This document shows, piece after piece, positions 1-49,412 of a stretch of DNA of 49,412 nt. The DNA is from Bacillota bacterium. Its GTDB lineage: Bacteria; Sysuimicrobiota; Sysuimicrobiia; Sysuimicrobiales; Segetimicrobiaceae. Position numbers and translations under genes: made by a program. Position 1 is the stretch's first letter, and each line of letters begins with the position of its first letter. The stretch is taken from contig JAJPIA010000026.1 of assembly GCA_021324975.1 (NCBI GenBank), forward strand, positions 1 to 49,412. The letters are read 5' to 3'. The notes below the pieces were generated by a model. The model saw only the letters and a program-made list of their open reading frames with translations. It did no database searches and had not been told where the DNA came from.

Positions 1-51
1 CTATGACCTCTGCTGCAACGTGTGCTGCGATGAATTTGGAACCGAGAATAC

Positions 52-234
52 GTGCCCATGAGCGAAACTCCTGCTTCTGCCTCAGAACTTGGGCAATGGT
101 GCACTAGAGTGGCGCAAGGTGAAGAGCGGCTTCGGATCTGGACCGCGCAGAAGCAGCGCTACCCGAACTTCGCTGAATACGAGCGGAAGACAAAGCGGGA
201 GATTCCCGTCGTAGTGTTGGAGCGCACCGGCTAA
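52..234 (+). pseudogene. C-terminal relic of a deazaflavin-dependent nitroreductase-family protein
   Basis: The last 45 residues resemble the C-terminus of the F420/deazaflavin nitroreductase family (DUF385 type): a helix with GEERLRIW, then YPNFAEYERKT and the closing strand REIPVVVLE. Full-length members are about 130-150 residues; the N-terminal half with the cofactor-binding core is absent, and the same frame is closed by a stop at 31-33. The GTG at 52 is therefore probably not a true start. This could be the end of a gene cut by deletion. Family assignment is from motif memory only. Confidence 0.45.
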
Positions 235-338
235 CCGCGATTCGAGTGCAACCCGCCCAGCTGCAGAAGGACAGCCAAGGGCGCCGGCATCCAAGTCATC
301 CAGAATGGCTAATCGGATGTGCCGGACGATCAGCGCGC

Positions 339-773
339 TCATCGCACCGCCGGTTCATCCGGGAACAGCGCGCGGATGAGGGGGCGGCTATCGTTAAGCG
401 TTTGTCGAACCTCATTCTCGTCAAGGACGGGGGCTCGGGTGGGGAGACGGAGGAGATAGTACCAGGATATCCGCTCGCATAACGATCGAAACCGTAGGAG
501 ACTGTGGATCTGGCGTTCAGCAAGGGCGAGCAGTGCGGGGAGCTCGTGGGTCGTCGGGACCGGCTGGCCGTGCTCGCTGAGGAAGGCCTTCAGGAATTTC
601 TCAAGCGCTTGGTGGAGGTGAAAGCCGGCATCCTTGAGCTCGCCAATAGCGAGCAGCCGCCGCACGAGCCGCCAGTCCCTTCGCGCGAGGTGACGCCACA
701 TCTGGGCCTTCGGGGCTCGCGGGGACCGGTTCACGCGAAAGAATCGCGGGCAGTGCAGTCGGACCCCACTCAA
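339..773 (-). CDS. HEPN domain protein
   Basis: The protein has the HEPN pattern: a helix with FHLHQALEKFLKAFL (the usual QQAAEKALKALL helix), the THEL turn, then a second helix pair with LCERISWYYLLRLP and a C-terminal helix ending near the carboxyl end. HEPN proteins are helical and are often RNases or partners of minimal nucleotidyltransferases. A TTG start at 773 overlaps the stop of the upstream sigma-factor gene (TTGA), which suggests translational coupling. The first 24 residues are not HEPN-like, so the ATG at 701 (120 residues) is a realistic alternative start. The classical RX4-6H catalytic motif is not obvious and no MNT partner gene is visible, so toxin activity is not supported. 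Confidence 0.7.
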   Translation of the reverse strand: MSGVRLHCPRFFRVNRSPRAPKAQMWRHLARRDWRLVRRLLAIGELKDAGFHLHQALEKFLKAFLSEHGQPVPTTHELPALLALAERQIHSLLRFRSLCERISWYYLLRLPTRAPVLDENEVRQTLNDSRPLIRALFPDEPAVR

Positions 774-1417
774 CTCGAATCATCTCGGCACCTCGCCCGC
801 TCCAGCTTCCGCTTAGCGCGCTGCAGGGCGTTGTCCACCGCTTTGACGCTGCAGCCCATACACCGTGCGATTTCATGGTACGACCTGCCCTCAAGATACC
901 CGCTCGCGGCTGCCCGCTCCAGCGGCGTCAGCCTCTGGCATAGCCTTCGCTCGAATGCGGCATGCTCGAGATCGCGCAACACTGTTGCTTCTGGCCCTTC
1001 TCCCACGAGGGGTACGAGGGCCAGCAGCGTATCGCCAGCCGGGGCACCGAGGCCAACGGGGCCGTCCAGTGACCGTGCCGTATTGAGGGGGCGATGCTTG
1101 GCCCGCGTCGCCATTTTCACTGCCGTTACGATCTGTCGGCGAATGCACAATCGCGCGAAGACCGCGAACGGCGTCTGTCGGTCAGCGCGGTAGTCCCGCA
1201 CGGCCTTGCATAGACCGACCATGCCCTCTTGAACCACGTCGTCGAGGTCAGCCCCGGGGAGGAAGAACGCAGCTGCTCGGGCCCGCACCATCCCGGCGTA
1301 ACGCCGGATGAGGATATTCCACGCGAGCGCATCACCCCGGCGCGCGGATTCCACAAGGGCTTCGTCGGCGATCCCGGCGCCCGCGGGAGCCAGTTTGAGA
1401 CCCATGCTACGATGCAT
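770..1417 (-). CDS. sigH: RNA polymerase sigma factor, SigH (sigma-30) type
   Basis: A 215-residue sigma-70 family protein. Region 2 reads DEALVESARRGD, RRYAGMVRARA, then the core-binding signature PGADLDDVVQEGMVGL and DYRADRQTPFAVFARLCIRRQI. Region 4 near the C-terminus has LTPLERAAASGYLEG, SYHEIARCMGCSVKAVDNALQRAKRKL, a helix-turn-helix. This pattern (long region 2, KHRPLN linker, DNALQR in region 4) is that of Bacillus-type SigH, which in Bacillota governs the transition to stationary phase and sporulation; whether this organism sporulates cannot be told. ATG at 1417 is used; ATG at 1405 is possible. It is first in a two-gene unit with the HEPN gene. Confidence 0.85.
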   Translation of the reverse strand: MHRSMGLKLAPAGAGIADEALVESARRGDALAWNILIRRYAGMVRARAAAFFLPGADLDDVVQEGMVGLCKAVRDYRADRQTPFAVFARLCIRRQIVTAVKMATRAKHRPLNTARSLDGPVGLGAPAGDTLLALVPLVGEGPEATVLRDLEHAAFERRLCQRLTPLERAAASGYLEGRSYHEIARCMGCSVKAVDNALQRAKRKLERARCRDDSS

Positions 1418-1440
1418 GCGACGATACTGCCTCGATGTTT

Positions 1441-1453
1441 CACACTAAGTGTA
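1441..1453. promoter_or_regulatory. Short palindrome upstream of sigH
   Basis: An 11-base perfect palindrome, ACACT-A-AGTGT (1442-1452), lies 25 bases before the sigH start. Its position fits an operator, but no clear -35/-10 pair was identified beside it and the arms are short, so it may be chance. Confidence 0.2.
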
Positions 1454-2005
1454 TGATCGGCCGACCGGAAGCTTCAACGGTGATCGCGAGTGCCTTACCA
1501 TGCTAGGGGACCGCGAAGACGTCGCGACCGTTATCGCCGGCACACTTGCGTACTGTAGCGTTGCCTGCCGCAATCAACCGAATGGTTCGCACGAACAAAA
1601 CCCGGGAAACGCTGGCAGGTGCATCGCGGGAGACGTGGCTCGGTGCGCTTGATCGGCCTCGGTGGATCGAGCGAGGAGGATCCGAGATGCAGCCGCGGCC
1701 CTGCAAGCGTTACTCACCACTCGCCGCACCCCGGCGCCGGCCGCAACCGCTTGTCAGACAAGGCCTGGCGGCGGCACCCGGCGCTCGAGCAGCTGGCCCC
1801 CGGCGCCGGCGGCGCGGCTTGGGACGGCAGGGACGAAGGGATTACTTTGGTTGGGGCGGGGGGCGCGGCGAAAGCGGTGCTGCCATGGGGAAGGGCGACC
1901 TACGGCAGCTGCGAGAAGTCTCGATGAACTAAGAGATGAGTGCGTCGAACGTCGTCCGGCCGGATGGCGGCCCGTCGGGGCGGGCTTCGAGCGGGGGGTG
2001 CCGCG
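1454..2005. other. Intergenic stretch with no recognised gene
   Basis: About 550 bases between the divergent sigH and acyl-CoA ligase genes. Several open frames of 60-130 codons cross it, but all are Arg/Ala/Pro-rich, overlap one another and show no motif that I recognise. The purine-rich stretch just before 2006 serves as ribosome binding site for the ligase. Probably promoter DNA plus eroded sequence. Confidence 0.4.
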
Positions 2006-3646
2006 ATGCTAAGGTTGTCGTACACGCACGGTGCGAGCGCAACGCCGCTCCTCGCGGAGACGATCGGCGCAAACCTGCGACGCACCGCCGAGCGTGTCCC
2101 CGACCGTGATGCCCTCATCGTCCGCCATCAAGGATACCGCGCGACGTACCGAGAGTTCTGGGAGCAGACCACCAGCGCCGCCCGGGGCCTCCTCGCCCAT
2201 GGCGTCAAGCGGGGCGACCGGGTCGGCATCTGGGCACCAAACCGATTCGAATGGGTTGTCCTCCAGTACGCGACCGCGCGAATTGGCGCCATCCTCGTGA
2301 CGATCAATCCCGGCTATAAGACGACGGAGCTGGAGTATGCGCTCACGCAATCGGGCGTCGGGGTGCTCGCGCTGTCGCGGGGGTTCCGCCAGTCCGACTA
2401 TGTGGCCATGCTCGGAGAGGTGCGGGGACGCTGCCGAGACTTGCGGGAGGTCCTGGTGCTCGACGAGGGATGGGATGCGTTCCTCCGCGACGGCGGCACG
2501 ACGGCGCCCGAGCACTTGCAAGAGGTCGAGGCGGCGCTCCAGTTCGACGATCCCATCAACATCCAGTACACCTCCGGCACCACCGGCTCTCCAAAAGGCG
2601 CCACCCTCTCTCATCACAACATCCTCAACAACGGATTCTTCATCGGAGAAGCCCTGGGCTACACGGAGCGCGACCGCGTCTGCATTCCCGTACCGTTCTA
2701 CCACTGCTTCGGGATGGTGCTGGGAAACCTCGCGTCGACGACCCACGGCGCGTGCATGATCGTGCCAGCCGAGGCCTTCGATCCTCTCGCCGTGCTCGAG
2801 ACCGTGCAGGCGGAGCGCTGTACGTCGCTGTACGGCGTGCCGACGATGTTCATCGCGGAGCTCGAACACCCGCGGTTCTCGGAATTCGATACCTCTACGC
2901 TGCGCACGGGTATCATGGCGGGCTCGCCGTGCCCCGTGGAGGTCATGAAGAAGGTGCAGGCGCAGCTCGGCATGCGAGAGGTGACGATCTGTTACGGCAT
3001 GACCGAGACCTCACCGGTGTCGACCCAGAGCGCGATCGACGATCCGCTCGACAAGCGCGTCTCAACGGTCGGGCGGGTCCACCCGCACGTCGAGATCAAG
3101 ATCGTCGATCCCGCAATCGGCGCCGTGGTGCCGCGGGGCGCACCGGGAGAATTGTGCGCCCGTGGGTACCTGGTGATGCTCGGCTACTGGAACAACGACA
3201 CGGCCACGCGCGCGGCGATCGACGCGGCGCGCTGGATGCACACCGGTGATCTGGCGACGATGGACAACGATGGCTACGTCAACATCGTCGGCCGCATCAA
3301 GGACATGATCATCCGCGGTGGCGAAAACATCTCGCCGCGCGAGATCGAAGAGTTTCTCTACACCCACCCAGCCGTCGCCGACGTCCAGGTGATCGGCGTG
3401 CCGAGCGAGCGCTACGGCGAAGAGGTCATGGCCTGGGTCAAGCTCAGGCCGGGCGCAACCGCGAGCGAGGACGAGCTCGGCGCGTTCTGCCGCGGCAAGA
3501 TCGCAACGTTCAAGATCCCCCGCTACTGGAAATTCGTGGACGGGTTCCCGATGACGGTCACCGGCAAGATCCAGAAGTTTCGGATGCGCGAGATCGCGAT
3601 AGCCGAACTGGGATTGACCGCGGCGGCCCGCGTGCAGACGGCGTAG
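2006..3646 (+). CDS. AMP-dependent acyl-CoA synthetase (fatty-acyl-CoA ligase type)
   Basis: A 546-residue ANL-superfamily enzyme that would activate a carboxylic acid, probably medium- or long-chain, to its CoA thioester using ATP. It shows the P-loop-like motif [12 protein letters not shown] (A3), YGMTETSP (A5), the GELCARGY segment, [21 protein letters not shown] (A7-A8 hinge) and the C-terminal GKIQKF motif carrying the catalytic lysine. Length is normal for the family. The ATG at 2006 is preferred over an upstream in-frame ATG at 1940 because GGGGGG lies just before it and the extra residues are low-complexity. The substrate is not evident; the next gene on the same strand is an MDR oxidoreductase. 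Confidence 0.9.
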
Positions 3647-3708
3647 CCGCTGCGGTAGTGAACGAGTTCCTCGAGCTGACCCAATGTGCCGAAGGCGAGG
3701 TGCGCGCG

Positions 3709-4665
3709 ATGAGCGAGATCGTGGTGGCCACCGCGTACGGCGGTCCAGAGGTGCTCGCTGTAGAGGATCTGCCCACCCCTGACCCCGGCCCCGGCGAGGT
3801 GCGGATCGCTGTTCGTGCCGCGGGCGTCAACCCCGTCGACTACAAGCTGTACAGCGGCGCGTTCGGCGCTGATCCGGCAAACCTGCCAATGCGGCTTGGC
3901 TTCGAAGCGGCCGGCGTGGTGACCGCCGTTGGCGCGGATGCCGCCGGTCCTGCCGGTCGGATCTCGCTGGGCGACGAGGTGATCGCTTTCCGGGCGGCCG
4001 GAGCGTACGCTGCCGAATTGGTAGTCTCAGGATCGTCGGTGGTGGCGAAACCGTCGACGATGTCATGGGAGCAGGCCGGCGGGCTGATGCTCACCGGCGC
4101 AACGGCTGTGCACGCTCTGGAGGCGGTCGGTCTCCGCGGCAGCGAGACCGTGTTGATTCATGGCGCTGCAGGCGGGGTTGGGCTCACGGCTGTCCAGCTT
4201 GCCGTCGGGCGGGGAGCTACCGTGCTCGGCACCGCGAGCTCCGGCAAGCACGACCTGCTCCGCGAACTAGGTGCGATCCCGGTTGCGTACGGTCCCGGAC
4301 TCGCCGACCGCGTCCGCGCGGCGGCTCCGCAGGGCGTCGACGCCGCCATCGACTGCGTAGGCACGGACGAGGCGGTGGACGTCTCGCTCGAGCTGGTTCG
4401 GGATCGCTCCCGGATCGCCACGATAGCCGCGTTCGGGCGTGGAGCGAAGGCCGGGATCAAGTTGCTCGGGGCCGGCCCCGGCGGGGATCCCGGGGTCCAA
4501 ATTCGCAACGCCGCCCGGTTGCAGCTCACGGAGGCGGTAGCCGCCGGCCGGCTGCGCGTCTTCGTCGCAAACACCTACCCCCTGCGCGAGGCCGCGACTG
4601 CCCACCGCGAGGTCATGGCTGGCCATACCACCGGCAAGATCATCCTGCTTCCGTCGCGCGTCTGA
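3709..4665 (+). CDS. NADPH:quinone oxidoreductase-like MDR protein
   Basis: A 318-residue zinc-free medium-chain dehydrogenase/reductase. The N-terminal GroES-like domain contains VRAAGVNPVDYK; the cofactor domain has TGATAVHAL and the dinucleotide-binding motif HGAAGGVGLTAVQLA, and the protein ends with the family's TTGKIILLP. No cysteine cluster for structural zinc is seen, matching the quinone-oxidoreductase/crotonyl-CoA-reductase-like branch. ATG at 3709 follows GAAGGCGAGG and begins MSEIVVA; an in-frame GTG at 3658 gives an unlikely extension. It lies 62 bases after the acyl-CoA ligase and may be cotranscribed. Substrate unknown. Confidence 0.85.
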   Translation: MSEIVVATAYGGPEVLAVEDLPTPDPGPGEVRIAVRAAGVNPVDYKLYSGAFGADPANLPMRLGFEAAGVVTAVGADAAGPAGRISLGDEVIAFRAAGAYAAELVVSGSSVVAKPSTMSWEQAGGLMLTGATAVHALEAVGLRGSETVLIHGAAGGVGLTAVQLAVGRGATVLGTASSGKHDLLRELGAIPVAYGPGLADRVRAAAPQGVDAAIDCVGTDEAVDVSLELVRDRSRIATIAAFGRGAKAGIKLLGAGPGGDPGVQIRNAARLQLTEAVAAGRLRVFVANTYPLREAATAHREVMAGHTTGKIILLPSRV

Positions 4666-4709
4666 GGGTTGAGGGTCCGGCTTATCCGAGCATTCCGGTC
4701 CGCAACCTC

Positions 4710-4874
4710 GGTTTCCAACCGCTCATGCCCTTCGGAGTCTCTCGGGTGGATATGAAATCCCCGCACACCCACGCGCACGCAGGCCACCGCGTCCCGGACC
4801 AATTCCTCCACGGACAACGGCACCGCGGGGTGCGCTGCCTTCATGAGATCGCCGTTGAGGGCCGCCTGCAACAT
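4710..4874 (-). pseudogene. 5' fragment of a BKACE (DUF849) enzyme gene
   Basis: A strong ribosome site (AGGAGGT, 7 bases before ATG at 4874) opens a frame that matches the first ~54 residues of beta-keto acid cleavage enzymes: MLQAALNGD, HPAVPLSVEEL, then GFHIHPRD, where the two histidines are zinc ligands in the family. After ERLE the similarity stops, although the frame stays open to 4575. Family members are about 270-310 residues, so more than 80 percent is missing, including the other active-site residues. The gene was evidently cut at its 3' side. Confidence 0.6.
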
Positions 4875-4917
4875 GGAAATACCTCCTGCTGTCGGTTGGA
4901 AGCCCGGATAGTGACTC

Positions 4918-5151
4918 TTAGAAGCTTCGGGTTTCCTCGGATCGCGATCGCGGCCGGAACGCAATAAGCGGCAGTTGCGCCACAAGTCGGCGGCGATCAG
5001 GCTCCGATCCATGATATCGCCAGCCAAGAAGGCGGCTCACGACCGAGCGGACGATCGGTCCCATAAACCGATTGCGCCCCTCGTATCGCCTCACCACGCT
5101 GATCGCCTCCTCCTCGCGGAGGGTACGATCGACGGCAATGACTTCCAACAC
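4918..5151 (-). pseudogene. C-terminal relic of a second deazaflavin/nitroreductase-family protein
   Basis: The frame (open from about 5214) gives RRHQTVLEVIAVD, then helices with EEEAISVVRRYEGRN and DRRRLVAQLPLIAFRPR. This helical tail with a closing LPLIAFRP strand resembles the end of DUF385-type deazaflavin-dependent proteins, lacking the N-terminal core. It ends 44 bases before the truncated BKACE start on the same strand, so the two were probably an operon. Family call is tentative. Confidence 0.4.
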
Positions 5152-5319
5152 GGTCTGGTGCCGCCGGCTCGGGTCGGGAGATACTTGATCAGTGGGGGGT
5201 GTTATAGGAGGAGTTCAGGACCGAAAGTGGCGTCCCCGGCAACTTTTTGTTGGACGGGGGTGTCGATTCCTGACGCGGCCGTTCGACGAGAAGACGAGAA
5301 CAACACACGGAGGTGGATT

Positions 5320-5510
5320 GTGGCGACACGCACCAAGTACGACCACGGCGCTTCTCTTGGAGCCAACTGGGGACCACTGATCCGCCCGCGGCGAAGCGGT
5401 TCAACGGCGGGCTGTTCGGGTGGCAGTACGAGGATATGCTCACCGGCCCGACGACCTACACGATGAAATTCCGGCTAGGGATGCGAAACGCAAAAACTGG
5501 AGAGAGATGA
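5320..5510 (+). pseudogene. Frameshifted N-terminal fragment of a VOC/glyoxalase-family protein
   Basis: A GTG at 5320 follows GGAGGT and gives ATRTKYDHGA; a one-base shift near 5350 leads into the frame FSWSQLGTTDPPAAKRF, NGGLFGWQYEDM and GPTTYTM, the N-terminal half of a VOC (glyoxalase/extradiol) module with the characteristic FYxxLFGW-like turn. It ends at the TGA at 5508-5510, about 60 residues in; such proteins are normally 120-260 residues. Both a frameshift and a 3' truncation are therefore present. It directly precedes an intact RibD_C/DHFR-family gene. Confidence 0.55.
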
Positions 5511-6103
5511 TGAGACAGATCATTGCAATCACGCAAGTCAGTGTGGACGGCGTCATGCAGGGGCCCGGCGGCCCCGAGGAGGATCCGCGGAACGGGTTCA
5601 CCCACGGAGGCTGGGCCATGCCCTTCGGGGACGACACCCTGCACCAGGCCATTGACGAGACTATCTCCGGTGAGTTCGACATGCTTTTGGGACGCCGGAC
5701 CTACGAGATCTTCGCCCGCTACTGGCCGAACCAGCGCAACCGGATTGCGAAGGCGTTCAACAAGGCGACGAAATACGTCGTCACGCGCAGCGTCGACCAA
5801 CTCGACTGGGAGACCTCGCACCGCGTAGGCGGTGATGTCGTGGACGAGATCCGTCGGCTGAAGGCATCGAACGGCCCGGAGTTGCACATTTGGGGCAGCA
5901 GCGAACTGCTGCAGACGCTCATCGGCGCCGACCTCGTCGACGAATATCGCATGTGGGTCGCTCCGGTAGTGCTCGGCAAAGGGAAGCGGCTGTTCGAAGA
6001 CGGCGTCCCGCCACGTGGTCTCTCTCTGGTTGCAACGCGGAGCACGCCAAAGGGCGTCCTCCTCAACACCTACCGGCCTGCCGGCCCGCTTCCAAAGGTG
6101 TGA
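5510..6103 (+). CDS. Dihydrofolate reductase family (RibD C-terminal domain) protein
   Basis: A 197-residue RibD_C/DHFR-fold protein. Seen motifs: the first strand ITQVSVDGVMQGPGG, MLLGRRTYEIFARYWP, the TKYVVTRS strand, LHIWGSSELLQTL (NADPH-binding glycine turn) and VDEYRMWVAPVVLGKGKRLF near the end. Stand-alone members of this family are common in actinobacteria and Chloroflexota; their substrates are mostly unknown and they are not the essential DHFR. Tandem ATGs occur at 5507 and 5510 after GGAGAG. The start abuts the stop of the VOC fragment upstream, so the original neighbour has decayed. Confidence 0.8.
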   Translation: MRQIIAITQVSVDGVMQGPGGPEEDPRNGFTHGGWAMPFGDDTLHQAIDETISGEFDMLLGRRTYEIFARYWPNQRNRIAKAFNKATKYVVTRSVDQLDWETSHRVGGDVVDEIRRLKASNGPELHIWGSSELLQTLIGADLVDEYRMWVAPVVLGKGKRLFEDGVPPRGLSLVATRSTPKGVLLNTYRPAGPLPKV

Positions 6104-6171
6104 CTTAGCGTCCAATGTTGACCCCGGATCGGCGCGCAACCAAACTGGTCACGCGGCGGAGGCTTCCATCG

Positions 6172-6543
6172 ATGAACGCGGCGTTGTGGACGGCTCAGAT
6201 TCTGCTCACGCTGATCTTCTTGTTTACGGGCACGACGAAACTCGTCATGCCGATCGCCGAACTTACGAGACAAATGCCGGGCACGGGATGGTTTGTCCGG
6301 CCGCTTGGTGTAGCCGAGGTCGTCGGGGCGATCGGGGTCACGCTGCCGTGGCTGGTCGGCCTCTGGCCGGCGCTCACGCCGCTCGCCGCGGCCGGTTTGA
6401 TCATCATCATGGTCGGCGCCACGGTCTATTCGGTGAAGTTCGGGGCGGCCGTTCTCGCGCTGATCCCGGTGGTCGTGGGGCTCCTTGCGGTGTTCGTTGC
6501 ATACGGCCGTTGGCGGCTTACCGCGCGCCGGCGGCCGGCCTAA
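6172..6543 (+). CDS. DoxX-family small membrane protein
   Basis: A 123-residue protein with four predicted membrane helices: ALWTAQILLTLIFLFTGTTKL, the helix after GWFVRPLGVAEVVGAIG, LTPLAAAGLIIIMVGATVYS and AVLALIPVVVGLLAVFVAYG. The FTGTTKL motif at the end of helix 1 and the overall size match DoxX/DoxX-like proteins, which sit in the cytoplasmic membrane and are linked to thiosulfate or quinone redox chemistry in a few cases but are mostly uncharacterised. ATG at 6172 follows CGGCGGAGG; the longer in-frame start at 6115 adds only charged residues. Confidence 0.75.
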   Translation: MNAALWTAQILLTLIFLFTGTTKLVMPIAELTRQMPGTGWFVRPLGVAEVVGAIGVTLPWLVGLWPALTPLAAAGLIIIMVGATVYSVKFGAAVLALIPVVVGLLAVFVAYGRWRLTARRRPA

Positions 6544-6805
6544 CCCGCCAAACGCCGGATCGCGCCGGCGATCCCGCCGACCGTCGGCTGCGACAGTCGT
6601 GGCCTGTCCGGGCTGATCGAACTCGCGTTGGCCGAGTCCACCGGGTCAGAAGCCGGGCGGGAGGGGCGCTCGGGAGCCTTTGCGGGTCGTGTTGCGGCGA
6701 CCGCTTCTGGCGTTCCCTCGGAGGCTCGAGGAGCGCTCAAATCGAAATTCGAGGAAGCGGAACCTATCCGGAATAGACGCCGATAACGCGACGAGGAGGA
6801 GAGCG

Positions 6806-8074
6806 ATGCCCCCTACGACCCTACTGATCCCCGGTCCCACGCCGCTGCCGCCCGCAGTGCTGCGCGCGATGAACCGCCAGATGGTCAACCACCGCGGACC
6901 GGCGTTCGGCGAGATGGTGCGGGAGCTCCTCGACGGCCTCAAGACGATTTTTGACACGACGAACGACATCATCCCCCTGAACGCGACCGGCACCGGGGGA
7001 CTCGAGGCCGCGATCGTGAACTTCCTGTCCGCGGGCGATCGCGTGCTGTCGGTCAACAACGGCAGCTTTGCGGAGCGGTGGGCCGCGATCGCCGAGCAGT
7101 ACGGAGTCCGGGTCGATCGGGTGACTGCCGAGTGGGGACAGCCGACGCCGCTGGCCGGGGTCGGCGAGCGCCTCCGCGCCGATACGGGACACGAGTACCG
7201 CGCGGTCCTCGTCACCCAGAGCGAGACGAGCACCGGCGTCCTGAACGACGTCCGCGGCGTCCGCCAGGCGCTCGGCGGCCACCCGGCGCTTCTGATGGTG
7301 GACGGGGTCAGCTCGATCGGCGCGATCCCCATCGAGACCGACGGCTGGGGCGTAGACGTCGCCGTGACGGCCTCCCAGAAGGCGTTGATGAGCCCGCCCG
7401 GACTGGCTTTCGTGAGCGTCAGCGAGCGAGCATGGCAGGCGGCCGAGCGGTCGAGTCTTCCAAAGTACTACTTCGACCTCCGCAAAGCGCGGGCGCAAAT
7501 CCACGGCACCCTGCCGGGCACGCCGTTCACCACTGCGGTAAGCATTGTGTTCGGGGCCCATGCCGCGGTTGGGCTCATCCTTCGCGAGGGGCTGCCCAAG
7601 GTGTTCGAGCGGCACCGGCGCCTCGGGCGGATGGCTCGGGCCGCCGCGCGGGGCATGGGCCTTCGGACGCTTCCCAATGACGCCTACGCCGTCGACACAG
7701 TGACGCCCATCCTGATGCCGGACGGCGCAAACGCGCAGGCGGTCTCGGCGCGGGCCCGAGAGGCATACGACGTGGTGATCGGCAGCGGCGTGACCCGTTA
7801 CCTGAAGTTCGAGCTGATCCGGATCGGCCACCTCGGTTACACGAAGCCCGAGTGGCTGCTCGCCGGTCTGGAGGCGCTCGGCCGGTCCCTCGGCGACTTG
7901 GGGCACCCGGTCGATACCGAGGCGGGACTCGTGGCGGCCAGGCAGCAGTTGAGGTTACGTCCCCCGCGGGCGCGCGGTGCCGCGAGCAACGCGCCGAATC
8001 AAACCGGACGCGCGAACAATGACGCCCACGCTTCCGCGGCGGGCGCGCGGCCTGCCAGCGCCGCCGGGGATTAG
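6806..8074 (+). CDS. Class V aminotransferase (serine/alanine--glyoxylate type)
   Basis: A 422-residue PLP enzyme, fold type I, class V. It begins LLIPGPTPLPPAVL, the family N-terminal signature, and contains NATGTGGLEAAI, VTQSETSTGVLNDV, the PLP-aspartate strand LLMVDGVSSIGAIPI and the Schiff-base lysine in VTASQKALMSPPGLAF. These match alanine/serine-glyoxylate and related aminotransferases. ATG at 6806 has an excellent ribosome site (GAGGAGGAGAG). The final ~50 residues are an Ala/Arg/Asn-rich tail absent from typical members (about 360-390 residues), probably disordered or read-through of an altered 3' end. Confidence 0.85.
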   Translation: MPPTTLLIPGPTPLPPAVLRAMNRQMVNHRGPAFGEMVRELLDGLKTIFDTTNDIIPLNATGTGGLEAAIVNFLSAGDRVLSVNNGSFAERWAAIAEQYGVRVDRVTAEWGQPTPLAGVGERLRADTGHEYRAVLVTQSETSTGVLNDVRGVRQALGGHPALLMVDGVSSIGAIPIETDGWGVDVAVTASQKALMSPPGLAFVSVSERAWQAAERSSLPKYYFDLRKARAQIHGTLPGTPFTTAVSIVFGAHAAVGLILREGLPKVFERHRRLGRMARAAARGMGLRTLPNDAYAVDTVTPILMPDGANAQAVSARAREAYDVVIGSGVTRYLKFELIRIGHLGYTKPEWLLAGLEALGRSLGDLGHPVDTEAGLVAARQQLRLRPPRARGAASNAPNQTGRANNDAHASAAGARPASAAGD

Positions 8075-8165
8075 GGGACCTGCCCGAACGCAAGCTATGG
8101 CGTGCGCGTATTGTCGGCGCTATCTATATTAATGGTGACATGCGAGGGATGGAGGAGCGCCAGGG

Positions 8166-8572
8166 ATGGTGGAGACTCGGTTAACGACGCAGACGCAGGC
8201 ACTGAAGATAGTTGATTGTGATGTCCACGTCACGCCGACGGAAGGCGTCAAGTCTCTCTTGCCATATATGACAAGGGCCTGGCAAGCTCAATTTGAGGCT
8301 TTTGCGCGCCTGAAGCGTAACACGAAGCGCCGAGCGAATACGTCTTCGAGCATATCCGGTACACGACGCAGCCGGTGGACGGCCCCGAGTCGCAGGAGGA
8401 GTTTCTGCCCTTCCTACGCGCGATGCGTGCAGAGAAGACGCTGTTGTTCAGCACCGATTATCCGCATTGGGACAACGATGATCCGTTCAAGGTCTTTACA
8501 GGACTTGCGCCGGATCTGAAGCGGCGGATCTACTCGGAGAACGCGATTGAGACGTTCGGCCAACGATTCTAA
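8166..8572 (+). pseudogene. Amidohydrolase (amidohydrolase_2) with internal deletion and frame change
   Basis: ATG at 8166 (after GGAGGAGCG) starts a frame with KIVDCDVHVTPTEGV, the metal-binding DxHxxP-like start of amidohydrolase_2 proteins. A different frame then carries EYVFEHIRYTTQPVDGPES, LLFSTDYPHWDNDDP and IYSENAIETFG, which is their C-terminal end (the D-Y-P-H-W-D motif and the final N-A-x-x-x-F/Y-G). About 200-250 middle residues are missing and the frame changes at the junction near 8330. Both ends are well preserved, so the deletion looks recent. Confidence 0.7.
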
Positions 8573-8585
8573 GCGGCAAGGCGCC

Positions 8586-8699
8586 GTGCGGGTTGCCGGC
8601 GAGCCGGTGAGCGTCGGCCTGCTCGACGCGTTTCCGCTGAACGAGGTACGCATCCTCGACGTCCGAGGCTGGTCGATCGGCATCTCTTCCTGCCCCTGA
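8586..8699 (+). pseudogene. N-terminal relic of a Rieske [2Fe-2S] protein
   Basis: A 37-codon frame begins 13 bases after the amidohydrolase relic and reads VSVGLLDAFPLNEVRILDV, GWSIGIS, the first beta-hairpin of Rieske ferredoxin-like domains, before the CxH and CxxH cluster motifs. It then stops; no cluster ligands remain. Amidohydrolase and Rieske genes often sit together, which supports the call, but the sequence is short. Confidence 0.35.
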
Positions 8700-8871
8700 A
8701 AGACCTGCCGGCCGCGCTTAAGAGTCGGTAGGCTCCCGCCGGCGAGGGTCTTGGCACGACGCGCAGTACTTCGAGCTGCGCGACCCAGGCGCCAACGCAA
8801 GTGGCGTCGCGGCCCGCGGGTTTCGTGGTCTGGCCCCGCCCGTCACCCGTGAAGTTTATTGCTCGGAGATC

Positions 8872-8903
8872 TTGACCTTAAACCCGGCTTTAGGGTTTAG
8901 TGT
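8872..8903 (+). promoter_or_regulatory. MerR-type promoter/operator for merR-merA
   Basis: A -35 box TTGACC (8872-8877) is followed after 20 bases by TAGTGT (8898-8903, TANNNT). The spacer holds a perfect 7+7 dyad, TAAACCC (8879-8885) and GGGTTTA (8893-8899), 7 bases apart. A lengthened 19-20 base spacer with a dyad between -35 and -10 is the hallmark of promoters activated by MerR-family regulators through DNA untwisting. merR starts about 150 bases downstream, in the same direction. Confidence 0.75.
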
Positions 8904-9055
8904 AGAGACATCAAGATCCAGGAGGACCGAGGGCATATAGAACAGGCAACGGTCGGTGGCGGACGCCTTCGCCCTCGGCCAGCTGACGAACGCGCGAAAC
9001 TTCGGTGACGCGCTCACCATGCCCGCGTGAAACGAGGGGCGGACGGGAGGGCACC

Positions 9056-9508
9056 ATGCTGACCATCGGACGGCTCGGAACACTCGCCGACATCGAGCCG
9101 AAGACGCTGCGCTACTACGACCGTGTCGGTCTCGTCCGTCCTCGCACACGTACCGCGGCCGGCTATCGAGTGTACGGCGAGGAGGTTGTGGAGCGCCTCC
9201 GCTTCATCCGCCGGGCGAAGGCACTCGCAATGTCTCTCGCCGATATCCGCCGTATCCTGGCCGTCCGAGACGAGGGGGCGGCTCCGTGCCGGCACGTGGT
9301 CACACTCGTGGGGCAGAACTTGGCGAAGGTCGAAGCGCAGATCTCCCAGCTCCAGCGTCTACGCGACGACTTGCGGCGTCTTCATCGCCTGCTCAAAGAC
9401 GAGATCCCTCCCGAGCCGCGGTCAGCCCTGGACTGCCCGTGCTTCGCCCTCATCAAGGATTTCCAGAAGCCGCCGCCGGCACGCGCTCGCCGCCGCCGTC
9501 ATCGCTAA
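9056..9508 (+). CDS. MerR-family metal-responsive regulator
   Basis: A 150-residue regulator. The N-terminal winged helix begins MLTIGRLGTLADI, KTLRYYDRVGLVRP and AGYRVYGEEVVERLRFI (residues 1-55), followed by the long dimerisation helix (about 80-115). Candidate metal ligands are C78 and H80 at the start of that helix and C127 and C129 in a Cys-Pro-Cys loop, close to but not the same as MerR (C82/C117/C126) or ZntR spacing. ATG at 9056 follows GGGAGG. It lies between a MerR-type promoter and merA, so mercury sensing is the simplest inference; the tail is strongly basic. Confidence 0.85.
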   Translation: MLTIGRLGTLADIEPKTLRYYDRVGLVRPRTRTAAGYRVYGEEVVERLRFIRRAKALAMSLADIRRILAVRDEGAAPCRHVVTLVGQNLAKVEAQISQLQRLRDDLRRLHRLLKDEIPPEPRSALDCPCFALIKDFQKPPPARARRRRHR

Positions 9509-9645
9509 GGGAGGCACGACACCTACCTCGCCGCGTTCGCCTTGCCGGACGCCATCGGCGTCGATTGGCGGATGCGCTGACGGGGCGCGGGCTGTGCCGA
9601 GTGCGCTGATCCCGATAAGCCGACGGAGAAGAAGGGGGTTCTCAC

Positions 9646-11049
9646 GTGACCGAGTACGATCTGGTGATCATCGGAGGTGGCGCGGGCGCCTTCGCGGCCG
9701 CCATCCGCGCGAATGAGCTCCAGGCCACCACCGCGCTCATCAACACGGGTTTGCCCCTCGGCGGCACCTGCGTCAATGTCGGCTGTGTGCCATCGAAGAC
9801 GATGCTCTGGGCGGGGGAAGTCCTGCATCTCGCGACGCATCACGGCATTCCGGGTATCGACGCGGCCGTCACGCGCGTCGATTTTCAGCGTGTGATTCTG
9901 GATGAACTTGCCTTGGTGGCCCAGCTGAGGGACGAGAAGTACGAGCGCGTGCTCCGCAACCTGCGCAATATGACTTTCGTTGAGGGTCGGGCAACGTTTG
10001 TCTCGCCCCGGGCGGTGGTGGTCAAGGATAAAGAGCTCCGCGCCAAGCGGTTCGTCATCGCTGCGGGGTCGACGGCGATGATCCCCCCGATCGAGGGCCT
10101 GCGAGATACCGGCTACCTCACGCACGTCGAGGCCCTGCGGCTGCCGAAGCCGCCCAAAGAACTCCTCATCATCGGCGCCGGCCCTCTGGGCCTGGAGTTT
10201 GCGCAGCTCTATGCACGCTTCGGCAGCAAGGTGACCGTCCTCCAGCGGGGCCGCACCATTCTCCCCTATGCGGAGCCGGCGCTGACCAGCCGGCTCGCCG
10301 AGATTCTCACCAACGAGGGGATTGCGATCAAGACCGATGTGACGCTCCACCGCGCCTGGGTGGAGGAGGGGAAGAAGAGGCTCTCCTACTCAGCGGGCGG
10401 CGGGGAGGAGACGGTCGCCGGGGATGAGATTCTCGTGGCGGCCGGGAAGACACCCAACACGGCGGCGCTTGGTCTCGACCGTGCCGCGGTCAGGATTGAC
10501 GGGCGCCAGGCCATCGCCGTGGACCCGTTCTTTCGCACGACCCAACCGCACATCTACGCGGTCGGCGATGTCACCAACCTCCCGCGCCGGCTTGAGACCA
10601 CGGCGGGGCGCGAAGGGACGTTGGCGGCCGGCAACGCGCTGAACGGGGCGCAGCACAGCATCGATTATGACACCGTCCCATACGCCGTCTTCACCGACCC
10701 GCAACTCGCGAGCGTCGGCTGGACCGAAGGGGAAGAGATGAGGCGGCTCGGGGCGTGTCTCTGCCGCACGGTCTCATTCGAGCACATCCCGAAGGCCCGG
10801 ATCCTGCGACGCACCGAGGGCCTTATCAAGATGGGCATCCATCCCCAAACACGGCAGATCGTCGGGGTTCACATCCTCGCACCGCAGGCCGGAGAGCTCA
10901 TTGCGCAGGCGATGATGCTCGTGAAGCACAAAACGATGATTGACGAAGTGGCCGAGTCGCTCCCGATGTTTCCGACGCTCGCCGAGGCGATCAAGCTCGT
11001 CGCGCTGTCTTTCACGAAGGATATCTCAACCCTCTCGTGCTGCATTTGA
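9646..11049 (+). CDS. merA: Mercury(II) reductase
   Basis: A 467-residue cytoplasmic flavoprotein that would reduce Hg(II) to Hg(0) with NADPH. It has the FAD motif YDLVIIGGGAGAFAAAI, the redox-active disulfide GGTCVNVGCVPSK (C42/C47), the NADPH-binding LLIIGAGPLGLEFAQLYA, the second FAD motif IYAVGDVTNLP and the C-terminal vicinal cysteine pair in LSCCI (C465/C466), which delivers Hg(II) and separates MerA from lipoamide dehydrogenases. No N-terminal heavy-metal (NmerA) domain is present. The GTG start follows GGAGAAGAAGGGGG. It is downstream of merR; no merT, merP or merB is visible, so uptake and organomercurial cleavage would depend on genes elsewhere. Confidence 0.93.
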   Translation: MTEYDLVIIGGGAGAFAAAIRANELQATTALINTGLPLGGTCVNVGCVPSKTMLWAGEVLHLATHHGIPGIDAAVTRVDFQRVILDELALVAQLRDEKYERVLRNLRNMTFVEGRATFVSPRAVVVKDKELRAKRFVIAAGSTAMIPPIEGLRDTGYLTHVEALRLPKPPKELLIIGAGPLGLEFAQLYARFGSKVTVLQRGRTILPYAEPALTSRLAEILTNEGIAIKTDVTLHRAWVEEGKKRLSYSAGGGEETVAGDEILVAAGKTPNTAALGLDRAAVRIDGRQAIAVDPFFRTTQPHIYAVGDVTNLPRRLETTAGREGTLAAGNALNGAQHSIDYDTVPYAVFTDPQLASVGWTEGEEMRRLGACLCRTVSFEHIPKARILRRTEGLIKMGIHPQTRQIVGVHILAPQAGELIAQAMMLVKHKTMIDEVAESLPMFPTLAEAIKLVALSFTKDISTLSCCI

Positions 11050-11229
11050 ATCTCCCGGCACCAGCGCCGGCGGCCAGCTCCGCGTCGTGAAGATCGAGTA
11101 TCCGGGCCAGGCGTGGTCGCCGAGGGCTGCGGCGCTACCTCTAATCGTCGTCCAGATCCGGCGGCGCCCTCAGCTGATGCCGTCCGAGGCGCCGCGGCGC
11201 CCCAGGTTGCCACCGCGCCGGCAGCGATT

Positions 11230-11448
11230 TGCTTCTGTCGGCTCGACACGTGTTTCTACGAATCGACTCGCCATGAACTGGTGCACCTGTTTCCACGGCT
11301 GGTGTCCGGTGGCGTACTTCACATTGACGACTACGGCATTTGGAAAGGGTCACGTCTGGCAACCGATGAGTATGTTGCGCAGAATCACCTGAAACTCTTA
11401 CTGGCTCGGATCGACCGTCATGGGGCGCGGATGGCAGTGAAACCGTGA
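11230..11448 (+). pseudogene. C-terminal fragment of a TylF/macrocin-type O-methyltransferase
   Basis: The frame contains CRLDTCFYESTRHELVHLF, PRLVSGGVLHIDDYGIWKG and a final LLLARIDRHGARMAVK, which match the end of TylF/MycF-family SAM methyltransferases (LDxDxYEST and GGxxxxDDYG, where the aspartates bind metal in the family). The SAM-binding N-terminal half is absent; the sequence before it is an Ala/Pro-rich open frame. Full-length proteins are about 230-260 residues. Confidence 0.55.
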
Positions 11449-11531
11449 CATGCGATGGCGGCAAAGTGGCTCTTCCGCTTCCGGCGTCGCCCGCGGTCTC
11501 GGGATTCGGGTTCGTTGGTGGGCAGCACTCT

Positions 11532-12932
11532 CTATTGAGAGAGCGCCTCCAGTCGACGCAGGTTGGTCTCCGGCCCCATCTGGCCGATTACGATGACCAC
11601 GACCAGCATCGCGGCAGCGATCAGTGTGAACACGCCGACGGTTCCAGACGTCTTGAGCAGCGCCGCGATCCAGAAGCCTACGAAGATCGTGCTAAAGCGG
11701 CTCCACGAATATACGAAGCCCACCGCCTGCGCCCGGATTCGCGTCGGATAGAGCTCCGCCTGATATGCGTGAAACGCGGGTGAGAGCCAGTTGTTGGACA
11801 GTGTGATCAGGATGCCGGTGGCGATGATGCCTGCCGGCGCACGCATCACGGCAAAGAGCAGGCCAAAAACGCCGATGCCGACGGCCGCCCAGACGATCTG
11901 CCACTTGCGCTCGATCCGGTCCGCGAAACGCATCGCGATGAGCGGACCGAACGGGTTGGCGATCGCGATGAGAAACGTGTATTCAAGCGACCTGACGAAC
12001 GTGACGCCCTCGCTGTACAGTAGTACGGGCACCCACGCCGCGAACCCGTAATACCCGATCGTCTGCACGAAGTTGAAAATCACCAACATGATGGTGCGGG
12101 AGAGGTACGGCGGTTTCCAGATCTCGGTCCATGAGCCGCGCTCCCGGTCCCCCTCCCCCACCAGCAGGGTTGGCGCCGGCAGCGGCACGCCCACCTCCGC
12201 CTCCACGCGTTGCTCGATCGCGCTCATCACGCGGTCCGCCTCATCGGTACGGCCGTGCTGCTCGAGCCAGCGGGGCGACTCCGGCAGGGAGATGCGGATC
12301 CACCAAATCACAATCGCGCCGAGCGAGCCGATAATGATGACCCAGCGCCAGCCGGCGAGGCCCCCGACGGTGTGGGGGACCAGCAGCGTGGCGATGAACG
12401 CGACGATCGGGACCGCAATGAATGTGATGAACTGGCTGAATGCGATGGCCGTCCCGCGAGTTTCCTTCGGCATCAGCTCCGAGATGTAGGTGTCGATGTT
12501 GACGAGCTCAACGCCGATGCCGATGCTGGCGATAAACCGCCAGAGATCCAGCGCAACCGCTGTCTGCTGAAACGCCATGACAAACGTCGCGACAGAGTAC
12601 CACATGAGCGAGTAGACGAAGATTGAGCGCCGTCCAAAGCGATCGGAGACCCAGCCGAAGAAGATGGTCCCGATGAAGAGGCCCGCGAATGTGGCGGCAA
12701 CAAAGCTGGCGAAGCCATGCAAGTCGAACAATCCCGCGGTGGTCTGCGCGAAGATGCGCCCGCGGATGAGCCCCAGCGCGATGTACGCGGTCATGAACAG
12801 GTCGTAGAATTCGAACATGCCGCCGAGCGAGATCAGGACGACAAGCCGGCGAATGTACCCCGAAACGGGCAGGCGGTCGAGACGAGCAGCAACGGTCATC
12901 GGTCGTGACGCGGGAACGGATCCGGTCGCCAT
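11532..12932 (-). CDS. MFS transporter, sugar/aromatic-acid:H+ symporter type
   Basis: A 466-residue major facilitator with about twelve membrane helices. Between helices 2 and 3 it has GWVSDRFGRRS (motif A), after helix 6 ISLPESPRWLEQHGR, and in the second half ELYPTRIRAQAVGF. These are typical of the sugar-porter/AAHS branch that moves organic acids or sugars with protons. ATG at 12932 follows GGGGGGACG; an upstream frame to 12995 is less likely. It lies 342 bases downstream of the CoA-transferase and lyase genes on the same strand and may import their substrate, but the specificity is not readable. Confidence 0.85.
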   Translation of the reverse strand: MATGSVPASRPMTVAARLDRLPVSGYIRRLVVLISLGGMFEFYDLFMTAYIALGLIRGRIFAQTTAGLFDLHGFASFVAATFAGLFIGTIFFGWVSDRFGRRSIFVYSLMWYSVATFVMAFQQTAVALDLWRFIASIGIGVELVNIDTYISELMPKETRGTAIAFSQFITFIAVPIVAFIATLLVPHTVGGLAGWRWVIIIGSLGAIVIWWIRISLPESPRWLEQHGRTDEADRVMSAIEQRVEAEVGVPLPAPTLLVGEGDRERGSWTEIWKPPYLSRTIMLVIFNFVQTIGYYGFAAWVPVLLYSEGVTFVRSLEYTFLIAIANPFGPLIAMRFADRIERKWQIVWAAVGIGVFGLLFAVMRAPAGIIATGILITLSNNWLSPAFHAYQAELYPTRIRAQAVGFVYSWSRFSTIFVGFWIAALLKTSGTVGVFTLIAAAMLVVVIVIGQMGPETNLRRLEALSQ

Positions 12933-13274
12933 TTTCGTCCCCCCGTGTGCGGCTTCAGACCCGCAGGCCCGTGCGGCCGGTGAGGCTATCCCCATATTTG
13001 CCGCCGAGCTCTACTTTCACCGCTCCCCGCGGCTCGCGCACCGGCTGGCCTGTCCGAATGGTCGCTCCATGGAGATCGTCGTTCACGGCAGACCGCGGGC
13101 CGCGAGGAACATGCCGACCCGTCCTCTGTACCCGCAGCGGTCCCGACGACTCAGGACCAGAGATTTCCACTGCGGCCCCGTACTCCCTCTATCAGGAAGA
13201 ACGTGGTTCGGACTGGACCTGTGCAGCCATCAAGCGGTCCCCACGAAAGCCTGTTTGTGCCCTTCCAAGGTCCG
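12933..13274. other. Intergenic stretch between MFS and lyase genes
   Basis: A 342-base gap within a minus-strand gene row. Only the ribosome site of the MFS gene was identified. Short open frames on both strands have no recognisable domain. A promoter for the MFS gene is likely here, but no convincing -35/-10 pair was seen. Confidence 0.4.
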
Positions 13275-14231
13275 TCATCCCGCGTTCACGCCGTTTGGAT
13301 CGCCTCGCCCTGTGGCCTGCCCCAGGAACACCCGCAGCGCATGACTCGGAAGATCGACCGTGACCTCGTCGTGGAGGATGCCGCCGCAAGCCAACAGCCC
13401 GTCCTGGTTGATCCCGGTGGCGATCCCCATCCCGGTCAGCATGTTGTTCAGATCGTCGGTGGCCACGTTGCCCGTGGCGCCCGGTGCAAACGGGCACCCG
13501 CCCAGTCCACCGACCGCACCATCGAATGTCGTCACGCCGACATGCAGGGCTGCCAGCGCATTTGCCAGACCCATGCCGCGCGTATCGTGGAGATGCAGGC
13601 TCAACGGCAGATTCGGGCACGCCGCACGTACCCCCGTGAGCCCCGCAACCACGTCGAGCGGCGTGGCGACACCGATCGTATCCGCCAGGCTCACCGACCC
13701 CACGCCGAGCTCGACCGAGCGATCGATGATTCGCCGGACCGCAGCAAGGGGAACCCGGCCGGTGTACGGACATCCAAACGCGACCGCGATGCCGACTTCG
13801 ACGGCCACGCCCGGCTCGGCCCCAACTGCCTCCATGATCCCGGCGAGTTGCGCCAGTGACTGGTCCACCGTCATCCGAACGTTTGCCATATTGAAACGGT
13901 CGGTCGCGCCTATCACGACCGTCACCTCGCGCACACCCACACCGCGCGCCCGCTCCCACCCGCGGAGATTGGGGATGAGCGCCGAGACTCGTAATCCCGG
14001 CAGCGCAAGCGCGGCACGCGCCACTTCCTCCGCATCCGTGAATTGTGATACGGCCTTGGGCGACACGAACGACGTTACCTCCATCGCTCGCACGCCGGCT
14101 GCGTAGAGCGCCTGGAGCAATCGCACCTTCGTCGCCGTGGGCACCATGTGGCCGACCGACTGCAGGCCGTCGCGGAGCCCAACTTCGACCAGGGTCACAG
14201 CTTTTGGCAGCCGAAGGTCCAAGGCGCTCAC
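13275..14231 (-). CDS. Hydroxymethylglutaryl-CoA lyase-family protein
   Basis: A 318-residue TIM-barrel lyase of the DRE-TIM/HMGL family. It shows VEVGLRDGLQ near the N-terminus (the catalytic R-D pair), VEVTSFVSPKAVSQ-type sequence around residue 52, LHLHDTRGMGLAN (metal-binding HxH) and the signature GGLGGCPFAPGATGNVATDD with the catalytic cysteine. HMG-CoA lyase splits HMG-CoA to acetyl-CoA and acetoacetate; close relatives act on other 3-hydroxy acyl-CoAs. It begins 8 bases after the CoA-transferase stop, so that enzyme probably makes its CoA substrate. Confidence 0.9.
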   Translation of the reverse strand: MSALDLRLPKAVTLVEVGLRDGLQSVGHMVPTATKVRLLQALYAAGVRAMEVTSFVSPKAVSQFTDAEEVARAALALPGLRVSALIPNLRGWERARGVGVREVTVVIGATDRFNMANVRMTVDQSLAQLAGIMEAVGAEPGVAVEVGIAVAFGCPYTGRVPLAAVRRIIDRSVELGVGSVSLADTIGVATPLDVVAGLTGVRAACPNLPLSLHLHDTRGMGLANALAALHVGVTTFDGAVGGLGGCPFAPGATGNVATDDLNNMLTGMGIATGINQDGLLACGGILHDEVTVDLPSHALRVFLGQATGRGDPNGVNAG

Positions 14232-14239
14232 CTCTACGC

Positions 14240-15490
14240 TCAGATCACCCGGCGCGCCCGCAGCGACGCGATCTCATCCAAAGAAAGCCCGAGGAGGCCG
14301 GCGTACACGTCCTCGTTGTGCTGTCCCGTCCGCGGCCCGGCCCATGCAATGTGTCCCGGCGTGCGGCTGAACTTCGGCACCACGCCGGGGAGGGCCAGCG
14401 GGCCGACGTCGGCGTCTTCCACCGTGGCAATCATGCCGCGGTCCCGGAACTGCGGATCGTTCACGACCCCCGCAATGTCGTAGGCGGGGCCGGCCGGCAC
14501 GCCGGCCTGAGCCAGCGCCTCGGTCACATCCTGCAGCGTGAGCCGCGAGGTCCACGCGCTCACGCCGGCGTCGAGCTCGGCTTGCCGCCGTCCGCGTCCC
14601 TGATCGTGCGCGAGGTCCGGGTCCGCGAGCCAGTCCTCCCGACCCATCAGCGTGGCGAGCCGGCGGAACACGTTGTCGTTATTGGCTCCGATCACGACGT
14701 ACTGCCCGTCGCGGGTTGGGTAGATGTTGCTCGGAGCGACACCGGGCAAGCCCGTGCCGTGGCGGGCGCCCACCACCCCGAGCTTTTGGTACGCCGGCAG
14801 CAGATCGTCGAGCAGGCTGAATACCGACTCGGTCAGCGCGACGTCGACCTCCTGCCCCCGGCCGCTTCGGCTCCGCTCTGCCGCGGCCGCCGTTGCGGCG
14901 AACGCGCCGTAGAGACCAGCGACGGTGTCGGCGAGCGCGAACCCGACACGCGTGGGAGGCCGATCCGGGTACCCCGACAGGAACCGCGCGCCCGCCATCG
15001 CTTCCGCAACTCCTCCAAAGCCTGCGCGATCCCGATACGGTCCGCTCTGGCCGTAACCGCTGATACGCACCATGATGAGGCGCGGATACTGCGTCTCGAC
15101 TTGAGCGTACCCGAGACCCCAGCGCTCGAGCACCCCGGGTCGAAAATTCTCGACGACGATATCCACCACGCCGTACAAGCGCCGCACCAGGGCTTGGCCT
15201 GCCTCCGCATGCAGGTCGAGCGTGATGGCGCGCTTGTTGCGGTTCACAAGCTTCCACAGCAACGAGTGCCCCGCATACTGACCGCGCCAGCCCCGGATCG
15301 GATCGCCACGCCCCGGTTGTTCCACCTTGATGACGTCGGCCCCGAGGTCGCCGAGCAAGCGTGCGCAAAACGGCCCCGCAATCATGTTCCCGAGGTCCAG
15401 CACACGCAGACCGGTGAGCGGTCCGGCGGGAAGGCCGGGGACCGCGTCTGTCGCGGACCGCCGCCCGCCACCAGGATCGATCACAGCCAT
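14240..15490 (-). CDS. CaiB/BaiF (family III) CoA transferase
   Basis: A 416-residue family III CoA transferase. Motifs: GLRVLDLGNMIAGPFCARLLGDLGADVIKVE at the N-terminus in two adjoining blocks, NRNKRAITLDL, VENFRPGVLERWGLGY, ISGYGQSGPY and GRGQEVDVALTESV, in which the Asp corresponds to the catalytic aspartate of formyl-CoA transferase. It would move CoA between an acyl-CoA and a free acid. ATG at 15490 is chosen; a GTG at 15556 would add 22 residues. It heads a minus-strand unit with the HMG-CoA-lyase-like gene, a pairing consistent with catabolism of a branched dicarboxylate such as a methylglutarate or itaconate derivative (inference). Confidence 0.88.
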   Translation of the reverse strand: MAVIDPGGGRRSATDAVPGLPAGPLTGLRVLDLGNMIAGPFCARLLGDLGADVIKVEQPGRGDPIRGWRGQYAGHSLLWKLVNRNKRAITLDLHAEAGQALVRRLYGVVDIVVENFRPGVLERWGLGYAQVETQYPRLIMVRISGYGQSGPYRDRAGFGGVAEAMAGARFLSGYPDRPPTRVGFALADTVAGLYGAFAATAAAAERSRSGRGQEVDVALTESVFSLLDDLLPAYQKLGVVGARHGTGLPGVAPSNIYPTRDGQYVVIGANNDNVFRRLATLMGREDWLADPDLAHDQGRGRRQAELDAGVSAWTSRLTLQDVTEALAQAGVPAGPAYDIAGVVNDPQFRDRGMIATVEDADVGPLALPGVVPKFSRTPGHIAWAGPRTGQHNEDVYAGLLGLSLDEIASLRARRVI

Positions 15491-15588
15491 GTCGCGTACT
15501 ACGCCTTCGGCGGACGGAGTCCTGGCCGCTTCCGCGCGCGGTCCTGGAGTGGCCACCGCGCTACGACATGACAGGTCTGGCCGCTACC

Positions 15589-16245
15589 TCATGGGCCGTC
15601 CGCTTCATCGCCCAGCAATCCGGCGCGAATACCTAGAATGGCGGCCTGCGTCCGATCGGCGACCCCGAGCTTGCTCAGTATCGTGCTCACGTAGTTCCGC
15701 ACCGTGCCTTCCGACAGGTGCACGGTCGCCGCGATGTCCGCGTTGGACAAGCCTCTCGCCAGGAGCGCGAGCACGTCGCGCTCACGCGGACTTAGTTCCG
15801 CCAGGGGCGCTGCATCGACGGGGGCCGTCCGCGCTATCTGCGCGAAGAGCCGCCCCGCCACCTTCGGGTCCACGGGCGTCTTCCCCGCGGCGACCGCCCG
15901 GATCGCGGCGATCAGGTCCTCCGCCGGCGTATCCTTGAGAACGTAGCCGGCGGCGCCGCTGCGGATGGCGTCGAAGACCCACTCATCGGCGTCGTACGTC
16001 GTGAGTACGAGGACGCGCGCCCCCGGGCGTCGCTGACGGATCTCACGCGTCGCCTGGATCCCGTTTACGCCGGGCATTCTCAGGTCCATCAGCACCACAT
16101 CAGGCCGGGTAGCGTCCAGACGGGCGACCGCCGCGGCGCCATCCGCCGCCGTGCCGACGACCTTGATCTCGGACGCCCCGCGCAGCATGACCTGCAGGCC
16201 CTCGCGCACCACCTCCTGATCGTCGCAGATCAGGACGCGGATCAC
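15589..16245 (-). CDS. NarL/LuxR-family response regulator
   Basis: A 218-residue two-component regulator. The receiver domain (1-120) has the acidic pair D8-D9, the phospho-acceptor D54 in VVLMDLRMPG, T82/T83 and K104 in AGYVLKD. The C-terminal LuxR-type helix-turn-helix (about 148-210) reads LSPRERDVLALLARGLSN, IAATVHLSEGTVRNYVSTIL and KLGVADR. The GTG start overlaps the kinase stop (GTGA), so the pair is translationally coupled. Likely targets are the promoters near the palindrome at 17502-17517. Confidence 0.93.
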   Translation of the reverse strand: MIRVLICDDQEVVREGLQVMLRGASEIKVVGTAADGAAAVARLDATRPDVVLMDLRMPGVNGIQATREIRQRRPGARVLVLTTYDADEWVFDAIRSGAAGYVLKDTPAEDLIAAIRAVAAGKTPVDPKVAGRLFAQIARTAPVDAAPLAELSPRERDVLALLARGLSNADIAATVHLSEGTVRNYVSTILSKLGVADRTQAAILGIRAGLLGDEADGP

Positions 16246-17444
16246 GGCGAACTCGGGAGGACGAGATGCAACGTGGTCGGCCCGCCGGGCCGGCTCGTGA
16301 TCTCGACGGAGCCCCCAAGCATCTCGGCGCGCTCACGCATGCCTTTTACGCCCAAGCCGCCATCGGCGCCGGCGGCCGCCGGGTCGAACCCACGGCCGTC
16401 ATCCGACACGGTCAGCCGGAGATGCGTCCCGTTCTGCTCGAGCGCGACACTGATCCGCCGGGCATCCGCGTGGCGCGCGACATTCTCCAGGGCCTCCTGT
16501 GCGACCCGGTAGACGGACTGTTCGATCTCGGGCTGGAACCGGACTCCCGGATTCGGCGTGCGAACGGTGAGCGCGGCTCCCGTTCGAGCCGCCGCGGATT
16601 CAGCGATCTGGCGCAGGGCGAGGGGCAGCCCAAGGTCGTCCAGAGGAGACGCCCGCAGCGCGTGAAGGGCGCGCCGGGCCTCGGTGAGTCCGGTTCTCGC
16701 CATCGCCAGCGACCGGTCCAGCAACACGCGCGCGTCGCCCGGATCCGTGTCCCAGACCGACCGCGCCGCCTCCAACTGGACGGCGAGTCCGCTCAGCGCG
16801 TGGGCGAGGGTGTCGTGCAGTTCCCGGGCCAGGCGATTTCGCTCGGAGGCGGTGGCCAACTGCTCGACGGTCGCCGCGTGCCGCGCCAGCTGCGCGTTTT
16901 GACGCAGCAGCGCCTTGCGCCGTTCTCGTCCCACTGCGTGGAGGTATACGCCGATGTAGCCGCCCATCGCAAATATCGCGGTCCGCAAGAAGATCGGGGC
17001 GAGAACCGTTCCCATCCCGCCTCCGTCCAACCGGCCGTGCAAACGCGCAAGAGATAACAGGCTATCCGCGACGGCCGTGCCCAGGACCATCGCATTCACG
17101 CCCCGGGCGCCGTACTGCATGGCGGCGACCAACGTGGGGACGAGTAAGGCCACCGCGACGAGGTCCGGACCCAGAGGCCGTTCGGTCAGCGCGGTCTGAC
17201 GGGCCACGATCGCCAACCCTGCGGCGAGCGTCAGAACGGCGGGCAGGTAACTGCGCCCGAGCCGCTCGTGCGCCCCGGGCCAAAACAAGACGGCCAGCAC
17301 GAGCGCACCTTCCGCTACGTAGAAGAGCGCGGTCGGTAGAACCGCAGCCAGAACGGCCGATAGCCCTAGTTGAAGCGCGACCCCGGTCCGGAAGGCCCGG
17401 AGCACGCCGGGATCCAGTGGTCCACCCACCGAGTCGGCTCGCAC
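16242..17444 (-). CDS. Membrane sensor histidine kinase, NarL/DesK type (HisKA_3)
   Basis: The N-terminal half has about five to six membrane helices with hardly any extracytoplasmic domain; then follows a dimerisation helix with RNRLARELHDTLAHALSG, where the His is the phospho-acceptor (about residue 210 from the start used here), and an HATPase_c domain with VYRVAQEALENVARHA (N box), VSDDGRGFDP and GLGVKGMRERAEMLGG (G boxes). The start is uncertain: the frame is open to 17543 with ATGs at 17516 and 17504, but a perfect -10 box lies inside that extension and ends 7 bases before GTG 17444, so a leaderless GTG start is preferred. Such kinases often sense membrane state. Confidence 0.88.
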   Translation of the reverse strand: MRADSVGGPLDPGVLRAFRTGVALQLGLSAVLAAVLPTALFYVAEGALVLAVLFWPGAHERLGRSYLPAVLTLAAGLAIVARQTALTERPLGPDLVAVALLVPTLVAAMQYGARGVNAMVLGTAVADSLLSLARLHGRLDGGGMGTVLAPIFLRTAIFAMGGYIGVYLHAVGRERRKALLRQNAQLARHAATVEQLATASERNRLARELHDTLAHALSGLAVQLEAARSVWDTDPGDARVLLDRSLAMARTGLTEARRALHALRASPLDDLGLPLALRQIAESAAARTGAALTVRTPNPGVRFQPEIEQSVYRVAQEALENVARHADARRISVALEQNGTHLRLTVSDDGRGFDPAAAGADGGLGVKGMRERAEMLGGSVEITSRPGGPTTLHLVLPSSP

Positions 17445-17450
17445 GGTCCA

Positions 17451-17456
17451 ATTATA
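17451..17456 (-). promoter_or_regulatory. -10 box of the kinase/regulator operon
   Basis: A perfect TATAAT on the minus strand (17456 to 17451) is followed by six bases and then GTG at 17444, so transcription would begin at or next to the start codon (leaderless mRNA). No good -35 hexamer is present, which fits a promoter that needs an activator. Confidence 0.5.
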
Positions 17457-17501
17457 TAAGCCCGACCCGGCCCGCGGCACGTGCCGGCGCTCAGGATCGG
17501 C

Positions 17502-17517
17502 CATGACAGTTGTCATG
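17502..17517. promoter_or_regulatory. Operator-like inverted repeat between divergent genes
   Basis: CATGACA (17502-17508), GT, TGTCATG (17511-17517) is a perfect 7+7 dyad. Its centre is about 65 bases upstream of the inferred kinase transcription start and about 115 bases before the divergent small secreted protein gene. Dyads of this size are usual for dimers of NarL/LuxR-type regulators, so autoregulation by the adjacent response regulator is plausible. Confidence 0.5.
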
Positions 17518-17623
17518 TGCGGACCTGACCGGCGCCGCCCCACATTGTGACCTCGTCCACTACGCTCAGACCCGCTGGCCCGCTACCATGCGATCGAGCA
17601 ATGCAAAAAGCGAAAGGGAGGCG

Positions 17624-17812
17624 ATGCACATGGAGCGGTTCCGGCAAGTCGCGGTGAGCGGGTTGATGTTGATTGCGTTGGGTGTCGCGTCGGTGTTGGC
17701 GCCGATCGCGGCGCGGGCGGATGAGCAGGTCCCCGGCAGCGTCGCCGGGGGTGCAACGCAGACTCCCGGCTACCAGGTCGGCAACGCCCAGGGTGACGGA
17801 AACGGCCAGTAG
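17624..17812 (+). CDS. Small secreted protein, function unknown
   Basis: A 62-residue protein with a signal peptide: basic start MHMERFRQ, hydrophobic VAVSGLMLIALGVASVL, and a likely cleavage after ARA. The mature part is only about 30 residues, Gly/Gln/Asn-rich and without cysteine (GGATQTPGYQVGNAQGDGNGQ-like composition, final stop at 17810). AAAGGGAGGCG provides a good ribosome site for ATG 17624 (second ATG at 17630). It is divergent from the two-component system and shares the palindromic region with it, so it may be one of its targets. Confidence 0.65.
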   Translation: MHMERFRQVAVSGLMLIALGVASVLAPIAARADEQVPGSVAGGATQTPGYQVGNAQGDGNGQ

Positions 17813-17820
17813 GGCGCTCG

Positions 17821-17838
17821 GCGCGGGCTTGCCCGCGC
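17821..17838 (+). terminator. GC-rich hairpin after the small secreted protein gene
   Basis: GCGCGGGC and GCCCGCGC form a perfect inverted repeat with only TT between the arms, eight bases after the stop codon. There is no T-run, so it would be a non-canonical terminator or mRNA 3'-end stabiliser. Confidence 0.3.
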
Positions 17839-17978
17839 GGAAATCGCGGGATTGGTCGCCTGGTACAGCCAGCGGGGGATGCGCTCCGTTGGCTGTACCG
17901 CCGACCCGCGGTTGCAACAGAGGTCCGAAATTGAAGATCGCGCTCGGCAGCACATGACATGGTTCGGAGGATCGGACA

Positions 17979-18704
17979 ATGACGCTTGTTCTCGCCCAAG
18001 TCATCCTGCAATCGATCGGGTCGACACTCCACTGGGTGGGTTTCTATGTCGGTATCCGCGCCCTCCCCCGAGACGAGTCGCGGCAGCGACTCTGGATCAT
18101 CGCTTCCGCAATCGTGTTCGGGGCGTGGCTGTATGCGGTCGTGCTGCTGGCCTCGCAGAACGTCTTCCGCAACGATGTCCTGCCCCCGCGCATCCCCTTG
18201 GCCATCATCGCGACGCTTGCCCTCGGATACCTCTTCCTTATCTCGCAAACATTCCGGGGCATCATTGCCGGTATCCCCCAGCATTGGCTAATCGGCATAC
18301 AAACGTTCAGAATCCTCGGCGGGGTGTTCCTGATTCGGTATATTCAGGGCCAACTGCCGGGCGTGTTCGCGATTCCTGCGGGTGTCGGAGACTCGCTCAC
18401 CGGCATCTTGGCGCCGCTCGTCGCTTACTGGTGGTACACAGGCAAGCCCTACGCCCGCGGTGCCGCGATAGCCTGGAACCTCTTCGGCATGGCCGATCTC
18501 GTCAACGCCGTTGTGCTCGGCGCACTCACGGGCGCCGGTGGCGGCATCGTGTTCCCCACCGTCCTCATCCCAGTCTACGGAGTGCCGCGGGCGATCCTCA
18601 TCCACTCGTACTCACTGATCGGTCTGCTTCGCGACGCTTCGCGGCGGCCCAAGCGCACCGAGTCGCTGCACTACGGACTCCAGGCTCCCATTGCGTCATC
18701 GTGA
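17979..18704 (+). CDS. Polytopic membrane protein, function unknown
   Basis: A 241-residue integral membrane protein with about seven hydrophobic segments (for example LWIIASAIVFGAWLYAVVLL and PLAIIATLALGYLFLI). Conserved-looking polar stretches are QTFRILGGVFLIRYIQGQLPG and FAIPAGVGDSLTGILAP, a pattern I associate with uncharacterised bacterial membrane proteins. ATG at 17979 follows CGGAGG. It lies 166 bases after the small secreted protein gene and may be read with it. No catalytic motif is recognised. Confidence 0.7.
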   Translation: MTLVLAQVILQSIGSTLHWVGFYVGIRALPRDESRQRLWIIASAIVFGAWLYAVVLLASQNVFRNDVLPPRIPLAIIATLALGYLFLISQTFRGIIAGIPQHWLIGIQTFRILGGVFLIRYIQGQLPGVFAIPAGVGDSLTGILAPLVAYWWYTGKPYARGAAIAWNLFGMADLVNAVVLGALTGAGGGIVFPTVLIPVYGVPRAILIHSYSLIGLLRDASRRPKRTESLHYGLQAPIASS

Positions 18705-18822
18705 CGACGCGCGCAACTGCCGGCGCTCGAGGCCGCCGACGGCGAGTTCGCGTTCCGAACCACCCGTTCGGCTTCTCTGGAAGACGTGGCTACAGCCCTT
18801 CCATGGCTTGTTGACCAAGGAA

Positions 18823-20430
18823 TTACTTCGCGGCCTGCACGTTCCACGGGATGATCCACGCCGTCGGGCGGAACCCAGGGAGTCCCTTCCGGTTCAGTAG
18901 CAGGCTGCTGAATCCGCCCGGCCGGATTATCGGCACCTCTTCGTACATCATCGCCTGCAGTTTCGCCCACAGCTGCACGCGCTTGCCTTGGTTCACTTCC
19001 GCGTTGAACTGCGCGAAGAGCGCGTTCTTTTCCGGCGTGTCCCACCATCCGGGATACGCCGAGCTGAAAACCGTGATCAGCGACGGGTCCGGCACGAAGG
19101 CGTGAGACGTGACGAACATGTCCCACTCCGCCGCCTTCGCACGCCGGTCGAGCAGCGTCGCCCACTCGACGACCTGCATGTCCACCTTGAAGCCCGCCTG
19201 CTGCAGCTGCGCAGCCGCGACGACTGTGCTCTTGAACATGTAGTCGTATTCCTGCGTCGTCAGCCATCGGATCGTCTGCCCTGAATATCCGGCTTCCTTG
19301 GCCAGCCGCTTCGCCTGTTCGGTGTTGTGCACGTTGTACCAGTTACCGCCGGCGGTCGTGTACCACGGCGTGCCCTTCGGGTAGACGCTTGCGTCGACCG
19401 TGTAGAGTTCGGGGGCGCCGAACGTCGCCTGCATGATCGGTTGCATGTCCATGGCCACCGCGACGGCCTGGCGCAGCTTCCCGTTCGTCATCACTCCCTG
19501 CCGTTTGTTGAAGAAGAACGTCATGAACGCCCCGCCGACGACGCCTGGCTGAACGCGCGGATCCTGTTTGAGTTGCGCGTAGGCGTCGGTGTTGATCTGA
19601 TCAGAAATGTCGTACTCTCCGCTTTGAACGCCGGCAATCCGGGTCGCAACCTGGGAGACGGGGTAGTAGAAGATGTCGTCCGCAAGGGCTTCCTTCCGGC
19701 CCGCCATGTTGCTCGCGGGCTCCGAACGCGCCGCGTACTGGTCGAAGCGCGTGAGATGGACGTATCGGTCCGGCGCCCACTCCACGAACTTGTATGGTCC
19801 CGTGCCGATGTATTGCTTGATCGGCCCGGTGCCTGCTGCGTCGATCACTTCCTTCGGCATGATCGCAGCGCCGCCGACCGGAAACGCCAGAAACGCCAGC
19901 AGCGGCGCGGACGGCGCCTTGAGCTTCATCACCACGGCGTCGCCGGCCGCGGTGACCGAGTCCACCGACTTGTACGGCACGGCGCCGTACGGACTGACCT
20001 TGCCCCAGCGGTTGAGCGACGCGACCACGTCGTCGGCGGTCATCGTCTTCCCGTTGTGGAACGAGACGCCTCTGCGGAGGGTGAACGTGTAGGTCAGGCC
20101 GTCGTTGCTGAGGGTGTACCCGGACACCAAGCTCGGCTGGACCCGCCAGCCGGCGTCGAACGCGAACAGGTCCTCGAACAACGGCAGGGTGATGTTGGCG
20201 GTGAGGCCGGCCGTGGTGGCCGGGGTGTCGAGCGTCAGTGGTTCTCCGACTTCAGCGATCTTGAGCGTGCCGCCGCGCCGCAGGGCCGGGGCGGCGAGCG
20301 CCGAGGAACCGCTGGGCGTGGCGTCTGCGTACCATCGGGATGCCGCGGCGCCGATGCCGGCCGCCGTGAGCTCCTTGAGGAACGTCCGCCGGGTCGTCTG
20401 CGGTGCGCGCGTGGAGCCGGGAGCGGCCAT
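18823..20430 (-). CDS. ABC peptide/nickel-type substrate-binding protein (SBP family 5)
   Basis: A 535-residue family 5 extracellular binding protein. A twin-arginine-like signal (RRTFLKELTAAG, residues about 13-24) precedes the mature part. The family pattern is clear: RGGTLKIAEVGEPLTLD, LVSGYTLSNDGLTYTFTLR, GVSFHNGKTMTADDVVASL, YIGTGPYKFVEW, and a long C-terminal lobe with LRQAVAVAMD. It would bind an oligopeptide or similar solute outside the membrane. ATG at 20430 has AGGAAAAGGGGG upstream. No permease or ATPase genes lie beside it, so it is an orphan component here. Confidence 0.88.
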   Translation of the reverse strand: MAAPGSTRAPQTTRRTFLKELTAAGIGAAASRWYADATPSGSSALAAPALRRGGTLKIAEVGEPLTLDTPATTAGLTANITLPLFEDLFAFDAGWRVQPSLVSGYTLSNDGLTYTFTLRRGVSFHNGKTMTADDVVASLNRWGKVSPYGAVPYKSVDSVTAAGDAVVMKLKAPSAPLLAFLAFPVGGAAIMPKEVIDAAGTGPIKQYIGTGPYKFVEWAPDRYVHLTRFDQYAARSEPASNMAGRKEALADDIFYYPVSQVATRIAGVQSGEYDISDQINTDAYAQLKQDPRVQPGVVGGAFMTFFFNKRQGVMTNGKLRQAVAVAMDMQPIMQATFGAPELYTVDASVYPKGTPWYTTAGGNWYNVHNTEQAKRLAKEAGYSGQTIRWLTTQEYDYMFKSTVVAAAQLQQAGFKVDMQVVEWATLLDRRAKAAEWDMFVTSHAFVPDPSLITVFSSAYPGWWDTPEKNALFAQFNAEVNQGKRVQLWAKLQAMMYEEVPIIRPGGFSSLLLNRKGLPGFRPTAWIIPWNVQAAK

Positions 20431-20687
20431 CGGTTCGACCCCCTTTTCCTCACGTCCCGCCGATGCGATCGCGGGACGGGCTCCTGCCGGCATGGCGCCG
20501 GCGAACACCCATGGATGATCGGGAGCGTTCGCTGGACGCCGGAAAGAATCCCTCCTCGCGGGACCACTCACCGCGACGGGCGTGGGAACTCGGGCATCCT
20601 GGTGATTACGGCATCGTTGACGAGAAACATTTGGCATTTCGCAGAAAGTCGTGGATAAGATGTCGAGGTACGAACACATGCGGGCTA

Positions 20688-20716
20688 TTGACTGCCTTCC
20701 GGTCTTTGCGGATAAT
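20688..20716 (+). promoter_or_regulatory. Sigma-70-type promoter of the riboswitch transcript
   Basis: TTGACT (20688-20693) and GATAAT (20711-20716) are separated by exactly 17 bases. Each differs from the consensus at one position. Transcription would begin near 20723, about 35 bases before the c-di-GMP aptamer. Confidence 0.7.
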
Positions 20717-20757
20717 CCGCATACAAACTCACGCTGCAATTGCACGCTGGGTTGGTA

Positions 20758-20833
20758 CTCCCAACAGGGCAAACCCGGAGCAATTCGGGGACGCAAAGCC
20801 ACGGGACCCTCGAGGTCGGCCGGGTTGCGGGAG
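20758..20833 (+). ncRNA. Cyclic di-GMP-I (GEMM) riboswitch aptamer
   Basis: The sequence shows the conserved GEMM-I elements in order: P1 strand CTCCC (20758-20762), AACAGGGCAAACC, a 6-bp stem CCCGGA/TTCGGG capped by the GNRA tetraloop GCAA, the invariant GGACGCAAAGCC, a second hairpin GACC-CTCGA-GGTC, then CGGCCGGGTTGC and the closing P1 strand GGGAG (20829-20833). The GNRA loop normally docks into the second stem, and the aptamer binds c-di-GMP with nanomolar or tighter affinity in known examples. It sits between a good promoter and an intrinsic terminator. Confidence 0.92.
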
Positions 20834-20854
20834 GAAAAGCAGAGCAAGAGTTGG

Positions 20855-20894
20855 CGCGGGCAAGCTATGCCAAAATGCTCGCGTTTTTATTTTT
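20855..20894 (+). terminator. Riboswitch expression-platform terminator
   Basis: CGCGGGCA (20855-20862) pairs with TGCTCGCG (20876-20883), one G-U in eight pairs, with a 13-base loop, and is followed directly by TTTTTATTTTT (20884-20894). This is the only textbook intrinsic terminator seen in the window. It starts 22 bases after the aptamer, so ligand control of termination is the likely mechanism. Whether c-di-GMP turns the genes on or off cannot be decided by eye. Confidence 0.8.
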
Positions 20895-20992
20895 CCTCTC
20901 CGCTTGTCATTGTAGTAGCAGCTGCGCGAATAACCCCTACATCGTGTACGCGGGAGCGACGGAGGGGATGAGAGGGGCGAAAGCGACGAGTC

Positions 20993-21322
20993 ATGCCCAG
21001 ACCTAAGGAGCCGGATGACAGGCGCGGGGAGCGCGAACGGCGCGAGAGAGACGAGCACGCCCACCGCGGGCATGAGCCGCGCGAGCGCGACCGCGAGTGG
21101 GATGAGGGGCGTCCCCGGCCGGACGCCGGCGGCCGCGAGCACGCGGTGTTTCAGCAAATTATCGACCGGCGCCTGAGCGGCGGCGCTCCGGCCACATCCG
21201 AGGCGTATGCGCGCGCCCTTGAGCAGTGGCACCAACTGCCGGGATCGATTGTCCGGCCGCCCACGGACGAGAAACCGGCGCTGAAGGCGCGGGAGGATGG
21301 TGGGGAGGCGCCCACGCCATGA
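20993..21322 (+). CDS. Small charged protein coupled to the propeller protein
   Basis: A 109-residue protein. Residues 1-50 are almost entirely Arg, Glu, Asp, His and Pro and look disordered; residues 50-95 hold a compact motif FQQIIDRRLSGGAPATSEAY, then ARALEQWHQLPGSIVRPPTD. No signal peptide, no known domain. GAGGGGCGAAAGCG precedes ATG 20993. Its TGA overlaps the ATG of the propeller gene (ATGA at 21319-21322), so the two are translationally coupled and probably work together. It is the first gene after the c-di-GMP riboswitch terminator. Confidence 0.65.
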   Translation: MPRPKEPDDRRGERERRERDEHAHRGHEPRERDREWDEGRPRPDAGGREHAVFQQIIDRRLSGGAPATSEAYARALEQWHQLPGSIVRPPTDEKPALKAREDGGEAPTP

Positions 21323-23562
21323 GCCTTAAGGGCACGGTTTGGGCGCCGCTGGGCCCAAGCCCAATCGCCGAGGGCAGCACCAATGCAAACGGCCTGGTCT
21401 CGTCTATCGCCGTTCATCCTACCAACCTGAACATCATCTACATTGGGACGGTCGGCGGCGGCGTCTGGCGCACGCAGAATGGCGGCGTAAGTTGGACGCC
21501 TATCTTCGATCGCCAACTGGCCCTGGGCGCGGGCGAGCCTGCTGCCATCGCAATCGATCCGAACAGTCCCGATACGGTTTACGTTGGGACGAGCGGACGG
21601 TTTGCCCCGCAGCCGCCAGCAGGCCTGTTCAAGTCAACGGACGGCGGGGCGAGCTGGGTGCAGCTAGGTTCTGGCTATCCCGCCGGCAATACCGGCAACG
21701 CGACGCAATTTTTCAACCAGTCGATTGACGCCATCATCGTTGATCCGGCCGCGAGCAACGTCATCTATCTGGCGTGTTCGAGAGGGTTGTTCCGTTCAAC
21801 GGACAGCGGTCAGAATTGGACTCCGGGCAGCAACGGCTTTGGGGACGCGCGCACCATGGTGCTCGACACCTCCACGCCCGCAAACGCCCGCATCCTCTAC
21901 GCCGGGATTGCCGGCCGCGGTGCGTTCCGCTCGAACGACGGCGGACAGAACTGGACGCAGGTGCTGAGCGGAAGCACGCCGGTGGTAGCGGCGGCGATCG
22001 GCGCGTCACCGCGTGGCTTCAACAAAGTCGTGGTCGCACTGGCCCCGCCCACCCAACCCGTACCGAATCCCGCCGGCGTGCAGGTGCTCTATGTGAGCCT
22101 CGAGGGCACCGGCGGCGCCCCCGACCCGGTGGGGCTTTTCATGAGCACGAACCAAGGTGGCGCCTGGGTGCAGCAGACGGCGACCGGAATGCCAACGAGG
22201 TCGCAGGGTGGCTACAGCTTCCACATGGCCGTCGATCCCGGTTCGCCCGGTGACGGGATCAACGACATCATCTATTTCGGCTGTGTGGGCCAGGCAAAGT
22301 CCACCAATTCAGGCAACAGTTTTGCCGGCATGAGCGGGTTGCACGCCGACACACATTCCTGGGCATTCATCCCCCAGCCGAATCCGATCCCCTCGGTCGT
22401 GTTCTGCGGCAACGACGGCGGGATCGACAAATCCACGGACGGCGGCGCCACCTGGGTAACCCTGAACTCCGGCGGGCTCCAGACGGGCCTCTTCTACAAC
22501 ATCGACATCAAGCCCGATGCAACCGGCAGCGTGACGGTGGGGGCGCTCCAGGACAACGAAATTGAGACGACGGCGGGGGCAGCGGGGCTGGGCTGGGTCG
22601 CTACCGAGGGCGGTGACGGCTGGGACGTGGCCTACGATGCGGCCGTGCCGGGCCAGGTCTACGGCAGTAGCGGTTTTTGGTCGCCGGCCCCGTGCACCCG
22701 GGTACACCGTTCCACCAATGATGGGAAGAATTTTTCAACCGAGATCACGCCCTGGGGCACCACCACGGACGGCGGCTGCTACCTGGCGGGTGTGACGACT
22801 GACCCGAGCACAGGCAACATTGTTTACGTGAGTGGCAGCCAGAACCTCTGGCAAAGCCGCGATGGCGGCAATACCTGGCGCCTGCTGTCTCCGTTCAATG
22901 CCGCGGGTAACGTCGATGTGGCACGGGCGAACGGCAACTATGTGGTCATCGCGGTCGGCAACCAGGTGTTCGTGTCGACGAATGCACTGGCGGCCACTGT
23001 CGGGCCGCCCTCGGGCGTGACGTTCGCGAACATCACGCGCAACCTTCCTAGCCGCAACGTAGCACGCGCAGTTTTTGATCCGACCGATCCGACGACGATT
23101 TATGCCGTCTTGGGTGGCTTCAACGGCGGCGGCGCAGGGCAGCAAGGGCACGTTTTCCGCACCACGGTCAGCGCGAGCGGGTGGACCGACATTTCGCCGG
23201 CGCTCGATGTCCCCTTCAACGCGATCGCGTTGGATGGCTCGGAGACGCCCTCGACCATCTATGCAGGCACTGATTTTGGCGTGCTTCGCTCGGTCGATGC
23301 CGGCCAGTCGTGGTCCGTCCTGGACGATATTCACTTCCCGCGGGTTCCGGTTCTCGACCTGATTTACCTCGACGGCAACTTGCGGGCCGCCACGTATGGA
23401 CGAGGTGCATTCGGCTTGGTGAAGCCGACCGGGCCCAGCATTGCCGTTCATCTGGATCAAGGACTCGCCTTCGGAACTGTTTGTCGGGGCCCACAGTACC
23501 TGAACCTCGAGGTCTATAACGTCGGGCGCAGAACCTGGTTATCAACAGCGTCCAGCGGCTGA
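21319..23562 (+). CDS. BNR/Asp-box (sortilin-like) beta-propeller protein, N-terminal part
   Basis: A 747-residue product with many Asp-box (SxDxGxxW) repeats: WRTQNGGVSW, FKSTDGGASW, FRSTDSGQNW, FRSNDGGQNW, DKSTDGGATW, HRSTNDGKNF, WQSRDGGNTW, LRSVDAGQSW, each with a DPxxPxxxYxG-type strand. These form beta-propeller blades as in sialidase/Vps10-like proteins; no sialidase catalytic set is evident. After the propeller (about residue 700) it enters a choice-of-anchor-D-like sandwich (GLAFGTVCRGPQYLNLEVYNVG), then changes to WLSTASSG and stops. The next frame continues that very domain, so this is probably one gene with a frameshift near 23528. No signal peptide is apparent. The ATG overlaps the stop of the 109-residue gene upstream. 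Confidence 0.85.
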   Translation: MSLKGTVWAPLGPSPIAEGSTNANGLVSSIAVHPTNLNIIYIGTVGGGVWRTQNGGVSWTPIFDRQLALGAGEPAAIAIDPNSPDTVYVGTSGRFAPQPPAGLFKSTDGGASWVQLGSGYPAGNTGNATQFFNQSIDAIIVDPAASNVIYLACSRGLFRSTDSGQNWTPGSNGFGDARTMVLDTSTPANARILYAGIAGRGAFRSNDGGQNWTQVLSGSTPVVAAAIGASPRGFNKVVVALAPPTQPVPNPAGVQVLYVSLEGTGGAPDPVGLFMSTNQGGAWVQQTATGMPTRSQGGYSFHMAVDPGSPGDGINDIIYFGCVGQAKSTNSGNSFAGMSGLHADTHSWAFIPQPNPIPSVVFCGNDGGIDKSTDGGATWVTLNSGGLQTGLFYNIDIKPDATGSVTVGALQDNEIETTAGAAGLGWVATEGGDGWDVAYDAAVPGQVYGSSGFWSPAPCTRVHRSTNDGKNFSTEITPWGTTTDGGCYLAGVTTDPSTGNIVYVSGSQNLWQSRDGGNTWRLLSPFNAAGNVDVARANGNYVVIAVGNQVFVSTNALAATVGPPSGVTFANITRNLPSRNVARAVFDPTDPTTIYAVLGGFNGGGAGQQGHVFRTTVSASGWTDISPALDVPFNAIALDGSETPSTIYAGTDFGVLRSVDAGQSWSVLDDIHFPRVPVLDLIYLDGNLRAATYGRGAFGLVKPTGPSIAVHLDQGLAFGTVCRGPQYLNLEVYNVGRRTWLSTASSG

Positions 23563-24950
23563 TGGGATCGTCCGGTTTTTCGGTGCTGCCGACACCCGCG
23601 ACGCCGCTGGTGGTGGCCCCGGGTGAAGATATCGAGTTCACGGTCGCGTACACGCCCACGGTCGTGGGGACGCCCGAGATCGCCACCATCCGCATCAGCA
23701 GCAATGATCCCACAGCCCCATTCGTGGACCTCGCGGCGACGGGTATCCAAGGGACGCCGACGCTCGGAACCGCCGTCGCGAACAACGGAAGCATGGGCCA
23801 GACCTGCCTGGGCTCGTTTGCGGAAGAAGAACTGACCATCAACAACTCCGGAGTCTGCCCGCTACGTGTCAGCAGCATTACGTCGTCTTCCGCTGAGTTC
23901 CTGGCGCCGCACCTTTCAGCGCCGCTCCTTGTGGACCCCGGTGAATCGACCGAGGTCACAATCCGTTTTCAGCCGGCGAGCTTCGGCGCGAAGATGGCGA
24001 CCCTCACGCTCATCAGCAACGATCCGGCGGGGCCGCGCACGGTGACCGTGTCTGGGCTAGCGCCCGCGCCGCGGTTGGCGCTCATCTTCGCCAACAACGG
24101 CAACATGGGTAACTGCTGCGTCGGTTCCTTCACGGACGAGCCGCTCGTCCTGACGAACGCCGGCCCCTGCACTCTGACGGTTGCCAACATCACGTCTTCT
24201 TCCGGCGAGTTTTTGGTCCCGGAGGTATTGTCCTATCCGGTGACGATCGAACCCGGAGCCGCACTGGAGATCCCGATCCGATTCCAGCCGACCAGTTTCG
24301 GGGCAAAGTCGGCGACCATTACCGTCAACAGCGACGATCCCGCGGGACCACGCACCGTCGAGGTGTCTGGCAACGCTCCTTCCGGAAGGATCGCCGTGAC
24401 GGGGTCCGCCTATTTCGGCGGGGTGAAGTGCGGCCGGCGGGCGTTCCGGACATTGGCCGTCTGCAACGTGGGCGACTGCGACCTGCACGTCACCAAGGTA
24501 GCCTTCGAGCACGCGAGTCACCACTGGAGGCTCGTCCATAATCCGTTCCCGGCCACCCTCCATCCCGGGTCGTGCCTGAATGTCGTGATCGAGTACAAGG
24601 CAACCCAGAGAGAGCCGCGGCCCTGTGAGTTGGTGATCACGAGCGACGATCCGGTGACGCCCATCCGAGAGGTGGAGGTGATCGCCTGGACGCGTTGCTG
24701 CTGCAAGCTGTGTTGCGAGCGGTGCCGCGAGGGGCGCTGGTGCTCGTGTCGCCATAAGGCGTGCTGCGAGGAGCACGACCGCGAGTGCTGCGGAGAACGG
24801 TGGGAACGCCGGAGACGGTGGCATAGGGAATGCCATGAAGAGCATCCTCCGGAGCGCGCCGAGTCGCACGATGACACATCGAGTGAACGATGGGCGGACA
24901 AAGAGCCCCACGACGAAGAGAGCGAGGAAGATGAGTGCGGCGAAACGTGA
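23562..24950 (+). CDS. Choice-of-anchor-D repeat protein with Cys-rich tail (continuation of the propeller gene)
   Basis: This frame carries immunoglobulin-like choice-of-anchor-D/ASH repeats of about 100 residues. Two are nearly alike: each runs from ANNGxMGxxCxGSF, through ITSSSxEFL, to RFQPxSFGAKxATxT, SxDPAGPRTV. A fourth, divergent repeat follows (SAYFGGVKCGRRAFRTLAV). The first repeat is split with the preceding frame. From about residue 375 a tail of ~88 residues has 14 Cys, many in CC or CCC runs (TRCCCKLCCERC, CSCRHKACCEEHDRECC), followed by an acidic, His-rich end. ATG 23562 overlaps the previous stop as TGATG, so separate translation is possible, but the domain split argues for a frameshift. 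The tail may bind metal or be disulfide-rich (inference). Confidence 0.75.
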   Translation: MGSSGFSVLPTPATPLVVAPGEDIEFTVAYTPTVVGTPEIATIRISSNDPTAPFVDLAATGIQGTPTLGTAVANNGSMGQTCLGSFAEEELTINNSGVCPLRVSSITSSSAEFLAPHLSAPLLVDPGESTEVTIRFQPASFGAKMATLTLISNDPAGPRTVTVSGLAPAPRLALIFANNGNMGNCCVGSFTDEPLVLTNAGPCTLTVANITSSSGEFLVPEVLSYPVTIEPGAALEIPIRFQPTSFGAKSATITVNSDDPAGPRTVEVSGNAPSGRIAVTGSAYFGGVKCGRRAFRTLAVCNVGDCDLHVTKVAFEHASHHWRLVHNPFPATLHPGSCLNVVIEYKATQREPRPCELVITSDDPVTPIREVEVIAWTRCCCKLCCERCREGRWCSCRHKACCEEHDRECCGERWERRRRWHRECHEEHPPERAESHDDTSSERWADKEPHDEESEEDECGET

Positions 24951-25096
24951 AATTCGGCGGCCGTACGTGCGGCATCGGCGCGATCAAGCCTTCAGGACAC
25001 AGTTCATCGACACTGTGCTCAGCATGGGGCGCCGGCCGGTTGTATCCGAAGCGGGGATGGACTGAACAGCAGATGCCAGTTGACGGCTAGATCAGT

Positions 25097-25414
25097 TCAG
25101 TCGCCCCCGAACACCCCGAGCAGGGGAGGAACCCGGTACACGATGCCGAGCGCGCATAGGATCAGCGCGAGGCCTATCGGTGCCGCGAGGTGCCGGCCCC
25201 AGCGCGCCGTCCGTTCGAGCAACATCACCGCTCCCAGTCCCAGCATCCACGCGAGATTCACCCCGCCCACCGCGAACATCAAGAGCATCAGCGCCCAGCA
25301 ACACCCCAGGCAAAACAAGCCGTGCCGCACGCTGGCGATCCTGTCGAAACTCCGCGTCCGTACGCGTGGAGAGGCCGTGAGGGAGGGGATCAGGTTAGGC
25401 CTCGTCCGGTTCAC
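25097..25414 (-). pseudogene. C-terminal fragment of a DUF2182 membrane protein
   Basis: The 105-residue frame has HGLFCLGCCWALMLLMFAVG followed by GVNLAWMLGLGAVMLLER, the second half of DUF2182 (predicted metal-binding integral membrane protein) with its GxxCxGCCW signature. Full-length members are about 200-270 residues with an N-terminal AWxxMxxAMM region, which is missing. The first 25 residues here are unlike the family. Likely a truncated gene, though a short intact variant cannot be excluded. Confidence 0.5.
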
Positions 25415-25590
25415 GTCGGAGCGCTAGCCTCGGTCGATAGCCGACGACCCCGTAGCGTACTCGGATATCTCCGTCACGCAAGACGCCGAGGAGGCACACG
25501 GTGGCGTGCTCCGTGCGCAGGGCTGGCCGCATACGTCAAGGAAATCTACCACACTAGTTTTTCGATCAGGCGGGTGCGGCAGGCAACGTG

Positions 25591-26838
25591 ATGGCTGATT
25601 CTACACCGGACGCCGCGGCGCGCTACACGACCGGTTCGCGCGTGGCGCCGACCAATGGCACGGATGCTCACCCAAGGCTCCTGCTCGCGCTCAACAACCT
25701 GCTGCAGCTTCTAACGAACTGTGCCTGGTACGTGGGCACGCCGTTCATCCCACTCTACCTCGCGTCGCACGGTGCGTCCGCCGGCGCCGTTGGGGCGGTT
25801 GCCGGCCTATCCGGGATTGTGCCGCTTGCCATGGCGCTTCATGTGGGCGGCCTCGTCGACGAGCGCGGACCCACGGTCGTTTTTATCGGGTCGGTGGCGC
25901 TCTTCGGGCTCGGCGCGGCAATGCTCACGGGATTTCACAGGATCCTTGAAGTCACCACTGCATATACGCTGTTGACCATCGCCAACATTGGGCTTGCCGT
26001 AGCGTCGCAGGCCATCGTCGCCAATGCGAGCACTCCCGTAACCCGCATGAGAAATTACGGCCTCTACGCGGTGTCTTACTCTGCCGGCGCCGTCATTGGG
26101 CCCGTAATCGGAGGTTTTCTTGCCGCTCGGCTGGGCTATACGGCGGCTTTCTTTGCGATGGCGCTGTTGATGTTGCCGTCGCTCGTTGTCGCGTCGATGG
26201 TGCGAGTCGCTCGGGTTTCAGATCATCGGAGCGTCGGTTTTAGGGGCGTCCATACTGTGGTAGGCACAATCTTGGGTGAACGTGGGGTTGGAGCGATCTT
26301 GTTCGTATCTGGCATTATGAATTGCGCCCAGGCGCTGCAAAGTATCTTCTATCCACTCTACCTCTTGAAAGTGGGTTTGTCGCCGACGTTGATCGGGTTT
26401 GCGATTGCCGCCATCAGCGTGGCCTCGATGGCCGTCCGCGTGCTCCTGGCAAGCACGGTAGCACAGTTCGGTCAAACAGGCGCCCTGGTCGGTGCGATGG
26501 TCCTCAGTGGCGTGGCGTTCGCCTTGACGCCGGTCGCGCGGCAGTTCGGGCCCATCCTTGGGGTGTCGGCTCTCATGGGTGCCAGCCTGGGGCTTACGCA
26601 GCCGCTGTCGATGAGCTTGCTCGCAGAGTTGGTGGCTCAGCAGTTTTGGGGCGCCGCGTTTGGGATACGGCAGAGCGTGCAACGGGTGGCCAGCATCGTC
26701 AGCCCGTTAGTATTCGGTGTCGCGAGCACGGCGCGGGGCGTTGAAGCGGCATTCTATCTCGGCGCGCTGGTACTCTTCGGTGCCGCCGCCATCATGACAA
26801 GGGTATCCGGTGCGGTAGGCCGCCGTCCCGCGGGATAG
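25591..26838 (+). CDS. MFS transporter, multidrug-efflux-like
   Basis: A 415-residue major facilitator with about twelve membrane helices. It contains FIPLYLASHGASAGAVGAV in the first helix pair, GGLVDERGP as a motif-A-like loop, YAVSYSAGAVIGPVIGGFLA (antiporter motif C, with GPxxGG) and a C-terminal half with FYPLYLLKVGLSPTLIG. Motif C points to a proton-driven exporter. GTG 25588 and ATG 25591 are adjacent; ATG is used. Codon choice is somewhat less GC-rich than in neighbouring genes. Substrate unknown; no regulator adjoins it. Confidence 0.82.
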   Translation: MADSTPDAAARYTTGSRVAPTNGTDAHPRLLLALNNLLQLLTNCAWYVGTPFIPLYLASHGASAGAVGAVAGLSGIVPLAMALHVGGLVDERGPTVVFIGSVALFGLGAAMLTGFHRILEVTTAYTLLTIANIGLAVASQAIVANASTPVTRMRNYGLYAVSYSAGAVIGPVIGGFLAARLGYTAAFFAMALLMLPSLVVASMVRVARVSDHRSVGFRGVHTVVGTILGERGVGAILFVSGIMNCAQALQSIFYPLYLLKVGLSPTLIGFAIAAISVASMAVRVLLASTVAQFGQTGALVGAMVLSGVAFALTPVARQFGPILGVSALMGASLGLTQPLSMSLLAELVAQQFWGAAFGIRQSVQRVASIVSPLVFGVASTARGVEAAFYLGALVLFGAAAIMTRVSGAVGRRPAG

Positions 26839-27097
26839 TAGCGACTCCCCGGGCTATTTCATATGAACGCGCAGCGGGCCGCTCGGATAAAACACGACCT
26901 TGTACGACTCGGACTGGGTGGATCCCGTGCCGATGCCTGCGACAAGCAGCAGCGCGAGTATATATTACATACCATGGGGAGGCCTGTCGTGAAGGCAAAC
27001 TACCGGGAGCGGTTGCAGATGTATTGCGGCGTCTTTCGTTGAAGGCTCTCCGGACAAATGAGGAGCCGCGACGTGCGACTTTCGGGGAGGCCCATAC

Positions 27098-27241
27098 ATG
27101 AGCCGCATTCGACGCACCAGGAAACGGAGAACCTCAGGTAAGACGCGCCGGAACAAGCTTGCCAAGGAGCGCCGTCGTAGGGCGATTCAGGCGGTGATTC
27201 TGGCGCGCCCTGAGGAGCCGTCGCCCAAGCCCACTCAATAG
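27098..27241 (+). CDS. Small, very basic protein, function unknown
   Basis: A 47-residue frame with an excellent ribosome site (GGGGAGG, 8 bases before ATG). About 40 percent of residues are Arg or Lys: MSRIRRTRKRRTSGKTRRNK, then LAKERRRRAIQAVI and a Pro-rich end. The composition suggests nucleic-acid or ribosome binding, as in small ribosome-associated proteins, but no family is recognised. It ends convergent with the tautomerase relic. Confidence 0.5.
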   Translation: MSRIRRTRKRRTSGKTRRNKLAKERRRRAIQAVILARPEEPSPKPTQ

Positions 27242-27351
27242 CAGGTGGACATGATCTGTGGTTCGCACAGCTTGTAGGTTGCGGCGGCCGTATCATGCAG
27301 GAGCTGGCGCTTCTCAGAAGCGCTGAAGTCTTCGATCACTTTGATATATGT
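27235..27351 (-). pseudogene. Fragment of a 4-oxalocrotonate tautomerase-like protein
   Basis: The frame gives VTYIKVIEDFSASEKRQLLH, then DTAAATYKLCEP and a stop, similar to the first strand and helix of tautomerases (PxIxVxxxEGxSxEQKxxLI, with T-A-A following). The catalytic N-terminal proline and the second half are missing. It overlaps the end of the small basic protein gene by seven bases in convergent orientation. Confidence 0.35.
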
Positions 27352-27442
27352 TACACGGCGATCGCCAACGCGACGGCGCCGCACGTGATGAGGCCGGCCG
27401 CGGCCGGCCCCATCAGGCGAGCGCCCCAGGGCAGGGCGCCGT

Positions 27443-27910
27443 TCAGCCGCGGGATGCGCCGGTGTGTTGCTCCGCGCGTTCCCGAACCTTGCCCAGAATG
27501 TACGTCCAACCCCGACCGACGCCCTCGCGATGCGGCGTGGCGATTTGTCCAATCGCCCGATGCACCAGTTCGAGGCGCGTGCGCGCGCCATCGGCCGTCA
27601 ACCGGTACTGCACATGCGAGACCGCGGGATACGACATGAACAATGGGCCGCTGATTTCGAGCAGGGTGGGCGGCTTAATGACCTGGACGTGTCCCCACAG
27701 GTGTCCGCCGTTCTGCCCGAGATCCCGGTACCACCGGCCGCCGGGCCATGCTTCGAGCTTCATGGGCATCGGCGAGTCCGGCCCGGTCTCGCTGAGCGGT
27801 CCCAGTTGCTCCAGCAGCGTCTCAAAGACGATCTCGATCGGCGCCGCAATCGTCTCGGTCTTCGTCACCTCGAGAGAATCGATCATGTTTGCCGACGTGC
27901 TCGTCGTCAT
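27443..27910 (-). CDS. SRPBCC-domain (AHSA1/START-like) protein
   Basis: A 155-residue SRPBCC protein: VTKTETIAAPIEIVFETLLEQL at the start, WPGGRWYRDLGQNGGHLWGHV in the middle, LLEISGPLFMSYPAVSHVQYRL and a long C-terminal helix (RGWTYILGKVRERAEQH). The fold has a large hydrophobic cavity that binds small lipophilic molecules. Its ATG overlaps the ArsR stop (ATGA), a widespread ArsR-SRPBCC pairing whose ligands are mostly unknown. Confidence 0.85.
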   Translation of the reverse strand: MTTSTSANMIDSLEVTKTETIAAPIEIVFETLLEQLGPLSETGPDSPMPMKLEAWPGGRWYRDLGQNGGHLWGHVQVIKPPTLLEISGPLFMSYPAVSHVQYRLTADGARTRLELVHRAIGQIATPHREGVGRGWTYILGKVRERAEQHTGASRG

Positions 27911-28281
27911 CGTCCCGCCTCCTTGTTCGTGTCTGGTTTCCGTACCAATTCTTCCAAGATCCTGCGCTCAGCACGCTCCTTGATGCGCTCCACTTGATGT
28001 GTCCAAAAGTGGGCGTACGCGCTTGCCCAGTCATGTACCGGTTTGATCGCGTGCGCGTTGAGCCGATAGAGGCGGTGCCGGCCGTGCCGGCTCGCGGATA
28101 CGATCCCGACGGTGCGCAACACGCCGAGGTGCTTGGACACGACGGGTTGCGGCAGCCGCAGCCGCCGCACCACCTCCCCCACCGCGTGCGTGCGGCCGTC
28201 GGCCAGCAGATCAATGATGGCGCGCCGCCGCGGCTCCGCGATCGCGTTGAAGGCGTCGGCCGTCGTTGCCGCCCGGGCCAT
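27907..28281 (-). CDS. ArsR-family winged-helix repressor
   Basis: A 124-residue ArsR/SmtB-type regulator: DAFNAIAEPRRRAIIDLLADG, VGEVVRRLRLPQPVVSKHLGVLRTVGIVSAS (recognition helix) and RHGRHRLYRLNAHAIKPVHDW. No cysteine pair for metal binding (ELCVC motif) is present, so it is of the non-metal class usually paired with SRPBCC genes. ATG 28281 lies four bases after the stop of a 35-codon leader frame. A consensus promoter with an internal dyad at 28433-28460 suggests autorepression. Confidence 0.87.
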   Translation of the reverse strand: MARAATTADAFNAIAEPRRRAIIDLLADGRTHAVGEVVRRLRLPQPVVSKHLGVLRTVGIVSASRHGRHRLYRLNAHAIKPVHDWASAYAHFWTHQVERIKERAERRILEELVRKPDTNKEAGR

Positions 28282-28285
28282 CGGG

Positions 28286-28393
28286 TCAGGCGTCTTGGGC
28301 GGGTCCGGCCGCGCGCGCGGGCGCGGCTTCGTGCGTCTGCCCGATCGCGTGTGCAAATTCGGCGAGCATGTCCACGGCCTTGTTCGATCGCAT
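28286..28393 (-). CDS. Possible 35-residue leader peptide of the arsR operon
   Basis: An ATG at 28393 preceded by GAGGG opens a 35-codon frame (MRSNKAVDMLAEFAHAIGQ, then an Ala/Pro-rich end) whose TGA is four bases before the ArsR ATG. It lies inside the inferred transcript, about 33 bases after its start. ArsR itself has a weak ribosome site, so coupling to this frame would explain its translation. An alternative is that it is just untranslated leader. Confidence 0.4.
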   Translation of the reverse strand: MRSNKAVDMLAEFAHAIGQTHEAAPARAAGPAQDA

Positions 28394-28432
28394 CGATCGC
28401 CCTCGGGTTCTTCAAACGTTGGTCTCGTGCTT

Positions 28433-28460
28433 ATTATATTCCAGCATAAGAATATGTCAA
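28433..28460 (-). promoter_or_regulatory. Consensus promoter with operator dyad for arsR-SRPBCC
   Basis: On the minus strand TTGACA (28460-28455) and TATAAT (28438-28433) are both perfect, 16 bases apart. ATATTC (28436-28441) and GAATAT (28450-28455) form a perfect 6+6 dyad with an 8-base spacer across the region between the boxes. This is ideal for repression by the ArsR dimer encoded downstream. Confidence 0.8.
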
Positions 28461-28494
28461 GCAAACAAAACCCGCGATCGAAGCGTCCGCGGAC

Positions 28495-28614
28495 ATGACT
28501 CTTGCACAAGCCGACCCGCCCGCTGCAGCGAAACGAAATCGGTATGGCCCCGCACGCTACGCCGGAATGGTGCTCATCCTTGCCGGCCTCGTGCTGGCCG
28601 TCAGATCGGGTTGA
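28495..28614 (+). CDS. Possible 39-residue single-helix membrane protein
   Basis: ATG 28495 opens MTLAQADPPAAAKRNRYGPA followed by YAGMVLILAGLVLAVRSG and a stop. The basic stretch before one hydrophobic helix looks like a small membrane protein. The ribosome site is weak (GCGTCCGCGGAC), and the start lies just upstream of the divergent arsR promoter. It may be a small gene or a relic. Confidence 0.25.
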   Translation: MTLAQADPPAAAKRNRYGPARYAGMVLILAGLVLAVRSG

Positions 28615-28689
28615 GCGCAGGGTCGTGGCGAGCGCCGCAGGTGATGGCTAGGCCGCCGCTGGAATCATCCGCGGGCAGGAGAGGCAACA

Positions 28690-29931
28690 GTGCTCCAGAC
28701 GCTCGACCGTCCTGCCGGAGCGGCGGAGGATGGCCATGAAGACATTCGTCTGCAAGCTCTGATGGAACCGCCACATCTCCTCGCACAACTCGGGATGCTC
28801 CTCGTCGCGGCCATCGGGGGAGCGGGTCTAGCATACGCCCTGCGCCTACCGCTCGTCATTGGTTACGTACTTGGCGGGGTTATCGTGAGCCCCTTCACGC
28901 CTGGGCCCCGGGTCGCCGATCCGGGCGCGTTCCAGGTCTTTGCCGACTTCGGCGTCGTCTTATTGATGTTCCTGATCGGTGTCGAGTTCTCGGTGCACGA
29001 GCTCCTGGCGGTGCGGCGCGTGGCTATGGTCGGCACGCCGATTGGGATGAGCCTCATCATCCTGCTCGTCTTCGCCGTCGGGTGGGCGCTCGCATGGCCG
29101 GTGCCGCAACGGTTCGTCATCGGAGCATCGTTGAGCGTATGTAGCACGATGGTGTTACTGAAGTTCCTGCAGAATCGAGGCGAGGCCGCGTCCGCGCACG
29201 GGCGGGTCGTCCTCGGTGTCGCCCTCATGGAAGACCTTGCCGTGGTCGCGATGATTGTGCTGCTGCCGGCCGCGGCGACTGCCGGCGGTGTTCACATTCG
29301 TGCGCTGGCATGGGCGTTCGCCACAGCCGTCCTGGTGCTCGGGCCGTTGTTCTGGCTCGCACGGCGCGCCGTTCCGGCATTTCTCAACCGGGTCGCTCGA
29401 ACGGGGAATACGGAGCTGCTCGTCTTGACGACCATCGCGCTGGCTGTCGGGACGGCCGAGCTCACAGCGGCCGCCGGGTTGTCCATCGCGCTCGGAGCGT
29501 TTCTCGCCGGGTTGCTGGTTAACGAGTCGGAGTTCAGCCATGATATCCTGGCGCGGTTGACGCCGCTCCGCGACATCTTCGTGGCGATCTTTTTTGCGTC
29601 GATTGGCCTCCTGGTGCAGCCGGCGCGGCTGATGTTCGAAGCAGCGACCATTTTGGTGCTTGTTGCGCTGGTCATCGTGGGAAATTGCGGGATCTGGTTT
29701 TGCGTCATCCGCGCAGTCGGGTATGCGGGCCGCACGGCTGCCCTAGGGGCGCTCAGCCTGGCACAGATCGGCGAGTTTTCATACGTGTTGGCGGGGATCG
29801 GCTTCGCCGAGGGCCTGATCACGGCGTCCGTGCAGCAAGCGATCCTCGCCACCTCGCTCGCCACCATCATCATCAACGCGGTGCTCTTCGGCCGCATGCG
29901 GGGCTGGCTGTCGCGTCTTGTGCCGCCGTAA
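28690..29931 (+). CDS. CPA2-family cation:proton antiporter (KefB/Na-H exchanger type)
   Basis: A 413-residue membrane protein with about 12-13 helices. Features: LRLPLVIGYVLGGVIVSPFTPGP, FADFGVVLLMFLIGVEFSVHEL, LGVALMEDLAVVAMIVLLP (the family's E/Q-D pair in the ion path), AAGLSIALGAFLAGLLVNESEF and IFVAIFFASIGLLVQP. It lacks the C-terminal RCK/TrkA-N domain of KefB/KefC, so it corresponds to the membrane module only. The GTG start at 28690 is chosen for its ribosome site (GGAGAGG); an ATG at 28762 is possible. Confidence 0.85.
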   Translation: MLQTLDRPAGAAEDGHEDIRLQALMEPPHLLAQLGMLLVAAIGGAGLAYALRLPLVIGYVLGGVIVSPFTPGPRVADPGAFQVFADFGVVLLMFLIGVEFSVHELLAVRRVAMVGTPIGMSLIILLVFAVGWALAWPVPQRFVIGASLSVCSTMVLLKFLQNRGEAASAHGRVVLGVALMEDLAVVAMIVLLPAAATAGGVHIRALAWAFATAVLVLGPLFWLARRAVPAFLNRVARTGNTELLVLTTIALAVGTAELTAAAGLSIALGAFLAGLLVNESEFSHDILARLTPLRDIFVAIFFASIGLLVQPARLMFEAATILVLVALVIVGNCGIWFCVIRAVGYAGRTAALGALSLAQIGEFSYVLAGIGFAEGLITASVQQAILATSLATIIINAVLFGRMRGWLSRLVPP

Positions 29932-30135
29932 CCATCCGCGCTCACCGGACGGTGACGGGCTGCATCGCCACACTGGCAGCGTTCATCCTCCAGGACGGGT
30001 TCGCCATCCGCGCGCGCAGGCGAAAGCAGAGGTCCCGCGAGGAATCCTCGAGCGGACCGATAATACAGCATCGAAAGTGGAGGCCACTGTGAGAGAGCTC
30101 AGTCCCGAGCGACCGCCAGCTTGGGAGGACGTATC

Positions 30136-30990
30136 ATGAACCTGATGCGGTGCGGGCGCGATCAGGCCGTGGCCCTTGTGGCGGCGGTGACCGTCGCGCT
30201 CGGGACGGGGCTGCCGATCCGGGCTTCGGACGCCGCGGATGCCCGGAGTGTGCCGCGCTCGTGCCCCAGCCCTGCCCTCGCCCGGTTGGTTCCGCCGGGC
30301 TCGCATCTCGAATTGTTCGTCGCGGCGGGCGACACGATTCCGTCGGGATTCTGGCCATACTACCGCGCGTTGGCCCTCGATACAGTGGCATGCGCGGCGC
30401 CCGGGGATATCTTGACCGTCCGACCGGTGACGGCTGCGACGCTGGCCAGCCCACCGCTCCTGACCATCGCGGTGCCGACCGAGGACCCGCGGTGCCGGGT
30501 CAACCCCGACATCTGCTACGCGGCCGGTCGGGCCTTCGCCGCAACGGTGGATGCGGCGGTGGAGACGTTGCCGCGCTATCGGTCGAGCCATCCGGGTCGC
30601 ACAGACCCTCTCGGCGCGCTCATGGCCGCCGGCGACGACTTCGGCCTCGATCCTGACGGCACGCGGCATGTGATCGTCATCATCGCGAACGGCTGGGTGC
30701 AGAGCGAGCTCGTGAACATCTATCAGTACCAGCACGACCCGAGCGTCGCGGCGCCGCAGGTCATCGAGGCGCTCAGGACACACGGCGTGCTACCCGATCT
30801 CATCGGTGCGGACGTGATCCTCGCGGGCGTCACGTCGGTGGTCCCGAGCATGGACGTGAGTGATCTTCAGTTGCATGAGCTCTGCGCGGGGTTCTGGAGG
30901 CCGGTAGTGCAGGCTGCACGGGGGCACCTGCGCTCGTGCGGGGTCGCGCTCCCGGGCGTCGGTCTGACGCCCAGTGGCGCCAGCCGGTGA
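30136..30990 (+). CDS. Secreted vWA-like protein with a degenerate MIDAS motif
   Basis: A 284-residue protein with a signal peptide (MNLMRCGRDQAVALVAAVTV, cleavage near residue 32). The mature domain reads HLELFVAAGDTIPSGFWPYY, LALDTVACAAPGDILTVRPV, LLTIAVPTEDP, HVIVIIANGWVQSELVNIYQ: the strand order and positions of a von Willebrand A-like fold, but the metal-binding DxSxS is replaced by AAGDT. Four or more cysteines could form disulfides. GGGAGG precedes the ATG. The next gene, 13 bases on, encodes a membrane protein likely to act with it. Fold call is inference; function unknown. Confidence 0.6.
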   Translation: MNLMRCGRDQAVALVAAVTVALGTGLPIRASDAADARSVPRSCPSPALARLVPPGSHLELFVAAGDTIPSGFWPYYRALALDTVACAAPGDILTVRPVTAATLASPPLLTIAVPTEDPRCRVNPDICYAAGRAFAATVDAAVETLPRYRSSHPGRTDPLGALMAAGDDFGLDPDGTRHVIVIIANGWVQSELVNIYQYQHDPSVAAPQVIEALRTHGVLPDLIGADVILAGVTSVVPSMDVSDLQLHELCAGFWRPVVQAARGHLRSCGVALPGVGLTPSGASR

Positions 30991-31003
30991 GAGCGGGGGG
31001 CGG

Positions 31004-31831
31004 ATGATGGAGAGCGGCGATCGAGTGGACTGGAAGCGACTGGCCACGCTGCGCGAGCAGTTTCAGCATGCTCACGGCGAGCTCTTGTTTGCCCGCAAAC
31101 ACTGGCAGCAACGCGTCGAACATCAGGCGCAGCGGATGCGGCGACTCTCAGACGCGCTGGATCCTGTACGCGTCAAGCTGCGATCGGTGCCCGATCACGA
31201 GCGCGGGTGGCCCGTTGAGGCCGTGGGGCTCCTGTCGCTGCTCGCCGTGGTGCTCGAGTGGTTCCCGGCGCTCCTCACCGCCCGCGTCTACTTGGAGGGC
31301 GATCCTGCGGTGCTCCTGATGCTCACCGCTTCGTTTGCCGTGATGGGCGCGGCCCTCGGTGATTTCTTGGGACATGCGCTGCGGGCGTTTCGACAAGGGA
31401 GTCACCCGAGTGTGACGCACGGAGTCTTCGCGGTGGTCATTGGCGTCCTCGCGCTTCTCTACCTTCGCGCGGTCTACCTGATCCGCGTGGGGATCCCGCC
31501 GAGCGCGGACGCGCTGGTCCCGTCGCCCACGCTCGCCGCCGGCCTGGTGATACTGTCCGCGGCGGGCATGGCGGTGGCGTGCTTCGCCGCCTACCATGCC
31601 GAAGGGTTTGGGTGCTTTCTGCTTCGCCTGGATGAACGCATGACGAAGTGGCGATTGGCACACACCCGGGAGGCCTATGCCTATGGCCAGGTGCAGGCTG
31701 CCCGGTACCACCACGAGTGCACCGAGATGGCCCGCCGCTTCGTCGCGACGCTCCCTCAGGCGGATGATACCGATACGGCCCCGTACCTCGTGGATTATTT
31801 GTTGGGGGACCTGGCGCACGCCGGCGGGTGA
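31004..31831 (+). CDS. Four-helix membrane protein with coiled-coil N-terminus, unknown function
   Basis: A 275-residue protein. Residues 8-60 are helical and charged (LATLREQFQHAHGELLFARK) and may form a coiled coil; four membrane segments follow (AVGLLSLLAVVLEWFPALL, LLMLTASFAVMGAALGDFL, VFAVVIGVLALLYLRAVYLI, LAAGLVILSAAGMAVACFAA), then a long cytoplasmic helix with RLDERMTKWRLAHTREAYAY. Acidic residues lie inside or beside helices 1 and 2. ATGs at 31004 and 31007. It is 13 bases after the vWA-like gene, so the pair is probably an operon. No family recognised. Confidence 0.6.
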   Translation: MMESGDRVDWKRLATLREQFQHAHGELLFARKHWQQRVEHQAQRMRRLSDALDPVRVKLRSVPDHERGWPVEAVGLLSLLAVVLEWFPALLTARVYLEGDPAVLLMLTASFAVMGAALGDFLGHALRAFRQGSHPSVTHGVFAVVIGVLALLYLRAVYLIRVGIPPSADALVPSPTLAAGLVILSAAGMAVACFAAYHAEGFGCFLLRLDERMTKWRLAHTREAYAYGQVQAARYHHECTEMARRFVATLPQADDTDTAPYLVDYLLGDLAHAGG

Positions 31832-32099
31832 TGCGGGAACGGGGCGCGACCGTGGGTGTGCTGCTCGTTCCCGCGGAAGCATCGCACGCTTTGGCGAAGG
31901 GAGTGCGCTGGTCAAAATGGAATCCTGCATGGAGATCAGTCCAACCGGAAGCCAGAGGGCGCCGCAGTTCCCGCGCGTTGTTCTCGAAAGATAGCCTATC
32001 GTTGTAGCGCGGGTGTCTGCGCAAACGTCTGGCAAGCCGGGTGCCGGAAGCGGCAACCGCCGTCGGCGTGGCGGGGGACGGGCGACAGGGGAACCTTCC

Positions 32100-35000
32100 A
32101 TGGCACAGCGTTCCGACGTGGCAGCGAAGCTCAATGCGCTCAAATGGCGCTGCATCGGCCCGCCTCGCGGCGGCCGGGTGGTCGCCGTCGCGGGCGACCC
32201 CACGGACCGCAGCGTGTTCTATTTCGGCGCCTGCGCCGGCGGTGTGTGGAAGACCACCGATGGCGGCACGTATTGGCGTTGCGTGAGCGATGGATATCTC
32301 GGCTCGGCCGCGATTGGTGCGCTCGCCGTCGCCCCATCGGATCCCAATGTGCTTTACGCCGGGACCGGGGAAACCTCGATCCGGCTCGATGTCTCCTACG
32401 GCGACGGCGTTTACAAATCGACCGATGCCGGCCGCACCTGGAGCCACTTGGGTCTCCGCGAGACCCGGTTCATCGGTCGCATCCGCATCCATCCACAAAA
32501 CCCCGACCTCGTCTATGTCGCCGCACTCGGTGACGCCTTCGGCGCGAACGAGGAACGCGGGGTGTTCCGATCGGAAGACGGTGGTCGGACCTGGAGCAAG
32601 GTACTCTATCGAAACGCGGATGCGGGCGCCGTCGATCTGTCGATAGACCCGCACAACCCCCGCATCTTCTTCGCGGCTTTCTGGCAGACCCGCCGGAGCT
32701 TCTGGAATCTGTCGAGCGGGGGCCCTGGAAGCGGCCTGTTTCGCTCGACGGATGGCGGCACAAGCTGGACCGAGATCTCGCGATATCCGGGTCTACCGAC
32801 CGGTCCACTCGGCAAGATCGGCGTGGCGGTGTCGCCCGCCCGGGCCGGCCGCGTGTGGGCGCTGGTGGAGACGGAAGCGGAGAAGACGGGGCTGTACCGA
32901 TCGGAGGATTACGGCGAGAATTGGACGCTCGTGTCATCCAATCGCGACCTCATGCACCGGCCCTGGTACTATACACATGTCTTCGCCGACCCGCGTCACG
33001 CCGAGACGGTGTACATCGGCAATTTTCAGTTGTGGAAATCAACCGACGGCGGCACGGGGTTCACCGAGATCCAGACGCCGCATGGCGACAATCATGATCT
33101 CTGGATCGATCCTGCCGATTCGGACCGGATGATCGAGGGAAACGACGGCGGCGCCTGCGTCAGCTTCAACGGCGGTGAGACCTGGTCGACGATCTACAAC
33201 CAACCCACCGCGCAGTTTTATCGCATCGACATCGATAATCAGCACCCCTATCGCGTGTACGGCACCCAGCAAGACAACACTTCGATCTCGGTGCCGAGCG
33301 CCACCGCCTGGGGCGCGATCACGCTCGGCGACTGCTCATATCCCGGTACCGGGGAGAGCGGTTTTATTGCCGTCAACCCCGACGACCCGAACGTGGTCTA
33401 TTGCGGCGCCATCGGCTCGAGCCCCGGCGGCGCCGGCGCGTTGCAGCGTTACGATCACCGCACCCGGCAGATCCAGCTGGTGAATGTGTGGCCCGAGGAA
33501 TCGACCGGCGTCGCGCCCAAGGACATGCGCTACCGGTTCGCCTGGACGTTCCCGATCGTCTTCTCGCCGCACGACAGCGGCACCCTGTACGCGGGCGGGA
33601 ACCACGTGTTCCGGAGCCGCGACGAGGGCATGAGCTGGGAGGAAATTTCGCCGGATCTGAGCCTCAACGATAAGAGCCGCCAGGGGCATTCCGGCGGCGA
33701 CATCACGCATGAGAGCGCCGGGGCGGAGGTGCACGCCACGTGCGCGTCGATCGCCCCATCGCCGCACCGGCCCGACGAGATATGGGCCTCGACCGATGAC
33801 GGGCTCGTTCACGTGACACGGGACGGCGGCAAGAACTGGCGGAACGTCACCCCGCCCGCCATGCCGGAACTCGCCTACGTCGGGTGCGTCGAGATCTCGC
33901 CGCACGACCCCGATACGATCTACCTCGCGGCGACTTGCTACAAGCTCGCCGATTACCGTCCGTACCTGTTCCGCAGCACCGACGGCGGGCGACGCTTCGA
34001 ATCGATCAACGGCGATTTCCCGGAGAACGAGATTACCCGCGTCGTGCGCGCGGACCCGGTCCGCAAGGGGTTGTTGTTCGTCGGCACCGAGACCGGCGCC
34101 TATTTTACGCTGAACGACGGCCGCAACTGGGTACGCATGGGCGGCGGGCTGCCGGTCGTGCCGGTCTACGATCTGAAGATCAAGGGGGCGGACCTTGTGG
34201 CCGGAACCCACGGCCGTTCCTTCTGGATCTTGGACGATATCACGCCGCTGAGGCGCGTCGAGGAGAGCCAACAGCGTTCTCGCCTCTTTGAGCCGCGCGA
34301 GACGGTTCGCTATAAGCCGCATTTCGGGGCCCTGCGAAATCTCCGGCCAAGCGGCGTCGCATTCGCGGTCGCCCCCGGATTGGGCGGCGGCATCCGGACC
34401 TACCGCAAGCCGGACGGGACGAGCGGGCGCGAGTATCTCGACGTCGGCGAAAATCCTCCAAGCGGCGCCATCGTCTATTACTGGCTGCCCGACGGTGTGT
34501 CCGGCCCGCTCGCGCTCACCTTCCGCGATGCCGCGGGAGCCGAGATCGTGTGCTTCCGCAGCGACGACGGCACGCTGGCGCCCGCGAAGCGACCGCCAAT
34601 GCACCCCGGACTCAACCGGTTCGTGTGGGATCTCAAATACCCGGGGCCTGAGACGCTCGACACGAGTCTGGCCCCGCCGCGCAACCAACCGTTGGCGGAG
34701 CCGGCGGAGCCTCCGACGGGGCCCACGGTCGTCCCGGGGCGATATCGGGTAGAGTTGTCGCTCGGTTCGGAAACAACCGCCGCGGACTTCTCCGTCGTGA
34801 AGGATCCGCGTCTCGCGACGACCCCGGAGGCCTACCGCGAGCAGTTCGAGCTTTTGCGCGAATTGACGGCATCTCTCGGCAAGGTCTACGCGACGGTCAA
34901 TCGCATCCGTCGGTTGAAGCAGCGGCTCAACGTGCTGGCCGTTGGGTCGGACGCCGGCTCACGCGACCTGGCCGCGCGGGCGGCCGCTGTGATGGAACAG

Positions 35001-35279
35001 TTGTCGGCGGTCGAAGGCGTGCTGGTCGACGTCCACCGCCAGTCGGACCGGGACGTGCTGCGCAATCCCGCCGGCCTCAATGATATGCTTGGGGACCTGA
35101 TCAGCACGGTGTCTGTCGCCGACGCCGCGCCGACGAAGCAGGCGGCGGCGGTGTCAAAAGAGGTCACGGCGCGCGTCGATGCGGAGGTCGGCAAGGTCGA
35201 GCGACTCATCGCTACCGAGGTCGCCGCGGTCACCCGCTCGGCCCTGGAGCGGGGGGTGGAAACGCCGCGCGGAGGTTGA
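32100..35279 (+). CDS. Vps10/BNR-repeat beta-propeller protein (sortilin-like glycosyl-hydrolase family)
   Basis: A 1059-residue protein. Residues 10-720 hold two adjoining propellers with Asp-box blades: VWKTTDGGTYW (about 49-59), VYKSTDAGRTW, FRSEDGGRTW, FRSTDGGTSW, YRSEDYGENW, WKSTDGGTGF, FRSRDEGMSW, HVTRDGGKNW, FRSTDGGRRF. Then GTHGRSFWILDDITPLR leads to a beta-rich region and a helical C-terminus with a coiled-coil-like stretch (RIRRLKQRLNVLA). This matches large bacterial WD40/YVTN/BNR proteins annotated as glycosyl hydrolases; relatives usually carry a signal peptide, which is absent here. ATG 32100 follows GGGGAACC; an earlier in-frame start at 32013 is basic and unlikely. Confidence 0.85.
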   Translation: MAQRSDVAAKLNALKWRCIGPPRGGRVVAVAGDPTDRSVFYFGACAGGVWKTTDGGTYWRCVSDGYLGSAAIGALAVAPSDPNVLYAGTGETSIRLDVSYGDGVYKSTDAGRTWSHLGLRETRFIGRIRIHPQNPDLVYVAALGDAFGANEERGVFRSEDGGRTWSKVLYRNADAGAVDLSIDPHNPRIFFAAFWQTRRSFWNLSSGGPGSGLFRSTDGGTSWTEISRYPGLPTGPLGKIGVAVSPARAGRVWALVETEAEKTGLYRSEDYGENWTLVSSNRDLMHRPWYYTHVFADPRHAETVYIGNFQLWKSTDGGTGFTEIQTPHGDNHDLWIDPADSDRMIEGNDGGACVSFNGGETWSTIYNQPTAQFYRIDIDNQHPYRVYGTQQDNTSISVPSATAWGAITLGDCSYPGTGESGFIAVNPDDPNVVYCGAIGSSPGGAGALQRYDHRTRQIQLVNVWPEESTGVAPKDMRYRFAWTFPIVFSPHDSGTLYAGGNHVFRSRDEGMSWEEISPDLSLNDKSRQGHSGGDITHESAGAEVHATCASIAPSPHRPDEIWASTDDGLVHVTRDGGKNWRNVTPPAMPELAYVGCVEISPHDPDTIYLAATCYKLADYRPYLFRSTDGGRRFESINGDFPENEITRVVRADPVRKGLLFVGTETGAYFTLNDGRNWVRMGGGLPVVPVYDLKIKGADLVAGTHGRSFWILDDITPLRRVEESQQRSRLFEPRETVRYKPHFGALRNLRPSGVAFAVAPGLGGGIRTYRKPDGTSGREYLDVGENPPSGAIVYYWLPDGVSGPLALTFRDAAGAEIVCFRSDDGTLAPAKRPPMHPGLNRFVWDLKYPGPETLDTSLAPPRNQPLAEPAEPPTGPTVVPGRYRVELSLGSETTAADFSVVKDPRLATTPEAYREQFELLRELTASLGKVYATVNRIRRLKQRLNVLAVGSDAGSRDLAARAAAVMEQLSAVEGVLVDVHRQSDRDVLRNPAGLNDMLGDLISTVSVADAAPTKQAAAVSKEVTARVDAEVGKVERLIATEVAAVTRSALERGVETPRGG

Positions 35280-35287
35280 CGGTTGAC

Positions 35288-35314
35288 GGCGCGCGCGGGC
35301 GGCCCGCGCGCGCC
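35288..35314 (+). terminator. 13-bp GC hairpin directly after the propeller gene
   Basis: GGCGCGCGCGGGC (35288-35300), one G, GCCCGCGCGCGCC (35302-35314): a perfect inverted repeat starting 9 bases after the stop codon. No T-run follows, so it would be a non-canonical (I-shaped) terminator. A tandem GGTTGAC duplication spans the stop codon just before it. Confidence 0.4.
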
Positions 35315-35453
35315 GCGGAAGTCTACGGGGAGCCTGAGACTCGCTCCCAGAGCAATTGCACCGTGCGCTGCGCGCCGTCGATCAGCATCGGCGGCCCCAG
35401 TGCGCACCCGCGAGGCCGATAAGACCGGCAGCGCGGAGAGGCGGTGTGAGCGC

Positions 35454-35878
35454 GTGACGGCGGCGGCCTCGGTGCGCTCGACGCCAAGGCGGCGTGTGGC
35501 GCTCTTGCTCAGCGGAGCGGCCGGCTATTTGGACGCCGTAAGCTATCTCGCGCTGGGATTGTTTACCGCAAACATGACCGGTAACACGGTCCTGCTTGGC
35601 CTCTTCGCCGGCGAGGGCCGGTGGAGTGCCGCAGTTCGTGCCTTGCTCGCGCTCGCGTCGTTTTTCGGGGGTGCGACGGTGGCGGCCCTGGCAGCGCGGC
35701 GCGCCAACCGCCTGGCCGGCGTGCTGGCCGCCGAAGGCGGAGTGCTGATCGCCGCGCTCGCCTATTGGACCTTCGCCCTGGGGCACATACGGGATCCGGT
35801 GCGGGAGCCGGGCGTCTTTGCGTTGACCGCGCTGCTGAGCGGCGCCATGGGCGTTCAGAGCCGCCTACGCGCCGGGCG
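35454..35878 (+). pseudogene. C-terminally truncated DUF1275 (YoaK-like) membrane protein
   Basis: From GTG 35454 the frame gives RRRVALLLSGAAGYLDAVSY, TANMTGNTVLLGLF, RALLALASFFGGATVAALAA and LTALLSGAMGVQSRL, the first two-thirds of a DUF1275 protein (usually about 220-250 residues). The expected next part (xxGVPxVxTTxxTGTLT) is missing: homology ends at about 35870, exactly where the convergent amidase gene ends. The frame continues as antisense of the amidase to 36398, which is meaningless. A deletion probably joined the two. Confidence 0.65.
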
Positions 35879-37276
35879 TCAACGCGGGTCGAGGGGTGTC
35901 AGCGTCCCGAGCTGTGTTTCCACCGCCTCCGCGGCATCGAGGCACAGATCTTCCCGGTATCGGGCGCCTATGATCTGCACGGCCTGTGGCAGGCCATCCG
36001 CCTGGCCGGCCGGTACCGCGACCGCCGGCAGGCCCAGGAGGTTTACGGCCACGACCATCCGGAGGCCCTGCGCGATCGCGGGGAGCTTCTCAGCGTCGAG
36101 GTCGGCGCCGACGGGAAATGGCGGGATCGTGCCGACCGGCGCGAGCACAAGCGGACAGTCGGTCAAAAACTCCGACCAGGCTCGCAGGAGCCCCTGCCGT
36201 CCCATGAACGCCTGCCGATATTCCGAGAAATCGACACGCGGGGCGGCGGCTATCTCGAGCGCGAGCGACGCCCGGGCCGTCTCCGACATGATCGGTTCGA
36301 TCGTAGATCGTACCGCCTGTATGTCGACCGCGGCCATTCGGATCCACAGCTCCGCGGCGTGCTCGACCGACGGAGGGGAGAGTTCCTCGACGGCGTAGCC
36401 GGCCGACGACAGCGCCTGGGCCGCCCGTGCGACGCCGGCCGCGACGGCGGGGTCTACGCCAAGGCCGCCCGGATCCCGCACGAGCGCGACGCGCACGGGA
36501 GCCTCCGGTTGGGGTCCGATGAGCGGGGCCGGCACGTACCATGGGTCACGCGGGCTCGGCCGGCTCATGACCTCGAGGGCGAGCCGGAGATCCCGGACCC
36601 GCCGCGCCATCGGACCCTGCACGTTCATGAGCTGCGCGCCGATCGGCCAATTCACGGGTGGCAGCGCGGCCGCATCGGGCACGCGCCCCAGAGTGGGGCG
36701 GATCGCGGTGATGCCACAGCACTGGGCCGGCCACCGCAGCGACCCACCGAAGTCGTTGCCGACGCCGAGCGCCGTCATGCCGGTGGCGAGGGCGACCGCG
36801 TCCCCGCCGCTCGATCCGCCGGGCGTGCGGGACGCGTCCCACGGGTTGACCGTCGCGCCCCGGAGCGCACTATCCGTATGCCACCGCAACGCGAAGTCCG
36901 GGAGATTGGTCCGGCCGATCGCAATCGCGCCGGCGGCGCGTAGGTGAGCCACGTGGGGCGCATCGACGGGAGCCACGGCCGTCGCGAGCGCGGGGGCGCC
37001 CCAAGTGGTGGGCGTCCCGGCGAGATCGATGTTTTCCTTGATCGTCACCGGAACGCCGAGGAGAGGACCCGCGGGTCTGCCGCGCGCGACGGTCCCGTCC
37101 GCCGCCGCGGCCGCCGCGAGCGCCTGCTCCGCCAGGACGGCCGTCAGCGCATTGAGGCGGGGATTTAACGCGTCAATGCGCGTGAGGTGGGCCTCCACGG
37201 CCTCCCGCGCGGACACGGAGCGGTTCCTGATGGCCGCGGCCAGGTCGTGAGCGTCGAGCTGCCAGAGTTCCGCCAT
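35879..37276 (-). CDS. Amidase signature-family hydrolase
   Basis: A 465-residue amidase. The Ser-cisSer-Lys triad is visible: the Lys in VPVTIKENIDLAG, the cis-Ser in TPGGSSGGDAVALATGM and the nucleophile in NDFGGSLRWPAQCCG. The rest matches aspartyl/glutamyl-tRNA amidotransferase A-like amidases, but the absence of gatB and gatC nearby argues for a small-molecule amidase. A strong ribosome site (AGGAGGG) precedes ATG 37276. It is third in a minus-strand unit after the dioxygenase and EVE genes, with 15 bases between. Its end abuts the truncated DUF1275 gene. Confidence 0.88.
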   Translation of the reverse strand: MAELWQLDAHDLAAAIRNRSVSAREAVEAHLTRIDALNPRLNALTAVLAEQALAAAAAADGTVARGRPAGPLLGVPVTIKENIDLAGTPTTWGAPALATAVAPVDAPHVAHLRAAGAIAIGRTNLPDFALRWHTDSALRGATVNPWDASRTPGGSSGGDAVALATGMTALGVGNDFGGSLRWPAQCCGITAIRPTLGRVPDAAALPPVNWPIGAQLMNVQGPMARRVRDLRLALEVMSRPSPRDPWYVPAPLIGPQPEAPVRVALVRDPGGLGVDPAVAAGVARAAQALSSAGYAVEELSPPSVEHAAELWIRMAAVDIQAVRSTIEPIMSETARASLALEIAAAPRVDFSEYRQAFMGRQGLLRAWSEFLTDCPLVLAPVGTIPPFPVGADLDAEKLPAIAQGLRMVVAVNLLGLPAVAVPAGQADGLPQAVQIIGARYREDLCLDAAEAVETQLGTLTPLDPR

Positions 37277-37291
37277 TCCGCTTGCTCCCTC

Positions 37292-37693
37292 CTAGAAAGC
37301 GCCTTGGCGCTGCAACCACTTCCAGAACTCCATCGGCGCATCCATCGTGCTCAAACGGCCTTGGCGCACGAGGGCCCAGTCGTCGAACCGGTGCGAGTCC
37401 TTGATTTCGCGAAGCGTCACCCGGCGCTTCGCGCGCTTGAGGTATCGAAAGTCGGCGACCCACGAGCGCGCGTCATTCCTGGCAGGCCGCGGCGGCGATA
37501 CGACCTCCGCCAGCCCGACGACGGCCGTGTCCGGCTGCGAATGGTAGATGATGACCATGTCGCCGGGCTGCATTCGCTTGATCGCGTTGACGGCCGCCGG
37601 ATTGCGGACCCCGTCCCACACGGTCGTTCCCTCGCGCTCGAGGTCATCGATGGAGTACGTGTGCGGATCGGTTTTCGCGAGGAAGTACGCCAT
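37292..37693 (-). CDS. EVE domain protein
   Basis: A 133-residue protein consisting of one EVE (PUA-like) domain: MAYFLAKTDPHTYSIDDLER, TVWDGVRNPAAVNAIKRMQP, GDMVIIYHS, VVGLAEVVSPP, VADFRYLKRA and DDWALVRQGRLSTM. EVE domains read modified bases in DNA or RNA. It fills the usual length of stand-alone EVE proteins. Its ATG follows the upstream dioxygenase stop without a gap (TAG-ATG), so it is coupled to it. Confidence 0.87.
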   Translation of the reverse strand: MAYFLAKTDPHTYSIDDLEREGTTVWDGVRNPAAVNAIKRMQPGDMVIIYHSQPDTAVVGLAEVVSPPRPARNDARSWVADFRYLKRAKRRVTLREIKDSHRFDDWALVRQGRLSTMDAPMEFWKWLQRQGAF

Positions 37694-38632
37694 CTACGCG
37701 CTTGTCTCCCGCGCCACCCGGCCCGGTCGGCCTGTGGCCGGAAGCGGCGTCAGGGTTCGCTCGAGCTCCGCGCGCAGGTGCTCGAACTTCGGCGGAAGCG
37801 AGAGTCGTTCACCCAGATGCTCCGCCGGCTCGTCCGTCGCGAAGCCGGGTCCAACCGTCGCAATCTCAAAGAGTACGCCGCTTGGCTCGCGGAAGTAGAT
37901 CGAGTGAAAGTAAAATCGGTCGATGATCGGGGTTGGATGACCGCCGCCCTCGCGGACCCGGTCTCGCCAGGCGGGGTGGTCTTCCATGGACGACGCCCAG
38001 GCGACGTGGTGCACGGTGCCGGCGCCGCCCGTGCCGCGGGTCGCGCTCTGATCGTAGGCGTAGAACGCCCCCCGCCGCTCGCCCCGCACCTCGAATCGCC
38101 CGTCACCTTGCGGGGCGAAGCCGAGCGTCTCCTCGAGGAAGCGCCGACTGCGCCCGGGATCTGCGCTGTAGGCGCGCACCCCGTCGAACCCCTGGAGCGC
38201 CAGTTCGGCCGGGATCTCCGGATGCAGGGCCCGGAGCGGGGTGTCGTGCGTCGCCACGGTACGAAGCTCCAGCCCGAGCCCCTCGGGATCCTGGAAGCGG
38301 AGGCTCTCCCCGTCGCGCGTCGTGGCGATGCCGTCATGCCGCAGCCGATCTTCCCAGAAGCCCACCGCCTCGGCCGAGGCGACGCGCCAGGCAATCCGGT
38401 GCACCATTCCCGCGCCGACGCGGCCGCGCTGGATTCCCGGGTACTCGAAGAACGTGAGGTCGGCGCCGGCGCTGCCGTGTTCGTCAGCGTAGAACAGATG
38501 ATAGACGGTCGGATCATCTTGGTTGACCGTTTTCTTGACCAATCGGAGGCCGAGCAGCCGCGTGTAAAAATCGACGTTCCGCGGCGCATCGGCCGTAGTG
38601 GCGGTAACATGGTGAATCCCATCGAGTCTCAT
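37694..38632 (-). CDS. MhqO-like ring-cleaving dioxygenase (two VOC modules)
   Basis: A 312-residue protein of two VOC modules. Module 1 begins with the family signature GIHHVTATTADAPRNVDFYT and LGLRLVKKTVNQDDPTVYHL, with FYADEHGSAGADLTFFEYPG; module 2 starts near residue 150 (GFDGVRAYSADPGRSRRFLE) and includes GTVHHVAWAS and FYFHSIYFREPSGVLFEIAT. These provide the H, H, E metal site of extradiol-type enzymes. Bacillus MhqO acts in quinone and hydroquinone detoxification. ATG 38632 follows GAGGTG. First gene of the dioxygenase-EVE-amidase unit. Confidence 0.85.
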   Translation of the reverse strand: MRLDGIHHVTATTADAPRNVDFYTRLLGLRLVKKTVNQDDPTVYHLFYADEHGSAGADLTFFEYPGIQRGRVGAGMVHRIAWRVASAEAVGFWEDRLRHDGIATTRDGESLRFQDPEGLGLELRTVATHDTPLRALHPEIPAELALQGFDGVRAYSADPGRSRRFLEETLGFAPQGDGRFEVRGERRGAFYAYDQSATRGTGGAGTVHHVAWASSMEDHPAWRDRVREGGGHPTPIIDRFYFHSIYFREPSGVLFEIATVGPGFATDEPAEHLGERLSLPPKFEHLRAELERTLTPLPATGRPGRVARETSA

Positions 38633-38774
38633 GGGCGCACCTCTGGGATGGTGGTGGGGCGGTCAGGTCGTGTGGTCATTCGACGCCGGCGGAGTGAATG
38701 GCTGCCGGTTCATCTCGGCGGTGGCGATGCTTGCCGGCGAGCGCTTCCCGCAGGGTGCTCGCGAGGATCTCCGC

Positions 38775-39105
38775 CTACCGGTCGGCCAGCGCCAGCTTGG
38801 CGGCGAGCGCGACAAACGCGGCCGCGAACGTGCGCCGCATCCACGCCAGCACCCGCGGTCGCGCGATGACGCGGCTGCGCACGGCCGCGGCGAACAATCC
38901 GTACCCGACGAACACGACGAACGTCAGCAGCATGAACACGGCGCTCAGCTCCAGCATGCGCGCGACGGGGTGCGGCTCGCGGATGCTCGTGAACTGGGGG
39001 AGGAAGGCGAAGAAGAAGATCGACCGACAGCGTATAGAGCACACCCGTTCCGGGCGACACGACGATGACGAATGATGTGACGAGAAAATCGATGCTCACG
39101 GTCAA
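38775..39105 (-). pseudogene. LysE/RhtB exporter gene with central deletion
   Basis: The start (TTG 39105 or GTG 39099) gives VSIDFLVTSFVIVVSPGTGV, LYTLSV, the first LysE helix with its SPGP-like turn. In another frame the sequence resumes at SIFFFAFLPQF, the later conserved LysE segment (NPKxxIFFxAFLPQF), and runs to a normal end with VFVGYGLFAAAVRSRV and AFVALAAKLALADR. About 80-90 residues between are gone and the frame changes at the junction near 39030. Both ends are intact. Confidence 0.65.
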
Positions 39106-39300
39106 TCAAGCTTCGCGCTCGTTCGCTGAACCCCTGTGGTCTGCGGCGGGGCACCGCGTTGCGGGTGGGCCTGCCGTGAGCACGCGGCTGGTTGGGTTCC
39201 TCCCCGCGCCCGGCGATCGCCACGGAGCCCCGGCGATCACCAAGGACGCCGCGTCACGAACCCGGCGCCCGCCGCACATCACCAGGGGGGGAGTTTATGA

Positions 39301-39594
39301 ATGGATGGGCGTTGCACGATGGCCAAGCGCGAGTGCCGGGCGCCGTGCCCGGTGCGTCAGGGATGGTATGTCTATGCCATCGAGATCACACCGCTGGAGC
39401 CGCGCGGGTACGAGTGGCGCGTCTACCGAGCGCCGGACCGGGCGCCCGCGGGCGCGCAGCCGGAAGGCACGGTCGCGATCAGCCGCGGCACCGCGAACAA
39501 CTGTGACTCCGCGCAGCGCCGCGCCACACAGGCCCGCATGACGGTCATGGTCCGCCACCTGGAGGAGGACGCGCTCTTGCCCGGCACGGCGTAG
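39301..39594 (+). CDS. Hypothetical small protein
   Basis: A 97-residue protein with no recognised domain. The middle reads RQGWYVYAIEITPLEPRGYE, WRVYRAPDRAPAG and GTVAISRGTANNCDSAQRRA, alternating strand-like and helix-like segments with well-mixed composition, so it is probably real. Three cysteines; no signal peptide or membrane helix. GGGGGGGAGTTT lies upstream of three near-adjacent ATGs (39297 in another frame, 39301, and 39319 in frame). Confidence 0.5.
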   Translation: MDGRCTMAKRECRAPCPVRQGWYVYAIEITPLEPRGYEWRVYRAPDRAPAGAQPEGTVAISRGTANNCDSAQRRATQARMTVMVRHLEEDALLPGTA

Positions 39595-39679
39595 GCATAT
39601 CTTCGCCCGACCCGGTGACAGGCGAGGCGGGCGCCCACGCCGGGGAGGCATCGCCCGGCGGCGCGCGGAAGAGGGGGAC

Positions 39680-40522
39680 ATGCCCGCGCTCGCCGAGAAA
39701 CGCCGTCTGTTTCGGGAGCTTCACCAGTCCGGCTGCTTTGTGATCCCCAACCCCTGGGACACGGGCACCGCGCGGTACCTGCAACACCTCGGCTTCAAGG
39801 CGCTGGCCACCACGAGCTCGGGCGCCGCGTTCTCGATGGGGCTGCCGGATATGGACTGGGCACTGACGCGCGATCCGATGCTGGAGCATATCCGCGCCAT
39901 CGTGAACGCCTCGGATGTGCCGGTAAACGCCGACTTCGAGTCGGGGTACGCGGACGATCCCGACGGTGTGGCGCAAAACGTGCGCCTGTGCGTGGACACC
40001 GGCGTCGCCGGCCTCTCGATCGAGGATTCCACCGGCGATGCGTCGCGCCCGTTGTACTCGTTCGACGTCGCCGTGGCCCGCATCCGGGCGGCGCGCGCCG
40101 CCATCGACCGGGCCGGCGGCGATGTCCTGCTCGTCGGCCGGAGCGAGGGCTTCATCGCGGGACGGCCGGATCTTGACGAGACGCTGCGCCGGCTTAGCGC
40201 GTACGCCGAGGCCGGCGCGGATTGCTTGTACGCGCCCGGGATCCACACGCGCGAGCAGATCACGGCGGTGGTCCGCGCGGTCGCGCCGAAGCCGGTCAAT
40301 CTGTTGATCGGGGGAGCCATCGGGCTCACGGTCAAGGACGCGGCGGAGCTCGGCGTGCGGCGGATCAGTGTGGGCGGGGCCTTGGCCCGCGCGGCGTGGG
40401 GCGGGTTCATGCGCGCGGCCCAGGATCTCGTGGCCGGGCGGTTTGACGCCTTTGCGGAGGCCGCCCCCGGGTCGGACCTCAACCGGTTGTTTACCGAGGA
40501 TCTGCAGCAACGGTCACGGTGA
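39680..40522 (+). CDS. Isocitrate lyase/PEP mutase-family enzyme
   Basis: A 280-residue TIM-barrel of the ICL/PEPM superfamily: FVIPNPWDTGTARYLQHLGF at the start, LATTSSGAAFSMG (PEP/oxaloacetate-binding type strand), VNADFESGYADDP (metal-binding acidic motif), GLSIEDSTGD and VGRSEGFIAG. It lacks the KKCGH catalytic loop of true isocitrate lyase, so a small oxaloacetate- or 2-methylisocitrate-related lyase or hydrolase role is more likely. The next gene starts 13 bases on (M81 peptidase), suggesting an operon. Confidence 0.85.
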   Translation: MPALAEKRRLFRELHQSGCFVIPNPWDTGTARYLQHLGFKALATTSSGAAFSMGLPDMDWALTRDPMLEHIRAIVNASDVPVNADFESGYADDPDGVAQNVRLCVDTGVAGLSIEDSTGDASRPLYSFDVAVARIRAARAAIDRAGGDVLLVGRSEGFIAGRPDLDETLRRLSAYAEAGADCLYAPGIHTREQITAVVRAVAPKPVNLLIGGAIGLTVKDAAELGVRRISVGGALARAAWGGFMRAAQDLVAGRFDAFAEAAPGSDLNRLFTEDLQQRSR

Positions 40523-40535
40523 AGAGGAGTGGACG

Positions 40536-42014
40536 GTGCGTATCGCGATCGGCGAAGTCGCCCACGAAACCAACACGTTTTGCCCGGCGCTCACGGAACT
40601 GGATGAGTTTCGCGCGCGGGAATGGGCCCTGGGGCAGGACATCGTCCGGCGGCACCGCTCCGTCCGCAGCTACCTGGGCGGCATGCTGGACGCCGCGGGC
40701 CGTCTCGGCATCGAGGTCGCCCCGACGTTTGCGACGCAGGCGACGCCGTCCGGGACGATCAGCCGGCGTGCCTACGAAGCGATCCTGGACACGCTCTTCG
40801 GCGCCCTGCGAACAGCGGGTCCGGTCGACGCGATCTGCCTGGCCCTGCACGGGGCGGGCGTCGCGGAGGATGCCGATGACCTGGAGGGCGATCTCCTGGG
40901 GAAACTGCGCGCCGATGTCGGGCCGGCCCTGCCGGTCGTCGTCACGCTCGACCTGCACGCCAACGTGACCCCCGAGATGACACGGCATGCGACGGCGCTC
41001 CTGACCGTGAACTTCTATCCGCACGTCGACGCGTACGAGCGCGGCGCCGAGGCGGTCGAGCTCGCGCAGCGCATCGTGACCGGCCGCGCACAGCCCCGGA
41101 TGCATCTCACCCGCATCCCCATGCTCGTCCCCACGACTGCCACGAGCCTGAGCCCGCTCAAGGAGGTCAATGAGCGCTGCTGGGGCTGGGAGGCCAAGCC
41201 CGGCATCATCGATTGCACGTTCGTGCACGGGTTCGCCCACACTGATATTCCACCGATCGCGGCCTCCGTGATCGCCATCGCGGATGGCGACGCCGCGGCG
41301 GCCCGCGAAGCGGCCGAGGACGTGGCATCCTATGCGTGGGAGGTACGCCGTGGCTTGCTGCGGCAGACGCCCGGCCCGGCCGATGCCGTGCGCCAAGCCC
41401 TGGCGCTCGAGGGCGGCCCGGTCGTGATCAACGAAACGTCGGACAACCCGGGCGGCGGCGCGCCTGGCGACGGTACGCACCTGCTGCGGGCGCTCCTGGA
41501 CGTGAATGCCCCGGACACGTGCTTCGGCTTCATCTACGACCGCGAGACGGCGGCCCAGGCGCACGCCGCGGGCGTCGGCGCGACCATCCGCGTCCGCCTC
41601 GGCGGCAAATCCGACCGGATGCACGGAGCGCCGATCGAGTCCGAGGCCTACGTGGCGTCGCTGACCGACGGCCGATTCGTGCGGCGGTCGCCGATGGGGC
41701 GCGGTGCGCAGGCCGATCTCGGCCGGATGGCCCGGCTCCGCATCGGCGCCGTTGACGTGCTGGTGTCGTCCGTGCGCGAGCAGACCATGGACCCGGAGGT
41801 CTTTCTGCTGCACGGCATCGAGGTTGCCCGCTGCAAGATCGTCGCGCTGAAGTCGAGCCAGCACTTTCGCGCGGGCTTTGAGCCGCTCGCGGCGCACATT
41901 CTGACGGCCGACTCTCCGGGGCTGACGACGCTCAACCTCGCCTCGTTCCCATACCGCCGCGTGACGCGCCCGGTGTGGCCGCTGGATACGGACATGACGT
42001 ACCGGCCGGCCTGA
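40536..42014 (+). CDS. M81-family metallopeptidase (MlrC/microcystinase C type)
   Basis: A 492-residue M81 peptidase. It starts RIAIGEVAHETNTFCPALTE, with the conserved HETNTF, and has DAICLALHGAGVAEDADDLE, VVVTLDLHANVTPEMTRHA (HxN zinc-binding region), TVNFYPHVDAYERGAEAVEL, NETSDNPGGGAPGDGTHLLR and the C-terminal VRLGGKSDRMHGAPIE. MlrC hydrolyses linearised microcystin and small peptides; most relatives act on unknown amides. GTG 40536 follows AAGAGGAG. Convergent with a dipeptide-type ABC importer, whose cargo could be its substrate (inference). Confidence 0.9.
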   Translation: MRIAIGEVAHETNTFCPALTELDEFRAREWALGQDIVRRHRSVRSYLGGMLDAAGRLGIEVAPTFATQATPSGTISRRAYEAILDTLFGALRTAGPVDAICLALHGAGVAEDADDLEGDLLGKLRADVGPALPVVVTLDLHANVTPEMTRHATALLTVNFYPHVDAYERGAEAVELAQRIVTGRAQPRMHLTRIPMLVPTTATSLSPLKEVNERCWGWEAKPGIIDCTFVHGFAHTDIPPIAASVIAIADGDAAAAREAAEDVASYAWEVRRGLLRQTPGPADAVRQALALEGGPVVINETSDNPGGGAPGDGTHLLRALLDVNAPDTCFGFIYDRETAAQAHAAGVGATIRVRLGGKSDRMHGAPIESEAYVASLTDGRFVRRSPMGRGAQADLGRMARLRIGAVDVLVSSVREQTMDPEVFLLHGIEVARCKIVALKSSQHFRAGFEPLAAHILTADSPGLTTLNLASFPYRRVTRPVWPLDTDMTYRPA

Positions 42015-42102
42015 TCGACGCAGCCCTGAGGGGCGGGGTCCGGAGGTCGGTTGCGCGCGCGTCGGGGTCGGCGCGGGGCGCGCTCGCGCGAAATGGTGGG
42101 CG

Positions 42103-42978
42103 TCAGGAGCGGCGGGGCCGCAAAAATCCGGAGAGACCGTCGCCGATCAAGCTAAAGGCGATGCCCACGACCGTGATGGCGAGGCCGGGGAACGCCGGCA
42201 GCCACCAGGCGGTCATCACGTATTCGCGCGACTCCGCGATCATGGCCCCCCATTCCGGGATGGGCGGCTGGACGCCGAGGCCGAGAAAGCTCAAGGACGC
42301 CCCGGCGAGGATGTTGAGCACCACGGCCGACATCGCAAACACGAGGGCGGGGCCGATCACGTTGGGCAGCAGATGGCGCGCGATCACGCGCGCGTCCCCG
42401 CAGCCGATGGCCCGCGCCGCGAGCGCATACTCGAGCTGCTTGGCGACGAGGATCTCGCCCCGGATCAAGCGCGCGAAGGCGACCCAGCCGACGAGGATCA
42501 GCGCGTAGTACATGTTGATCAGGCCCGGCCCCAGCACGGCGACGATCGCGATCAACAGCACGTAGAACGGGAATGCCACCTGCACGTCGATGATCCGCAT
42601 GAACAGCGTGTCCATGACCCCGCCATAGTAGCCGGAGACCGCGCCCACGCCGACGCCGATCAATAGGGGGATGAACGTGCAGATGAGGCCCACGGCGAGG
42701 TCGATGCGCGTCCCATAGAGGATGCGCGACAGTTGGTCGCGCCCGAATTTGTCCGTGCCCAGGAGGTGCGCGGCGCCGGGCGGCTGCACGGCCACGCTGT
42801 AGTTTTGTTTGATCGGGTTGTACGGTGCAACAACCGGCGCCAGCGCGGCCACGGCCAGGACACCGAGGACCAGGGCCAGCCCGACGACGAGCGAGGGGCT
42901 TCGCAGCCACACCCGCACGGTGGAACGCCGCGCGGGTCGTATCCCCGCGGCGCCGGCCGCCCGTTCCTGGACGATCAT
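42103..42978 (-). CDS. ABC peptide-transporter permease, DppC type
   Basis: A 291-residue permease with an N-terminal OppC_N segment (PSLVVGLALVLGVLAVAALA, then VAPYNPIKQN), the HLLGTDKFGRDQLSRILYGTR motif and five further helices. The EAA loop is YALAARAIGCGDARVIARHL, the contact site for the ATPase. It follows DppB by 33 bases. No ATPase genes follow; the unit ends here in a convergent gap. Confidence 0.9.
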   Translation of the reverse strand: MIVQERAAGAAGIRPARRSTVRVWLRSPSLVVGLALVLGVLAVAALAPVVAPYNPIKQNYSVAVQPPGAAHLLGTDKFGRDQLSRILYGTRIDLAVGLICTFIPLLIGVGVGAVSGYYGGVMDTLFMRIIDVQVAFPFYVLLIAIVAVLGPGLINMYYALILVGWVAFARLIRGEILVAKQLEYALAARAIGCGDARVIARHLLPNVIGPALVFAMSAVVLNILAGASLSFLGLGVQPPIPEWGAMIAESREYVMTAWWLPAFPGLAITVVGIAFSLIGDGLSGFLRPRRS

Positions 42979-43011
42979 GTCGCGGGCGCGGCCCCGCGAG
43001 CGGCGGGCCCG

Positions 43012-43950
43012 CTAGAGCGAGATTCGCGGGTCGATGAGCGCATAGGCGACATCGGTCAGCAAGTACACGACGGACACGAGGACGGCGTACACGAGGGTGA
43101 AGCCCTGGACGACCTGGTAGTCCCGGCCGAGAATCGCGGACACCATCTCGCTTCCCATGCCGGGCAGCGCAAACACCGATTCGATGATCACGGAGCCCCC
43201 GACGAGAAAGCCGATGTACAACCCGAGCAACGTGACCGTCGAGATGACGGCGTTCCGCAGCACGTGGCGCGTCACGATGCGTCGGGCCGGCAGGCCTTTG
43301 GCACGGGCGACCACGACGTGTTCGGCGGTCAGCGTGGCGAGGATCGAGTCGCGCAGGTTGCGCGTGAGCACCGCGGAGACGCCGAGCCCCATGGTCAACG
43401 CGGGCAGGAACAGATAGTAGACGTGCTCGGCGAACGTCCGGCCGCCGCCGCCGACGGGGAACAGGCCGAGCTTCACGCCGAACGCGATCAACATGAGGAT
43501 GCCCACCCAGAAGCTCGGCGTGGAGATCCAGAACACCGAGAACCCCCGGATCGCCTGATCGAGCGGCCGGTCACGCTGCAGCGCCGCCACGGTCCCGAGC
43601 GGCACGGTGATCAGGGTCGCGAGCACCATCGCGTACGTGACCAGGAAGAGCGTCAATGGCAGGCGTTGCCGAACCAGGGTGGCGACCGGCACGCGCGCGA
43701 GCACCGATTCGCCGAGATCGCCGCGCGCCGCGCCCGTGATGAAGATGGCGAACTGCACCGGCACCGGACGATCGAGGCCCAGCTGGTGTCGCAGTTGCTC
43801 GACCGCATCCGGCGTGGCCTGGATGCCGAGCATGGTCACCGCCGGGTCCCCGGGGATGAGCCGGATCATGTAGAATACGAGCACCGCGAGCACGGCCAGC
43901 GTGACCCCCATCTGGCCGAGCCGCCCAGCGATGTATCTGCGGCGGTTCAT
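43012..43950 (-). CDS. ABC peptide-transporter permease, DppB type
   Basis: A 312-residue permease with six helices: N-terminal RLGQMGVTLAVLAVLVFYMI, the IPGDP loop, LPLTLFLVTYAMVLATLITV, and the EAA-type loop VVARAKGLPARRIVTRHVLR, then LGLYIGFLVGGSVIIESVF. Typical DppB/OppB length and order. It lies between the binding protein (33 bases upstream) and DppC. Confidence 0.92.
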   Translation of the reverse strand: MNRRRYIAGRLGQMGVTLAVLAVLVFYMIRLIPGDPAVTMLGIQATPDAVEQLRHQLGLDRPVPVQFAIFITGAARGDLGESVLARVPVATLVRQRLPLTLFLVTYAMVLATLITVPLGTVAALQRDRPLDQAIRGFSVFWISTPSFWVGILMLIAFGVKLGLFPVGGGGRTFAEHVYYLFLPALTMGLGVSAVLTRNLRDSILATLTAEHVVVARAKGLPARRIVTRHVLRNAVISTVTLLGLYIGFLVGGSVIIESVFALPGMGSEMVSAILGRDYQVVQGFTLVYAVLVSVVYLLTDVAYALIDPRISL

Positions 43951-43983
43951 GGCCGCTCCCGGGACCGCGCGCGGGAGCCTACC

Positions 43984-45540
43984 TCACCGGGCCAGCCACG
44001 TCTTCCAATAGAGCGGGACACCGAGCGGGGTCCGATAGAAGTCCCGGACGTGTGGGGTGAGGTAATTCACCGACGGGGTGTAGTAGAGGGAGATCGTCCC
44101 GCCGACGTCGGTGTTGTAGATGGTCTGGATCTGGTCGTACAGTTGGCGGCGCTTCGCAGGATCGAGCTCCTCGGCCGCCGCTTTGACCATCCGCACGGCC
44201 TGGTCGCTCGGCTGGTAGCCGGTGTTCATCCGCGGATCGATGAAAAAGAACTGGACGAGCTGGTCCGGATCCATCATGCCGTTTGTCCACTGGTATCCGG
44301 AGATGGCTTCGTAGTTGCTCTTGTACCATGCGGCCGAGAGCGCGGAACCGTCGACTTCCTGGATCTGCACCTGCAGGCCGATCTCGCCCCACATCTGCTG
44401 GGCGAGCACCGCGTTGTCGCGGCCGATTTGGCTCCCGCTCGGGAGTTGCAGCGTGATGCCGCCGCGTCCGTTGGGGTACTTGGACTCCCGCATCAGCTGC
44501 TTGGCCTTGGTCAGGTCGTACGGGAGGCTCGCGTGGCCGTTCCAATACAGGCCGCTCTTCGGCATGAAGGAATTCGCGGGAACGGCCAGGCCCGCCGTCG
44601 CGCGATCGACAAACACTTTGCGGTCGAGGGCAAGGCTCATGGCCTGGCGGACCTTCACGTCGTCGAACGGCGGCCGCGTGAGCTGAACGACCATGAAGTA
44701 GACCTGCTGCTGCGGGAACGTTAGGAGCTGGCCGCGCTGGTCGCGCTTCAACGCCGGGACCTGGCTGAACGGGATCGCTTCGGCGCCGCCGAGGTCGCCG
44801 GCCTGGATCTGCAGTACCTTGGTGGTGTCTTCGGGGACCTGCTTGATGACCAGGCCGTCGAGGTACGGGTACGGCTTGCCGTCCGGCGCCAGTTCCCAGT
44901 AGTGCGGGTTGGCGTCAAGCGTGAGGTGGTCGTTGGCGACCCATTCCCGCACCATGAACGGCCCGGTGCCGATGGGCTTCGTCAGCTCCCGCTGTCCGGT
45001 CGACGTCACCTGGTCCTTCGGGAAGATGGCGTTGGAGATCATGGCGAGGCGCGCGAGGATGCTTGCCACCGGCGCGTTCAGGACGATCGCCACCCGCTTG
45101 TCGTCGAGCTTCGCGATCGTCTTGACGTCGGCGAGGCTCCATTTGTAGACGCCGAGCGTCCGTGAGCGCTCCAGCGAGGCGATCACATCGTCCGCCGTCA
45201 CCGGCCGCCCGTCGTGAAACCGCGCGCCGCTGCGCAGGAAAAAGGTGTACGTCAACCCGTTGCCGCTTACGGACCAACGCTCCGCGAGCGCCGGTTCGAC
45301 GGCGGTCGCGGTGGGGTTGGCGCGGACCAGCCCCTGCGCGATGTTCGAGATGATGATGCTGTCGGTCCGCGCCTGCGTCCACAACGGATCGAGCCGCAAC
45401 GGGATCGTCGTGTACGCCCACGTCAGGGTGCCGCCGCGCCGGGCCGACGCCGCCTCGGCGACGGCCGTGCGACGCCAGCCGCCCAATACCGCTAAGCCCG
45501 TCCCCGCCAACGCCGAGCCCAGGAACGCACGTCGCTTCAA
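43984..45540 (-). CDS. ABC peptide-type substrate-binding protein (SBP family 5)
   Basis: A 518-residue binding protein with a Tat-like signal (KRRAFLGSALAGTGLAVLGG) and family 5 motifs: RRGGTLTWAYTTIPLRLDPL, RWSVSGNGLTYTFFLRSGAR, FHDGRPVTADDVIASLERS and IGTGPFMVREWVAND. Start codon TTG at 45540, supported by AGGAGGT six bases before it; no ATG start fits. A perfect 11-bp hairpin ends three bases from that ribosome site. It heads the binding protein, DppB, DppC unit. Confidence 0.9.
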   Translation of the reverse strand: MKRRAFLGSALAGTGLAVLGGWRRTAVAEAASARRGGTLTWAYTTIPLRLDPLWTQARTDSIIISNIAQGLVRANPTATAVEPALAERWSVSGNGLTYTFFLRSGARFHDGRPVTADDVIASLERSRTLGVYKWSLADVKTIAKLDDKRVAIVLNAPVASILARLAMISNAIFPKDQVTSTGQRELTKPIGTGPFMVREWVANDHLTLDANPHYWELAPDGKPYPYLDGLVIKQVPEDTTKVLQIQAGDLGGAEAIPFSQVPALKRDQRGQLLTFPQQQVYFMVVQLTRPPFDDVKVRQAMSLALDRKVFVDRATAGLAVPANSFMPKSGLYWNGHASLPYDLTKAKQLMRESKYPNGRGGITLQLPSGSQIGRDNAVLAQQMWGEIGLQVQIQEVDGSALSAAWYKSNYEAISGYQWTNGMMDPDQLVQFFFIDPRMNTGYQPSDQAVRMVKAAAEELDPAKRRQLYDQIQTIYNTDVGGTISLYYTPSVNYLTPHVRDFYRTPLGVPLYWKTWLAR

Positions 45541-45556
45541 TGCCCCACCTCCTGAT

Positions 45557-45594
45557 GAGCCGCGGCGGCTGCGTCAACGCACGCGCCGCGGCTC
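45557..45594 (-). promoter_or_regulatory. Hairpin abutting the ribosome site of the binding-protein gene
   Basis: GAGCCGCGGCG (45557-45567) and CGCCGCGGCTC (45584-45594) are perfect 11-bp arms; the loop contains a further TGCGT/ACGCA pairing. On the minus strand the hairpin lies in the 5' leader, with its 3' arm ending three bases before AGGAGG and a TTG start. It could govern ribosome access or mark a transcript end or processing site. Confidence 0.5.
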
Positions 45595-45751
45595 CCAGGC
45601 TCGAAATTCGAGGGCGCTGAGGTCCGAGCCTGCCCCGGCCGAAACCCTTCTTTCGCGTTGCCGGAATCCTCCCGCGGATACAGCCGGCCGGCCCGGTGTG
45701 TGGGCACGCTTCGCTAGATCGTCTCTGGCTTTTCGATAGACGGCGCTACGG

Positions 45752-46324
45752 CTACTCTCGGAGCCGCGTGATTTTCGTGCCCTGCAGCGTGAGGTTGTAC
45801 ATGAGACCCTGCTGCCCCACGACGAACCCTACGATCGGCTGGTTGAGCGTTGCCGTATCGATGGACCCGTGCGCGCCAACGTTCACCAGCACGACGGACC
45901 CGTCGACGCCCACCTGCCAGCCTTGCTTGGCGCGGAACTTGTCGAGCGCACCCTCCTGCAGGAACACGAGGATGACGTCCTTCTTCTGCACGCCGAGCTG
46001 AAAGCCGACGGAGCCGGCCGCGAGACTGTAATAGCCGACGCTTTGCCCGCGGACGCGCAGCGCGCCCTGGCCGTACTGACCGCCGATGCCAAAGCCGGCT
46101 TGGACGACATCGGGGATGACGAGCACCCCTTTGGCGTCCCTGAGCACCGCGTCGGCGCCACCTACCTGGTGCGTAAACCGCGCGAGCGCGGCATCGACGC
46201 CGGCGTCGATCTCCTGCGGCGACTTTGCGTCGGACGCGGTGGGCAGGAGCGCAACACTCAAGGCCAGCAGGACGACCGGCCACCCTGCCGCCGTCACCCG
46301 GCGCTGGATGAGATGACCACGCAT
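45752..46324 (-). CDS. SYLF (YSC84-like) lipid-binding secreted protein
   Basis: A 190-residue protein with a signal peptide (MRGHLIQRRVTAAGWPVVLL, cleavage around residue 33) and a SYLF domain: AKGVLVIPDVVQAGFGIGGQ, YGQGALRVRG, YSLAAGSVGFQLGVQKKDVI and WQVGVDGSVVLVNVGAHGSI. Bacterial SYLF proteins are small secreted or outer-surface proteins; eukaryotic ones bind phosphoinositides. The ATG at 46324 has an ideal ribosome site (AAGGAGGT, 7 bases away). It lies upstream of the ABC unit on the same strand, separated by 211 bases. Confidence 0.88.
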   Translation of the reverse strand: MRGHLIQRRVTAAGWPVVLLALSVALLPTASDAKSPQEIDAGVDAALARFTHQVGGADAVLRDAKGVLVIPDVVQAGFGIGGQYGQGALRVRGQSVGYYSLAAGSVGFQLGVQKKDVILVFLQEGALDKFRAKQGWQVGVDGSVVLVNVGAHGSIDTATLNQPIVGFVVGQQGLMYNLTLQGTKITRLRE

Positions 46325-46563
46325 GGCACAAACCTCCTTCACGCATAGAGGCCGCCGCCGGGACCGTGGGTCAGTGCCGGCAGGGCCGGTCTCAGGCTTC
46401 TCGAGCCGGTTCGAAGATATTTTCCCCGCGTCCGCGGCCGTACACGGCCCGGGCCGTCTTGCTTGATCCCGCCGGCTCGGCGGCGGATCGCCGGCCTACG
46501 GTTCGACCCGGCTCGGAACCCGGTGGTCTGGATGGTACAATGCGGACGACGAGGAGGCGGCGC

Positions 46564-47832
46564 ATGCGCATCTCCGCGATCAGGATCACGGTTGTCGCCG
46601 TGCCGGACCTTCCGCTACGCAACGTGATCGGCTGCCACCAGCCGTACGCGTTGCGCAACGTGATCGAGGTGCACACCGACGAAGGGCTCACCGGCCTCGG
46701 CGAGATGTCGGGGGGCACGCGGTTGCAGGCCGAGCTCGAGCAAGCGGGAGCGCGTCTCCTCGGCGTGGACCCGTTTCACCGGGCGCGGCTCCGGGTTCTG
46801 TTTCCGGACCGGCCTCGGGTACAGAGCGCCTTCGAGGTGCCGTGTCTGGATCTCATCGGCAAAGCGACCGGCCGCTCCGTCGCCGACCTGCTCGGGGGCG
46901 CAGTGCGGGATCGCGTTCCGTTGTCCGCCTATCTGTTCTTCAAGTTCGCCACGCCGGAGGACTGGCTCGCTACCCCGGCCGGCGCTCCCATGCCTCGTGG
47001 GCCGCTCGGGATGTTTGCGTGGGGCGGGGCCATCCTCACCCCGGAGGCGATCGTCGCGGAAGCCGAGGAGTTTGTCCGACGCTACGGGTTCCGTGTGCTC
47101 AAGCTCAAGGGCGGCGTGCTGGCGCCCCAGGCCGAGGTCGAGGCCCTGCGGCTCCTGCGGGCACGCTTTGGCGACGCGTGGGGGCTCCGGATCGACCCCA
47201 ACGCGGGATGGACGCCGGCGCAGGCGGTGAATCTCCTCCCGGCGCTGGAGCAGATCGGGCTGGAGTACTACGAGGATCCGGTTGCCGGCGCCGAGGCCAT
47301 GAGCGACGTGGCGCACCACACGCGGATGCCGCTGGCGACGAATATGTGCATCACCGGATTCGCCGACCTGCCTGAGGCCGTTGCGCGGCGGCCGGCGCGG
47401 GTCATCCTGGCCGACCATCACTGGTGGGGCGGGGTGCAGGCGCTGGCGCACCTGGGCCGGGTTGCGGAGGTCTTCGGGTTCGGGCTATCGCAGCACTCCA
47501 ACACGCACCTGGGCATCTCGTTTGCGGCCATGCTGCACGCCGCGGGCTCGATCCCGCAGCTGACGTACGCGAGCGACACGCACTATCCATGGCAGCAGGG
47601 CTGGGACATCGTCAACGAGCCGTTCGAGTTCAACGCGGCCGACGGGTCGGTCGCCGTGCCCCCGGGCCCCGGGCTCGGCGTCACCCTCAACGACGAGGCG
47701 GTTCACCGGCTCGCGGAGATCGCGCGCGTCATCCCCGCAGAGCGGCGCGATGACGAGGCGGTCATGCGGCGGTGGTTCCCGGAGTGGGTTCCCAAGGACG
47801 ACCGGGGCGGCATGCGGCGTCTCATCTCGTAG
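46564..47832 (+). CDS. Enolase-superfamily dehydratase, glucarate dehydratase-like
   Basis: A 422-residue enolase-superfamily enzyme. The N-terminal capping domain carries IRITVVAVPDLPLRNVIGCH; barrel residues are the KxK pair in VLKLKGG, the metal ligands in RIDPNAGW (D), YYEDPVAG (E) and TNMCITGF (N), and the acid/base His in LSQHSNTHLGIS. The ASDTHYPWQ segment and the Asn ligand are typical of glucarate/galactarate dehydratase (GudD) instead of mandelate racemase. ATG 46564 follows GAGGAGGCGG. A role in aldarate breakdown is likely, but none of the downstream pathway genes is near. Confidence 0.85.
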   Translation: MRISAIRITVVAVPDLPLRNVIGCHQPYALRNVIEVHTDEGLTGLGEMSGGTRLQAELEQAGARLLGVDPFHRARLRVLFPDRPRVQSAFEVPCLDLIGKATGRSVADLLGGAVRDRVPLSAYLFFKFATPEDWLATPAGAPMPRGPLGMFAWGGAILTPEAIVAEAEEFVRRYGFRVLKLKGGVLAPQAEVEALRLLRARFGDAWGLRIDPNAGWTPAQAVNLLPALEQIGLEYYEDPVAGAEAMSDVAHHTRMPLATNMCITGFADLPEAVARRPARVILADHHWWGGVQALAHLGRVAEVFGFGLSQHSNTHLGISFAAMLHAAGSIPQLTYASDTHYPWQQGWDIVNEPFEFNAADGSVAVPPGPGLGVTLNDEAVHRLAEIARVIPAERRDDEAVMRRWFPEWVPKDDRGGMRRLIS

Positions 47833-47855
47833 AGGTCGTAGAGGCCGGCCGGACC

Positions 47856-48080
47856 TCACTCCACCTTCACACGGCGCAGCCGCCGGGCCTGCCCGGGCGC
47901 CTCCGCCCGGGAGATCGCGTGGTCCAACACGTCGCGGATCGCGAGCAGGACCTCGCGGCGCGCCTGTCGGAGATGCCCGAGCGCCGTGGACGGGACCAGG
48001 TCGCCGAGCGCCCGCGCGACCCGAGTCCCGTCAACGCTGCGGTCGCGCCGCGGCCGCCGGTTCTGTTGCTTAGTGGCCAT
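47856..48080 (-). CDS. Small protein coupled to the ArsA-family ATPase
   Basis: A 74-residue protein: a basic start MATKQQNRRPRRDRS, then VPSTALGHLRQARREVLLAI and RDVLDHAISRAE, which look like two amphipathic helices. Its ATG lies inside the end of the ATPase gene (11-base overlap), so it is translationally coupled. No family is recognised; the coupling suggests a partner or regulator of the ATPase. Confidence 0.55.
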   Translation of the reverse strand: MATKQQNRRPRRDRSVDGTRVARALGDLVPSTALGHLRQARREVLLAIRDVLDHAISRAEAPGQARRLRRVKVE

Positions 48081-49272
48081 TTCTGCCCGCCTCCTTGGCA
48101 AACGTGATGAGTAGCCGGTTGTGCTCCACGCGCGCGCCCGTGGCCACGAGCGACGCGAGCGTTCGCGGCAGCGTCAGATTGCGCTTGTAATCCCCCACGC
48201 GGACGATGAGGTCGGCGCCTTTCTGCGAGACGTCGACCGCGCCCTTGGCGACAAACGGCGCGGCGAGGGAGAGAACGTAGCGGCCGTCCCGCCGCTGGAT
48301 CCGCTGCGGCGTATCCGCGTAGAGGCGCGCCACCGGGTCGCGGTCGCCGTAGAGGGCGCGGGCGGCGCGGGTGAGGGCGGTGCGGCCGACAACCTCACGC
48401 TCCGCGAGCGGCAGTTCGAGGATGGGCAGCGGGGCGAAACTTTCCTGGACGAGGGCGCGGTAGCCCCGCTGTGCCTCGATCCAGGGTTTGAGGAAGCCGC
48501 CATCGGCATCCTGAGGCAGGGCGCGGTTGATGATCACGGCGTCCATCCCGTACCCAAAGAGGCTGAAGTACGTGTACGCGCGCTGCGCTTCCTTGATGAC
48601 CATCTTCTCTAAGTTCAGCACGAGGCGGATCGACGTCGTGCGCGGGTCCGCGAGGAGACCGTGCATCTGGTCCACGTTGAGGACCAGCTCTTTCACCGCG
48701 TCGAAGACCTCGTCGCCGGGCAGCGGGATCTCGACGAATCGCTGAACCACCGGGCGCGTGACGCGCACGACCGCCCGCTGAATCGGGAACAGTTTCTCCA
48801 GCCACCAGCGCGCCATCTCCGGAAAGCTCAAGAGCTGCATGGTCTCCCCTGTCGGCGCGCAATCCACGACGATGACGTCGAACCGGCCGTCGCGCGCGAG
48901 CGCAGTGAGCTGCATGAGATTGGCGATCTCTTCCATCCCCGGCAGGTTGGCGAGCTCCTCGGCGACCACATCATCGAGCCCGTGCGCACGCATCACCGAC
49001 GACATATAGCGTCGCAGCACGCCCCAGTACTTTTCGAGCTGGCGGATGGCGTCGATCTCCTGGGCCCACAGGTTCGACCCAAGGTGCCGGATCTCGGGGC
49101 CGATGGCGGTCTCGAGCGAGTCGCCGAGGCTGTGGGCGGCGTCGGTGCTGATGACGAGCGTGCGGTGGCCGCGCGCGGCGGCAGCCAGAGCGGTCGCGGC
49201 GGAGACCGTCGTCTTGCCGACGCCACCTTTGCCGGTGTGAAGGAGGATGCGCATCTCGGTGGCCTCGCTCAT
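48070..49272 (-). CDS. ArsA/GET3-family ATPase
   Basis: A 400-residue single-domain ArsA-type ATPase. It has the deviant Walker A motif LLHTGKGGVGKTT, switch I STDAAHSLGDSL, VDCAPTGETMQLLSFPE (switch II/A-loop) and a C-terminal small beta domain with RVGDYKRNLTLPRTLA, the ArsA-HSP20-like end found in bacterial homologues. No cysteine trio for arsenite and no arsB or arsR nearby, so arsenic export is unlikely; a membrane-protein targeting or client-binding role as in GET3 is possible. ATG 49272 or ATG 49254 (with GAGGCCACCGAG before it) may be the start. Confidence 0.88.
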   Translation of the reverse strand: MSEATEMRILLHTGKGGVGKTTVSAATALAAAARGHRTLVISTDAAHSLGDSLETAIGPEIRHLGSNLWAQEIDAIRQLEKYWGVLRRYMSSVMRAHGLDDVVAEELANLPGMEEIANLMQLTALARDGRFDVIVVDCAPTGETMQLLSFPEMARWWLEKLFPIQRAVVRVTRPVVQRFVEIPLPGDEVFDAVKELVLNVDQMHGLLADPRTTSIRLVLNLEKMVIKEAQRAYTYFSLFGYGMDAVIINRALPQDADGGFLKPWIEAQRGYRALVQESFAPLPILELPLAEREVVGRTALTRAARALYGDRDPVARLYADTPQRIQRRDGRYVLSLAAPFVAKGAVDVSQKGADLIVRVGDYKRNLTLPRTLASLVATGARVEHNRLLITFAKEAGRNGH

Positions 49273-49312
49273 CACGCTATCATGGGCGGCCGCGGGTGTC
49301 CACACGCCGAAG

Positions 49313-49386
49313 TGCCTCAAAATTATCGACACCGAAGAGCGAACCGTTGCCTCAAAATGCCGGTCACCGGCGTCCAGGAGGCAACG
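49313..49386. repeat. Direct repeat and nested palindrome at the window edge
   Basis: TGCCTCAAAAT occurs at 49313-49323 and 49348-49358. CGTTGCCTC (49345-49353) and GAGGCAACG (49378-49386) are perfect 9-bp arms enclosing a second perfect palindrome GCCGGT-C-ACCGGC (49359-49371). The layout resembles the multiple repeat ends of IS21-like elements or a structured RNA leader, but no transposase is visible before the window ends. Confidence 0.35.
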
Positions 49387-49412
49387 TGGGCCCTGTCAGT
49401 GTCCGCGAATAC

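What the first reader, a model, noticed from the sequence alone, without database searches (positions are those of the whole stretch)
20688..21322. Complete c-di-GMP riboswitch unit driving an uncharacterised protein pair
Seen: near-consensus promoter (17-base spacing), GEMM-I aptamer with closed P1 and GNRA loop, intrinsic terminator with U-run 22 bases later, then two overlapping genes. Known: GEMM-I controls motility, adhesion and surface genes. Inference: c-di-GMP controls production of a large beta-propeller/anchor-D/Cys-rich protein, an undescribed riboswitch output as far as I know.
Basis: partly seen in the sequence, partly recalled or inferred. Interest (0 to 1): 0.85.

Follow-up and report, generated by a model that had tools for sequence, protein, structure and literature searches.

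The report
c-di-GMP riboswitch before orphan propeller operon
A soil bacterium of the little-known phylum Sysuimicrobiota carries a genuine RNA sensor for the signal molecule c-di-GMP in front of a genome-specific set of genes for a large propeller-shaped protein; the sensor is of a known kind, but its promoter-plus-sensor unit recurs in front of other unrelated, lineage-specific genes.

Summary
Window 20759-20833 (+) is a c-di-GMP class I aptamer: 62.3 bits for Rfam RF03167 (the "GGC" variant) and 59.4 for RF01051 (canonical), over both cut-offs. The residues at the three ligand-contact positions are canonical (G20, A47, C92), not the G47 of the GGC consensus, so c-di-GMP is the likely ligand. 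The promoter and a terminator-like hairpin are real. The genome has 11 such hits, one before a GAF-GGDEF gene, and encodes 14 GGDEF domains; all 43 genomes of the order searched have them.

Corrections: the output is a 109-aa orphan, a GH74-like double propeller lacking one catalytic Asp, and an anchor-D/Cys-rich frame that is probably the propeller gene's own C-terminus cut off by a frame break. No ortholog exists in the other 42 genomes and synteny breaks 200 bp upstream, so the pairing is not conserved. The terminator is not ligand-switchable in equilibrium folding; ON or OFF is open.

New: a composite promoter (GAACACA, 8-9 bases, TTGAC, -10) occurs three times in the genome, always before this aptamer subtype; the two readable downstream genes are unrelated and genome-specific, suggesting a reusable promoter-riboswitch cassette. 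A known kind of switch with unusual targets.

The parts
20671..20678 (+). CGAACACA box, 9 bases upstream of the -35 hexamer
   Evidence: Box at 8-9 bases from TTGAC upstream of seven A1-type aptamers; GAACACA-N7..9-TTGAC-..-ATAAT occurs 3 times in the whole genome, all before these aptamers; reversed-pattern control 0 in 44 genomes
20688..20716 (+). sigma-70-type promoter, TTGACT-17-GATAAT
20759..20833 (+). c-di-GMP-I (GEMM-I) aptamer; G20 at 20768, A47 at 20795, C92 at 20828
   Evidence: two Rfam models; 64-row alignment, covariation
20827..20903 (+). alternative long hairpin: P1 3' strand (20827-20838) pairs with 20891-20898 and 20900-20903; mutually exclusive with P1
   Evidence: z -3.25; stronger than 99.9% of 40-mers of the contig for this strand; 3% of random pairs at this spacing are as strong
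20836..20889 (+). competing hairpin that shares the terminator's 3' arm and takes part of the T-run into its stem
   Evidence: (-18.9 against about -13.8 to -15 kcal/mol for the terminator hairpin)
20853..20894 (+). candidate intrinsic terminator: stem 20853-20862/20876-20885 and TTTTTATTTTT
20993..21322 (+). ORF1, 109 aa, Arg/Glu-rich, no known family
21319..23562 (+). ORF2, 747 aa, BNR/sortilin-type, GH74-like double beta-propeller, no evident signal peptide; ATGA overlap with ORF1
23562..24950 (+). ORF3, 462 aa, choice-of-anchor D (HYDIN-like Ig) domains and Cys-rich tail; continues the domain that ORF2 begins, in another frame

Best explanation
A c-di-GMP class I riboswitch controls transcription of a lineage-specific operon. 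RNA polymerase starts about seven bases after the -10 hexamer (inferred); the leader folds into a GEMM-I aptamer whose pocket has the c-di-GMP-contacting bases G20, A47 and C92 (shown by alignment). When c-di-GMP is bound, P1 is held closed; when it is not, the 3' strand of P1 is free to enter a long hairpin that spans the terminator (pairing computed, use inferred). This decides whether transcripts run on into ORF1, the propeller gene and its anchor-D/Cys-rich continuation (inferred; the sign is not known, ON preferred about 60:40 by analogy with Vc1-gbpA and with the ON-type platforms elsewhere in this genome). The output is probably a large non-enzymatic, cell-surface or extracellular-matrix type protein (inferred). 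The promoter-aptamer unit belongs to a subtype (A1-type) shared with two other loci in this genome and placed before unrelated genes.
For: Two covariance models over their cut-offs. Contact residues canonical: in the 64-row alignment A47 and C92 are invariant and G20 is 63/64; contacts from PMC4744006. Strong covariation: 143 cells with both-sided changes against 38 in shuffles, slid controls far lower. 11 hits in the genome and hits in all 43 genomes of the order searched (own included), almost none outside. Downstream genes include GAF-GGDEF, PilT-like ATPases, prepilin-like proteins, sigma factors, CAP-domain and BNR-propeller proteins, the usual company of c-di-GMP (names read from sequence); 14 GGDEF and one EAL domain in the genome. 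Promoter enrichment upstream of aptamers across the order 29% against 2.3%. Several sibling platforms have a terminator whose 5' arm overlaps the P1 3' strand, hence predicted ON.
Against: No ligand or expression data. In equilibrium folding the window's terminator hairpin is outcompeted in both states (P 0.02 and 0.00), so ligand dependence of termination is not shown. The terminator hairpin is ordinary for its composition (z -0.96). P1 of the window departs from its siblings (G4-C76 became C4-G76, AA bulge lost), so affinity could differ. The pairing with this operon is not conserved. The propeller frame is broken before the anchor-D part.
Confidence: 0.75

Rival explanations
1. The aptamer belongs to the c-di-GMP-I-GGC variant class and senses some other signalling dinucleotide.
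For: Best Rfam match is RF03167 (62.3 against 59.4 bits), and base 91 is G in 50 of 64 aptamers of the order.
Against: RF03167's consensus has G at Vc2 position 47; the window and all 64 aligned aptamers have A47, with G20 and C92. Many siblings score higher with RF01051 (e.g. 73.5 against 64.4 bits).
Confidence: 0.1
2. The aptamer binds c-di-GMP but no longer regulates: a duplicated or displaced copy in which terminator and competing hairpin do not respond, like Bc1, which binds but does not alter expression (PMC11218506).
For: Equilibrium folding shows no ligand-dependent change in terminator probability; the locus is a lineage-specific insertion; P1 is atypical; the propeller frame is broken.
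Against: P1 pairing is kept by a compensatory change; the P1 strand has a strong alternative partner; the promoter box is kept exactly.
Confidence: 0.2
3. The riboswitch acts on translation or RNA stability through the long hairpin 20827-20903, and the T-run is incidental.
For: The long hairpin is the best fold of the leader and uses bases beyond the T-run.
Against: It does not cover the ribosome site of ORF1, 90 bases downstream; the 11-base T-run is unique in the window.
Confidence: 0.15

Closest known systems
c-di-GMP-I (GEMM-I) riboswitch RF01051, e.g. Vc1 upstream of gbpA in Vibrio cholerae (PMC4744006)
   Same: Aptamer fold, contact residues G20/A47/C92, GNRA loop on P2, position before a gene for a probable extracellular protein
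   Different: P1 altered, base 91 often G in this order, ORF1-ORF2-ORF3 output without orthologs, composite promoter box shared with two sister switches
c-di-GMP-I-GGC riboswitch RF03167
   Same: Best covariance-model match (62.3 bits)
   Different: Lacks the G at position 47 seen in that family's consensus
Bc1 and the cbpA riboswitch of Bacillus thuringiensis (PMC11218506, PMC7423583)
   Same: Class I c-di-GMP switch with terminator (Bc1); c-di-GMP-responsive switch before a surface protein gene (cbpA)
   Different: Different genes and platform; Bc1 has two terminators and is unresponsive in vivo
GH74 xyloglucanases (1sqj, 6p2m)
   Same: Sequence and predicted fold of a double beta-propeller
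   Different: The aspartate at the position of 1sqj Asp35 is valine in ORF2; anchor-D and Cys-rich continuation

Membership tests
c-di-GMP-I riboswitch (RF01051) | covariance-model score over the curated cut-off | tested here: met
   59.4 bits against 35
c-di-GMP-I riboswitch (RF01051) | ligand-contact residues G20, A47, C92 | tested here: met
   20768 G, 20795 A, 20828 C; 63/64, 64/64 and 64/64 in the alignment; contacts from PMC4744006
c-di-GMP-I riboswitch (RF01051) | P1, P2 with GNRA loop, and P3 supported by covariation | tested here: met
   P2 loop GCAA. P1 is the weakest helix (69% of cells paired)
c-di-GMP-I riboswitch (RF01051) | binds c-di-GMP | not testable with these tools
   needs in-line probing or ITC
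c-di-GMP-I riboswitch (RF01051) | ligand-dependent expression platform | tested here: inconclusive
   alternative pairings found but no change in terminator probability at equilibrium
c-di-GMP-I-GGC variant (RF03167) | score over the curated cut-off | tested here: met
   62.3 bits against 59
c-di-GMP-I-GGC variant (RF03167) | G at Vc2 position 47, as in the family consensus (reading of the name GGC as bases 20/47/92 is my inference) | tested here: not met
   A at 20795 where the consensus printed has G; A in 64/64 aptamers
c-AMP-GMP (3',3'-cGAMP) class of GEMM-I | A at position 20 | tested here: not met
   G at 20768; A20 only in L125
GH74 xyloglucanase | double-propeller sequence and fold similarity | tested here: met
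   E 2.3e-19 to 6p2m; Foldseek E about 1e-22 to many GH74 entries with TM 0.3-0.5, from a model of low confidence (pLDDT 57)
GH74 xyloglucanase | catalytic aspartate (Asp35 of 1sqj, role from memory) | tested here: not met
   aligned to Val in ORF2; Asp465 not tested
choice-of-anchor D domain protein | NF012200 / PF22544 matches over the cut-off | tested here: met
   (ORF3)

The most novel reading that the evidence does not exclude
A duplicating regulatory cassette: one composite promoter (CGAACACA box, -35, -10) plus one c-di-GMP-I aptamer subtype is copied in front of unrelated, lineage-specific genes for large proteins mostly without a signal peptide, placing accessory surface or matrix genes under joint control of c-di-GMP and a second factor that binds the box.
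Probability: 0.3. Interest if true: 0.65.

Novelty: new member of a known kind. Interest (0 to 1): 0.45.

Why it matters
The published overview of Sysuimicrobiota that I could search (PMC11604079) does not mention riboswitches or c-di-GMP, yet every genome of the order searched carries c-di-GMP-I class aptamers, up to 13 per genome. This gives a ready list of c-di-GMP-controlled genes (pilus ATPases, prepilins, sigma factors, CAP-domain, propeller and orphan proteins) in an order known mainly from metagenomes, and a way to find orphan surface or matrix genes by their riboswitch. The shared promoter box raises a testable question: how a riboswitch with its promoter comes to sit before newly acquired genes.

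Tried and rejected
Orthologs of ORF1, ORF2 or ORF3 behind the same aptamer in the other genomes of the order: none; the ORF2 hits are propeller repeats at about 35% identity on contigs not listed with aptamers. Assignment to the GGC variant: rejected on base 47. Energy-based sign of the switch: tried for 29 platforms; informative for those whose terminator overlaps P1, not for the window. GH74 enzyme: one catalytic Asp absent. Pfam, NCBIfam and PHROGs on ORF1, and Pfam and PHROGs on the sister orphan proteins: nothing beyond a weak BNR match in one. Plasmid collection with ORF1 and with the C106 orphan: no match. Original description of the GGC class (PNAS 2017): not held; its open-ligand status is from memory.

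Full report
Setting. The window is contig C88 of a 4.43-Mb draft genome (96% complete, 4.75% contamination). Contig lengths identify two relatives by name (G002 = Centralia_MAG_47, G005 = Centralia_MAG_45), and other pattern hits in the order carry the name ANGP1, which the taxonomy places in Candidatus Sysuimicrobiales, phylum Sysuimicrobiota. The contig is native: its solute-binding-protein gene is 92% identical to a contig of the same genus.

Observation. The aptamer at 20759-20833 passes both relevant Rfam models: RF03167 at 62.3 bits (cut-off 59) and RF01051 at 59.4 (cut-off 35). The promoter is TTGACT-17-GATAAT at 20688-20716. The hairpin 20853-20885 is followed by the only 11-base stretch with at least 10 T in the window. 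ORF1 and ORF2 overlap by ATGA.

Which aptamer. The consensus of RF03167 printed reads ACGCGAAGCC where the window reads ACGCAAAGCC: by my alignment to Vc2 this is position 47. PMC4744006 names G20, A47 and C92 as the residues that contact c-di-GMP in Vc2. In the window these are G20768, A20795 and C20828. Of 93 aptamers read from the order by pattern search, all have A47 and 92 have G20 (a pattern search could miss divergent ones); in the 64-row alignment A47 and C92 are invariant. The pocket is therefore the c-di-GMP one, on a scaffold that resembles the GGC family (base 91 is G in 50 of 64). Covariation supports P1, P2 and P3; in the window a pair of P1 has flipped from G-C to C-G.

Regulon. 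The genome has 11 hits over 10-11 sites (C53 and C116 look like the two sides of one contig break); all 43 genomes of the order searched, own included, have hits, and of 18 outside one has a weak hit. Genes behind them in this genome: GAF-GGDEF (the GGDEF domain confirmed), two CAP-domain proteins, a sigma factor with MerR- and roadblock-like neighbours, a thioredoxin-like protein, a Gly-rich secreted protein behind tandem aptamers, and a 747-aa orphan. Across the order also PilT-like ATPases, prepilin- and PilX-like proteins, beta-helix proteins, BNR propellers and an RfaH-like NusG (read by eye from sequence, not profile-tested except where cited). The genome encodes 14 GGDEF and one EAL domain.

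Output. ORF2 matches sortilin/BNR models, GH74 structures by sequence and by a low-confidence model (pLDDT 57), but valine stands where 1sqj has Asp35 (that this Asp is catalytic is from memory), so it is probably not an active GH74 enzyme. ORF3 carries anchor-D domains and a Cys-rich tail (14 of its last 100 residues). The first anchor-D domain starts at the end of ORF2 and continues in the frame of ORF3, which lacks an evident ribosome site; a frame break lies about 23520-23545. Whether this is assembly error, mutation or recoding cannot be told. No signal peptide is evident in ORF1 or ORF2 (by eye), so the route out of the cell, if any, is open.

Conservation of the pairing. None of the three frames has an ortholog in the other genomes of the order. 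Similarity to the sister species G002 ends at window 20558; there G002 has a GntR-like regulator. The riboswitch operon is thus an insertion or rearrangement in this lineage.

Platform. Equilibrium folding finds three competing elements: the terminator hairpin (about -14 kcal/mol), a hairpin sharing its 3' arm (-18.9), and a long hairpin in which the P1 3' strand pairs beyond the T-run (z -3.25). The terminator loses in both the P1-open and P1-closed calculations. Sibling switches in this genome (C76, C4) have terminators that overlap the P1 3' strand and so are predicted ON. For the window the sign is open.

Cassette. The nearest aptamers to the window's (83-89% identity) form a subtype, here called A1-type. 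Upstream of seven loci read here a CGAACACA box lies 8-9 bases before TTGAC. The composite promoter occurs three times in the whole genome and four times in 44 genomes, each time before an A1-type aptamer, with none for the reversed pattern. Of the three in this genome one (C60) runs off its contig; the genes behind the other two are unrelated to each other, and each is absent from the other genomes searched. In sister genomes the same subtype precedes different large proteins (805 aa, 981 aa) with no Pfam or PHROG match, a Gly-rich protein, and prepilin-like genes. This suggests, but does not prove, that promoter and aptamer travel together.

Verdict. A genuine class I c-di-GMP riboswitch, of known kind, before a genome-specific propeller operon; the direction of control and the function of the output are untested.

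Noticed in passing
L125 (G003:C250:671-750): The only aptamer of 93 with A at position 20 (GATAAGAGCAAACC), the mark of cAMP-GMP-type GEMM-I RNAs; possible change of ligand in one species.
   Followed up: no
L015 (G000:C4:678-1948), L110 (G001:C57), L118 (G002:C39): Tandem pair of c-di-GMP-I aptamers, each with its own terminator overlapping P1, before a Gly-rich secreted protein; a third aptamer with a CAP-domain gene lies just upstream.
   Followed up: partly
L016 and L017 (G000:C53 start, C116 end): Identical aptamers at two contig ends, probably one locus or a repeat split by assembly; C60 (L014) and G002:C59 (L117) also break right after the aptamer.
   Followed up: partly
window 32013-35279: A second, larger sortilin/BNR propeller protein (1088 aa) in the same contig, with a homolog in G002 (C72) and without a riboswitch hit.
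   Followed up: partly
L124 (G003:C255): An RfaH-like NusG paralog appears to lie behind a c-di-GMP-I aptamer: a specialised antitermination factor under riboswitch control (read by eye).
   Followed up: no
L201, L204, L207, L212: The same aptamer pattern in records named Acidimicrobiaceae, Solirubrobacterales, Arthrobacter and Actinobacteria, outside Sysuimicrobiota by name.
   Followed up: no
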